Shown here piece by piece: positions 1 to 36,187 of a DNA stretch of 36,187 nucleotides. This stretch comes from Acidobacteriaceae bacterium. GTDB taxonomy: Bacteria; Acidobacteriota; Terriglobia; Terriglobales; Acidobacteriaceae. The stretch is from the NCBI GenBank assembly GCA_903970395.1, contig CAJCIM010000046.1:1-36187 (forward strand), in the 5' to 3' direction. The notes beneath the pieces were generated by a model, which saw only the letters and a list, made by a program, of their open reading frames with translations, made no database searches and was not told the origin of the DNA. The translations under genes and the position numbers were made by a program. Within the stretch, counting starts at the first letter, position 1; the number at the start of each line of letters is the position of its first letter.

Positions 1-656
1 CGGCGCTTCTGCATCTCGATCTGCCGTGCGCGGAGGAGGTAGAACGCGGTGCTGTCGCGGGAGTCCTCGTGCGCGGGGTAGACGCGGACGCGCTGCGACT
101 GCGGCTTGCCCTCATTCGTAGTGGTGACCGGCGTTGCGACGGCCCAGCGCTCGGTGAGCTTGAGTGCTCCGCGATAACGCAGATAGATGCTGCCTAGCGC
201 GAAGTCGCCGCGCTGTCGTGGGTAGATCGTTGTGTTGCTGATGGCGTCTTCGCGCGGGAAGACGGTGAGACGCTGGGTGGCTGGCGCACCGACGAGGGAT
301 TCGTGCAGGTCGTCGATGAGGTGAACGTCGAGGACTTTGTCGGTGTCGAGGCGCACGGCGAGCTCGATGCGTGTGGCCTGGCCGAGTTGTGGCGAGTCGA
401 GAAAGCTGCGTGTGATGGTGAAGCTTTCAGGGCGCGGGAGCAGAAAGATGTCGATGAGGGCCGCAAGCAGCAGCAAGCCATCCCACGCGAGCATGAAGTA
501 GATGTCATGCGGATGGAAGAAGGCAGGGATCGCGAAGAGCAGGCCAGCGCAAAAGAGAATGAGCGTCAGCGGCGTGAGGCCGAAGCCCAGAGCGCGGCCC
601 AGCTTGCCTCTGGGTGAGGCTACTGCTGTCGCGGGTTGAGGGATTAGCGTCTGCAT
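1..656 (-). CDS. DUF58 domain-containing protein (N-terminal part, cut by window edge)
   Basis: The reverse strand reads from an ATG at 656 without a stop to the window edge, giving 218 residues. Residues about 20-70 form two closely spaced hydrophobic helices (TLILFCAGLLFAIPAFF, then a second around AWDGLLLLAALIDIFLL). They are followed by a beta-rich stretch with the ITRSF, YPRQRGDF and YPAHEDSR segments that DUF58 proteins show before their vWA-like domain. DUF58 proteins are regularly encoded next to MoxR ATPases. The start lies 3 bp beyond the stop of the MoxR gene, so the two are probably co-translated. The family is thought to act at the envelope with MoxR; a precise reaction is not known. 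The C-terminal DUF58 core lies outside the window. Confidence 0.85.
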   Translation of the reverse strand, partial: MQTLIPQPATAVASPRGKLGRALGFGLTPLTLILFCAGLLFAIPAFFHPHDIYFMLAWDGLLLLAALIDIFLLPRPESFTITRSFLDSPQLGQATRIELAVRLDTDKVLDVHLIDDLHESLVGAPATQRLTVFPREDAISNTTIYPRQRGDFALGSIYLRYRGALKLTERWAVATPVTTTNEGKPQSQRVRVYPAHEDSRDSTAFYLLRARQIEMQKR

Positions 657-659
657 CGG

Positions 660-1661
660 TTACTTCGGCACCTGCGTAGCAGCCAACACATCGCGAATGA
701 CGCGGTCGGCGTCGATGCCTTCGAGTTCGGCTTCGGGGCGGAGGACGAGGCGGTGCCGCAGGACGGGTTGCGCGGCTTCCTTGATGTCGTCGGGGATGAC
801 GAAGTCACGGCCTTCGCGCGCGGCGAGTGCTTTCGCGACGAGCAGCAGGCTGGTGCTGGCGCGAGGGCTGGCGCCTAGCGCGATCGAGGGCCACTCGCGG
901 GTGCGGCGCACCACGGCGAGCAGATAGTCGAAGATCGCCGGTTCGACGCGGACGGCTCGGATCTCACGGCGCGCGGCGGTGAGCAGTTCGAAGGGGATGG
1001 ACTCAATGGGTATGTCTCCGAGGCCGACGCCGGTATGTGCGATGTGGTGGCGTTCGAGCACGGTGCGCTCGTCGGCGGTGTCGGGGTAAGGGACTTTGAT
1101 CTTGAGCAGGAAGCGGTCAAGCTGCGCCTCGGGCAGCGGGTAGGTGCCTTCAAACTCGATGGGGTTTTGCGTGGCGAAGACGGTGAAGAGTTCGTCGAGC
1201 TGGTGGCGTTCGCCGTCGGAGGTGACCTGGCGCTCTTCCATCGACTCCAGCAGCGCGGCCTGCGTGCGCGGCGGCATGCGGTTGATCTCGTCGGTGAGCA
1301 GGAACTGCGTGAAGACAGGGCCGCGATGGAAGGCAAATTCGCCCGTTTTCGGCGAGAAGACGTTGGTGCCGAGGATGTCGGCGGGCATCATGTCCGGTGT
1401 GCCCTGCACGCGGCGGAAGTCGATGCCGAGGAAGCGTGCGAGTGTCTTCACGGCGAGTGTTTTGGCGACGCCGGGTACACCTTCGATGAGCGCATGCCCG
1501 CCGCAGAGCATGGTGAGCAGCGCCTGCGAGACAGCCTCCTGCTGGCCGGCGATTACGCGACCGATCTGCTCGTGGCCGCGCGCGAAGAGCTCGCTGGCGG
1601 CGGCGACGCCGGAGGTATGTGCTGGTTGCTGCTGGGCCTCTTGCTGCATCTCTTCACTCAT
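660..1661 (-). CDS. MoxR-family AAA+ ATPase
   Basis: This 333-residue protein is a MoxR-type AAA+ ATPase, a presumed chaperone that helps assemble or activate envelope or metalloenzyme partners. A Walker A motif (EGVPGVAKT), a Walker B motif (LLTDEINR), a sensor 1 segment (VFATQNPIEFEGTYPLPEAQLDRF) and a C-terminal lid domain with GASPRAS are all visible. The ATG at 1661 (MSEEMQQEAQ) overlaps the stop of the upstream DUF4350 gene in an ATGA, which supports this start over an open frame that extends further upstream. The length is typical for the family. The neighbours (DUF4129, DUF4350 before it and DUF58 after it) form the standard MoxR operon of Acidobacteriota and other phyla, which supports a joint envelope role. 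Confidence 0.95.
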   Translation of the reverse strand: MSEEMQQEAQQQPAHTSGVAAASELFARGHEQIGRVIAGQQEAVSQALLTMLCGGHALIEGVPGVAKTLAVKTLARFLGIDFRRVQGTPDMMPADILGTNVFSPKTGEFAFHRGPVFTQFLLTDEINRMPPRTQAALLESMEERQVTSDGERHQLDELFTVFATQNPIEFEGTYPLPEAQLDRFLLKIKVPYPDTADERTVLERHHIAHTGVGLGDIPIESIPFELLTAARREIRAVRVEPAIFDYLLAVVRRTREWPSIALGASPRASTSLLLVAKALAAREGRDFVIPDDIKEAAQPVLRHRLVLRPEAELEGIDADRVIRDVLAATQVPK

Positions 1662-2953
1662 GACTGCTCCTTCTGTGTTGCAAGCTCCAACTCTTTGTGT
1701 GCCTTTGCTGGTGCGATGGCCTCGCGTAGGCGCTCGGCATCTTCGCTCAGGGCCTGGGTCAGCTTCAGCGTGCTCTTCAACGATAGCCTCGCGTGGGCGG
1801 CCTCGTGCGCTTCGCGTAGGTGCTCGGCTATGCCTGCGGCAAGTGGCGTCACTATGACGCCTAGCCGCTGCACCAGAGCGGCTTCGACGGCCTCGGGGCC
1901 GGACTGGATGGTGTCCTGTGCCAGGCCGATATCGTGCGTAAGTGCGTACAGCAGGCGGCGGCGCGCGGCCTCGGTGACGGCGGCGGTGGCCTCGCCCTTT
2001 TCGTAGAGGTCGCCCATGGAGGTTGCGAACTCTACCGGCGAGCTGCGCGGCAGAGCGACGGGCATGCGTACGGGCCCGCGACGGCGGCTGAAGCTGAAGA
2101 GCAGCAGCACGACGAGCGCGGCGGTCTGCAGGCTGATCCAGAGGATGGGCAGGCCGTGGGTGACGCTCCATTTTGTGCGCGTGACAGTGTGCATGGCCTC
2201 GTCGAAGATGACGTCGCGCGGCGGCTTGTTGTCGGAGTACTGCGCGCCGTCGATGCTGGCGAGGATGAGCTTCAGCGCGTGATCGTTCTTCAGCTCGGCG
2301 TTGACGATGGGTGTCTCGGAGGTCCACCAGACGACGTCGCCCTTGCCGACGGAAAACGAGACGACGACCGCATTCTTACCGCACTTCTGTGTAACGGTTA
2401 CGCTCTTTGGGAAGGCGTTCTTGCCTTCGAGCGCCAGGCCACCGTGATTGCTGAACTGCACGTGGCCGGCGCGGGCGAGCGCGGAGTTGCCCTGCGGCTG
2501 CGTCTGGCAGAGCGTCTGCAGCAGCTCCGGCGTGTCCGTTGTACCGCCGAGCAGGCGCGCGCCAAAGTGGCCTGTGATAAGCAGGTGGCCGCCGCGCCTG
2601 AGAAAGCGGTCCATCTGCACGCGGAGCTCGGCTTCCTCGGTGGCCTCGTAGACGGGTTCGATCAATACCAAAGTGGTGTTGGCGGCTTGCGCGTCGGTGA
2701 GCTTCGCGTTGAGTTCGTCAAGAGATTTGTTCCAGCGCGAGGTCTTGTGGCCTAGGGCTTCGAGCGTGAGGTAGGCTGCCTTGGTGCCGAGTGGGCCGTT
2801 GTTGGTGCTGAGCGGCGTTGGGTCTTCAGCGTCCTGCTGCGGCGCGAGCAGGGTGACGCCGACGATGAGCACGGCCATGATTGCGACCAGCCAGAGGATC
2901 AGCCGCTGGTCGGCGCTCATCTTCTTTGCGTTGTTTGCGGAGCGTGCGCTCAC
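1658..2953 (-). CDS. DUF4350 domain-containing membrane protein
   Basis: A predicted membrane protein of 431 residues. An N-terminal helix (LILWLVAIMAVLIVGVTLL) is followed by a periplasmic DUF4350-like domain. This carries the typical opening in which a gap-poor sequence (NGPLGTKAAYLTLEALG) precedes a strand-rich core with GGHLLITG and VVWWTSETPIVN. A second helix follows (LPILWISLQTAALVVLLLF), then an RRRGP cytoplasmic tail. I chose the GTG at 2953 because it overlaps the DUF4129 stop in a GTGA; an ATG 33 bp further in (2920) is the alternative. The gene sits between DUF4129 and MoxR with 4-bp overlaps on both sides, so the three products are probably made in a fixed ratio. No enzymatic residues are recognised. 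Confidence 0.85.
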   Translation of the reverse strand: MSARSANNAKKMSADQRLILWLVAIMAVLIVGVTLLAPQQDAEDPTPLSTNNGPLGTKAAYLTLEALGHKTSRWNKSLDELNAKLTDAQAANTTLVLIEPVYEATEEAELRVQMDRFLRRGGHLLITGHFGARLLGGTTDTPELLQTLCQTQPQGNSALARAGHVQFSNHGGLALEGKNAFPKSVTVTQKCGKNAVVVSFSVGKGDVVWWTSETPIVNAELKNDHALKLILASIDGAQYSDNKPPRDVIFDEAMHTVTRTKWSVTHGLPILWISLQTAALVVLLLFSFSRRRGPVRMPVALPRSSPVEFATSMGDLYEKGEATAAVTEAARRRLLYALTHDIGLAQDTIQSGPEAVEAALVQRLGVIVTPLAAGIAEHLREAHEAAHARLSLKSTLKLTQALSEDAERLREAIAPAKAHKELELATQKEQS

Positions 2954-3759
2954 AGGCCCTCCGCGGTCTGCGGATCGAGCCGCTCGGCCTTGAGTGAGGC
3001 GGCGCTGCCGCTTGCGGTGACCAGGCTGTCGTAGAGTCGGCGAGCGTCGGTGTACTCGAGCTGAGTGGTGTCGCGCAGGCCGTACCAGGTGCGCTCGAAG
3101 ATCTGGGTGAGGCCGCGTAGCGCGGTGTGTTGTGGCGAGCCGGTGCGGAGCAGACGGACGTACTCCCGTGGCGTGCGAGTGGGGTTGTGCCGCCATGCGC
3201 GGCGCGACTCAAGCAGGACGATGGCAGCCCAGTAGAGGCAGTGGACGGCGTCGCGCCACTGTCCCTGCTGTGCGAAGGCGTCGGCGCGCTGAGACCAGTC
3301 GTCGGCCTCGCGCGACCACGCTTCTGCCTTGATGGTGCTGCCGGTGAGCGAGACCTGCAGGCGTTGGCGGCGGAGTTCGCGCAGCACGAAGAGCAGCAGG
3401 CCGAGCGCCGCGCCGCCGAAGAGCAGCCACTCCAGCAGGCGAGCCAGCCAGGGCACGGCCGAGCCGAGCCGGCTGACGCGCGAGAAGATGCGGCCGAGCG
3501 CGCGGGTCATCGCAAGTTTCTTCTGGTTCCACCAGCTCGTGACGGCGTCGCGCCGGAACTCCGGGCGACGAAGGACCTCGTTGGCAGTCTCGCGTGCGCG
3601 GTGGAAGTTCGTGGCCTCGTTGGCGAGGGTGGTTGGGTCTGCCGTGGAGAGCGAAGGCGGCGTGGCGGCCTGTGCGGCGTGGAGCGCGCTGCCGAGTGAT
3701 AGCAGCGTAATCAAAAGCAGGAGTTGCAGCGCGGAGCGCGTCGGCTTAGAGGCGGCCAT
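2950..3759 (-). CDS. DUF4129 domain-containing protein
   Basis: This 269-residue protein begins with a signal peptide (LLLLITLLSLGSALHAAQA). It then has a helical periplasmic stretch and one membrane helix near residues 105-130 (WLLFGGAALGLLLFVLRELRR). The C-terminal cytoplasmic DUF4129 domain includes the ADAFAQQGQWRDAVHCLYWA segment and the RTPREY motif. DUF4129 domains occur in MoxR operons and in some transglutaminase-like proteins. The ATG at 3759 was chosen because the longer frame upstream begins only with TTG. The start overlaps the end of the preceding membrane protein gene by 14 bp, and the stop overlaps the GTG of the DUF4350 gene. Function is inferred only from operon membership. 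Confidence 0.85.
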   Translation of the reverse strand: MAASKPTRSALQLLLLITLLSLGSALHAAQAATPPSLSTADPTTLANEATNFHRARETANEVLRRPEFRRDAVTSWWNQKKLAMTRALGRIFSRVSRLGSAVPWLARLLEWLLFGGAALGLLLFVLRELRRQRLQVSLTGSTIKAEAWSREADDWSQRADAFAQQGQWRDAVHCLYWAAIVLLESRRAWRHNPTRTPREYVRLLRTGSPQHTALRGLTQIFERTWYGLRDTTQLEYTDARRLYDSLVTASGSAASLKAERLDPQTAEGL

Positions 3760-4753
3760 CGTTTCCAAAGGGGTTGGCGGGGTCCAGCGAGGACTCTGCG
3801 TAGACGACGGTTTCGGGAACGGGCGCGACAGGTTGTTGCGGGCCGAGCATCAGCAGCAGGTCGAAGCCCTCCTGCCGCACGCGCTGGTCGAAGTACACCA
3901 GCGAGAGGCCGATGAGGCCAACGGGAATGATGACCACCTGCGCCAGCGCGTTGACGATCAGGCTAACCGACTGCACGAGGTTGTGCTCCTGCAGAGGATT
4001 CTTAAGGACGACGATCGAGAGCGGTATCTGCAGCATGCCTGCGGTCATGCCGAGTGCTGCAGCGATGAGCAGGACGACGAAGATGCGTCCTTTGGCCCCC
4101 TGCGTGAGCACCTTGCTGCGGCGTATGGCGGCGCGCACGGGCGCTGCTTCGATCACCGAAGCTGGCACGGCAAGCATGTTACGCAGAACCGCCCATACGC
4201 TGTAGGGCAACGCGCAGAAGCCGAGGACGAAGAGCAGTCCGGCGAGCCATGCCAGACCGACGCTGCGAAGCGCCAGGATGATGATGAACGCTGGTATCCA
4301 CAGCAGCAGCGGTGCCCAGCAGAAACTGAAGCCCACCCAGAAGGCGATGCCGATGTAGCGGTACCAGCGGCCGATGGTACCGCGAATGGCATCTTTGGCG
4401 GAGGTGCCGTTGCCAAGGTAGACCTCGCTGAGCGCGAAGACCGTGCCCGCTTCGGTGATGGCATAGGGCACCAGAAGAAGCAGCGCCATCACGAAGCTTC
4501 CCACCAGTGTGACGAGCGTTCCGGTCTGGAAGCCGTGGCGCACGATGACGAAGTGGCGGATGAGCAGGTTCAGCAGCTGCAGCGCCAATGCGGTGATGGC
4601 GTAGATGGAGGCGATGCCGGAGAAGAGCCAGAAGCGCGAGCGGTAGACGGAGAAGGTGCGGTCGAGCAGCTCGCCGAGCGAGAGCGGACGCAAGCCCTGC
4701 GGCACGGGCGGCGGGGCGGTTGCGGTCTGCGGCGTGTACCAGTCCTGTGCCAT
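3746..4753 (-). CDS. multi-spanning membrane protein, glycerophosphodiester phosphodiesterase membrane-domain-like
   Basis: A 335-residue integral membrane protein, first gene of the MoxR operon. After a proline-rich cytoplasmic start comes the segment RPLSLGELLDRTFSVYRSRFW. This is characteristic of membrane proteins related to the GPDPase membrane domain and YciC/UPF0259 type: an amphipathic start, then about six hydrophobic helices. The hydrophobic blocks begin around residues 45, 85, 130, 165, 215 and 260. The ATG at 4753 is preceded by GAGGAG at a good distance, so it is preferred to an ATG 27 bp upstream. No catalytic motif is present, so an enzyme role is unlikely. Together with the MoxR genes it may form a membrane assembly, but that is inference. 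Confidence 0.75.
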   Translation of the reverse strand: MAQDWYTPQTATAPPPVPQGLRPLSLGELLDRTFSVYRSRFWLFSGIASIYAITALALQLLNLLIRHFVIVRHGFQTGTLVTLVGSFVMALLLLVPYAITEAGTVFALSEVYLGNGTSAKDAIRGTIGRWYRYIGIAFWVGFSFCWAPLLLWIPAFIIILALRSVGLAWLAGLLFVLGFCALPYSVWAVLRNMLAVPASVIEAAPVRAAIRRSKVLTQGAKGRIFVVLLIAAALGMTAGMLQIPLSIVVLKNPLQEHNLVQSVSLIVNALAQVVIIPVGLIGLSLVYFDQRVRQEGFDLLLMLGPQQPVAPVPETVVYAESSLDPANPFGNDGRL

Positions 4754-4867
4754 CTCAATCTCCTCAGCCTGTGGGTGCATGTGGATAGCCTTGCGCGAGG
4801 TTGCGCGGGGTTTTCCCGAAGGATAGCACCCGCGTATTAGATTGCCGAGTGAGGGAGCTGCGGCGTC

Positions 4868-5761
4868 TTAGTGGGGTGCGACCGGCAGCGTCTTCAACCA
4901 CGCCAGCACGGCGGCAGATAGCTCAAGCCGCTGGTCAGAGTAGGCGTGGTCGGTAGGGAAGTGCTGCGTCGTGACTTGGGTGTTGCCGTCTTTGCGCAGT
5001 GCCTCGGTGAGGGCGTCGTTGGAAGGGGTGAGACCGTCGTCGGAGGTGATGATGAGTGCGGGACGCGTCTTCAGCGCTTCAGCCTTCAGGGGAAAACGCC
5101 ACTGATCGCGATGCTCGAAGGTTTCGCGGGCAAGGCTCTCGGGCGTGCAGCCTGCGAGCGGTGCCATGCCCTCGGCGGCAAGAGCTTTGGATACCTGTGC
5201 GACGACCTGCGGCTCAGCCTGGGGTGGTGTGTTGGCTGGGATGCGGCCAACCATATCTGCAGCGGAAATGAGCCCGAAAGCCGCGATGGATGGGTCGGCA
5301 GCAGTGGCCTGCACGGTCATAAAGCCGCCCATGCTGTGGCCGATGAGCACGATCCGTGTGGGGTCGAGTCGCAGGCGTTTGGCGTTGGCCGGGTCGCGGA
5401 GATAGGCGATGGCGGAGGTGACGTCTTCGATGCCATGCGAGAACGAGAAGTCGCCCGGGGTTCCCCACGAGCCGCGGTAGTTGAAGTAGAGGACGTCCCA
5501 GCCGTCGCGGCGGATGGCCTGCGCAAGATCGAGGTTGCGCTCGTTGCCCGGGAAGCCGTGCAGCAGAATCACGGCCGGGTGTGGACCAGCACCGGCGGCG
5601 ATGTAGACAAAGGCGTTCATCAGGGCGCCGTGGCTGGGAATCTGAAACGAGTCCATGGAGGCAGTGTTGACGCGCGACTGTGCCGCGAGCGGCAGTACGG
5701 TTCCAAGAACGCCCATGGCGGTTACTCCTGCAGCGATTATTGTCCTCAGCCTGGTCTTCAC
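4868..5761 (-). CDS. exported alpha/beta hydrolase
   Basis: The product (297 residues) has the alpha/beta hydrolase fold of serine esterases and peptidases. The oxyanion-hole region HGFPGNE, the nucleophile elbow GHSMGG and a C-terminal TDHAYSD that can supply the catalytic histidine are visible. The acidic residue is probably in the ITSDDGLTPSNDA stretch. The first 28 residues form a signal peptide (RTIIAAGVTAMGVLGTVLPLAAQS), so the enzyme should act outside the cytoplasm. I chose the GTG at 5761, which starts directly before this signal peptide and has a GGAG about 10 bp upstream; a longer frame from 5812 would add 17 unlikely residues. It is transcribed alone, divergently from the MFS gene. 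The substrate cannot be told from sequence. Confidence 0.85.
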   Translation of the reverse strand: MKTRLRTIIAAGVTAMGVLGTVLPLAAQSRVNTASMDSFQIPSHGALMNAFVYIAAGAGPHPAVILLHGFPGNERNLDLAQAIRRDGWDVLYFNYRGSWGTPGDFSFSHGIEDVTSAIAYLRDPANAKRLRLDPTRIVLIGHSMGGFMTVQATAADPSIAAFGLISAADMVGRIPANTPPQAEPQVVAQVSKALAAEGMAPLAGCTPESLARETFEHRDQWRFPLKAEALKTRPALIITSDDGLTPSNDALTEALRKDGNTQVTTQHFPTDHAYSDQRLELSAAVLAWLKTLPVAPH

Positions 5762-6007
5762 AATCGGTAGTCTCCAGTGTGCCGGTACCAGCAGAGTATA
5801 GGTCAGAGACACCCGGCCCTCACTGTGAAATAGCGTATCCGATGAGTGGCGTCAGGCATCTTTTGTGTAGGCCATTTGTTCAGGCTCTGAAAAGGGTAGA
5901 TTGCATTGAGATGATTGTTGAGTGAAGAAAGTGCTACAACATTGTGCGGCCTGACTTGTAGTGAAACTTGCCGTGAGTTTGGGTCGGTAAGTAAGGAGAA
6001 CGTGCAA

Positions 6008-7372
6008 ATGGGTCTCTTTTCGTTTCTGGATCGTGAGTACTCGGTAGCCAAGCCAGGGTACAGCCGCTGGCTGGTTCCTCCAGCCGCGTTGGCCATTCAC
6101 CTTGCCATCGGGCAGGTCTACTCGTTCAGTGTCTTCGTCACACCGCTTTCGGTCTTCAGCCAGAGTTCAGGCGTTCCCTGGAACCTCAAGGAGATCGGCT
6201 ACATCTTCTCGTTCGCCATTGCGATTCTGGGCATATCGGCGGCGCTGTTCGGCAAGTGGCTGGAGACGGCAGGCCCGCGCAAGGCGATGTTTGTGGCAGC
6301 GGTGTGTTTTGGACTGGGCTTCATCGTCGCGGCGTTTGGGGTGCACTGGCACTCGCTGGCGGTGATCTTTGTAGGCTATGGGTTGATCGGCGGAGTCGGG
6401 TTGGGACTGGGCTACATCTCTCCGGTGTCGACGCTGATCAAGTGGTTCCCTGACCGGCCGGGCCTCTCGACTGGGCTCGCGATCATGGGCTTCGGCGGCG
6501 GCGCGATGATCGGCGCCCCGCTGGCGAACAACCTGATGGCCCACTTCAAGACCTCGGGTCACAACGCCATCGCGATGACGTTCCTCTGCATGGGCGTTCT
6601 CTACTTCTTCTTCATGATGTTTGGCGTCTTCATGATCCGCGTCCCGGCGCCGGGTTGGAAGCCGGAGGGCTTTGTGCCGCCGGTCACGCAGTCGGCCATG
6701 ATCTCAAAGCACAACGTGGACGTGAACACGGCCATGCGCACGCCTCAGTTCTGGCTGCTTTGGGTCGTGTTGTGCCTCAACGTGACAGCGGGCATCGGCA
6801 TCTTGGAGTCGGCCTCGCCGATGATCCAGAACGTCTTCAGCGGACGCGTGCTGGCGGTTGCGGCGGGCGGTTTTGTCGGTCTGCTGTCGCTGTTCAACAT
6901 GGTGGGCCGCTTCTTTTGGGCGTCGACGTCTGATCTCATCGGCCGCAAGCAGACGTACATGATCTTCTTCGCGCTGGGTGCGGTGCTGTATTACACAGTG
7001 CCGATGATGCACTCGCTGCCGGTCTTCGTGCTGGTCTTCGGCGTGTTGATCAGCATGTACGGCGGCGGCTTTGCGACCATCCCCGCGTACCTGAAGGACC
7101 TCTTTGGCGGATACAACGTATCGGCCATCCATGGGCGTCTGCTGACGGCGTGGTCTACGGCCGGCATCGTCGGCCCGCTGATAGACAACGCCATCCTGGA
7201 CCACTATAAGGAGCAACACATTCCGCTGGCGCAGGCGTATCCCAGCATCCTGCACATTATGGCGGGCCTGCTGGCCGTCGGGTTTGTCGCAAACCTGCTG
7301 GTGCGGCCGGTATCCGAACGCTTTTGGCTGAAAGACGAAGACCTGAAGCCAGTGGAAGTCGCTGTTCACTAA
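6008..7372 (+). CDS. OFA-type MFS transporter (oxalate:formate antiporter family)
   Basis: A 12-helix major facilitator of 454 residues. The sequence begins after an AAGGAG ribosome site with a cytoplasmic stretch, followed by WLVPPAALAIHLAIGQVYSFSVF, the characteristic first helix of the oxalate/formate antiporter (OFA) family. Further family marks are the helix 4-5 region GGVGLGLGYISPVSTLIKWFPDRPGLSTG, and NMVGRFFWASTSDLIGRK at the central loop of the second half. Members exchange small carboxylates such as oxalate, formate, lactate or pyruvate; the substrate here is unknown. The next gene, 32 bp downstream, encodes the short single-helix partner that often follows this class, which strengthens the assignment. 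A frame reaching up to 5915 exists, but the ribosome site favours 6008. Confidence 0.93.
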   Translation: MGLFSFLDREYSVAKPGYSRWLVPPAALAIHLAIGQVYSFSVFVTPLSVFSQSSGVPWNLKEIGYIFSFAIAILGISAALFGKWLETAGPRKAMFVAAVCFGLGFIVAAFGVHWHSLAVIFVGYGLIGGVGLGLGYISPVSTLIKWFPDRPGLSTGLAIMGFGGGAMIGAPLANNLMAHFKTSGHNAIAMTFLCMGVLYFFFMMFGVFMIRVPAPGWKPEGFVPPVTQSAMISKHNVDVNTAMRTPQFWLLWVVLCLNVTAGIGILESASPMIQNVFSGRVLAVAAGGFVGLLSLFNMVGRFFWASTSDLIGRKQTYMIFFALGAVLYYTVPMMHSLPVFVLVFGVLISMYGGGFATIPAYLKDLFGGYNVSAIHGRLLTAWSTAGIVGPLIDNAILDHYKEQHIPLAQAYPSILHIMAGLLAVGFVANLLVRPVSERFWLKDEDLKPVEVAVH

Positions 7373-7404
7373 TGCAGTATCGCGATTGCACGGAGGAGAA
7401 CGAG

Positions 7405-7527
7405 ATGACATCGACAGTGAAGAAGAGCTCTGCAGCCAGCATCGCGCTGGCGTGGCTGGTGGTGTTGATCCCCGCCGCGTGGGGGGTGTACCTTACCGCG
7501 TTGCGTGCCGCCAATCTCTTCAAGTAA
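7405..7527 (+). CDS. MFS transporter small subunit (40 residues)
   Basis: A 40-residue protein with a short charged start (MTSTVKKSS), one hydrophobic helix (IALAWLVVLIPAAWGVYLTAL) and a short polar end (RAANLFK). It matches the small-subunit family that NCBI annotation places directly behind OFA-type MFS carriers: ALAW, a proline in mid-helix, WGVY and a final LF are the recurring features. A strong GGAGGAG lies just upstream of the ATG. A longer frame starting inside the MFS gene is an artefact. The gene is 32 bp downstream of the transporter and surely co-transcribed. It presumably assembles with the carrier in the inner membrane, but its biochemical role is not established. Confidence 0.85.
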   Translation: MTSTVKKSSAASIALAWLVVLIPAAWGVYLTALRAANLFK

Positions 7528-7687
7528 AAGCCTGCGGCGGTGTTGCATGGTTAAAAGACAGCCACACTTTGTTTTGTGGAGAAAATCTGAGCCTGCGGCG
7601 ATGGCCCACTCGTGGCCGGCCGGTTAACGTATCTGCTTCAGTCCACACTACCGAACGGCGCTCTCGTGCATCACACAGATTGACGTG

Positions 7688-9415
7688 ATGATGCCAGTGT
7701 CCTCATCTTCGGGATCGTTCAGCGCTGGCCCCTTTGGCGAACCTTCGGGGAAGGAAGATTCGCTGCGGCAGCTGTTGGAGGTTGGCCTCAGTCTGGCCTC
7801 CGCACGCTCGCTCGACCAGATTGCGCATTGCACGCTGGAGGGTGCGGTTCACGTCTGCGGCGGCCAGTTTGGGCTGTTTCTTTACTACGAGCACGCCGAC
7901 GACGGCGAGGTCCATCAGCGCTGCGCGTTCACCGGCATGGATGCAGAAGCCGCGCGCAAGATCGTCACGCTCGTTGAGCTGCCTGAGATCCTGAGCAAAC
8001 AGTCGATTCAGGACGAGAAGCCGTCGCGTACACGCGGCCTGCGTCGCATGGCCGATGTGCAGGTGCTCGATGATCAGGGCATCGTGGCGCGCGAGGTGCA
8101 GATACCGTTTCGTGGTCTGCCCCCGATGCGCAGCTACCTGGCAGCGCCAGTGCGTTCGCACGACGATGAGCTGCTGGGCGTGTTGGTCTGCGGCCACGAG
8201 AAGCCGAACAGCTTCGGCCCAGAGTGCGAGGAGTTCGTTGCAACGGTTGGCTCGCAGGCTGCGGTGGCGATGGAGAACTTTCGTCTCAACCGCAACGTGG
8301 CGCGCGAGATTGCTATCGCCGACCATGCACGCGCGTTGCAACGCGAGACGGCGGACCGTCTGCGTCAGGCATTGGAGGCAGCGCAGCTCGGCACGTGGTG
8401 CTGGGACCGCAAGACCGATCTGCTGGAGCTCGATGATCGTGCGGCTGAGCTGTTCGGCGTGGCTCGCGGCGTATCGATCACCCGCACCGCGCTACGCGAG
8501 CGCATTGTGGCTGCGGAGCATCTCTCCACGGTGTCCGACACTCTGCAGGAGTCGCTGGAGACGGGCAAAACATATGTCGCGGAGTATCGCATCGAGCTCT
8601 CCGGTGGACGGACTATGTGGGTATGTTCCAGTGGTGTGCCAACTCTCGCAACAGACGGCGCAGTGACGGGCATGGTGGGCACGGTGCAGGATGTGAGCTC
8701 GCGCAAGCTGCAGGAGCAAACGCTGCGCGACAGTGAAAAACTCGCCGCGACAGGCAGACTCGCCGCCACCATCGCGCATGAGATCAACAACCCGCTGGAG
8801 GCCGTGACCAACCTGATCTACCTGGCGCGCACCGACCGTGAGATGCCGACCCATGTGCAGCAGCTGCTCGATACCGCGGACTCCGAGTTGGCGCGGGTTG
8901 CGCAGTTGGCGCAGCAGACGCTCGGCTTCTATCGCGATACCACCCGGCTGGTGAGCATCGACCTGAACAAGCTGCTGCTCGATACGGTGGATCTCTTTAC
9001 GCGCAAGATGCGCAGCAAGAGCGTTGCCTGCACCGTGGATCTCGAACCGAACCTTGTGCTCTTCGGCTTGCAGGGAGAAATTCGCCAGGTCTTCTCCAAC
9101 CTGCTGGTGAACGCAATCGACGCGTCGTCGCACAGCACCATTCATATTCGTGCACGGCGTCGTTGCCAGCACGCGGTGGAGGGCGTGGCGGTGGTCATCG
9201 CCGACCATGGCGCAGGCATCCCGATTCCCGTGCGGCAGCAGCTGTTTACTGCGTTTGTTACTACCAAGGAGTCTGTCGGCACGGGCCTGGGGCTGTGGGT
9301 GACGCGCGGTATCGTTGAAAAACAAGGTGGTAGCGTGCGTTTTCGCACCAGCACGGATGAGCCCACAGGAACGGTCTTCCGCGTCTTTCTACCGCTCAGA
9401 CCGATGGGTGCATAA
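7688..9415 (+). CDS. GAF-PAS hybrid sensor histidine kinase
   Basis: This kinase has about 575 residues and no membrane helices, so it should sense a cytoplasmic signal. A GAF domain spans roughly residues 25-200, a PAS domain with a PAC end (VGTVQDVSSRKLQEQTL) spans 225-345, and a HisKA domain follows with H-box IAHEINNPLEAV (His near residue 365). The C-terminal HATPase has an N-box (FSNLLVNAIDAS), a G1 box (ADHGAGIP) and a G2 box (GTGLGLWV). Start choice is uncertain: GTG 7685, ATG 7688 and ATG 7691 follow each other and none has a strong ribosome site. The response regulator gene 306 bp downstream on the same strand is the likely partner. Confidence 0.93.
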   Translation: MMPVSSSSGSFSAGPFGEPSGKEDSLRQLLEVGLSLASARSLDQIAHCTLEGAVHVCGGQFGLFLYYEHADDGEVHQRCAFTGMDAEAARKIVTLVELPEILSKQSIQDEKPSRTRGLRRMADVQVLDDQGIVAREVQIPFRGLPPMRSYLAAPVRSHDDELLGVLVCGHEKPNSFGPECEEFVATVGSQAAVAMENFRLNRNVAREIAIADHARALQRETADRLRQALEAAQLGTWCWDRKTDLLELDDRAAELFGVARGVSITRTALRERIVAAEHLSTVSDTLQESLETGKTYVAEYRIELSGGRTMWVCSSGVPTLATDGAVTGMVGTVQDVSSRKLQEQTLRDSEKLAATGRLAATIAHEINNPLEAVTNLIYLARTDREMPTHVQQLLDTADSELARVAQLAQQTLGFYRDTTRLVSIDLNKLLLDTVDLFTRKMRSKSVACTVDLEPNLVLFGLQGEIRQVFSNLLVNAIDASSHSTIHIRARRRCQHAVEGVAVVIADHGAGIPIPVRQQLFTAFVTTKESVGTGLGLWVTRGIVEKQGGSVRFRTSTDEPTGTVFRVFLPLRPMGA

Positions 9416-9721
9416 GGTCAGACCGGCAGCGTCTTCTGTCGGGTAAAGATGTTTCCTTCGCTTGAGGCGAAGTGGTCTAGACTACGTCTAAAGGATCAAG
9501 AGGCACATCACGCCTGGCCTCGACGAATCGTTCCCTGCAACCTCTTTGCTATCTCTACCGTGTTGTTTATGGGAAGCTCTTCTGTCTTCTGGAAAGGTCT
9601 CCAGGAAAGATGCGTTCTTGATGGCCTGGCGGGTCAGCAACATATCCGCGCAGGCCGGGTTGAGTCATCTACACGTGTTCTTTGTGCTGGAGCAGGTTTT
9701 TTGCGAGACGATAGGTACGCT
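9416..9721. other. spacer between histidine kinase and response regulator
   Basis: About 300 bp without a convincing gene. A weak hairpin (arms CCGGCAG and CTGTCGG at 9423-9442, no T run) follows the kinase stop. The reading frame of the regulator is open through the whole spacer from 9449, but its translation has no domain character before the ATG at 9722. Confidence 0.4.
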
Positions 9722-10168
9722 ATGTACGAACATCTGCTCAACGCCGAGTTGCCCAAATCTACGACCACGCCCGGAGCTGGAGACGGCAACAGCGATCGCT
9801 GCAAGAGCCTGGGGCAGTGTGTGCTGGTCGTCGATGATGAAGCCCTGATCGCCGACACCATCGTCCAGATACTGAATCGCAACGGCTTCCAAGCCCATGC
9901 CGCCTACAGCGGGAGCGAGGCCATCGAGACGGCTCGCGAGTTGCAGCCGGACACCGTGCTGAGCGATGTGGCCATGCCCAACCTCGATGGCGTGGAGGCA
10001 GCTATCGCTATCCGTGGCCACTGCCCCACGGCGCGCATCGTCCTATTTAGCGGGCAGTCCGCCACGCTGGAAATTCTTGAGCGCGTCCGCGCTCGCGGCC
10101 ACGAGTTTGAGCTGCTTCCAAAGCCTATTCATCCCGTAGAACTACTGAAGAGACTGCGCGTTAGCTGA
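9722..10168 (+). CDS. single-domain response regulator
   Basis: A 148-residue receiver protein with no output domain. The acidic pocket (VVDDE near residues 37-40), the phosphoacceptor Asp in LSDVAMPNLDG (about residue 82), the conserved Ser in VLFSGQ (about 110) and the Lys in LLPKP (about 134) are all in place, so phosphorylation should work. About 30 residues precede the domain. The ATG at 9722 has only a weak ribosome site, and the frame stays open upstream to 9449, so a longer protein cannot be excluded. It probably receives phosphate from the kinase encoded before it and acts through protein contacts, since no DNA-binding domain is present. Confidence 0.88.
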   Translation: MYEHLLNAELPKSTTTPGAGDGNSDRCKSLGQCVLVVDDEALIADTIVQILNRNGFQAHAAYSGSEAIETARELQPDTVLSDVAMPNLDGVEAAIAIRGHCPTARIVLFSGQSATLEILERVRARGHEFELLPKPIHPVELLKRLRVS

Positions 10169-10195
10169 CGCGCTTCCTGAATTATCCTTAGAGGG

Positions 10196-11191
10196 ATGAG
10201 CCAATCTCTTCCCATCGCGATCTACTACGAGCAGCCGAACTGGTTCAAACCACTCTTCGCTGAGCTTGACCGCCGCGGCACGCCTTATGTGAAGCTGTAC
10301 GCGCCGGAGCACTTCTACTCGCCTGAGGACCACCCCGAGGAGAAGTACTCGCTGGTCTTCAACCGCATGAGCCCCAGCGCGTGGAACCGTGGCCACGGAG
10401 ACCAGATCTTCTACACGCTCGGCTTCCTGGAGCATCTGCAGTCGCGCGGCGTCAAAGTCCTCAACGGCTTCAAGGCGTTCTCGTCGGAGCTGTCGAAGGC
10501 TGGCCAACTTGTATTGGCAGATAAGCTGGGCATCGCGTACCCGAAGGCTCGCGTGATCCATCGGCCTGAGCAAGCTATTGCCGCAGCCGAAGGTCTACGC
10601 TGGCCCATCGTCGTCAAGCCGAACATCGGCGGCTCGGGCGCAGGCGTCAAACGCTTCGACGGTCTCTCGCAGCTGCGCCACGCGATTGAAGCTGAATCCG
10701 GCTCTCCGGACGCGCTGCAGTTCGGCCTCGACTCGACCGCGCTGGTGCAGGAGTTCATCCCCGCGCAGGACGCTCATATCGTTCGCGTCGAAGTGCTCAA
10801 CGGGAAGTACCTTTACGCCATCAAGGTGCACATCACCGGCGAGACCTTCGACCTGTGCCCAGCGGACATCTGCCGTACGACAAACGGGACAGACCTCAAC
10901 CGAGCCGCCTGCGCCATCGACGCGCCGAAGACCGGCATCACCGTCGAAGGCTACCAGCCGCCGGCGGACGCCATCCGCGACGTCGAACTGCTGATGCAGC
11001 ACTCCGGCATCGACATCGGCGGAGTGGAGTACATCACCGACTCGCGCGACGGCACCCGCTACTACTACGACGTCAACGCGCTTTCCAACTTCGTCGCAGA
11101 TGGGCCGAATGTCATCGGCTTCGATCCGTTTGCGAAGTTGGTGGACTGGCTTGAAGCAGAAGCTGGCATCACGTCAGGTGTTATCGCATAG
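10196..11191 (+). CDS. ATP-grasp (RimK-like) ligase family protein
   Basis: A 331-residue protein with an ATP-grasp layout. An N-terminal pre-ATP-grasp domain is followed by a nucleotide-binding part: the WPIVVKPNIGGSGAGVKRF strand-loop holds the ATP-binding lysine and glycine-rich loop. Then come LVQEFIPAQDAHIVRVEV and a C-terminal metal and substrate region ending in YYYDVNALSNFV. The last motif corresponds to the E/D-x-N that binds magnesium in RimK and D-Ala-D-Ala ligase relatives. Such enzymes join a carboxylate to an amine or thiol using ATP; the substrate is not visible. The gene starts 27 bp after the response regulator stop, and it may be read through from there. Confidence 0.85.
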   Translation: MSQSLPIAIYYEQPNWFKPLFAELDRRGTPYVKLYAPEHFYSPEDHPEEKYSLVFNRMSPSAWNRGHGDQIFYTLGFLEHLQSRGVKVLNGFKAFSSELSKAGQLVLADKLGIAYPKARVIHRPEQAIAAAEGLRWPIVVKPNIGGSGAGVKRFDGLSQLRHAIEAESGSPDALQFGLDSTALVQEFIPAQDAHIVRVEVLNGKYLYAIKVHITGETFDLCPADICRTTNGTDLNRAACAIDAPKTGITVEGYQPPADAIRDVELLMQHSGIDIGGVEYITDSRDGTRYYYDVNALSNFVADGPNVIGFDPFAKLVDWLEAEAGITSGVIA

Positions 11192-11390
11192 CTAGGGAAG
11201 CCAAGAGTGATCGCAGTAATCCTTTCAAGCCTGATGAAAGAACAGTCGGTTGGACATGGTCAAGTTTCGACCGTCTGCGTATCAGTCCCGGGGATGTTGG
11301 CTGTGTGAGCCGAATTGTCGCGGACGCTGTTTACATCGAAGACGAACGCGGCGGATTAGCGTGGGAATGTTCCAAAAGGATTGATTGAAG

Positions 11391-12512
11391 ATGCGCTACG
11401 GTTTTTGGCTACCCGTCTTCGGCGGCTGGCTTCGCAACATCGACAACGAGCAGATGCCCGCCACGTGGGAGTACGTGAGCGGCCTCTGCCAGCAGGCTGA
11501 GTCTCTCGGCTACGACCTTACTCTCATCGCGGAACTGAACCTCAACGACATCAAGGGCGTCGAGGCCGACTCGCTCGATGCGTGGACGACCACCGCCGCG
11601 CTCGCTGCCGTGACGAAGAAGCTTGAGCTGATGATTGCCGTGCGTCCGACATTTCACAACCCGGCGCTGCTCGCGAAGCAGGCTGCGTGTCTCGACCGCA
11701 TCAGCGGTGGCCGGCTCACGCTCAACGTCGTCAGCAGCTGGTGGCGCGATGAGGCCGTCAAGTACGGCATCCCCTTCGACGAGCACGATGAGCGCTACGC
11801 CCGCACGGAAGAGTGGCTCGACGTGCTGCTGAGCTGCTGGAAGCAGCAGCATACCTCGCATAGCGGCCGCTTCTACAACATCGACGACAACATCCTCTCG
11901 CCCAAGCCGATGCCCCAACGTACCTACTCCGGTATCGAAAAACTGGGTGCCCCATCTTCGCCTGCGGCCTCATCGCAGGCTAAGGTGGGTTTGCAGGGTT
12001 TCTCCGGCCTGCCAACGCTCTACGCCGGTGGTGAGAGCGAGACCGCGAAGAACCTCATCGCCTCCAAATGCGACGCCTACCTGATGCACGGCGACGATCC
12101 GAAGACCATCGCTGCCAAGGTTGATGATATGAAGGCCCGCCGCGCAAAGCATCCGCATCTGGCGCCGCTGATCTTCGGCGTCACTGGCTACTGCATCGTG
12201 CGCGACAGCGAAGCCGAAGCGAACAGGGAAGTGGACCGCATCACTGCGCAGCCTGATCCTTCACAATCGCCCGCAGGCTACGCGAACTTTCAGCAGTGGG
12301 TCACCGGCTCGCAACTGGAAAAGAAGCTGAGCATCCGCGACTACTCCGTCTCCAATCGCGGCCTGCACAGCGGCATGATCGGTACACCCGAGCAGGTGAA
12401 ACAGCGCCTCGCGGACTTCGAAGGCGCAGGCTGCTCTCTGGTGCTGATGCAGTCTTCACCGCAGCACATCGAGATGGAGCGCATCTCTGCCCAGGTGATG
12501 CAGCGGAGCTAG
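11391..12512 (+). CDS. LLM-class flavin-dependent monooxygenase with an in-frame repeat insertion
   Basis: A luciferase-like (LLM) flavin monooxygenase of 373 residues. The start MRYGFWLPVFGGWLRN, the segment RPTFHNPALLAKQAACLDRISGGRLTLNVVSSWW and the YAGGES motif place it near the SfnG/SsuD alkanesulfonate and dimethylsulfone monooxygenases, which need reduced FMN from a reductase. The ATG at 11391 follows AAGGA; the open frame before it begins with TTG. Residues about 184-200 (LGAPSSP to AKVG) are encoded by a 45-bp palindromic repeat. They fall in the loop between the PKPMPQ segment and PTLYAGGES, where homologues go straight from one to the other. About 15-25 residues are thus extra, but no frame is broken and the enzyme may still work. 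Confidence 0.9.
   Translation: MRYGFWLPVFGGWLRNIDNEQMPATWEYVSGLCQQAESLGYDLTLIAELNLNDIKGVEADSLDAWTTTAALAAVTKKLELMIAVRPTFHNPALLAKQAACLDRISGGRLTLNVVSSWWRDEAVKYGIPFDEHDERYARTEEWLDVLLSCWKQQHTSHSGRFYNIDDNILSPKPMPQRTYSGIEKLGAPSSPAASSQAKVGLQGFSGLPTLYAGGESETAKNLIASKCDAYLMHGDDPKTIAAKVDDMKARRAKHPHLAPLIFGVTGYCIVRDSEAEANREVDRITAQPDPSQSPAGYANFQQWVTGSQLEKKLSIRDYSVSNRGLHSGMIGTPEQVKQRLADFEGAGCSLVLMQSSPQHIEMERISAQVMQRS
11945..11989 (+). repeat. 45-bp palindromic repeat inserted in frame in the monooxygenase gene
   Basis: The repeat starts with GGGTGCCCC and ends with AAGGTGGG. The outer stem pairs CCCATCTT with AAGGTGGG with one T-G wobble. The inner stem pairs GCCTGCG with CGCAGGC perfectly around a loop holding CTCATCG. 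The same 45 bp with five changes recurs in glmS. It is read as GAPSSPAASSQAKVG and contains no stop in this frame, though a TAA lies in another frame. Confidence 0.9.
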
Positions 12513-12538
12513 CTCCGGGTTCCGCCCGGGACCCGGAG
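12513..12538 (+). terminator. hairpin directly after the monooxygenase stop
   Basis: CTCCGGGT and ACCCGGAG pair perfectly over 8 bp around a 10-nt loop, starting with the first base after the stop codon. There is no T run, so termination strength is uncertain; it may instead protect the 3' end of the mRNA. Confidence 0.45.
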
Positions 12539-12602
12539 AGGTAATACCACACTATTTGTTGCGGGTTGCTACTTATCCCTTCAACAGCGTACCCTTCTGC
12601 GC

Positions 12603-14081
12603 ATGATGAACCGCCGTCACTTCCTGCTCTCCGCCGCTGCCACGGCGACGCTGCCGCAGCTGCGTTCGCTTGCACAGGCACCCGCCACGCTCACCCTGCA
12701 CACCGATAAGCGCGGCCCCATGGTGCCTGCCAACTTCATCGGCCTCTCGTACGAGACGCAACAACTCTCCGACCCCAACTACTTCACCGCGGCAAACACC
12801 GGCCTCGTCGCGCGGCTCCGCGAGCTCGCTCCGCACGGCGTCCTTCGCCTCGGCGGCAACACCTCCGACTACGGCTTCTGGAAGCCCACACCCACCTCAA
12901 CGCCGCCGCCACGCGCCAAGCGTGAGTACAAGCTCGGTGACCCGCCGCCCGATCTCTACTACGGCGTCACGCCCGAGGCTGTACGCAACCTGCGCGCCTT
13001 CCTCGACGCTACCGGCTGGACGTGCCTCTACGGCATCAACCTCGGCACCAACACGCCGCAGCTTGCAGCGGATGAGGCTGCCTTCGTCGCGAAGACACTC
13101 GGCAACAAGCTGGAGTACTTCCAGGTCGGCAACGAAGCGGATCGCTTCGCCTCGACCATCCGCGACCCCAAGCTCACCGGCCATCCTTGGAACGCCGATC
13201 CCTTCCTCGACGAGTGGCTCACCTTTGCCAAGGCGATCTTGGCGCGCGTGCCTGATGCAAAGTTCGGCCTTCCCGACGTCGCGAGCAACGCCGAGTGGAT
13301 CTCCGCCGTGGGCGACCGCCTGCAGAACAACCCCATCCGCGAGCACGTCGCGTCCGTCTCGCACCACTACTACATAGGCGGTCCGCCCTCGAACCCGGAG
13401 ATGACCATCGAGCACATCCTCAAGTCCGATCCGCGTGTTCCCAGCGATGCCGCCCTCGTGCGCGCATCAGCCGACAAGCTGCACACGCACTACCGCATGA
13501 CCGAGGGAAACACCTGCTATCGCGGCGGCAAGCCCGGCGTGTCGGATGTCTTCGCCGCAGCACTGTGGTCGGCGGACTATCTGCTGCTGCTCGCCTCTCT
13601 GGGCTACGCGGGTGTGAACCTGCACGGCGGCGACGGACAGATGGTCGCCAACTCGCTCGGCGGCAAACTTCCCGGCGATGACATCGTTCTTGCCGAGCAC
13701 GGCGATCCCACCACGCATCCGCACCCGTACTACACGCCCGTCGCGCACATCGGCGACAGGTACTTGCTGGAGCCGGTCGCCTTCGGCATGCGCTTCGCCG
13801 GCCACTTCGCTGGCGCCAGCATCGTCCCGGTCGACTTCAACCCCGGCAGCGTGAACGCTACAGCCTACGCCGCGAAGCGGGCCGACGGCACGACTATCGT
13901 CGCGGTCATCAACAAGGACCTCTCGCAGGACCTCGCGCTCAACCTGCCGGGCTTCCACGCGGAGTACGCTCTCACCGCGCCAGCAGCAAGCTCGCGACAG
14001 GCGTCCCTCGCAGAGACCACGCAACCATCGCTTACCCACACTCTCCCGCATACGTCGGCGGCTATCTTCCGTAGCCGATAG
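12603..14081 (+). CDS. exported GH79-family glycoside hydrolase (beta-glucuronidase/heparanase-like)
   Basis: A 492-residue protein with the hallmarks of GH79. The first residues (NRRHFLLSAAATATLP, then SLAQA) look like a Tat signal, so it should be exported folded. The catalytic TIM barrel carries FQVGNEAD, with the likely acid/base at Glu178, and RMTEGNT, with the likely nucleophile at Glu301. The C-terminal beta-domain (VDFNPGSVNATAYAAKRADGTTIVAVINKD) fits the GH79 C domain. Characterised relatives, including one from Acidobacterium capsulatum, remove glucuronic acid from glycans. Two ATG codons lie in tandem at 12603 and 12606; no clear ribosome site separates them. The gene converges on the TonB-dependent receptor and could work with it on the same polysaccharide, which is inference. 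Confidence 0.88.
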   Translation: MMNRRHFLLSAAATATLPQLRSLAQAPATLTLHTDKRGPMVPANFIGLSYETQQLSDPNYFTAANTGLVARLRELAPHGVLRLGGNTSDYGFWKPTPTSTPPPRAKREYKLGDPPPDLYYGVTPEAVRNLRAFLDATGWTCLYGINLGTNTPQLAADEAAFVAKTLGNKLEYFQVGNEADRFASTIRDPKLTGHPWNADPFLDEWLTFAKAILARVPDAKFGLPDVASNAEWISAVGDRLQNNPIREHVASVSHHYYIGGPPSNPEMTIEHILKSDPRVPSDAALVRASADKLHTHYRMTEGNTCYRGGKPGVSDVFAAALWSADYLLLLASLGYAGVNLHGGDGQMVANSLGGKLPGDDIVLAEHGDPTTHPHPYYTPVAHIGDRYLLEPVAFGMRFAGHFAGASIVPVDFNPGSVNATAYAAKRADGTTIVAVINKDLSQDLALNLPGFHAEYALTAPAASSRQASLAETTQPSLTHTLPHTSAAIFRSR

Positions 14082-14094
14082 TCATCGTTACACG

Positions 14095-14140
14095 CACCAA
14101 CAGCAAGGGCGCCGATCTCTCGGCGCCCTTGCTGTTGGTG
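14095..14140. terminator. perfect 21-bp bidirectional terminator hairpin
   Basis: Arms 14095-14115 and 14120-14140 are exact reverse complements over 21 bp around a 4-nt loop. They sit in the 73 bp between the convergent GH79 and receptor genes, so the hairpin can end transcripts from both sides. It is unusually long and GC-rich, and T runs are short. Confidence 0.85.
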
Positions 14141-14154
14141 GTTGATGGATGGTT

Positions 14155-17100
14155 TTAGAAGACGATCCGCGCACCCAGCTGCACCTGGCGAGGCTGGCTG
14201 TTCGCCGCTACCGCCGTGATGTAGCCGAAGTTGCTGGCCGTCGCGCTCGACACGTTCGGTGTTGAGAACACCGGGTGGTTCAGAGTGTTGAAGGTCTCAA
14301 AGCGCAGCTGCAGGTAGGTCGAATCGGTGAAGTGGAAGTTCTTCAGGATCGACGCATCCAGGTTGTTGAAGCCATCGCCGCGAACCCACGAGAGCGTCTG
14401 CGGCAGTGTGCGGTAGTGGAAGGTGTACTGTCCGTTGATGAACTGCGAGCCGTCGCAAGTGCCGGTGGTTGGGCAGGCCTTGACGTTGCCTGTGACAAAG
14501 TCCGCAACGCTTAGAGCAGGCGTGCCAGTTTGGCTGCTAGATGAGGGGACAGGCGATGAGTTGCGTGTCTGGTTCGAGATCTGCCGCAACGTTACACCAG
14601 GCTGTAGCGGGATGTCGGCGGAGAACTCCACCGGCGGTCCGCTCTGGTACTGGTAGATGCTGTTGATCACGAAGCCACCCAGCAACTCATCCATCAGGCG
14701 GCTACCGCCGAAGCTGAACTGTTTGCCCTTGCCGAAGGGCAGCTCGTACGTGCCGCCCACGGTGAAGTGGTGAGTATGGTCGAACGGAGAGATGCGGCGC
14801 GTGGTCGTCGTGTCCTCGTCGTTCAGCAGGGTGTCCGCCTCGATCAGCTTGCTGAAGCTGTAGTTGGCTGTCAGCGTCAGACCATGCTTCGCGCGCTGTT
14901 CAATGTGAACAATCGCGCTATTGAAGTAGGACTGACCGATGGTCTGGTTCTGTTCGGTCACCGCCGCCGCTCCAAACTGGGGGAAGGGAACGACCAGGTT
15001 GCCGAGCGTCGTCGTGCTGGCGTTCAGTGAGGCGTTGCCCGGCAACTGACCAGCGAACGGATTCGCTACGGACGCACCATAGTCGAGCCCCAGGCCAATG
15101 TTGGCGTAGGGGTTCGTGCTTAGGTACTGCAGCTTCGTGGCGTTCAGGTTTTGCGTGGCAAGCGGCAGGTGCAGCGCGTGGTTACCAACGAACATTGCCT
15201 CGAACAGTGTGCTGCTGGTGAGCGAGCGCTGTATGCCGAGGTTCCAGCGCTCTGAGTACGGATCGTGCTCGTACGGTGCAAGGAAGCTGATGGCCTGGCC
15301 GAGGAAGGTGCTCGCACCCAGTGACGAACCCACGGCTTGTTGATAACCGCTTGGGAATGGGTTGCTTAGGTTGTTAGCTGGCGTAAGGAAGTTGCTGGCG
15401 GTTGCGGCTACATACGGCGTGGTTGCGCTGAAGCCTTCTTGATTGTTGAGCGCGTTGGAGGAGTAGGTGCCTTGCGCGTTCAGGCTGGCGAGCGTCTCCG
15501 ACTGAACGAAGATGCCGAAGCCGCCGCGCACCACCGTCTTCGGATCAACCGAAAGCGAGAAGCCGATGCGAGGGCTGACGAAGCCACTGTTGTTTGAGTA
15601 GGCTGCGCCCCCAGAGCTCGGGAAGGTCAGGCCGCCAAGTGTGTTGATGTTTGCCACCGTTGCGGTTACGCCACCGTTCGTCTTGGTCTGCGACGTAAAG
15701 GCAGCAGCCGCAGCGGCTGACGCCGAGTTTGTCGCCGTCGTGTTGAAGCCGTTTACCGTGCGGCCGAACTTCTCGCGATACGGTGTGTCGACGTCATAAC
15801 GAATGCCGAGGTTCAAGGTCAGGCGATCGTTCACGCGCCAGTCATCCTGCAGGAAGGTGCCGATGTAGTAGCTGTGGTAGTCGGCGCGGGTGTTGTTATC
15901 GGTCTGACCTGCAGTAGGCAGACCCAGGTAGAAGCTGGCGAGATCTCCGCCGAAGGTCGGCGACGAACCGGAGGTGCCCACGAACTGGTTGCCGAAGTTG
16001 AAAGCGCCTTCCGTGTTGCCGAAGTTCTTCACGCTCAGACGGTACTGACGTCCGTCAAAGCCGATCTTCAGCGTTTGACGACCGATGACCTTCACCATGT
16101 CCGTGAAGATCTGGTAGCTCGTCGTGGGGTCGAACGACGACGTGTTGTCACCCAGCGAAGCATATGACGTTGTATTGGTGCCGACGCTGGCCACCGAGGT
16201 CGAGGTGGTGAATTGTATAGCTGGAAGCTGCTTCTCCTGAGAGGCGGCATCGATTGTGGCAGGCAGGCCCACGCTGGCGGCGCTGTACTGCTCCGCCGGA
16301 GTACCATGCACCTCGTTGAAGAACGTCCAGTTCACACGCGTATCGAAGATCGTCGAAGAGTTCAGTGTGAATACGTTGTCGAGCGTCAGCCCGAAGTTCT
16401 CACGCAGCAGCGTTGTGCCGGTTGCTCCATTGCCGAAGAAGTCGTTCTTCAATTGCGTGCGGTAGTTGTGACGGAAGTCGCCAAAGATGTGGTCGCGAGC
16501 GCTCACGTTGTAGTCGAGGCGCCCAAACTCGTTGTTGTAGTTGTCGATGCTTGGCGCACCGCTGATGTAATTGTTCTGGCCAGTGGCGGCGACGCCGGTG
16601 GTGTTGTTGGGCAATGGATAGAGCTTCAGGTACGCCGCCGCAACCGGATTGATTGCAGCGACGGAGGTGAGCTGGTTGTTGAGAATCGCCTGACGGACCA
16701 CCTGGCCCGAGCTGTTCAGGCTGGCGGTGAAGGGGTTGTAGATCTGGTTGGGGTCGGCGTGCACCTTGCTGTTGCTGCTGTCGGGATTACACATGGCGGT
16801 AGCGGTCGCAGGGTTGTTCGCGAAGCCGTTTGGGCAGCCTGCAGCGAGAGTCTGCGAGAAGTCGCCGTTGCGCTCGGCCTGCGTAGGCACTGTGAGAGCC
16901 TGTGTGTTCGGCGTGGAGTCCTTCAGACGCTCGAAGGCGAAGAAGAAGAAAAGCTTGTCCTTGCCGTTATAAAGCTTCGGCAGAATCACCGGGCCGCCGA
17001 CCGTAAGGCCGTACTGGTTGAAGTGCGCCACAGGCGTGGGAATAACAGGGTTCGCACGGTCGTTGAAATAAAGGTCCGAGTCCAGCGCGGAGACCTGCGA

Positions 17101-17898
17101 GAACTCATACACGCTGCCGTGGAAGGCGTTCGTTCCGCCCTTGGTGATCTGGTTGATGACGCCACCGATCGTGTGTCCAAAGCTAGCGTCCGTATCGAAC
17201 GGACGAATCGAGACCTCCTGCACCGAATCCTGCGTCGGTGCATAGGCCAGCGCGCCCAACAGCGTCAGGTCGGGCGAGCCATCGAGCAGAACCTCGCTCA
17301 CCTGGTTCGGTGTGCCACCCATCGACCACGAGTTGCCGGCGTTGTTGTCGAACGGGTGCACGATCTGTGGCGCAGCCGTGGTGATCACGCCCTCTGAAAG
17401 CTCCGTCAGTGTCGTCGGGGTGCGGCCATTCAGTGGCAGGTTCGCGACCGACTCTGTCGTAATGACCTGTCCGACCGATGCGTTTGCCTGGTCGACAAGC
17501 GAAGCCTCTGCATTGACCGTCACGGTCTGGTCCGTTTCTCCCACCTGCAGCGTCATGTTGACGATAGGGTGGGCCTGGCTCTCCAGAGTAATGCCGTTGC
17601 GCACAGTCTGCTCGAATCCGCTGGCCGTCACAGAGATCGAATACGTGCCCGGCAGCAGGAACGGCACCACATACTGGCCTGCGCTGTCGCTGGTGGTCTT
17701 GTTGACGGTGCCGGTACTGGTCTCGCGCACCGTTACGGTCGCTCCGGGCACCACAGCGCCCGTGGGATCCGCAACTGCGCCGCTAATGGTTCCGCGGAAC
17801 TCCTGTGCGCTGGCTGTGGGTGGTATTAGACCGATTGAGAGAAAGAGTGCCAGGGTCAACGTACACGTTGCCCAAGCCGATCGTAGAGAGATTCGCAT
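14155..17898 (-). CDS. Oar-like TonB-dependent receptor with carboxypeptidase-regulatory domain
   Basis: A 1247-residue outer-membrane protein. The signal peptide ends in PPTASAQ. Residues about 33-120 are a carboxypeptidase-regulatory-like (CarboxypepD_reg) domain (GTISGAVADPTGAVVPGATVTV, GQYVVPFLLPGTYSI). A plug domain (LPLNGRTPTTLTELSEGVI, VLLDGSPD) follows, then a long barrel that closes with the terminal aromatic signature QVQLGARIVF. This domain order and length are typical of the large Oar-like receptor families expanded in Acidobacteriota. They take up or bind oligosaccharides, peptides or siderophores; the ligand here is unknown. AGGAG precedes the ATG. The gene is single and faces the GH79 gene. 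The barrel is rich in Asn, Ser and Thr, as usual for surface loops. Confidence 0.93.
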   Translation of the reverse strand: MRISLRSAWATCTLTLALFLSIGLIPPTASAQEFRGTISGAVADPTGAVVPGATVTVRETSTGTVNKTTSDSAGQYVVPFLLPGTYSISVTASGFEQTVRNGITLESQAHPIVNMTLQVGETDQTVTVNAEASLVDQANASVGQVITTESVANLPLNGRTPTTLTELSEGVITTAAPQIVHPFDNNAGNSWSMGGTPNQVSEVLLDGSPDLTLLGALAYAPTQDSVQEVSIRPFDTDASFGHTIGGVINQITKGGTNAFHGSVYEFSQVSALDSDLYFNDRANPVIPTPVAHFNQYGLTVGGPVILPKLYNGKDKLFFFFAFERLKDSTPNTQALTVPTQAERNGDFSQTLAAGCPNGFANNPATATAMCNPDSSNSKVHADPNQIYNPFTASLNSSGQVVRQAILNNQLTSVAAINPVAAAYLKLYPLPNNTTGVAATGQNNYISGAPSIDNYNNEFGRLDYNVSARDHIFGDFRHNYRTQLKNDFFGNGATGTTLLRENFGLTLDNVFTLNSSTIFDTRVNWTFFNEVHGTPAEQYSAASVGLPATIDAASQEKQLPAIQFTTSTSVASVGTNTTSYASLGDNTSSFDPTTSYQIFTDMVKVIGRQTLKIGFDGRQYRLSVKNFGNTEGAFNFGNQFVGTSGSSPTFGGDLASFYLGLPTAGQTDNNTRADYHSYYIGTFLQDDWRVNDRLTLNLGIRYDVDTPYREKFGRTVNGFNTTATNSASAAAAAAFTSQTKTNGGVTATVANINTLGGLTFPSSGGAAYSNNSGFVSPRIGFSLSVDPKTVVRGGFGIFVQSETLASLNAQGTYSSNALNNQEGFSATTPYVAATASNFLTPANNLSNPFPSGYQQAVGSSLGASTFLGQAISFLAPYEHDPYSERWNLGIQRSLTSSTLFEAMFVGNHALHLPLATQNLNATKLQYLSTNPYANIGLGLDYGASVANPFAGQLPGNASLNASTTTLGNLVVPFPQFGAAAVTEQNQTIGQSYFNSAIVHIEQRAKHGLTLTANYSFSKLIEADTLLNDEDTTTTRRISPFDHTHHFTVGGTYELPFGKGKQFSFGGSRLMDELLGGFVINSIYQYQSGPPVEFSADIPLQPGVTLRQISNQTRNSSPVPSSSSQTGTPALSVADFVTGNVKACPTTGTCDGSQFINGQYTFHYRTLPQTLSWVRGDGFNNLDASILKNFHFTDSTYLQLRFETFNTLNHPVFSTPNVSSATASNFGYITAVAANSQPRQVQLGARIVF

Positions 17899-18283
17899 CT
17901 CTGGCTGCTCCTGTTGTAGTACAAACCGGCGTGTCGTTCGACCGGGATGAGGGTTTAAGCGTGCAGCGGTTTATGCACCGGTTTACGGTGTCTCTTCGCT
18001 ACACTTGTCTGGAAGGCTTAGGCACGCAGTTTTCTGCGTTACGGCCCCTTCGGTCGCCGAAGTTGTTAAGAGTTCGGCACGGTTGGAGATTATCGTCTCC
18101 AAAGGCGACACTTGTCAAACAGAATTGCCTAGCTGTCTTACTGATATTCGCACTGTAATAGACGCCACTGCCGACAGAGGTGTTTATGAGACGGCCTCAT
18201 CTGGGAAAAGCTACGACCGCCCTGTCCGCCCTCTGTGAGATTCGCCACAGTCGTGCTCAAGATGTGCATCTACACTGTTCACT
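17899..18283. promoter_or_regulatory. divergent promoter region of the receptor and glmS
   Basis: About 385 bp between divergent genes must hold both promoters. I see TTGTCA near 18114 and small dyads (GGAGA...TCTCC near 18089-18105), but no convincing pair of promoter boxes. No glmS ribozyme could be recognised by eye. Confidence 0.4.
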
Positions 18284-20251
18284 ATGTGTGGAATCGTTGG
18301 TTACATTGGGCCTAAGGCCTGCGTCCCCGTCATTATGGAAGGCCTTGCCCGCCTGGAGTATCGCGGTTATGACTCCGCAGGCATCGCCGTCGCCGGTGGC
18401 GGCGAGCCTCTACAGCTGCGCCGCGCCCCCGGCAAGCTCCGCAACCTCGCCGAGATCCTCGCCAAAGACCCGGTGCACGGCACCTACGGCATCGGCCACA
18501 CACGCTGGGCCACGCACGGCCGCCCCACGGAAGAGAACGCGCACCCGCACCGCGACGGTACAGGCACACTCGTCGTCGTGCACAACGGCATCGTGGAGAA
18601 CTACCTCACGCTGAAGAACGCGCTCATCGCCAAGGGCCACAAGTTCTCCTCGGAGACCGACACCGAGATCATCGCGCACGTCATTCAGGACGAATTAGAA
18701 CTCGCCGCAGCATTGGGTGCCCCATCTTCGCCGATGGCCTCATCGTCGGCTAAGGTGGGTTCGACCACCGACTTCGACTCCGCCGAGGCCGTCGTTACCG
18801 CGCCAGCATCGCTGCCCCTCGAAGAAGCCGTGCGCCGCGCCGTCAAGCGCCTCACCGGAGCCTTCGCCATCGGCGTGCTCTCCGCCAACGAGCCCGACAA
18901 GATGGTCGCAGCTCGCATGGGACCGCCGATAGTCCTAGGTCTCGGCGAAGGCGAGTTCTTCCTCGCCTCCGACGTCCCCGGCATTCTCCACCACACCCGC
19001 AACATCTACTTCCTCAACGACCACGAGGTCGCCACCCTCACCACCTCTGGCGTCACGCTCACCGACTTCGACGGCAAGCCCAAAACCATGCAGCCGCAGC
19101 GCATCACCTGGGACCCCATCCAGGCCGAAAAAGCCGGCTACAAGCACTTCATGCTCAAAGAAATCAACGAGCAGCCGCGCGCCGTCCGCGACACCACGCT
19201 CGGCCGCGTCTCGCTCGACTCCGGCCGCGTCTTCCTGCCCGACATGAAGATCACGCCCGAAGAGTTCAAAGCCGCCACCGGCATCACCATCGCCGCCTGC
19301 GGCACCAGTTGGCACGCCGGGCTCGCCGGCAAGTTCATGATTGAGCGCCTCGCGCGCCTCCCCGTCGACGTCGACTACGCCAGCGAGTACCGCTACCGCG
19401 ACCCCATCCCAAACCCATCCGAGCTCGGCCTGCTCATCACCCAGTCCGGCGAAACCGCCGACACCATCGCCGCGCAGCACGAGCTTATCGCCAAAGGCTC
19501 CAAAACGCTCGCCATCTGCAACGTCGTCGGCTCCGCCGTCACCCGCCTCGCCGCCGGAGTCATCACCACCAACGCCGGCCCGGAGATCGGCGTCGCCAGC
19601 ACCAAAGCCTTTACAGCCCAGCTCACCGCGCTGTTCACACTGGCGCTGTATCTCGCGCAGGTGCGCGGCACCGTCACGTTTGAAACATCACTCTACCTCG
19701 TCGGCGAGCTCGCAAAAATCCCCGGCAAGATCGAAGAGATCCTCCGCACCGTCGACGACCAGTGCGCGGAGCTGGCCAAATCCTTCTCCACCGCACGCGA
19801 CTTCCTCTTCCTCGGCCGCGGCATCCACTACCCCATCGCGCTTGAAGGCGCCCTCAAGCTCAAGGAGATCTCCTACATCCACGCCGAAGGCTACCCCGCC
19901 GGCGAGATGAAGCACGGCCCCAACGCCCTCATCGACGAAACGCTCCCCGTCGTCTGCATCGCCACCCAGGACCCCAACGACCCCAGCTCCGTCCTCAAGT
20001 ACGAAAAAACCCTCTCCAACATCCAGGAAGTAACCGCCCGCTCCGGCCGCGTCATCGCCATCGCCATCGAAGGCGACACCCACATCGGGCAGCTGGTCGA
20101 GCACACCATCTACATCCCCCAGTCGCACGAACTCCTGCTGCCTATCCTGGAAGTCGTCCCGCTGCAACTGTTGGCGTATCACATTGCTGTAAGACGAGGC
20201 TGCGACGTCGACCAGCCGAGGAATCTGGCGAAGAGCGTGACGGTCGAATAG
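18284..20251 (+). CDS. glmS: glutamine-fructose-6-phosphate aminotransferase with an in-frame repeat insertion
   Basis: GlmS makes glucosamine-6-phosphate from fructose-6-phosphate and glutamine, the first step to cell-wall UDP-GlcNAc. The protein starts MCGIVGYIG with the catalytic Cys2 of the glutaminase domain. It contains HTRWATHG, the two sugar-isomerase domains ([29 protein letters not shown]) and the family C terminus LAKSVTVE. It has 655 residues, about 45 more than E. coli GlmS. Most of the excess lies between the segments [13 protein letters not shown] and [12 protein letters not shown] of the glutaminase domain. It includes residues 143-160, which come from the 45-bp repeat, plus a tail of low complexity. 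The site is a surface loop in known structures, so the essential enzyme is presumably active. Confidence 0.96.
18715..18759 (+). repeat. 45-bp palindromic repeat inserted in frame in glmS
   Basis: Identical to the copy in the monooxygenase gene except for five bases, all in the inner stem (GCCGATG with CGTCGGC, one T-G wobble). The read-out is [15 protein letters not shown], in the same frame as the other coding copy. Three consecutive pairs of the stem are changed on one or both sides while pairing is kept. Confidence 0.92.
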
Positions 20252-20352
20252 GGTTTGATCCGTCGATAAAGGTTCTTTCCAAATAGGCTCTAGAGAGTGC
20301 TAAAATACGTAAAGCGAATGAAGAGCGAAAGTAAGCCGGGTTAGGAGGCGCT

Positions 20353-20919
20353 ATGGAGCTGAGATTCGACGAAGGAAAAACGACTCAAGCTGCTGCGATG
20401 TTCCTAAAGATGCGTGGTGGTCAAATGAGCTATATGAAGCTCATTAAGCTGCTTTATTTGGCAGATAGAACATCTCTTTTGCGATTTGGTAAACCCATTA
20501 CGATGGATCGCTGGTATTCGATGAAGCATGGTCCTGTGCTGTCGACGGTGCTCAATCTCATCACCGATCCATCCCAAGTTGACTCAAGCGGGCCGTGGTC
20601 ACATTTCATTTCACCGCCATTGGGTGAATGGGAAGTCCGATTGTTGAAGGATGAAATACCTAACGACCGTCTTTCGCCAGCCGAAGAAAAACTTCTGGCG
20701 GAGATCTACGACAGGTTTGGACATTACAATCGCTGGGATCTTGTAGAGATACTTCACAAGGGTGATGTTGCCCCTGAATGGAAGAAGCCCGCCGGAAATG
20801 GCCGTATTCCGATAAGCCTTTTTGAAGTTCTCAGCACGGAATTAGATAGTGATGAAGCTGAAATAGCGGAAAACGAACTCCGTTCCTTGGCAAGTTCCCG
20901 CGTGTCCGTGGGAGCTTAG
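20353..20919 (+). CDS. Panacea/SocA-like antitoxin domain protein
   Basis: This 188-residue protein is a Panacea (DUF4065/SocA-like) domain protein. Its signature spans residues 28-62: KLIKLLYLADR, then GKPITMDRWYSMKHGPV, followed by the LSPAEEKLLAEIYDRFG helix. Panacea proteins neutralise a wide range of unrelated toxins encoded beside them. The gene has a strong AGGAGG ribosome site. A TAAAAT box at 20301 and a CTCTAGAG palindrome at 20289 lie upstream and could be promoter and operator. The putative toxin gene starts 5 bp after the stop. Lower GC than the flanking glmS, and AT-rich codons, suggest recent transfer. Confidence 0.88.
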   Translation: MELRFDEGKTTQAAAMFLKMRGGQMSYMKLIKLLYLADRTSLLRFGKPITMDRWYSMKHGPVLSTVLNLITDPSQVDSSGPWSHFISPPLGEWEVRLLKDEIPNDRLSPAEEKLLAEIYDRFGHYNRWDLVEILHKGDVAPEWKKPAGNGRIPISLFEVLSTELDSDEAEIAENELRSLASSRVSVGA

Positions 20920-20924
20920 CCAAG

Positions 20925-21302
20925 ATGCTCCCATGCGGATATACGTATCTCGATGGCGACGATGCTCTGGAGGATTACCACCTTCATATAGTGGCATCTG
21001 ATACGGCACCGGACGGGGTGGTGATAGTTGTCAGTGTGAGCACACTGTACCGTTATGCAGACAAGACCGTCATCTTGAAAGCTGACGATCATCCTCGAAT
21101 CACACATGATTCCTTTATTGCCTATAACTTCGCGAAAGTGCAGAAAGTTAGTGAAATTGAAGCGCGCCTCGCAAAGTTACCGAAGCTAGTTCGTGAACCA
21201 TGTAGTGCAGAAATGCTCAAGAAAATACAAGCCGGAATTCTCGAGTCGGAGCAGACCGAGAATGGTGTGCGGCATCTTTTTAGAGAGCTTTATCCTGAAT
21301 AG
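20925..21302 (+). CDS. putative toxin paired with the Panacea antitoxin, possibly PemK-like
   Basis: A 125-residue protein encoded 5 bp after the Panacea gene, so the two form an operon typical of toxin-antitoxin pairs. The pattern YHLHIVASDTAPDGVVIVVSVST, a middle DKTVILKADDHPRITHDSFIAYNFA and a C-terminal helical EPCSAEMLKKIQAGI resembles PemK/MazF-like small-barrel proteins. In these, strands with HIVAS and VVIVVSV motifs and a conserved HP...HDS segment recur. That relation is my inference from pattern and should be tested by structure prediction. If true, it would cut RNA. The partner assignment rests on gene order. Base composition is as AT-rich as the antitoxin gene. Confidence 0.6.
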   Translation: MLPCGYTYLDGDDALEDYHLHIVASDTAPDGVVIVVSVSTLYRYADKTVILKADDHPRITHDSFIAYNFAKVQKVSEIEARLAKLPKLVREPCSAEMLKKIQAGILESEQTENGVRHLFRELYPE

Positions 21303-21647
21303 CGTCGCTAGGTGGCGAGTGGCTCACATCTGGGCGGGTGGGCAACCCATCTTGGGGTAGAGGGTACTCAAGGTTTACGACGTCCTCATGCGAACGGTCT
21401 GAAGGGATATCAATCCCCATGGAAGCTATCACTTCATCACGTTTAGCTGTTACCGCCCTCTTCCATACCTCGACAACGACTACGCCGATGCCATATTCAT
21501 GCCCTCGCTCCCGCGGCATGGGTAGGACACGGAAACCAAGTTCCACTCTGGAAATCTCGCGGGCCTCACGCCAAGAAAGTGGTTGTCGAGACTGGTCTAG
21601 ACAGGTTAGGCTCTTCGGAACACCCAAAGCGGCTTCGGAGATTGTCC
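21303..21647. other. spacer with a possible decayed repeat
   Basis: About 345 bp without a supported gene. A segment near 21326-21362 (GGCGGGTGGGCAACCCATC, then GGGG) resembles the left edge of the GGGTGCCCC repeat family, but no clean stem remains. Confidence 0.35.
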
Positions 21648-22376
21648 ATGAAAAGGCTGTTGTTTATCTGCTGCCTGTTATCAGTAGCTCAGTGTGCTGG
21701 AGCGGAAAGTCGATTCGACCGACCGGTCATCAAAGTCTCTGACCCCAGCGCCTATCAGTTTCACAAGCTCGATGACGTGGATTACCCAACTTTGTCGAAG
21801 AATAAAGTCGACGTAAGCTGCATAGTTTATCGGGGCACGGAGTACTACTACGTCGAAGTCACAATCAAGAACGCTTCAGATGTAGCACTGCCGATTCCCT
21901 ACGAGTTTCTCCAATTAGAAAAACCGGGCTATACCGTCTATCGGACCGATTCGCTCGTAGAAGCTAGGGAGTTCGCAATGTTAGCCGGTGAACGCTTTGT
22001 CTCAACTCCTCCGCCCTATGTGCCTCCGACCTACAACACGACGATCAACGCTACGGCGACTACTTACGGTAATCAGACCCAAGTGAACGGTACGGCAACA
22101 ACAAGCGCCGACTACTCGGGTCAAGCCGGGGCCAACTTCGGGAACGCTATAGGCAACGCAATCGCCGCTCATCGATTCAAGAAAGAACAGCGAAATCTTG
22201 CCGCTTTCTCAAGTTTCATAGCATCTCACGTACAAACCCCTGTAGACACGCCACTCGGACCTGGGCAGAGCCGTACGATTCTGGCTACGTTCTCTCAGTC
22301 GAAAGCAAAGAAACGACCGTTCAACGTCGACATCCATCTAGGTGCTGATGTATTCCACTTTGCCTACAGGGAGTAG
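21648..22376 (+). CDS. exported protein of unknown function
   Basis: I do not recognise this 242-residue protein. The N-terminal signal peptide (KRLLFICCLLSVAQCAGAES) indicates export. After a polar beta-like domain with YYYVEVTIKNASD, a stretch of about 50 residues is rich in Thr, Asn and Gly (TTINATATTYGNQTQVNGT). A small glycine-zipper-like segment (GQAGANFGNAIGNAIAAHRF) and a basic linker follow, then a C-terminal strand-rich part. The glycine segment could touch a membrane. The ATG at 21648 has GGAG at a good distance; a longer open frame upstream is dropped. The next small exported protein starts 8 bp after its stop, so the two are likely one operon. Confidence 0.7.
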   Translation: MKRLLFICCLLSVAQCAGAESRFDRPVIKVSDPSAYQFHKLDDVDYPTLSKNKVDVSCIVYRGTEYYYVEVTIKNASDVALPIPYEFLQLEKPGYTVYRTDSLVEAREFAMLAGERFVSTPPPYVPPTYNTTINATATTYGNQTQVNGTATTSADYSGQAGANFGNAIGNAIAAHRFKKEQRNLAAFSSFIASHVQTPVDTPLGPGQSRTILATFSQSKAKKRPFNVDIHLGADVFHFAYRE

Positions 22377-22384
22377 AGGCCGGC

Positions 22385-22729
22385 ATGAAACTTTCCTGCC
22401 TAATAACGTCCCTTGCTGCCGTGGCAGCGATGATCGCGGCAATTCCGATGCCGGTGAATGCTGCCACAGCAATATCCTGTGTAGTCATTCGACGAATTAG
22501 CGGTTGCGACTACTTTATGGTGCAGACTCGGCAGGATTACGCTGTTCTGGAGTGGTACGGTGGCCACGACCCTGACAAGGGTGATGTAATGATCGGCAAT
22601 GTCAACAGCTATGGGCTAAAAAACTTTATCTATGCAGATGATGATGACAAGACCACAAAGGTTTATGTCGAGGACTACGGTCTCAACAAAGAAGAAGCTT
22701 TAGACAAACTTGTCGAAAAATGCCAGTGA
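22385..22729 (+). CDS. small exported protein of unknown function
   Basis: A 114-residue protein with a signal peptide (LITSLAAVAAMIAAIPMPVNA). The mature part of about 88 residues holds three cysteines (SCVVIRR, SGCDYF and the C-terminal EKCQ). Two of them may form a disulfide. It also has an acidic middle (ADDDDKTTKV). No known family is visible. It starts 8 bp after the previous exported protein gene, so they probably work together in the periplasm. A hairpin repeat starts 19 bp past the stop. Confidence 0.6.
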   Translation: MKLSCLITSLAAVAAMIAAIPMPVNAATAISCVVIRRISGCDYFMVQTRQDYAVLEWYGGHDPDKGDVMIGNVNSYGLKNFIYADDDDKTTKVYVEDYGLNKEEALDKLVEKCQ

Positions 22730-22747
22730 AGGGGGTGGCTGAATCAT

Positions 22748-22786
22748 GGGTGCCCCGCTAATGACAGTCTCATCGGCATGAGCGGG
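22748..22786 (+). repeat. GGGTGCCCC hairpin repeat, 39-bp form
   Basis: GGGTGCCCCG starts the element. CCCGCTAATG pairs with CATGAGCGGG except for one A-G mismatch, around a loop containing CTCATCG. A second 39-bp copy at 23797 matches it except for three positions, and both continue with AGCGATGC. It lies shortly after the stop of the small exported protein gene. Confidence 0.85.
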
Positions 22787-22826
22787 AGCGATGCTAGCCA
22801 CGCCCGAGCAGGTCTACAATCCCCGC

Positions 22827-22919
22827 ATGACACAGTTCGTCGTCAATCAATCCCGTCTCGCCCCCTACAAAAACTTCAAGTTCCGTCTCAAGTGGGACGG
22901 GTGGGCGGCCCACATCTGA
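22827..22919 (+). pseudogene. truncated phage tail-tube (gp19-like) gene stub
   Basis: An ATG opens a 30-residue frame whose first 25 residues (VNQSRLAPYKNFKFRLKWDG) match the start of T4 gp19-like tail-tube proteins of phages and phage-derived contractile systems, which usually run MxQFxVNxxRxxPYKNFKFRVKWDG. The family is about 140-150 residues long. Here the frame runs into WAAHI and a stop inside GGGCGGCCCA, the apparent left edge of a palindromic repeat. The rest of the gene is missing, and I see no other tail genes nearby. It may be debris of a prophage or contractile injection system cut by a repeat. Confidence 0.6.
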
Positions 22920-22940
22920 CCTAACCCGAGCATTGGTTGT

Positions 22941-22966
22941 CCCACATCTCGATTTCGAGATGTGGG
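22941..22966 (+). repeat. perfect 12-bp palindrome related to the GGGTGCCCC family
   Basis: CCCACATCTCGA and TCGAGATGTGGG pair perfectly with two bases between them. It is preceded by GGTTGT where other copies have GGGTGC, and by GGCGGCCCA about 35 bp further upstream, as in other copies. It follows the phage tail stub. Confidence 0.75.
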
Positions 22967-23076
22967 TTCGCAATATGCAACGGAAGCCAACACCCAAATA
23001 CCTGCTGCAACCCAATTGAGCCGACCAACCCTTCCCTAAAGGCAACCTCTAATCCCCAGAAGGTGCTGCTTCAGCG

Positions 23077-23583
23077 TCACCGCCCCCGATCCCCACCCGT
23101 CGCCTTGGCCAATCCCACCCGGGAGATCGCCGCATCGTCCTCGGACTTTCCCCCACTGAACGCAACGATCCAGTAGCCGCCCTTGCCCCGCCCGATCACA
23201 CCTCCTTGCCACCCAAACTCTCCGGTCATCGGAGGCCGCACCCCGCTGCCGCTGTCCTTCAGCGTGTCGGCCATCTCGGCCGCCTTCGCATACGCAATCC
23301 CCAGCAGATTGTTCCCCTTATCCGTAGCTGTCGGAGCGTCTTTATACCGTCCCACCACCACCATCTTCGAGCTCCACGACTGAATCGTCTCTCCCTCAAA
23401 ATAAGTCACCACAGCAACTCCCCCAATGCCCATGCCGTCCGCCTTGGCCCTCATCGCCGCCAGCGCCGCATCCGCCGTCTTATCAAACCCCTTCGCATCC
23501 GATCCCTTCGATTCCGCCCGCTTCGCCGCAACCGCAGGCAAAACCATCACAGCCATCATCACCACCAACACCCACTTCCGCAT
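23077..23583 (-). CDS. exported GlcG/HbpS-like protein
   Basis: A 168-residue protein with a signal peptide (VLVVMMAVMVLPAVAA). The mature domain follows the plan of the GlcG/HbpS-like fold (DUF336): a starting helix with AALAAMRAKADGMGIGG, strands VAVVTYFEGETIQSW, a helix ATDKGNNLLGIAYAKAAEMA, a central GGVIGRGKGGYWIVAFSGG with paired glycines, and a final helix with DDAAISRVGLAKA. Some relatives bind haem or act as small-molecule sensors; ligand residues are not defined here, so this is a fold-level assignment. The ATG at 23583 has GGAGGA at a proper distance; a GTG just upstream at 23589 is too close to it. No operon partner is visible. Confidence 0.65.
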   Translation of the reverse strand: MRKWVLVVMMAVMVLPAVAAKRAESKGSDAKGFDKTADAALAAMRAKADGMGIGGVAVVTYFEGETIQSWSSKMVVVGRYKDAPTATDKGNNLLGIAYAKAAEMADTLKDSGSGVRPPMTGEFGWQGGVIGRGKGGYWIVAFSGGKSEDDAAISRVGLAKATGGDRGR

Positions 23584-23796
23584 TCGCACATCCTCCAGAT
23601 TCCAAACCCCACAACTTTACTCTCTCCCCGAACCCTCATCCAAAACGCTCCATCTCGGGTAAGATGTGCCCTTACGCCCCATCCATATACTGCTACGACA
23701 CCACCGTGAACCCGCCCACCCTCTACGTCCTGCTCATCACCGACGGCGCTATCCTCTGACCAACGCCCAGCCGTATCTGGCGGGCGGCCCAACCAT

Positions 23797-23835
23797 GGGT
23801 GCCCCGTTCATGACAGTCTCATCGTCATGAGCGGG
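23797..23835 (+). repeat. GGGTGCCCC hairpin repeat, 39-bp form
   Basis: CCCGTTCATGA pairs with TCATGAGCGGG over 11 bp with one T-G wobble; the loop is CAGTCTCATCG. GGCGGGCGGCCCA lies about 20 bp upstream, as in other copies. A 31-residue open frame without similarity (23664-23759) ends just before that left edge, much like the tail stub beside the other copy. Confidence 0.87.
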
Positions 23836-23859
23836 AGCGATGCCGGGTGTGCCACGTCT

Positions 23860-24219
23860 CTACGAAAACGACATCTCAAACGCCACACCGGAGTAGTCGA
23901 CCCGCGGCGCAAGCTGCCGGTTTGCTCCCTGCTCGAAGTGGAGCAACCCATAGCGCTCCATCGTTCGCAGCGTGCGCGACAGGTTCGACGGCGCACGGCC
24001 CGACCGCTCGGCCAGCTCTACCATCGACTGCGGATGCGTCTCCAGGATGAGCTTCAGCAAAGCCCGGTTCTCCTCCGACAGCACCTGTGACATCGACCGC
24101 ACCGACTCAAACCAGACCTTCGGCTCGTCCTTCGCAGGCACGTATTCGCCTTTCGCAATGGCCAGCGTCCGCGCCTTGTATTTGTCCCTCGGCAGAATCC
24201 CAATCTTCAGCGTCTTCAT
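23860..24219 (-). CDS. HTH (MarR-like, HVO_A0114-type) antitoxin/regulator of the TumE pair
   Basis: A 119-residue DNA-binding protein. Residues 36-60 (VWFESVRSMSQVLSEENRALLKLILE) and the winged helix-turn-helix at about 66-105 (SMVELAERSGRAPSNLSRTLRTMERYGLL) match the HVO_A0114-type HTH family, found beside TumE-like toxins. The start overlaps the stop of the toxin gene in an ATGA, so translation is coupled. As the second gene of the pair it most likely binds the toxin and represses the promoter. A 19-bp dyad just before the toxin gene is a candidate operator. Confidence 0.8.
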   Translation of the reverse strand: MKTLKIGILPRDKYKARTLAIAKGEYVPAKDEPKVWFESVRSMSQVLSEENRALLKLILETHPQSMVELAERSGRAPSNLSRTLRTMERYGLLHFEQGANRQLAPRVDYSGVAFEMSFS

Positions 24220-24578
24220 GGCTTGGCTCCTCGCTCCTTCAAAATCAGATCGACCTCAGTCCAGAAGTCAGTCAGCAGCGTAACGGCATCCTGATAATCG
24301 TAAAAACGGACACGCTCGCCCTTGTGCTTGTGGTCGTACTCAATGCGCGTCTGGGCGCCAGGACCAGAGCCCTCGCGGATCGCATGGGCGTTGTCGAACC
24401 CCAATAGCCGTTCACCGTCACGATCATGCAGTGTCAACGAATAGTCCAGCCCATGAGGCCTTTCCGCCGTCGGCGGAGTGCGCCGGCCCTCGAACTTCAC
24501 CCAGAAGCCGTCCTCCAAAATGAACCGCTCCCCATCGAGCAGAAGCAGGTTGTTGAGACTGGGGTCTTTCTCCACCAT
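24216..24578 (-). CDS. TumE-family toxin (DUF6516-like)
   Basis: A 120-residue protein resembling TumE-type toxins. Family marks in order are LLLLDGERFILEDGFWVKFE, HGLDYSLTLHDRDGERLLGFDNAH, the histidine motif YDHKHKG, and the end FYDYQDAVTLLTDFWTEVDLIL. It is the first gene of the pair, with the HTH gene overlapping it by 4 bp. The molecular target of the family is not settled, to my knowledge. An ATG at 24578 lies just downstream of a dyad (24584-24602) that may overlap the promoter; the ribosome site is weak. The motif set looks intact, so the toxin may be active. Confidence 0.75.
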   Translation of the reverse strand: MVEKDPSLNNLLLLDGERFILEDGFWVKFEGRRTPPTAERPHGLDYSLTLHDRDGERLLGFDNAHAIREGSGPGAQTRIEYDHKHKGERVRFYDYQDAVTLLTDFWTEVDLILKERGAKP

Positions 24579-24583
24579 CCTAT

Positions 24584-24602
24584 CTTATCATCCACTGATA
24601 AG
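24584..24602. promoter_or_regulatory. candidate operator of the TumE/HTH operon
   Basis: CTTATCA and TGATAAG form perfect 7-bp arms with a 5-bp spacer, ending 5 bp before the toxin start codon. Repression of its own operon by the HTH protein would be usual for such pairs; binding is inferred. Confidence 0.55.
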
Positions 24603-24759
24603 TTCTATTCAATCAGTATGACGGATGGCCCCCTACACCCGTTCTGCGTGCCCCGCGACACCGCTGTCAACCCCACGACCACTCCCCACGCCACGCAACT
24701 CCCACAAAACAAACCCCTAACGCCCCAAAAACTAAAAGCACTTTCTCCGTCCCCACTAG

Positions 24760-24954
24760 CTATACTTAACTCAGGAGACGCTCCAGGCACTTCACTCTCC
24801 ACTACTGTCTACCCACTACTGTCTGTCCCCTATCCCCTTTATTTGCAAAATCATACCCACAACCGCATTAGAATCATCACTTACCCCCGGGATACCCCGG
24901 TAAGTGGCTGATTCCATTCAAGCCGTCCGCGAAAAAAGGGAGGGGGGAGGGGTA
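24760..24954 (+). repeat. composite repeat, copy A (about 195 bp)
   Basis: Shares with copies B and C these blocks in order: CTATACTTAA, a variable CT-rich part, TATCCCCTTT, TTTGCAA, ATCATACCC, CAACC, a long hairpin (24871-24914, arms GAATCATCACTTACC and GGTAAGTGGCTGATTC with a small mismatch), ATTCCATTCAA, and a GGGAGGGG end. It is the most diverged copy. It lies in the 552-bp stretch 24603-25154 between TumE and the RAYT, where no gene is supported. Confidence 0.88.
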
Positions 24955-25067
24955 TCCCCACCACACTCCCGCTCCAATTGCACAAAGCAGGGAACTGCAC
25001 CCTTAGCCCGCACGTATCCTCTCCCAATACCGGCGGGTGGCCCACGCACAAGCAGCCCCAAATGTAT

Positions 25068-25107
25068 GGGTGCCCCATCCATACGCGGCTTTTGGCGGAT
25101 GGGTGGG
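25068..25107 (+). repeat. GGGTGCCCC repeat just upstream of the RAYT
   Basis: GGGTGCCCCATCC starts the element; CCCATCC (25074-25080) pairs with GGATGGG (25097-25103) and a second GTGGG follows. GGCGGGTGGCCCA lies about 35 bp upstream. It ends 47 bp before the RAYT start codon. The loop (GCGGCTTTTGGC) differs from that of the other copies. Confidence 0.8.
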
Positions 25108-25154
25108 AAGTAAGCTGACAGAACCACCACCCGGAACCCAGCTAAGATACCTTC

Positions 25155-25584
25155 ATGCCGAGCAATCTGAAGCGGTTTCAAACCGGAGGAAGCTACCACT
25201 TCATCACCTTCAGGTTGTTACCGGCGGCTCCCGTACCTCGACAGCGATTCTTCCCGCATCGTCTTCGAAGAAGAGCTCGATAAACTCCAGGTCAGGCACC
25301 AGTTCTATCTCTTCGGCTACGTGCTGATGCCGAACCACGTGCATCTTCTCCTCAGCGAACCGAAACGGCACACCCTCAGCGCCACGTTGAACGTCCTCAA
25401 GGCCGAAACCTCCAAGCATCTCAAGGGCGACCGCAAGCAATTCTGGCAGGTTCGCTACTACGACTTCAGCGTCCTCACCACCGGCAAGCAGCGAGAGAAG
25501 CTGCGCTACATCCATCGCAACCCCGTCGTGCGCGGCCTTGTCGAAAAGCCCGAGGACTGGCAGTGGAGCAGCTACCGTCACTAA
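25155..25584 (+). pseudogene. frameshifted REP-associated tyrosine transposase (RAYT, Y1_Tnp)
   Basis: The ATG at 25155 opens MPSNLKRFQTGGSYHFITF, the usual start of RAYTs. Near 25211-25213 the frame shifts by one: TTCAGGTTGTTACCGG has one extra G relative to the expected Phe-Ser-Cys-Tyr-Arg. The correct continuation lies in the next frame: YRRLPYLDSDSSRIVFEEEL, then LMPNHVHLLLSEPKRH with the HUH histidines. The C-terminal part LRYIHRNPVVRGLVEKPEDWQWSSYRH holds a candidate catalytic Tyr. The remainder runs intact to the stop at 25582. With the shift corrected it encodes about 142 residues, near full length. RAYTs cut and move short palindromic REP elements, and copies of two repeat families lie just upstream. 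One recent error or a slippage site could explain the shift. Confidence 0.85.
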
Positions 25585-25988
25585 CTGACTGGAGAAGTTG
25601 AGTGCGTGGAGATCGAATCTCACTGGACGTACACGCGGCGAGAACGAGCATCCGCATCAGCACCCCTGCCTCGACGTCAGCGCCTCCAGTCCCCGGAGCT
25701 GCTGCTCCGCATCGCCTCTCCCTGCCTGGCACTTCCCATTTTGGGATGACTCCCAGCATTACCATCTTCATTACACAGTCCCTCCACGCGAGCTCGGCAT
25801 CCTACCTTGCTAGAAATCCTTGTCGGGTGGAACGAGGTTGCCCTCTATAGACATTGCTCCGAAGTGCGGACAAGGGAAGAGGTGTATCCACGAATACTCC
25901 TTGCTAGCGGTTGTTTTTTGAACGACCTGCACCACTCCCAAAATCTGCCGAATACGAACTCGCCACACTGAGCAATTCGGAGACCCCC
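25585..25988. other. spacer downstream of the RAYT
   Basis: About 400 bp without a supported gene. A small hairpin (TCCCA and TGGGA near 25735-25747) is the only structure noticed. The end must hold the promoter of the acyltransferase gene. Confidence 0.35.
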
Positions 25989-27158
25989 ATGGATATCAAG
26001 AAGCCCAACTTCTTTTCTTCCCTCGAAGGCATTCGAGGGTATGCCTTCCTCGCCGTATTCTTCCTCCACTACAACTCTGTGATCAAGCGGCCCTCATTCC
26101 TGAGGGCATATCCCAGTTATCTGGCATTCAACTTGGGCTGGTTTTTGGTCCCAATCTTTTTCGCTCTCTCCGGCTTTCTCATCACCCGCGTTCTACTGGC
26201 CACTCGTGAACGAGAGGGCTATTTCCGTGTCTTCTACTTCAGGCGTGCCGTTCGCGTGCTTCCGCTCTACTATGTCGTCGTGGCAATCGTTACCGCGATT
26301 GCCATTGCCGCACACTGGGACCTCCGCTTCCGCCATCTGCTCTATCTCGTGTATCTGCAGAATTTCTGTCAACTTACGATCAGCAATAAGATCCAGCTCA
26401 ACCACTTCTGGTCGCTCGCCGTGGAGGAGCAGTTCTATCTCCTTTGGCCGGTTGCCATCCGGTTTCTTCGCACAGAAAAATCTATCTTGAACTTCAGCTA
26501 CGCTCTGATCGCTTCATGCACCATCTTCCGCTTAGCGTGGCCTCTGTGGCACATCTCCATGAGTCGTGGTTACTACATCACGCCTACCCGCATGGATGGA
26601 ATCATTCTCGGCGCAGTTTTGGCCATTCATTACGAGCGCCGCACGCATTGGGCTTGGTTCATTCGCGCTGCAAAATTCGGCATTCCTTTGCTGCTTATGT
26701 GCATGCTCGCCGTCACTCTCGTTGTGGGCAGCACCTATCCAGACACCTACATTGGCATCGCATTCTGCATCCCTGCGATGAACCTGATCGGCATGGGTTT
26801 CGTGATCCTTGCACTCACGCCGGAAAATATAGTGGCCAAAGCGTGCAGCGGACCTGCCATCTGCAGTTTTGGCAAGCTCAGTTACGGCCTCTACATCTTC
26901 CACATTCTCTATTACTCATTCTTCCTCGATGATGTCTCGCCCGCGCTCGGCCACTATATGCCTCATCATGCCGCTCGTTTTCTCTCCACCTTGTTGGCAC
27001 TTGGCCTCACAACGGGGCTCGCGTGGGTGACCTACAAGCTGATTGAAGAACCCGCCATGAACCTAAAAGAGAAGTTTAAATACGGTCCAGTGGTGGAGAG
27101 GCCTGCAAGGCTCCCGCTCTTCGGCCGACCTGTTCTGGTATTTGGCCCCGCCGAGTAG
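25989..27158 (+). CDS. acyltransferase family 3 membrane protein (OafA/YrhL-like)
   Basis: A 389-residue integral membrane acyltransferase. The start SSLEGIRGYAFLAVFFLHY includes the R-G-x-A and the histidine of the family 3 active region. FFALSGFLITRVLL and the central FWSLAVEEQFYLLWPV are hallmark motifs, and about ten hydrophobic helices follow. Such proteins move an acyl group, often acetyl, from the cytoplasm to sugars of the envelope, O-antigen or exopolysaccharide. The partner SGNH domain seen in some relatives is absent. The ATG at 25989 follows CGGAG; an open frame from 25911 is less likely. The gene is alone in its direction here, and its substrate cannot be told. Confidence 0.92.
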   Translation: MDIKKPNFFSSLEGIRGYAFLAVFFLHYNSVIKRPSFLRAYPSYLAFNLGWFLVPIFFALSGFLITRVLLATREREGYFRVFYFRRAVRVLPLYYVVVAIVTAIAIAAHWDLRFRHLLYLVYLQNFCQLTISNKIQLNHFWSLAVEEQFYLLWPVAIRFLRTEKSILNFSYALIASCTIFRLAWPLWHISMSRGYYITPTRMDGIILGAVLAIHYERRTHWAWFIRAAKFGIPLLLMCMLAVTLVVGSTYPDTYIGIAFCIPAMNLIGMGFVILALTPENIVAKACSGPAICSFGKLSYGLYIFHILYYSFFLDDVSPALGHYMPHHAARFLSTLLALGLTTGLAWVTYKLIEEPAMNLKEKFKYGPVVERPARLPLFGRPVLVFGPAE

Positions 27159-27190
27159 TCGTCACAAGCCTGTCCAGCCCACCAATTCTG

Positions 27191-27229
27191 GACGCCCCAT
27201 TCATGCGCGTTCGTTGCACATGGGTGGGG
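27191..27229 (+). repeat. GGGTGCCCC-family hairpin, diverged copy
   Basis: GACGCCCCATTCATG begins the element. CCCATTCATG pairs with CATGGGTGGG over 10 bp with two T-G wobbles, around a loop with CGTTCGTT. It lies between the acyltransferase and the DUF4097-like gene. A 6-bp dyad (GTCCAG and CTGGAC) lies just before and overlaps its left edge. Confidence 0.7.
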
Positions 27230-27303
27230 TAAGGCCAAATCGACGGAACCATAACCTCACCCCGCACGTATCTCCTCTCGACGTCGCAATCGAAGGAGAC
27301 CTC

Positions 27304-28128
27304 ATGCGCCTGAACACCCTCATCGCCAGCGCCGCCTTGTGCGCGGCTGCCACGTTTTGCGCCGCAGCTAACCTTGAAGCCCAGTCCTTCGCCACCCACC
27401 CCTGCGGTGAAGATAGCGGCGACCACAGCTTCTTCGCCCGCATGTTCGGTGGCGAGCAGGCCTGCGAAGTCCGCTCCACCACCTTCCCCCTCGTCAACGG
27501 ACACCTCAACGTCGACGGTCAGAACGGCAGCATCGAGGTGTACGGCGAAGATCGCAACGACATCTACCTTGAAGCCCGAGTCTCCGCCCGTGCCGGCAGC
27601 CAATCCGACGCCGCCTCCATCCTCCATGAGATCACCGTCAGCACCGGCGGCACCGTCGAAGCCCACGGCCCCAAAACCTACGGCAACCGCAACTGGGGCG
27701 TCAGCTTTATACTTCGCGTCCCTCACCGCCTCGCAGCTGACCTCCACACCCTGAACGGCAGCCTCTCGCTGGCCGCACTCAACGGCTCTATCCGCGGCGA
27801 AACCACCAACGGCAGCGTCCGCTTCGACCACCTCGCTGGCGACGTCCATCTCTCCACCACCAACGGCGGCATCGACGCCAAGCTCGACGGCCCCGGCTGG
27901 CAAGGCTCCGGCCTCTCTGCCAGCACCACCAATGGCGGCATCAACGTCTCCGCCCCCGCCAATTACTCCGCGCATCTCGTCGCCGACACCACCAACGGAG
28001 GCACCTCCGTCAGCCTCGCCGGCGCCGACCAGTCTGGAGTCCATCGCCGTTCCATCGACACCAAACTCGGCTCCGGTGGCGCCACCATCAGCTTCGAGAC
28101 CACCAACGGCGGCATCTCCATCAACTAG
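27304..28128 (+). CDS. exported DUF4097-like beta-repeat protein
   Basis: A 274-residue exported protein. The signal peptide (LIASAALCAAATFCAAANLEAQS) is followed by a cysteine-containing head. The rest is a series of short strand-turn repeats with Asn-Gly turns: DGQNGSIEVYGED, LNGSLSLAALNGSI, ETTNGSVRFDHL, STTNGGIDAKL, STTNGGINV, DTTNGGTSVSL and finally ETTNGGISIN. This pattern is typical of DUF4097/DUF4098-type beta-solenoid domains and suggests a right-handed solenoid with a stack of Asn-Gly turns. No enzyme motif is present, so an adhesin or envelope-stress role is possible. AGGAG lies upstream of the ATG at 27304; an open frame before it covers the repeat and is dropped. Confidence 0.85.
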   Translation: MRLNTLIASAALCAAATFCAAANLEAQSFATHPCGEDSGDHSFFARMFGGEQACEVRSTTFPLVNGHLNVDGQNGSIEVYGEDRNDIYLEARVSARAGSQSDAASILHEITVSTGGTVEAHGPKTYGNRNWGVSFILRVPHRLAADLHTLNGSLSLAALNGSIRGETTNGSVRFDHLAGDVHLSTTNGGIDAKLDGPGWQGSGLSASTTNGGINVSAPANYSAHLVADTTNGGTSVSLAGADQSGVHRRSIDTKLGSGGATISFETTNGGISIN

Positions 28129-28297
28129 CAGCAGTCGATAGAAGTAGAACCCTGGCACGGAGTGCTGGGACGCGGCCTTCACATCAGGTTGTGCCGTCCT
28201 GGCATCGCCGGAACTAGGTCTTCGGACGACCACTCAGGAATAGAACGCAGAATTGCGTGTTATCTCCATAGCTGTTTCACCGCTAGGAGACTTCCAG

Positions 28298-29215
28298 ATG
28301 TTTAGCAATGAGCAAAAGAATGCACTTGAATCGATTACCGTAGAAGAAGCAAAGGCACTCCGGGAACAACGCACCATCGGCCGCAGAAAGTTTATGGTGG
28401 GTCTTGGTCTTGCAGGTGCAGCGACAGGCGCCGCTCTTCTGAGTGGCTGCAACGGGTCATATTCCAACAACACGGTTAGCGCAGCCGGCCCTTCAGAGAC
28501 AGATGTTCTTAACTTTGCTCTTAACCTGGAGTATCTCGAGTCAACCTTTTATTCGTTTGCTACCCAGGGTACCGATCTTCCTTCCTCTCTTATCGCTGGA
28601 AGCGGTCCCATCACCGGCCAACCCACCGGGAAGATCGCATTCGCAAATCAGCAGATTACCGATATCTTCAACGAGATCTTCTTCAATGAGATGTCCCATG
28701 TGATGGATCTTCAAAGTCTGATCGGTAGCGGTCACGTGACCCGGCCGGCATTGAATCTATCCGCTGCGGGCGCCGTCACGTCGGCGAATATTCTCACGAT
28801 CGCTCGCCAGTTTGAAGACGTTGGAACGACCGCCTATGCAGGGGCTACGTCCTTGCTGACCGCGACCAATCTCGCCTATGCCACCCAGATCCTGGCTGTC
28901 GAGGGCTTCCAGGCAGGAGCTCTGCGTCTGCTCGCTATCCAGCAGGGAGCCCCGTTTGCTGCGGCGGATTCTCTGGATGTCCCTACCTCCGATCCGGGAG
29001 CGAGCATTCTGGCGACGCAGGGTCCTACGGCTGCAGGCGGCTTCTTTGCTACCTCCGGCGTGGCCAATGCGACGGCCACCGTGCCACAGGCTCTTGCCTT
29101 CACGCGCAGCACATCGCAGATTCTCCAGATCGTCTACGGTGCGGCGGGTCAGACAGGCGTCTCAAAGGGCGGCTTCTTTCCCAACGGCTTGAACGGCAAT
29201 ATCACTGTCTCCTAA
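28298..29215 (+). CDS. ferritin-like domain protein with Tat signal and lipobox
   Basis: A 305-residue protein of the ferritin-like (Ferritin_2) group common in Acidobacteriota. Residues 25-55 hold a twin-arginine motif (GRRKFMVGLGLAGAATGAALLSGC), in which LLSGC also fits a lipobox, so it is probably exported folded and then lipidated. The domain has helices with LNFALNLEYLESTFYSFAT, IFFNEMSHVMDLQSL, ARQFEDVGTTAYAGAT and ILAVEGFQAGALRLLAIQ. The Glu, Met and His positions are those that hold metals in relatives. A desiccation-related function has been suggested for this family, but a reaction is not shown. AGGAG precedes the ATG at 28298. Confidence 0.85.
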   Translation: MFSNEQKNALESITVEEAKALREQRTIGRRKFMVGLGLAGAATGAALLSGCNGSYSNNTVSAAGPSETDVLNFALNLEYLESTFYSFATQGTDLPSSLIAGSGPITGQPTGKIAFANQQITDIFNEIFFNEMSHVMDLQSLIGSGHVTRPALNLSAAGAVTSANILTIARQFEDVGTTAYAGATSLLTATNLAYATQILAVEGFQAGALRLLAIQQGAPFAAADSLDVPTSDPGASILATQGPTAAGGFFATSGVANATATVPQALAFTRSTSQILQIVYGAAGQTGVSKGGFFPNGLNGNITVS

Positions 29216-29314
29216 TCTGTGGCACAGATAGAAGTGCGCATAACCAGAGCATCGGTCACAAGCCTCTTGCGGTGTTGAATGCTGCAAGCTGGGCTGCAGT
29301 GATCTGGTCGAGAG

Positions 29315-29352
29315 GATCATCGTATGGGCTGTCTATCGCCCATACGATGATC
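29315..29352. repeat. perfect 15-bp inverted repeat
   Basis: Arms 29315-29329 and 29338-29352 (GATCATCGTATGGGC and its exact complement) flank an 8-nt spacer. No T run follows. The right arm is also the start of an IS6-like coding scrap, so this may be a rearranged end of an insertion. Confidence 0.8.
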
Positions 29353-29403
29353 TCGAACTGGGTCCAACGGTATGTGCCAGAGTTCATCAAGCATGGGGAT
29401 TTT
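29326..29403 (+). pseudogene. IS6-family-like transposase fragment
   Basis: About 26 residues in an open frame (GLSIAHTMISNWVQRYVPEF, then IKHGDF) resemble the N-terminal helix-turn-helix end of IS6-type transposases, where GLxVxHxTIxxWVQxYxPEL is usual. No DDE catalytic part and no terminal repeats are present nearby. The rest of the 29216-29641 gap holds nothing else that I could recognise. Confidence 0.45.
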
Positions 29404-29641
29404 GGCAAGGCTAGGCTGACTCATACGATCAGCAATAATCACGCACCCTTACGCCCCTCTTAGCGGAACAAGGGCCTTGTTACAGGCTCATAGTCCGTTT
29501 TCTCTCACTTGGTTATAGGCAGATGGCCCGGGTCTAAAGCACCGCCAACTAGGTTCGCGTCATCCGCACCCACAACTTTCCCCGCCACATGTGTTTATGC
29601 TCTCGAACGGGTTGCAACTACGCATCCTGAAGGAGAGTGTT

Positions 29642-29947
29642 ATGAGAAAGCTTTTAGCTATATCCCTGTTATCGGCCGCTGCGTTGATGGCAGGGTGTTC
29701 GCATCCGCAACCTGTCTATGGGCCACCGCCTCCGGGCGTGCAGATCCACGACCAGGGCGTCCACGATGGCTTTGAGGCCGCACGCAACGACGTGGCCAAC
29801 GGCCGTCCGCCGAGCTTCGCGCATCATCCCCGCTACAGGAACCCGCCCGTCCCCGGCCCGGCTTGGGGTGACTACCGCAGCGGCTTCCGCCAGGGATACG
29901 AGCAGTTCCTGCACCAGGGCCCACCCCCACCGCCTCGTGGCTACTAA
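29642..29947 (+). CDS. small proline-rich lipoprotein
   Basis: A 101-residue predicted lipoprotein. The signal peptide (RKLLAISLLSAAALMAGC) ends in a lipobox with the lipidated Cys at about residue 19. The mature part is rich in Pro, Gly and Tyr, including QPVYGPPPPG and a C-terminal GPPPPPRGY. Its middle has the motif VHDGFEAARNDV, repeated loosely as YRSGFRQGYEQF. I know no named family with certainty; similar small acidobacterial lipoproteins exist. AGGAG lies 7 bp before the ATG. A large hairpin follows the stop. Confidence 0.75.
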   Translation: MRKLLAISLLSAAALMAGCSHPQPVYGPPPPGVQIHDQGVHDGFEAARNDVANGRPPSFAHHPRYRNPPVPGPAWGDYRSGFRQGYEQFLHQGPPPPPRGY

Positions 29948-29958
29948 CTTGCAGCGTG

Positions 29959-30015
29959 GCTTCGCTCCCCACCTGTCGGCAGATCTTAAGGCTGCGGACA
30001 GGTGGGGCGCGAAGC
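29959..30015. terminator. long hairpin after the lipoprotein gene
   Basis: GCTTCGC-T-CCCCACCTGTC pairs with GACAGGTGGGG-C-GCGAAGC: 18 pairs with one mismatch, around a 19-nt loop that holds a 4-bp inner stem. TCTTTC follows. A second small dyad (CGGTC and GACCG at 30021-30037) lies beyond it. It may end transcription in either direction. Confidence 0.7.
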
Positions 30016-30103
30016 TCTTTCGGTCGAGAACTGACCGCACAACCTTCTGAGTGTCGCCCCACTCTGACTCCATGACGCACAGCACTCTGTCAGGAGACTC
30101 ACC

Positions 30104-30409
30104 ATGGTTCGTCCCGAAGACCTCAATCTCCATAGCGCCCAGTCGCAGCACAACCTCATCATCTGGATTCTCATTGGGCTCATCGCTGGCTACATTACCG
30201 GAAAGCTCATGAAGGGCTCCGGCTTCGGCCCCATCATGGATATCGTCGTCGGTATCATCGGGGCGCTCTTCGGAGGCTTCCTCATGGTCCATCTCGGCTA
30301 CCGCGGCTCAGGTGGGTTTCTCTACACCGTCGTCGTCGCCGTCCTGGGAGCTGTCATCCTCACCTTCCTGCTGCGCCTCATCACCGGCGGGCGAATGCGC
30401 AACCTCTGA
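30104..30409 (+). CDS. GlsB/YeaQ/YmgE-family membrane protein
   Basis: A 101-residue protein with three membrane helices: LIIWILIGLIAGYITGKLM, IMDIVVGIIGALFGGFLMV and FLYTVVVAVLGAVILTFLLRL. The GLIAG and GxxxG-rich GIIGALFGG motifs are the hallmark of the GlsB/YeaQ/YmgE family, the transglycosylase-associated stress-response proteins. The N-terminal 15 residues are longer than in most relatives. AGGAG precedes the ATG. It is flanked by two long structured spacers and is transcribed alone. Confidence 0.9.
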   Translation: MVRPEDLNLHSAQSQHNLIIWILIGLIAGYITGKLMKGSGFGPIMDIVVGIIGALFGGFLMVHLGYRGSGGFLYTVVVAVLGAVILTFLLRLITGGRMRNL

Positions 30410-30523
30410 CGGCTTATTCACTTCACAGTGTCAAGCGCTCTGAGGCACTCAACACCAGCCAAGCCCAACAAAATAAGCCATATAAGCCATCCAAAATAAC
30501 TGATAGTTCTCCGCCGCAGCCTT

Positions 30524-30701
30524 CTATACTTAATTTAGGGGGTCAAAGAAGGCGAGCTCTACTCCCTCTGCCTCTCTATCCCCTTTTGTTTGCAATATCA
30601 TACCCGCAACCAGCACCGAATCAGCCACTTAACCCCGGGATACCCCCGTAAATGACTGATTCCATTCAAAACTCCCTCGAAATTGAGGAGGGGGGAGGGG
30701 T
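30524..30701 (+). repeat. composite repeat, copy B (about 178 bp), overlapping coaE
   Basis: Carries the same blocks as copies A and C: CTATACTTAA, GAGCTCTACTC, CTCTGCCTCTCTATCCCC, TTTGCAATATCATACCCGC, the hairpin 30618-30662 (arms GAATCAGCCACTT and AAATGACTGATTC), CATTCAAAACT and the GGGGGGAGGGGT end. It overlaps the end of coaE by 36 bp and provides that gene's stop. It is nearly identical to copy C in the left 120 bp. Confidence 0.92.
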
Positions 30702-31331
30702 ACCTGCCGTCAGCTCATGCCAGACGCTCTCCACCTGAGCTTCCAGCTCACCGAGCGATCCATCGTTGCGCACCACCAGGCACTCCGTTGCATGGCTCTC
30801 GGTGTCCTGCAGCGCCAGCCGCCTGCGCGCATCAGCCTCCAACGCCGTACGCTCCTCGGCCGACGGAATGCGCCCAGCCAGGACCCTCGCAACGAATCGC
30901 GAGATCTTTCGCGCCTCGGAAGCGACAACCAGAACAATCCGATCGAACCGCTGCGCAACAGTTTGTCCGTAAGTAGAGAAGATCAGAGCAGACTCAACGA
31001 CAACGATCTTGTCAGTCGCAGCAAATGCAGCAACCTGCTTCGCCTGCTCTGCAAGCACCGCTGGATGAACGATCGTGTTCAGCTCCGCAACGCGCGGCGA
31101 AGCTGGATCAAACGCCAGCTGCGCGAGCTTGCGACGATCCAGCGTTCCATCCGTAGCAACAACCTCGCTGCCGAACTGCGCAACGATCGCGTTGTAGATG
31201 CTTTCGCCAGGTTGCATCATCTCGCGCGCAGCTTCGTCGGACGAGAGCACAACAGCTCCGCGAGCCGCAAGCATCGCCGCAACGGTCGACTTGCCGCTCC
31301 CAAGATCGCCCGTAAGCCCAACGCGCAGCAT
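30666..31331 (-). CDS. coaE: dephospho-CoA kinase
   Basis: A 221-residue dephospho-CoA kinase, the last step of coenzyme A synthesis. The P-loop (GLTGDLGSGKST), the DEAAREMM region and HPAVLAEQ with the substrate-binding basic residues are present, as is the VVESALIFSTYGQ strand. The C terminus is peculiar: after VWHELTA the last residues GTPPPSSISREF, and the TGA stop, are encoded by the CCCCTCCCCC end of composite repeat B on the other strand. The original end therefore was replaced or extended by the insertion. The extra tail should not disturb the kinase core. The start is 5 bp after the folD stop. Confidence 0.93.
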   Translation of the reverse strand: MLRVGLTGDLGSGKSTVAAMLAARGAVVLSSDEAAREMMQPGESIYNAIVAQFGSEVVATDGTLDRRKLAQLAFDPASPRVAELNTIVHPAVLAEQAKQVAAFAATDKIVVVESALIFSTYGQTVAQRFDRIVLVVASEARKISRFVARVLAGRIPSAEERTALEADARRRLALQDTESHATECLVVRNDGSLGELEAQVESVWHELTAGTPPPSSISREF

Positions 31332-31336
31332 CGCTG

Positions 31337-32278
31337 TTAGCTCTTGCGCCGCAGCTTCGCAGCCTTCACTGTATTGGACATCAGCATCGCGATGGTCAGT
31401 GCGCCAACGCCGCCTGGAACAGGCGTAAACGCTCCAGAGATGGCAAACGCCGCTGGATCGACATCGCCAACGATGGTCGAACCACGCTTCTCGAAGCCCT
31501 CGCGACGCTTCGCGTTGCCTGGGAAGAACCGCTCAACCTCAGCTTCCGTATTGATTCGATTGATGCCTACATCGATGATCGTCGCGCCCTGACGAACCAT
31601 CTCAGGCGTCACGAAACCAGGTCGTCCGATCGCAGCCACCAGAATGTCAGCCTCGCGTGTGATTGCCGCGAGATCGCGCGTTCGCGAGTGACAGATCGTC
31701 ACCGTCGCACTCTCGTTGATGAGCATCGACGCAACCGGCTTGCCGACGATGTTCGACCGCCCGATCACGACCGCGCGCTGACCTGACATCGGAATGTCGC
31801 TGCGCCTGAGGATCTCGATGATGCCTGCAGGTGTGCATGGCGCAAGCACCTCGTTCGGCGCAGCGCCACTGAGCAAACGTCCAGCGTTGATGGGATGGAA
31901 ACCGTCGACGTCCTTCTCCGGCAGCACAGCGTCGAGCAGGAGATTGGTGTCCACATGATCTGGCAGCGGCAACTGGATCAGAATGCCATCGATGTCATCC
32001 CGCTTGTTGAGCGCATCGACCATCGCCAGCAGCTCTTCGGTGGTCGAACTGGCCGGTGGTGTGAGCATCTCCGAGTAGATGCCAAGCTCACCGCAGGTCT
32101 TGACCTTGCTACGTACGTAAATCTGCGAAGCAGGAACTTCGCCGACCAGGATCACGGCGAGCCCCGGTGTATAGCCTTCGGTGCGTGCTTCGGCAACCTG
32201 CTGTGCGACTTCAGCCTTAATCTCTGCGGCGATAGCTACGCCGTCCAACACTCGTGGAGTTTCAGCAACAAACGTCAT
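31337..32278 (-). CDS. folD: bifunctional methylenetetrahydrofolate dehydrogenase/cyclohydrolase
   Basis: FolD, 313 residues, converts 5,10-methylene-THF through methenyl-THF to 10-formyl-THF in the cytoplasm, with NADP. The N-terminal catalytic part holds SQIYVRSKVKTCGELGI with the catalytic Lys and Tyr. DGILIQLPLPDHV and the Rossmann loop VVIGRSNIVGKP follow, then GVGALTIAMLMSNTVKA near the end. It is slightly longer than the usual 280-300 residues, through a charged stretch (FPGNAKRREGFEKRGS) before VGDVDP. coaE follows by 5 bp, so they are one operon. Confidence 0.97.
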   Translation of the reverse strand: MTFVAETPRVLDGVAIAAEIKAEVAQQVAEARTEGYTPGLAVILVGEVPASQIYVRSKVKTCGELGIYSEMLTPPASSTTEELLAMVDALNKRDDIDGILIQLPLPDHVDTNLLLDAVLPEKDVDGFHPINAGRLLSGAAPNEVLAPCTPAGIIEILRRSDIPMSGQRAVVIGRSNIVGKPVASMLINESATVTICHSRTRDLAAITREADILVAAIGRPGFVTPEMVRQGATIIDVGINRINTEAEVERFFPGNAKRREGFEKRGSTIVGDVDPAAFAISGAFTPVPGGVGALTIAMLMSNTVKAAKLRRKS

Positions 32279-32473
32279 TCTTACAGCATATCGCGACGCA
32301 CCCCTGCACCGCAGGTGACAGCGCAGGGCGAATGTGCCGATAAGACAACAGCATTATCTTTGATCGCGCGCAACGACGGTCACAACCAAATGGAAGGCAG
32401 AAGCTTCTAATGTGCTTAGTCGTCTTTCCGATATGTTGCACGATCCATGCAAAGTGAAATGAGGACTCATCCG

Positions 32474-32725
32474 ATGCCCGAACCCCGAGATATCTGCTGC
32501 GTCGAGCGCTTTACGCCCACAGACCTGATCCAGCTTCGCCGTCAGCTTGTGAGTTCCGGCATCGATTCCTTCCAAGCCGCACAGATTGTGGCCAACTTCC
32601 TTAGTGGCCGCGGTTATGGCGTCTCACAGCAGGAAGCCAGGATTGCGGCATCACGTATAGACACGCGACACTGTACAGTCGAGCGTATGCAGACCGAACT
32701 AGAGCGCGTCGCTAGAGTAATGTAG
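32474..32725 (+). CDS. small hypothetical protein
   Basis: An 83-residue protein with no family that I recognise. It has two Cys at the start (DICCVERF), a helical core (IQLRRQLVSSGIDSFQAAQIVANFLSGRG) and an Arg-rich end. The helix pair could bind nucleic acid, but no motif shows it. GAGGA lies 8 bp before the ATG at 32474; ATGs at 32447 and 32459 are alternatives. The gene is divergent from folD, and its 3' end faces the DUF5076 gene 12 bp on. Confidence 0.5.
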   Translation: MPEPRDICCVERFTPTDLIQLRRQLVSSGIDSFQAAQIVANFLSGRGYGVSQQEARIAASRIDTRHCTVERMQTELERVARVM

Positions 32726-32736
32726 CGACAGCGAAG

Positions 32737-33036
32737 TTACTGCATTAACTCGCCTTCGGGTTCGTCTGTAGGCGAATCGATCTCTGCCTGAAATCCCTCA
32801 AGCATCCGCTCGAGGAAAGCGTCGATATCAAGGTCCTTGCGTTGCATGGACTCGGCATGCACGATGTGGCGCGCGAGATCTGCTAGCACGATTCCCCATG
32901 CAAACGGGTCTTCCCAGGTGCCCGAGCGCAGACTGACGTGCTGTCCCTGCTCGGCGACCCAAACGCGCAGCAGCTCGAACGACGCATTGTCGCGTGTTGC
33001 GGCGGGAGGAGGATCGAGGAACTTCTTGCCAGACAT
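32737..33036 (-). CDS. DUF5076 domain-containing protein
   Basis: A 99-residue protein of the DUF5076 family. Matching stretches are the start KKFLDPPPAATRDNASFELLRVWVAEQGQHVSLR and WEDPFAWGIVLADLARHI, which are characteristic. The C-terminal 30 residues are acidic. No biochemical role is established, to my knowledge. It follows plsX by 41 bp and is likely the last gene of the yceD-rpmF-plsX operon. Confidence 0.85.
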   Translation of the reverse strand: MSGKKFLDPPPAATRDNASFELLRVWVAEQGQHVSLRSGTWEDPFAWGIVLADLARHIVHAESMQRKDLDIDAFLERMLEGFQAEIDSPTDEPEGELMQ

Positions 33037-33077
33037 AGAGGAATCTCCTTGCAGTATCGTCGAGTACGCTCCGTCGA

Positions 33078-34091
33078 TCAGCGTGCGGCTAATGCGGCTT
33101 CAATACCCGAATTAACCTCAGCGCGCGCGAACTCTGCAGCGACGCGGATTCCATTCATGATCGCACGTTCGTTCGATGAGCCGTGTCCGACGATGCAGAC
33201 GCCTCGCACACCAAGAAGAGGAGCGCCGCCATATTCCGAATAGTCGATGCGCTTCTTGAAGGCGTCGAACGCCTTGCGGCTGAGGAGTGCGCCGACTTGC
33301 GACGTAACCGTCGATTTCAGGCTCTCGCGCAGCGATGAGGTGACGAGTTTGGCGATTCCTTCGCTGGTCTTCAGGGCTACGTTCCCGACGAATCCGTCGC
33401 ACACCACAACGTCGGCGTTTCCGTTGTAGAGGTCGCGGCCTTCGACGTTGCCCATGAAGTTGAAGGGCAGAGCGCGCAGCAGCGGAAGCGTATCGCGTGT
33501 CTGTGAGTTGCCCTTAGTCTCTTCTTCCCCAATGGAGAGCAGGCCTACGCGCGGGTTTGGTACGCGCATCACACTTCTGGCGTAGCGTTCTCCCATGATG
33601 GCGAACTGCACCAGATTTTCGGGATCGCAATCGACGTTAGCACCCACGTCAAGCAGCACGCAGGGGCGACCGGTAGTTGTGGGCAGCACGGCGGCGAGCG
33701 CTGGGCGATCAACTCCAGAGAGTGAGCCGAGCACCATCTTTGCGGTGGCCATGGCGGCGCCGGTGTTTCCTGCGGTGACAAAACCGCCTGCGCGGTTCTC
33801 GCGGACCATCTTCAGGCCGACGCGCATGGAGGAGTCGCGCTTGGAACGGACTGCCTGAGCGGCCTTGTCTTCCATGCTGATCCATTCGCTGGCCTGCACG
33901 ATGAAGATGGGCAGCTTGCGTCCGCCAGAGTGCAGGCGCAAGCTCTCGCGGAGCTTCGGGCGCAACAAATCTTCCGGTCCAACGAGGTGGACACGGACGT
34001 CAAGGTGGCGCGCAGCAAGTATGGCGCCGCGAATCTCCGGATCGGGAGCCTTATCGGATCCCATTGCGTCAAGGACGATGTCGATCGGCAT
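33078..34091 (-). CDS. plsX: phosphate acyltransferase PlsX
   Basis: PlsX, 337 residues, makes acyl-phosphate from acyl-ACP for the first acylation of glycerol-3-phosphate in phospholipid synthesis. The protein starts [14 protein letters not shown], then has [25 protein letters not shown], the long central GNVEGRDL and a C-terminal [14 protein letters not shown]. The ATG at 34091 lies 47 bp after the rpmF stop, with only a weak ribosome site. The order yceD, rpmF, plsX is widespread in bacteria and couples ribosome and membrane synthesis. Confidence 0.96.
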
Positions 34092-34138
34092 CAGCGCTTC
34101 GCCATACTCGATTGGGCTTGGTTGAGTTGGTACAGGAA

Positions 34139-34324
34139 CTAAGCTGCGGCCTTTGCGGTCACAACGGCACGACCCTTGTACTCGCCGCAAGCCTTGCAGG
34201 CGCGATGGGGAAGCTTCTTCTCGCCGCAGTTGGCACAGTTGGAGACGCCAGTTGGCGTGAGGAAGTCGTGGCTGCGGCGCTTGGCGGTGCGCTGCTTGGA
34301 GTGGCGCCGTTTCGGATTAGGCAT
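34139..34324 (-). CDS. rpmF: 50S ribosomal protein L32
   Basis: A 61-residue L32 protein of the large ribosomal subunit. The start [19 protein letters not shown] is characteristic. CANCGEKK and the C-terminal CKACGEYKG supply the two Cys pairs of the zinc ribbon, so this is a zinc-binding copy. The ATG at 34324 follows AGAGG; a longer frame upstream is spurious. It lies between the yceD-like gene and plsX. Confidence 0.97.
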
Positions 34325-34394
34325 GGTGAGACCTCTTTTAATATGGCCGCGAGAACACAGGTCATCGCAGGGCCGAAATCTTGGTGTCGCGTAA

Positions 34395-34946
34395 TTAGGC
34401 TTTGCTGCCGACGTTGAGCCCGGCGAGTACAGACAGCCGAGGATCAATCGGCTTCTCCGCACACTCGCAGGAAGCGAGGTTGCGATTGATGCCGCAGTGC
34501 GGGCAAAGACCCTTGCAATCTGGCTGGCAGATCGCTCGTCCGGGCAAGGTCAACAGCACCTGTTCGCGAACGGCGTCTTCCAGCGACAAACCGCTAGATT
34601 CATAATACCCGATTTCGGTCTCATCTTCCGTAATTGCTCGTTCTCCCGCTTCACCATCTGCTCCAGAAGGGCGGAAGATCAGGTCCATATCGGTATCAAC
34701 GGTCTGCGCGACATGATCCAGACAGCGCGCGCAGAGCTGCTCGAAGCGGCCGTGAACGTGCGCTCTCAGGCGAATGTCCTCGACGACCTCTCGCGAACCG
34801 CGATGTTCGAGGAGCAGTTCGGCTTTGCCGGTGATCTTCAGCGGGTTTATCTGGCGGATGTCTGGAGCGTACTCAATAGTGCCTTCGGCGATGGATTCGT
34901 CCAGCTTGAGAGGCTCGTCGACGAGTTGCGAGGGTGTGATGAGCAT
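34395..34946 (-). CDS. YceD/DUF177-family protein
   Basis: A 183-residue YceD (DUF177) protein. The conserved LCARCLDHV segment is followed, after a linker with acidic residues, by a second cysteine cluster (CQPDCKGLCPHCGINRN, then CEC) near the C terminus. In plants and bacteria the family is connected to 23S rRNA processing or accumulation, and it sits upstream of rpmF. The ATG at 34946 was chosen because the longer frame begins with TTG at 35009; neither has a strong ribosome site. The gene heads the rpmF-plsX operon. Confidence 0.9.
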   Translation of the reverse strand: MLITPSQLVDEPLKLDESIAEGTIEYAPDIRQINPLKITGKAELLLEHRGSREVVEDIRLRAHVHGRFEQLCARCLDHVAQTVDTDMDLIFRPSGADGEAGERAITEDETEIGYYESSGLSLEDAVREQVLLTLPGRAICQPDCKGLCPHCGINRNLASCECAEKPIDPRLSVLAGLNVGSKA

Positions 34947-35074
34947 GGATTCAGCGTAGGACTTGCGGAAGAGCGCGTCAATCAAGGCTGTGCAGAACTC
35001 AGGAACCAACAGCGGAACGTGAGCGGGAAGATGCTTTGTTTGATAGCCTTGCGGAAACGGGAGAACTTTGCGCG

Positions 35075-35398
35075 ATGGAACGTCCGAATGCGATCAATCT
35101 GTCGATTGAAAAGTATGTGATCTCGCTGCTGGTGCGTGGGGTGATGTACCTGGTGCTGGCGGCGGTCGCTGCCTACCCGTTGGATTGGGCGATCTGGCGG
35201 GCTCGCGTGGCGGCTGGCGGTGGCGTTGGACAGCTGCAGGTGAGCCAGATGACCGCAGCGGAGATGAAGGGTGGCAAGGAGACGTACTACTTCGACGGAA
35301 CATCGACGGTGGACTGCAGCAAGAGCCTGTTCCCGCAGACCGGAGCGGGCGCGTGCTGGTGGGTTGCGCGGCATCCGGTTGTAACGACCAAGTACTAG
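35075..35398 (+). CDS. single-pass membrane protein of unknown function
   Basis: A 107-residue protein with one membrane helix (VISLLVRGVMYLVLAAVAAYPLDWAIW) and a C-terminal soluble part of about 60 residues. The part has ETYYFDGTSTVDCSKSLFP and GACWWVARHP with two Cys that could bridge. The family is unknown to me. It is divergent from the yceD-like gene. GGAG lies 12 bp before the ATG at 35075. The stop codon abuts composite repeat C. Confidence 0.6.
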   Translation: MERPNAINLSIEKYVISLLVRGVMYLVLAAVAAYPLDWAIWRARVAAGGGVGQLQVSQMTAAEMKGGKETYYFDGTSTVDCSKSLFPQTGAGACWWVARHPVVTTKY

Positions 35399-35592
35399 GG
35401 CACCCCTCCCCCTACCTTTGCGGCGGAGTAGTTTTGAATGGAATCAGTCACTTACGGGGGTATCCCGGGGTCAAGTGGCTGATTCGGTTTGGGTTGCGGG
35501 TATGATATTGCAAGTAAAGGGGATAGAGAGGCAGAGGAGTCGAGGAGAAGATGAGTAGAGCTTGCCTGCTTTGCCCCCTAAGTTAAGTATAG
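35399..35592 (-). repeat. composite repeat, copy C (about 190 bp), in inverse orientation
   Basis: Starts at the base after the stop of the single-pass protein gene with GGCACCCCTCCCCC. It then contains GAATCAGTCACTT (35441-35453) pairing with AAGTGGCTGATTC (35473-35485). GGGTATGATATTGCAA, AAAGGGGATAGAGAGGCAGAG, GTAGAGCTTGCC and TTAAGTATAG follow. As in copy B, the CCCCTCCCC end faces the 3' end of a gene. The stretch 35593-35761 beyond it holds nothing recognised. Confidence 0.92.
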
Positions 35593-35761
35593 AGGGTTGC
35601 GCTACAGAACCATCACTTTTGTTGCAGGGGTTATCTGCCGCGCGTTCAGTCACTTGCGGGTGAGCTGAGGCGCGCGAGGGGTTGACAGGAACAGGTGCGG
35701 CCGCGGGTTTGGGGCGGGTCGTTACTCTTCCTGTGCTGGGGTGGGTTTGGCGGCGGGAACG

Positions 35762-36085
35762 CTAGGGATGTGCCTTCATCCAGCTCTGGGCGGTGAAGTC
35801 CATGGCGATGCTGGCGGCCAGCAGGCCGACGCTGATGGCGAGCGCGCCGAGAATCCAGGGCAGCTCGATTCGTCCCTTGAGCATGAAGTAGTCGAGGATG
35901 CCGAAGACGAGGACGAGAACGGCCGCCTCCGCAAAGAAGGACGAACAACGCCGGCTGGCGATGGAGATGAGGTCAAACCAGCGAGCGCTGGCAGGCCTGA
36001 CAGCGCTCTGGATGCCCGTCTGAGCGTGTGCGAGGTGGAGTCCTGTAGGGGTGTTGGTTTGGGTGGAACGGTTGGTTTGAAGCAT
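35762..36085 (-). CDS. small two-helix membrane protein
   Basis: A 107-residue protein. The first 45 residues are polar (TQTNTPTGLHLAHAQTG), followed by two hydrophobic segments: AAVLVLVFGILDYFMLKGRIELPW, then ILGALAISVGLLAASIAM. No family is recognised. The ATG at 36085 is preceded by AAGGGC, a fair ribosome site. Nothing upstream of it lies in the window except about 100 bp that may contain its promoter. Confidence 0.55.
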   Translation of the reverse strand: MLQTNRSTQTNTPTGLHLAHAQTGIQSAVRPASARWFDLISIASRRCSSFFAEAAVLVLVFGILDYFMLKGRIELPWILGALAISVGLLAASIAMDFTAQSWMKAHP

Positions 36086-36187
36086 AAAAAGCCCTTGTGT
36101 TGCCTACTTTCAGCATGGGCGAGATATGGGCCAAAGTCCAGCCAATTTCCGGTAAATAAAACAAAATGAGGGGGTTTGGATAGTTAT

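Follow-up and report, generated by a model that had tools for sequence, protein, structure and literature searches.

Introduction

The Rickettsia palindromic elements (RPEs) RPE-1, RPE-4 and RPE-6 are palindromes that lie in frame within unrelated protein genes, and we know of no mobilizer for them. The element described here likewise occupies unrelated protein genes in frame, an analogy by description and not by sequence homology, with the difference that a candidate transposase was identified. According to the available part of PMC3733652, RPE-1 is longer than the acidobacterial element. The same part of that paper describes REPs of the GTAG and CGTC super-families lying wholly inside ORFs (including uvrA, DNA polymerase I and tRNA synthetases), distinct REPs at nearly the same position of recB in two species of Xanthomonas, and shorter homologues without REP inserts. 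The acidobacterial element resembles these in that whole elements lie in ORFs, the hosts overlap and insert-free homologues exist; it differs from that account in its head (GGGTG, not GTAG or CGTC), in the one phase shared by single copies, in a location split by stem length and in a strand that follows GC skew. As in the REPtrons covered by the available text of PMC2817692 and PMC8266576, a HuH/Y1 RAYT (NF047646) lies between two inverted REPs and copies are many; unlike in those accounts, many copies lie in frame inside genes, and the strand is strongly linked to GC skew. Acidobacterial Y1 transposases with repeats comprise the TIRYT genes of Koribacter versatilis (PMC3733652) and class 3 TnpA-Y1 (PMC6006769). 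These share the phylum, the transposase superfamily and gene-adjacent repeats with the present system, but are TIR-type or atypical structures, set apart by description and not by sequence, and the available parts of both papers mention no protein insertion by their repeats. The enterobacterial RU elements, which carry ORFs and are found intragenically, are likewise small mobile repeats that give new peptides, but they are MITE-like units of 103–168 bp and not REPs (PMC2759123, available part).

Intragenic REPs and RPEs are already known; what is new here is the partition by stem length and frame, and the strand rule. Among the open-access titles and abstract openings listed, no paper was found on repeats inside acidobacterial proteins or on REP orientation relative to GC skew.

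Two copies in host genes

The window is the whole stretch of DNA analysed, 36,187 nt of contig CAJCIM010000046.1 from a soil bacterium of the Acidobacteriaceae. The two starting copies and their host genes are as follows.

11391..12512, + strand, host gene 1, FMN-dependent luciferase-like monooxygenase (PF00296)
11944..11991, + strand, 46-nt-class REP copy with 2 additional nt, located in host gene 1; product LGAPSSPAASSQAKVG
18284..20251, + strand, host gene 2, glmS (glutamine-fructose-6-phosphate aminotransferase)
18714..18761, + strand, 46-nt-class REP copy with 2 additional nt, located in host gene 2; product of 16 residues

The sequence-only reading had reported a palindromic repeat that differs at five sites over 45 bp between these genes and is read in the same frame in both. 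The copies were found where it had placed them, with the five differences (90% identity over the 48-nt repeat), and both are in frame, giving the peptide GAPSSPAASSQAKVG in the monooxygenase and a peptide of 15 residues in GlmS. The best NCBIfam match of the monooxygenase is SfnG, with a score below the cut-off. On the + strand the monooxygenase and glmS copies form long hairpins of −28.0 and −26.4 kcal/mol, respectively, and only 1/200 and 2/200 shuffles fold as well; the fold of the glmS copy on the − strand is unremarkable (29/200 shuffles as good). The GlmS insert sits in a loop for which a solved homologue (PDB entry 4amv) has about two residues. In the AlphaFold model, residues 147–174, which contain most of the peptide and lie between two helices, have pLDDT < 50, as do four further stretches of the protein. 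None of the 26 other GlmS sequences aligned (a subset of 80 loci) contains the peptide, which is thus not the common property of GlmS homologues that would have spoken against an insertion. The nearest named GlmS among the matches listed, from which very near records were possibly omitted, is from 'Edaphobacter sp.' (80%).

Four relatives had also been proposed between genes; their hairpins are given here together with a RAYT remnant.

22747..22786, + strand, diverged REP-like hairpin, intergenic; 89% to the 23796 hairpin; missed by pattern and model
23796..23835, + strand, 40-nt REP, CATGAC subfamily, not counted as in-gene; covariance model match
25068..25107, + strand, REP of the CCATAC type, immediately upstream of a RAYT remnant; strict pattern match
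25157..25602, + strand, RAYT (Y1_Tnp) remnant; frame broken near the 5′ end, internal stop
27190..27228, + strand, weak REP-like hairpin, look-alike only; missed by pattern and model

Two of the four were recovered, that at 23796 by the covariance model and that at 25069 by the strict pattern; those at 22747 and 27190 were returned by neither search.

Genome census and element structure

When the search is confined to the window, 4/100 shuffles also reach two matches to the 16-nt arm (up to three mismatches). Across the whole genome, the strict pattern gave 48 copies (none with the reversed control) and the covariance model 101 matches at E < 0.01, which bears out the expectation of further copies and agrees with a REP as an imperfect palindrome of 20–50 nt with many dispersed copies. 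GGGTG precedes the palindrome in 88 of the 101 copies (TGGGTG in 54, CGGGTG in 27, AGGGTG in four and GGGGTG in three), in place of a GT(A/G)G or CGTC head at its foot; because of its GGGTG head, the element falls outside both named REP super-families. The stem is conserved: over 20 distinct 46-mers from genes, 97.5% of its cells are paired and 13 show changes on both sides, compared with 2.3 in shuffles.

REPs are by name extragenic, yet 29 of the 101 copies were classed inside genes, using gene calls from a codon score trained on ten genes of the window. Location tracks length here: 25/28 CATCTT-type copies of 46 nt lie in genes versus 2/27 of 44 nt (Fisher p = 3e-10). The in-gene 46-nt class comprises 26 copies (one an 88-nt compound match) in about 22 genes, many of which encode core enzymes, the host proteins including GlmS, HisS, TrpE, PolA, UvrA, TrmFO, QueA and Hsp70. 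The in-gene rule also admits three 44-nt copies, one each in a threonine ammonia-lyase-like gene, a glutamate synthase and an ORF without a Pfam match. Since the rule requires an open span, genes broken by a copy cannot be counted; 15/101 copies are flanked on one strand by coding-like sequence whose frame differs between the two sides, and most, though not all, of these copies lie just behind an upstream stop. Among the in-gene CATCTT 46-mers, 24/25 are read in phase +2, giving one 15-residue peptide or close variants. Of these 25, 20 have three stop-free phases and four have more than three; the phase in use is the mildest stop-free one. The excess of sense copies in genes may partly be a strand preference, since 47/66 copies outside genes are oriented with the upstream gene (24:1 versus 47:19, p = 0.01).

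The peptide might instead have been domesticated as an adaptive linker, with spread of the 46-nt lineage driven by the usefulness of the peptide (solubility, flexibility or assembly) and not by mere tolerance. The shared phase and strand of 24/25 copies would fit this, as would the contrast between four letter-identical in-gene copies (one in-gene only under a looser rule) and the three extragenic CATCTT 46-mers of this genome, all of which are diverged. Against it, a used phase that is the mildest stop-free one means that tolerance suffices, and the relatives described below have the sites empty or, in some cases, occupied by unrelated repeats, with all ten 46-mers of one genome outside genes. 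We regard adaptive spread as improbable.

Relatives and strand

At the orthologues of the 22 hosts the peptide is absent from all 16 found in G024 and all 18 found in G002, so that, as for RPEs, in-frame insertion into unrelated protein genes is accompanied by empty orthologues. In some relatives, several of the host loops are filled by unrelated repeat peptides instead. Many copies in unrelated genes, together with these empty sites, support a frame-respecting invasion of genes by the element. The loops of GlmS and the monooxygenase are hypervariable across the genus, as would be expected if the in-gene copies were ancestral low-complexity loops, alike through convergence or shared descent. 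Unrelated genes, however, share letter-identical DNA and not the peptide alone, with base-paired stems changed on both sides, and the other genera aligned lack the peptide; this explanation was rejected on DNA identity and is extremely improbable. The monooxygenase copy is present in G015 and absent from the closer G007, through either loss or a second insertion. Clean insertion points and lengths were seen at none of the 14 sites viewed at the nucleotide level, where exact insertion points and target duplications are unreadable because the loops have diverged.

A single-contig relative shows the same pattern. Among the parsed CATCTT copies of G007 (30/52 matches fetched), 7/7 46-mers are in genes and in the same phase, against 2/18 44-mers. 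Predicted in advance for other genomes, the partition was borne out only in part: 9/21 46-mers lie in genes, every one of these nine in the same phase, and 0/20 44-mers do, but 0/10 46-mers are in genes in G157, of another genus. Length alone as the cause of entry into genes is ruled out by that genome.

The sequence-only reading had argued from glmS, an essential gene, to strong selection for tolerated in-frame insertions. With about 22 host genes and a second repeat family that behaves likewise, glmS is not special in this respect.

Unexpectedly, 99/101 copies in the source genome and 41/41 tested in other genomes are on the locally C-rich strand. Gene strand as the simple cause was rejected, as copies in opposite-strand coding windows still obey the rule (35/39). 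Entry into genes is also seen for an unrelated repeat family (SSRPERS), 28/30 of whose copies follow the skew.

Transposase and proposed route

An intact RAYT gene lies between two inverted copies of the element elsewhere in the genome.

C160:7258-7725, intact RAYT gene, 156 aa; NF047646 at 99.8 bits (cut-off 80)
C160:7174 (−) and C160:7741 (+), inverted REPs flanking the intact RAYT

Each of the four nearest RAYTs (68–100% identity) is accompanied, on one side or both, by a REP-like match no more than 250 nt away. Membership of a RAYT-linked REP family makes REP/RAYT systems closer mechanistic relatives than RPEs.

The copies could also have spread by recombination or another enzyme, the nearness of the RAYT being incidental. 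G007 retains 52 copies although its best RAYT has only 28% identity, and the unrelated SSRPERS repeats enter genes and follow the skew as well. The arrangement of REP, RAYT and inverted REP argues the other way, as does the presence of strict REP copies in 4/4 genomes whose RAYT reaches 68% identity or more versus 7/24 others (p = 0.016, with the threshold chosen after the list was seen and kinship uncorrected). Spread without the RAYT appears rather unlikely.

We consider it probable that the element is a REP, mobilized now or formerly by its cognate HuH/Y1 RAYT, and that selection sorts its copies after insertion. Insertion would be confined to a single strand and would probably involve single-stranded DNA at replication forks, as the strand rule suggests, and copies would land both within and between genes. 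The 44-nt form would shift the frame or introduce a TAA stop and so survive almost only outside genes. With one more stem base pair, the 46-nt form could keep the frame and would persist in loops where the phase gives a neutral, linker-like peptide rich in Gly, Ala, Pro, Ser and Thr, the host enzymes presumably keeping their activity.

A further suggestion is more tentative: the extra stem base pair may define a protein-coding REP lineage, frame-neutral at 46 nt, which in this genus resides mainly in genes and passes from one gene to another as a prefabricated disordered linker. Unrelated repeat families might do likewise, so that core enzymes of the genus would share loops in which strand-specific mobile hairpins can land.

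Biological significance

Under the strand rule, each element would record strand history and past inversions. The copies amount to natural insertion experiments across many core enzymes, with the same loop filled, empty or differently filled in sister species. Because intragenic palindromes are here tied to a concrete transposase family, the movement of protein-coding palindromes becomes testable. Such loops in annotated proteins call for caution, as they are mobile DNA and not conserved features.

In-frame copies in the window

The sequence-only reading had described two near-identical palindromes lying in frame in a monooxygenase gene and in glmS. Both were borne out as copies of a 46-nt repetitive palindromic hairpin (REP) that differ at five sites, keep the reading frame of their hosts and are predicted to fold into a long hairpin:

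11944-11989, copy in a luciferase-like monooxygenase gene (PF00296)
18714-18759, copy in glmS

Residues 142-178 of the window GlmS align opposite about two residues of the solved GlmS 4amv, and residues 179-210 of the monooxygenase opposite about three residues of 3rao. An AlphaFold model of the window GlmS (27 sequences, mean pLDDT 82.4) has pLDDT below 50 at residues 147-174, as well as at 278-285, 435-437, 528-544 and 644-655. The REP-encoded peptide is absent from all 26 other GlmS sequences of this alignment.

Census and position relative to genes

Further copies had been expected in the genome holding the window (G000; 3.82 Mb, 214 contigs, 94.7% complete), and a strict REP pattern found 48 there, with none in a reversed control. 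Within the genus, 11 of 28 genomes contain the pattern; order-wide, 50 of 397 sampled genomes do (6 of 80 genera). A covariance model built from 13 training sequences, each of 46 nt, gave 110 matches at E ≤ 1 in G000; the 101 with E < 0.01 were classified as CATCTT REPs (mostly of 46 and 44 nt, with or without one extra stem base pair), CATTCATGAC-type REPs (28) and others (nine).

For the in-gene call, 240-nt flanks were scored with a codon model derived from ten window genes; the best frame had to agree on both sides and stay open for 20 codons or more on each. Because an open span is demanded, genes broken by a REP are invisible to this rule. In-gene copies numbered 29 of 101: 25 of 46 nt, three of 44 nt and one 88-nt compound match (C60:13425), with the 46-nt copy C109:1609 counted under a looser rule. 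Among CATCTT REPs, 25 of 28 in the 46-nt class lie in genes versus two of 27 in the 44-nt class (Fisher p = 3e-10); none of the 28 CATTCATGAC-type REPs was classed in-gene. Read in the phase of the 46-mers, the 44-nt sequence runs into a TAA within its own length. Among the other 72 copies, flanks that look coding on one and the same strand are in different frames for 15 and in a single frame, but lacking an open span, for six. For most of these coding-flanked copies the upstream frame stops a few codons ahead of the element; a few (e.g. C209:778 and C26:42539) have no such end just before it.

The in-gene copies of the 46-nt class in G000 are spread over about 22 genes, GlmS and the monooxygenase included; hosts were assigned by Pfam.

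Further hosts of in-gene copies in G000 (Pfam)
TrmFO-like GidA family
Lhr-type helicase (two sites)
QueA
Cytochrome/TPR protein
HisS
Ribonucleotide reductase (two sites)
Met-zincin
Acetolactate synthase-like TPP enzyme
M20 amidohydrolase
TrpE
DNA polymerase I
PMT_2 protein
Beta-lactamase/NamZ protein (two sites)
DinB-like polymerase
RimO/MiaB-like radical SAM enzyme
Hsp70
UvrA (two sites)
Alginate-lyase-family protein
AAA protein
TGS-domain protein (start of protein)
44-nt copies passing the in-gene rule (n = 3): PALP-family enzyme; glutamate synthase; ORF without Pfam match

Further repeat-like peptides (NPYSLIPNPS, GIREQGLGIRK, ALKGSGLSP) were seen within host proteins L096, L021, L020 and L104.

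Reading phase

The common frame claimed for the two window copies extends to 24 of the 25 in-gene 46-mers, which typically encode a 16-residue peptide, often followed by SQDA. The remaining one is read antisense (PTLADDKTVGEDAAP); its host is the AAA protein, which we take to be HslU. Of the 25, 20 have three phases free of stops, four have more than three and one has two. The peptide from the phase in use is the mildest: in the 20-residue consensus it is 75% G/A/P/S/T with no net charge, and the other two stop-free phases carry +8 and -6. Outside genes, 47 of 66 copies share the orientation of the upstream gene, and this strand preference may therefore add to the sense excess in genes, although the ratios differ (24:1 versus 47:19, p = 0.01).

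Other genomes

In the relative G007 (one contig), 30 of 52 REP matches were fetched. All seven parsed CATCTT 46-mers lie in genes in the G000 phase and two of 18 44-mers pass the in-gene rule, counts that leave out L165 (in an Lhr gene by alignment) and the mis-parsed L163; the CATTCATGAC-type 46-mer L170 passes weakly in another phase.

A written prediction that 46-nt copies lie in genes in one phase was then tested on 21 copies of the 46-nt and 20 of the 44-nt class, none dropped. Nine of 21 were in genes, all nine in the predicted phase, versus none of 20 (p = 0.0013). Not all of these genomes were new: G025, G016, G021 and G015 had been searched before the prediction, and two 46-nt copies of the set, the one in G025 GlmS and the one from G015, had already been glimpsed, the latter in the host-fragment search. 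Against the prediction, none of ten 46-nt copies lay in genes in G157, from another genus, where sensitivity may be lower because the codon scores come from G000; without G157 the count is nine of 11.

Empty and differently filled loops

Alignment of GlmS and monooxygenase homologues, as the sequence-only reading had proposed, found both filled and empty sites. Among 30 GlmS loci the peptide occurs in G000, G007 (L037) and G016 (L047, as GAPSSPAASSPARVG), and a later-found G025 locus (L450) also carries it; among 14 monooxygenase loci from 12 genomes it occurs in G000 and G015 (L067) and is absent in the closer G007. Orthologues were sought for 22 of 26 host fragments in four relatives; host C109:1609 aligns poorly in all of them. 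The peptide is absent from all orthologues found in G024 (16/22 hosts) and G002 (18/22). G015 (21/22) has no clear copy, two (C168 and C8) being doubtful, and G007 (22/22) shares six, C8 being doubtful.

G007 fills the TrmFO, Lhr, PolA and RimO loops with an unrelated SSRPERSEVERPAS-like repeat peptide, which in DinB stands beside the REP peptide; the same loops of the TPP enzyme and QueA hold the unrelated repeat peptides ARHSEWSAAKSKNPEG and ALKGTGFSPSGG. SSRPERS-like or VILSGARSAQSKEPDE-like peptides occupy other species' loops in GlmS (L039, L056) and the monooxygenase (L073, L077). The SSRPERS repeat (GTCATCTCGACCG...GAGACCTG; loci L369-L398), a second family, encodes VSSRPERSxVERPAS. G000 has 14 matches to it and G007 has 25; of 30 loci fetched from these 39, 17 are in genes, all sense, 14 in one phase and three in another. 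In the G003 GlmS loop (L051), a short internal tandem repeat (LDLQAELDLQAELERQAELD) is another way of filling it.

Strand preference and transposase

The GGGTGCCCC strand is the C-rich strand of the flanks in 99 of 101 G000 REPs (p = 4e-27), and still in 35 of 39 windows coding on the opposite strand. G007 is a patchwork of blocks whose skew lies near +0.25 or -0.25, and 30 of 32 REPs near sampled stretches (52 in all) obey the local skew, as do 41 of 41 test-set REPs and 28 of 30 SSRPERS copies. We take the rule to reflect strand-specific insertion, which would be expected of HuH enzymes acting on single strands; the C-rich strand is assumed to be the lagging strand.

Five Y1_Tnp matches were found in G000. 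One, C160:7258-7725, is an intact 156-residue REP-associated transposase (RAYT; NF047646, 99.8 bits, cut-off 80) flanked by inverted CATCTT REPs. RAYTs at 68-73% identity to it occur in G010, G021 and G025, with REP-like matches within 250 nt on both sides in G010 (inverted) and G025 (same orientation) and on one side in G021. Strict REP copies are present in four of four genomes with such a RAYT, G000 included, versus seven of 24 others of the genus (p = 0.016, with the identity threshold chosen after seeing the data and kinship uncorrected); G007 has its 52 copies without a close RAYT. Other features of the window are:

25157-25602, the window's own RAYT, broken
21420-21460, what may be a piece of a second RAYT 5' end (26 nt, 88% identical to 25188-25213)
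30581-30704, 35399-35522 and 24830-24953, inverted and direct copies of a repeat some 124 bp long, unmatched to the REP

Interpretation

A RAYT-type REP probably inserts strand-specifically, and purifying selection then probably leaves frame-neutral, mild copies in loops. The in-gene REPs belong to a known kind, that of intragenic REPs and RPEs. PMC3733652 already describes REPs within uvrA and polymerase genes, a recB gene in which different REPs occupy about the same site, and, in the acidobacterium Koribacter, Y1 transposases flanked by repeats. What is new is the partition between genes and non-genes by one stem base pair, the single favoured phase across unrelated genes, the entry of several repeat families into loops of the same genes across one genus, and the GC-skew rule for the REP strand.

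Follow-up and report, generated by a model that had tools for sequence, protein, structure and literature searches.

The window analysed here is a stretch of 36,187 nucleotides (GCA_903970395.1, contig CAJCIM010000046.1) from a soil-dwelling Granulicella (Acidobacteriota). Two of its genes, one encoding an LLM-class flavin-dependent monooxygenase and the other glmS, each carry in frame a copy of the same short palindromic repeat. Downstream lie four related hairpins and the remnant of a gene for a REP-associated tyrosine transposase (RAYT) (Table 1). From its sequence the RAYT gene appears to be broken, its N-terminal part lying in another frame.

Table 1. Repeat copies, host genes, and transposase remnant in the window
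Feature	Position	Strand	Remarks
Host gene 1, LLM-class flavin-dependent monooxygenase	11385..12512	+	Best NCBIfam match SfnG, under that model's cut-off
44/45-nt REP-like hairpin copy	11945..11989	+	In frame in host gene 1; encodes GAPSSPAASSQAKVG
Host gene 2, glmS	18284..20251	+	Carries the second hairpin copy
Second hairpin copy	18715..18759	+	In frame in glmS; encodes a 15-residue peptide
Sister-subfamily hairpin GGTGCCCCGCTAATG...GCGGGAGCG	22749..22790	+	Downstream of an ORF
Second copy of the GGTGCCCCGCTAATG...GCGGGAGCG hairpin	23798..23839	+	62-nt repeat, 89% identical
Sister-subfamily hairpin GGTGCCCCATCC...GGATGGGTGGG	25069..25107	+	Immediately 5' of the RAYT remnant
RAYT remnant	25171..25581	+	Open frame of 137 residues containing HVHLL and RYIHRNP
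Degenerate hairpin of the same superfamily, ACGCCCCATTCATG...CATGGGTGGGG	27190..27230	+	Approximate ends

A Short Hairpin Repeat with Covarying Stems

The two genic copies differ at exactly five of 45 positions, as a preliminary description of this DNA had reported, and all five lie within the inner stem. One copy has the stem GCCTGCG/CGCAGGC and the other GCCGATG/CGTCGGC with one G.T pair, so that pairing is retained. Both copies are in frame within their open reading frames and encode nearly identical peptides of 15 residues, again as described. Far from being confined to these two genes, the repeat, searched for with the pattern GGTGCCCCATCTTN{8,40}AAGGTGGG, matched 40 times in the window's genome (G000), whereas the backwards control pattern matched 0 times; the repeat is not a product of chance.

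Each unit opens with a short 5' foot that stays unpaired, GGTGC (a sequence set by the search pattern); next come an outer stem and an inner stem that varies between copies. The core measures 40–48 nt in G000 and in the single-contig genome G007, and many copies have a tail of about 11 nt. Among 38 coding copies of 44 nt, the inner-stem pair 18/32 is GC in 32, TA in three, CG in two, and GT in one; such stem changes are compensatory at the DNA level. The identical peptide GAPSSPTASSSAKV is encoded by 15 of the 38, and GAPSS, which the search pattern fixes, is kept in every one. With its hairpin, its covariation, and its 40 copies, it is, as REPs are, a short imperfect palindrome dispersed in many copies.

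Relatives of the repeat had also been listed between genes at 22748, 23797, 25068, and 27191. These are hairpins of the same superfamily, but none matches the exact arms, and they belong to sister subfamilies with other arms.

Host Proteins, Length Classes, and Reading Frame

Among the genes that carry the repeat are glmS, hisS, lysS, proS, polA, uvrA, ilvB, and trmFO, and trpE also carries an insert. Many of these hosts score above curated family cut-offs, they have no function in common, and the glmS and trpE inserts were found again in G007. Orthologues without the element exist. The earlier claim of an in-frame entry of a palindromic repeat into protein genes is upheld. In GlmS, the insert is placed between the residues matching 139 and 142 of the solved structure 4amv; a modest structural model (mean pLDDT 68) renders it as a low-confidence coil at residues 146–174. 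Of 27 GlmS sequences obtained from 30 loci, three contain the GAPSS peptide, as does a partial GlmS of G025; the six GlmS shown from other genera of the same family all lack it, and E. coli-type GlmS (solved structure) has two residues at this position. Neither result that would have refuted the preliminary description was obtained: among these sequences the peptide is not a general feature of GlmS, and the repeat has many further copies.

Three regularities went beyond that description: a split of two length classes between genes and spacers, a single strand and frame in genes, and the presence of other repeats in the same loops of related species. In relatives, these loops may be short or may hold either the same element or other repeat-like peptides, and orthologous loops vary between species, as does the loop preceding TLYAGG in the monooxygenase. 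In genomes other than G000, 13-mers that appear in six or more contexts account for 16% of loop regions versus 5% of the rest in G007, 3.5% versus 2.3% in G015, and 2.3% versus 2.7% in G001. These figures weaken the case for the loops as shared landing pads, leaving in its favor G007 and single sites identified by eye (G010, G014, G017, G021).

Whether a copy is coding was decided with a codon score of our own making. Across all records, 38/50 copies of 44 nt and 4/107 copies of 42 nt are coding; the corresponding counts are 36/46 and 1/51 in Granulicella records fetched by handle, and 7/11 and 0/16 rows in a second, mismatch-tolerant set. In the latter set, one 42-nt row duplicates an earlier entry, three others hold exact copies that entered the analysis there, and two 42-nt rows with three mismatches (C36, C188) are excluded. 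The two forms usually differ by one stem base pair. The 42-nt class is therefore mostly extragenic, as expected of REPs, and the 44-nt class is not.

All 46 accepted coding copies are in the sense orientation, with the right arm read in the Lys-Val-Gly frame. The three frames are open in 38, 37, and 38 of the 38 coding 44-mers, yet only one is used. The 24 exact 44-mers found in G000 and G007 all preserve the reading frame and lack a stop, and none of them lies in a spacer; selection for frame alone is insufficient to explain this lack. Among intergenic copies, 94 of 103 are in sense relative to the upstream gene.

Neither class is absolute. The proposition that all 42-nt copies are intergenic was rejected on L096:1985 and on L183, L244, and L268 from named Granulicella records, all four of them coding in phase 1. 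A looser gene caller placed nine handle-fetched Granulicella 42-mers within called ORFs, all in sense, and L135 (script label cod+2), whose frame has only seven upstream codons, was excluded. Nor are 44-nt copies never intergenic: eight sampled G010 copies, of another stem type, are non-coding, as are one in G016, one in G021, two more in the named record of G010, and three degenerate G000 copies (L384, L410, L412); L409 is slightly below the coding threshold. Tool error was dismissed as a source of the strand skew in G007, as the reverse-complement pattern returned the mirrored count. A relaxed search of a 400-kb G007 sample gave a single weak match.

RAYT Genes beside the Hairpins

The RAYT frame in the window scores 86 bits against model NF047646 (cut-off 80); scores of 98, 94, and 101 bits were obtained for C160, C108, and G006, and two RAYTs match the TnpArep structure 4er8. 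Superfamily hairpins lie within 500 bp of the RAYT at six of the 25 loci above the cut-off, at five of the six on both sides, against a background of 64 in 2,000 random G007 pieces; the remaining 19 loci have no superfamily hairpin within that distance. The hairpin variant is a different one at each of the six. In the window's genome, but outside the window, an open RAYT frame (C160) has exact copies on both sides, the C11 RAYT of G021 has an exact copy on one side and a one-mismatch copy on the other, and sister hairpins stand beside four more of the 25 loci. In G025 (C12), an exact copy lies about 216 bp from a RAYT. Some of the 25 loci thus have the RAYT-flanking repeats of REP/RAYT systems, and these hairpins and exact copies strengthen the link between RAYT and repeat. 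At the level of whole genomes the two do not track: a RAYT above the cut-off is present in eight of 11 genomes with the exact repeat and in nine of 17 without it.

The motif YYG precedes 177 of 214 copies, compared with 29% of background G. In the available part of a published study (PMC8266576), E. coli TnpAREP cuts at a CT next to the REP, and a Marinomonas REP whose foot was changed to GTGG is cleaved at CC. Inverted copy pairs number at least six in G010, with starts about 150–210 bp apart, and one in G000, formed by the RAYT flanks; there are none among the 26 copies of G007. No transposition event was observed, nor could an exact pair of empty and filled sites be aligned. Flanking DNA is 77–87% identical in long G000/G007 alignments and 84–91% beside the two shared copies, too diverged for an exact target-site analysis.

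Probable Origin of the Repeat and Its Spread into Genes

The repeat resembles REP/REPIN sequences and their RAYTs in its short palindrome, its unpaired foot, its copy number in the tens with frequent placement right after genes, the hairpins beside RAYT genes, and the presence of some copies in frame within genes. Intragenic REPs have already been published for other phyla, and the hosts named in the available part of that survey (UvrA, DNA polymerase I, tRNA synthetases, RNA-modifying enzymes; PMC3733652) resemble those of Granulicella. The foot GGTGC differs from the canonical GTAG/GTGG, so we file the repeat as REP-like rather than as a canonical REP; classes without GT[AG]G are described in the accessible text of PMC6006769. 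Unlike the surveyed REPs, the Granulicella coding copies belong almost entirely to a single length class, are uniformly sense, and share one frame, with the other class filling spacers, a partition absent from the part of PMC3733652 available. In-frame REPs being known elsewhere, this partition looks like a new variant. The tnpAREP subclass 2.4 genes, as presented in the portion of PMC6006769 at hand, also contain an in-frame REP insertion, but in transposase rather than cellular genes. Neisseria Correia elements of 107 and 155 bp (available part of PMC2229807) likewise have one length form in genes and another almost only between them, explained by open frames; they are far longer and have terminal repeats, whereas the Granulicella classes are usually one stem base pair apart.

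We consider it likely that the repeat is a REP-type Granulicella hairpin copied in trans by RAYT, with genic survival set by length, strand, phase, and peptide. RAYT (TnpAREP-like) HUH nucleases would most likely move it on single-stranded DNA, probably that of transcribed genes. Copies land in one orientation relative to transcription, frequently right after a stop codon or in protein loops. To survive, a genic copy would need a length that preserves the frame, a strand and phase free of stops, and a bland peptide. The 44-nt form would satisfy all three conditions, giving the 15-residue peptide, and the 42-nt form would usually fail and remain mostly between genes; selection on the peptide may account for the single frame. 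A narrower proposal, which we advance tentatively and regard as rather doubtful, is that a gene-adapted REP subfamily became 3n-compatible through a stem longer by one base pair. It would breed almost only in genes, as sense copies in loops of housekeeping proteins (DNA-repair, tRNA, and others), probably via the non-template strand exposed by transcription, with the loops as landing pads shared by unrelated repeat families.

The preliminary description named Rickettsia palindromic elements as known analogues, but the broken RAYT in the window and the exact copies flanking the C160 RAYT make REP/RAYT the closer match. A stand-alone element of the Rickettsia kind, spreading independently of RAYT with its own short reading frame, is improbable. 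It would fit the in-frame copies with one conserved peptide in many unrelated housekeeping genes, behavior reported for the Rickettsia elements in the accessible parts of PMC2229807 and PMC10969869, and the three of 11 exact-copy genomes without a RAYT above the cut-off. The Rickettsia elements, however, measure about 105–150 bp and belong to another phylum, whereas the Granulicella unit is 44 nt, in genomes with RAYT genes that in several cases are flanked by exact copies or sister hairpins. Very unlikely, too, is an origin as a useful protein motif that selection retained after duplication, with the DNA hairpin secondary: the recurrent identical peptide, the pattern-fixed GAPSS, and the one frame of every accepted coding copy would suit it, but the compensatory stem changes, the same hairpin between genes, the functionally unrelated hosts, and the orthologues without the peptide or with other peptides count against it.

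Mitochondrial byp hairpins are a case in which the ribosome skips an insert or the insert is lost from the RNA, and the stable GC-rich hairpin within genes invites the same thought here. Skipping needs neither frame nor absence of stops, yet all 24 exact 44-mers of G000 and G007 retain both, on which ground bypass and intron-like removal were rejected; we give them hardly any credence. That the repeat is an assembly or gene-calling artefact, or a chance product of GC richness, has next to no probability: the assembly of the window's genome comprises 214 contigs and the coding calls come from our own score, but the control pattern found nothing, the glmS and trpE inserts recur in the single-contig genome G007, and many hosts pass curated cut-offs.

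Intragenic REPs, known from other phyla, are hereby extended to Acidobacteriota, and the two host lists are strikingly alike. A single 15-residue peptide has been inserted naturally and in frame into many named, often essential enzymes, with orthologues that have none or another insert, which enables direct tests of the entry of selfish DNA into proteins, of tolerant loops, and of whether RAYTs target transcribed genes on one strand. If the repeat is indeed gene-adapted, such repeats would keep rewriting the surface loops of essential proteins.

The hairpin repeat and its distribution

Two 45-bp stretches of the window, which the preliminary description reported to differ at five sites, to share a reading frame and to encode almost the same peptide, were found by sequence comparison to do so, and all five differences fall in the inner stem of a REP-like hairpin. 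The arms of these copies, GGTGCCCCATCTT ... AAGGTGGG, have 40 matches (26 forward, 14 reverse) in the 3.82-Mb genome that carries the window (G000, genus Granulicella), and the arm pattern read backwards, used as a control, has none there. In every copy the outer stem can pair CCCATCTT with AAGGTGGG, one T.G pair included; because the arms were set by the search pattern, no conclusion can be drawn from their invariance. Most copies have an inner stem of 6 or 7 pairs around a loop of 7 bases. The inner stem shows compensatory variation, with pair 18/32 being GC in 32, TA in 3, CG in 2, and GT in 1 of the 38 coding 44-nt copies. The window also holds a longer repeat (see table).

Features of the window
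Feature	Position	Remarks
Hairpin, 44-nt class	11945-11989	in LLM flavin monooxygenase gene
Hairpin, 44-nt class	18715-18759	in glmS
RAYT remnant	25171..25581 (+)	
Long repeat, unrelated to hairpin	24878-24954, 30581-30704, 35399-35522	three copies, one inverted; 76-124 nt, about 80% identical

The exact pattern is present in 16 of 101 genomes, G000 counted: 11 of 28 in the same genus, five of 33 in other genera of the family, and none of 40 outside it. Among the matches listed for named records are Edaphobacter and other Acidobacteriota, together with single matches in records labelled Rhodanobacteraceae, Planctomycetota, and Variovorax. Four contigs of Granulicella sp. S156 (G010; C4, C13, C15, and C17) carry REPIN-like inverted pairs, made of 40- to 44-nt hairpins whose starts lie about 150-210 bp from each other; the 44-nt members that were sampled have another stem (ACGCGCG type) and are non-coding. 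The literature searched, mainly freely accessible papers, yielded no account of in-frame palindromic repeats in Acidobacteriota. Granulicella aggregans appears in a table of REP counts (PMC12306157), and genic REP copies go unmentioned in the accessible part of that paper.

Length class and reading frame

We assembled 214 distinct copies: 40 from G000, 23 of the 26 in the single-contig Granulicella genome G007, 41 of our choosing from nine other genome handles, and 110 from the matches listed for named records. Coding status was called by an open-frame test together with a codon score for which G000 and G007 sequence served as training data; nine copies lay too close to an end and were dropped. 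Over all records (the named ones represented by the matches listed), 38 of 50 44-nt copies were coding, versus four of 107 42-nt copies (Fisher p about 2e-21). The corresponding counts were 36/46 and 1/51 in handle-fetched Granulicella, and 24/24 and 1/33 in G000 and G007, from whose spacers exact 44-nt copies are absent. When three mismatches were allowed, seven of 11 44-nt copies were coding, in phase 0, with one narrowly below threshold and three not coding; none of the 16 42-nt rows was coding.

All 46 accepted coding copies (38 of 44 nt, three of 41, one of 38, and four of 42, the named-record part being the matches listed) are sense, their right arm read AAG GTG GGN. Coding copies of length 3n+2 are in phase 0 (GAPSS..KVG), and 42-mers in phase 1 (VPHLR..AKVG). 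Edaphobacter and other Acidobacteriaceae records supplied the 41- and 38-nt cases, so the frame rule is not limited to Granulicella; an additional 41-nt copy in G007, in frame near a protein C terminus, scored below the coding threshold. Openness by itself does not fix the frame, since three frames are open in the coding 44-mers: the used frame in 38, another sense frame in 37, and one antisense frame in 38. A looser gene caller placed 59 copies within called genes (matches listed, for the named records), 58 of them in sense orientation, the one other being a 57-nt match in Variovorax.

Host genes and their loops

Hosts in G000 above curated model cut-offs are GlmS, HisS, QueA, PolA, IlvB, TrmFO, UvrA, RimO, an HscA-type chaperone, and a hydantoinase/carbamoylase-family amidase. 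TrpE scores narrowly below its cut-off, and an Lhr-like helicase and a B12-dependent ribonucleotide reductase (two element copies) were also matched below theirs. Further hosts are a TGS-domain protein, which we take to be ThrS, a DUF4953 protease, a cytochrome/TPR protein, and a beta-lactamase-fold/NamZ fusion. The frame of this fusion (L105, contig C109), of 1050 residues, holds three copies: near the contig end a 42-nt copy in phase 1, and two 44-nt copies in phase 0. HemE and a DinB-like polymerase (below cut-off) are further hosts in G007, and those in other species are LysS, ProS (two species), RimO once more, RecR, MnmG, a RecQ-family helicase, and an ABC exporter (below cut-off). Six loci (L386, L408, L409, L116, L136, and L138) had no model match at the thresholds used in a scan that did not include L147. 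The list resembles that of intragenic REP hosts of other phyla, as far as the accessible part of PMC3733652 describes them.

Eighteen G000 insertion sites were compared with G007, G. paludicola (G015), and G001. At five of them (GlmS, TrpE, M20 amidase, NamZ fusion, and the second Lhr site) G007 carries the element in the same place or beside it; at others it has short loops or different peptides, for instance SSRPERSEVERPAS in Lhr and TrmFO, and VISTEA...GAVERPA in the reductase. The monooxygenase insert is common to G000 and G. paludicola and missing from G007. Recurrent 13-mers make up 14% of loop regions versus 3.8% of the rest, a comparison in which G000 holds the element by design; without G000 the values are 16% versus 5% in G007, 3.5% versus 2.3% in G015, and 2.3% versus 2.7% in G001. 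Further in-frame peptides recur in the same loops (SSRPERSAVERPA, VILSEARSAQSK, NPYSLIPNPS/GIREQGLGI, and KGTGFSPSGG...GALAPE), at loci in G007, G010, G014, G017, and G021 (e.g., L289, L291, L294, L056, L039, L073, and L077).

The GlmS loop has 37 residues here versus two in the solved enzyme and is a low-confidence coil in the structure model. The residue index of the element is 144 in G000 and G007, 151 in G016, and 154 in G025, which suggests that a single tolerant loop was entered more than once. Between G000 and G007 the glmS copies (window:18716 and L134:16043) and trpE copies (L108:3115 and L130:12180) are 43/44 identical, and their flanks 84-91%; the search pattern favours this difference, which is only suggestive.

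Transposases, orientation, and selection

Of five Y1_Tnp matches in G000, those on C160, C108, and the window pass the model for REP-associated tyrosine transposases (RAYTs), and two of the proteins match TnpArep 4er8; the RAYT in the window looks broken near its start. RAYTs above cut-off occur in 17 of 28 genomes of the genus, in eight of 11 with exact copies and nine of 17 without, so RAYT presence does not follow copy presence. Superfamily hairpins, sister subfamilies with other arms included, lie within 500 bp of six of 25 RAYT loci scanned, on both sides at five and with an arm variant particular to each locus; none was found at the other 19, and a prior scan of Y1_Tnp loci found no hairpin at 26 of 34. 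The background is 64 of 2000 random G007 pieces and 217 of 2000 pieces of the hairpin-rich window. Exact arms stand beside a RAYT at G000 C160, G021 C11, and, by coordinates, G025 C12:2531. At L440 (G006), L451 (G025), L453 (G018), and L455 (G002) each RAYT adjoins its own GGTGSCCCAT...GTGGG variant, as if enzyme and adjoining repeat had diversified in parallel.

YYG precedes 177 of the 214 copies (matches listed, for the named records), which is consistent with the cleavage at CT or CC beside REPs described in the accessible part of PMC8266576. A called gene ends upstream within 600 bp of 103 of 155 intergenic rows (matches listed included) and is sense to the element in 94: 12/13 in G000, 6/6 in G007, 17/18 in other Granulicella handles, and 59/66 in the matches listed for named records. 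Of these 94 genes, 45 end within 50 bp of the element; downstream genes are sense in 57 of 68 cases (matches listed included). As intergenic copies are biased too, gene-sense bias is a property of the whole repeat family. Copies also cluster by strand: in G007, one chromosome strand carries 24 of the 26 exact copies (binomial p 1e-5) and 24 of 28 mismatch-tolerant 42- and 44-mers, and adjacent copies on G000 contigs with at least two share a strand 14 of 15 times. Called genes are evenly divided between strands in a 400-kb sample of G007, and gene orientation alone does not account for this clustering.

A RAYT would copy one DNA strand of the element, and single-stranded DNA exposed in transcribed genes may give rise to the sense bias. 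The strand of the copies can be explained without invoking selection on the peptide; for their single reading frame such selection is the simplest account.
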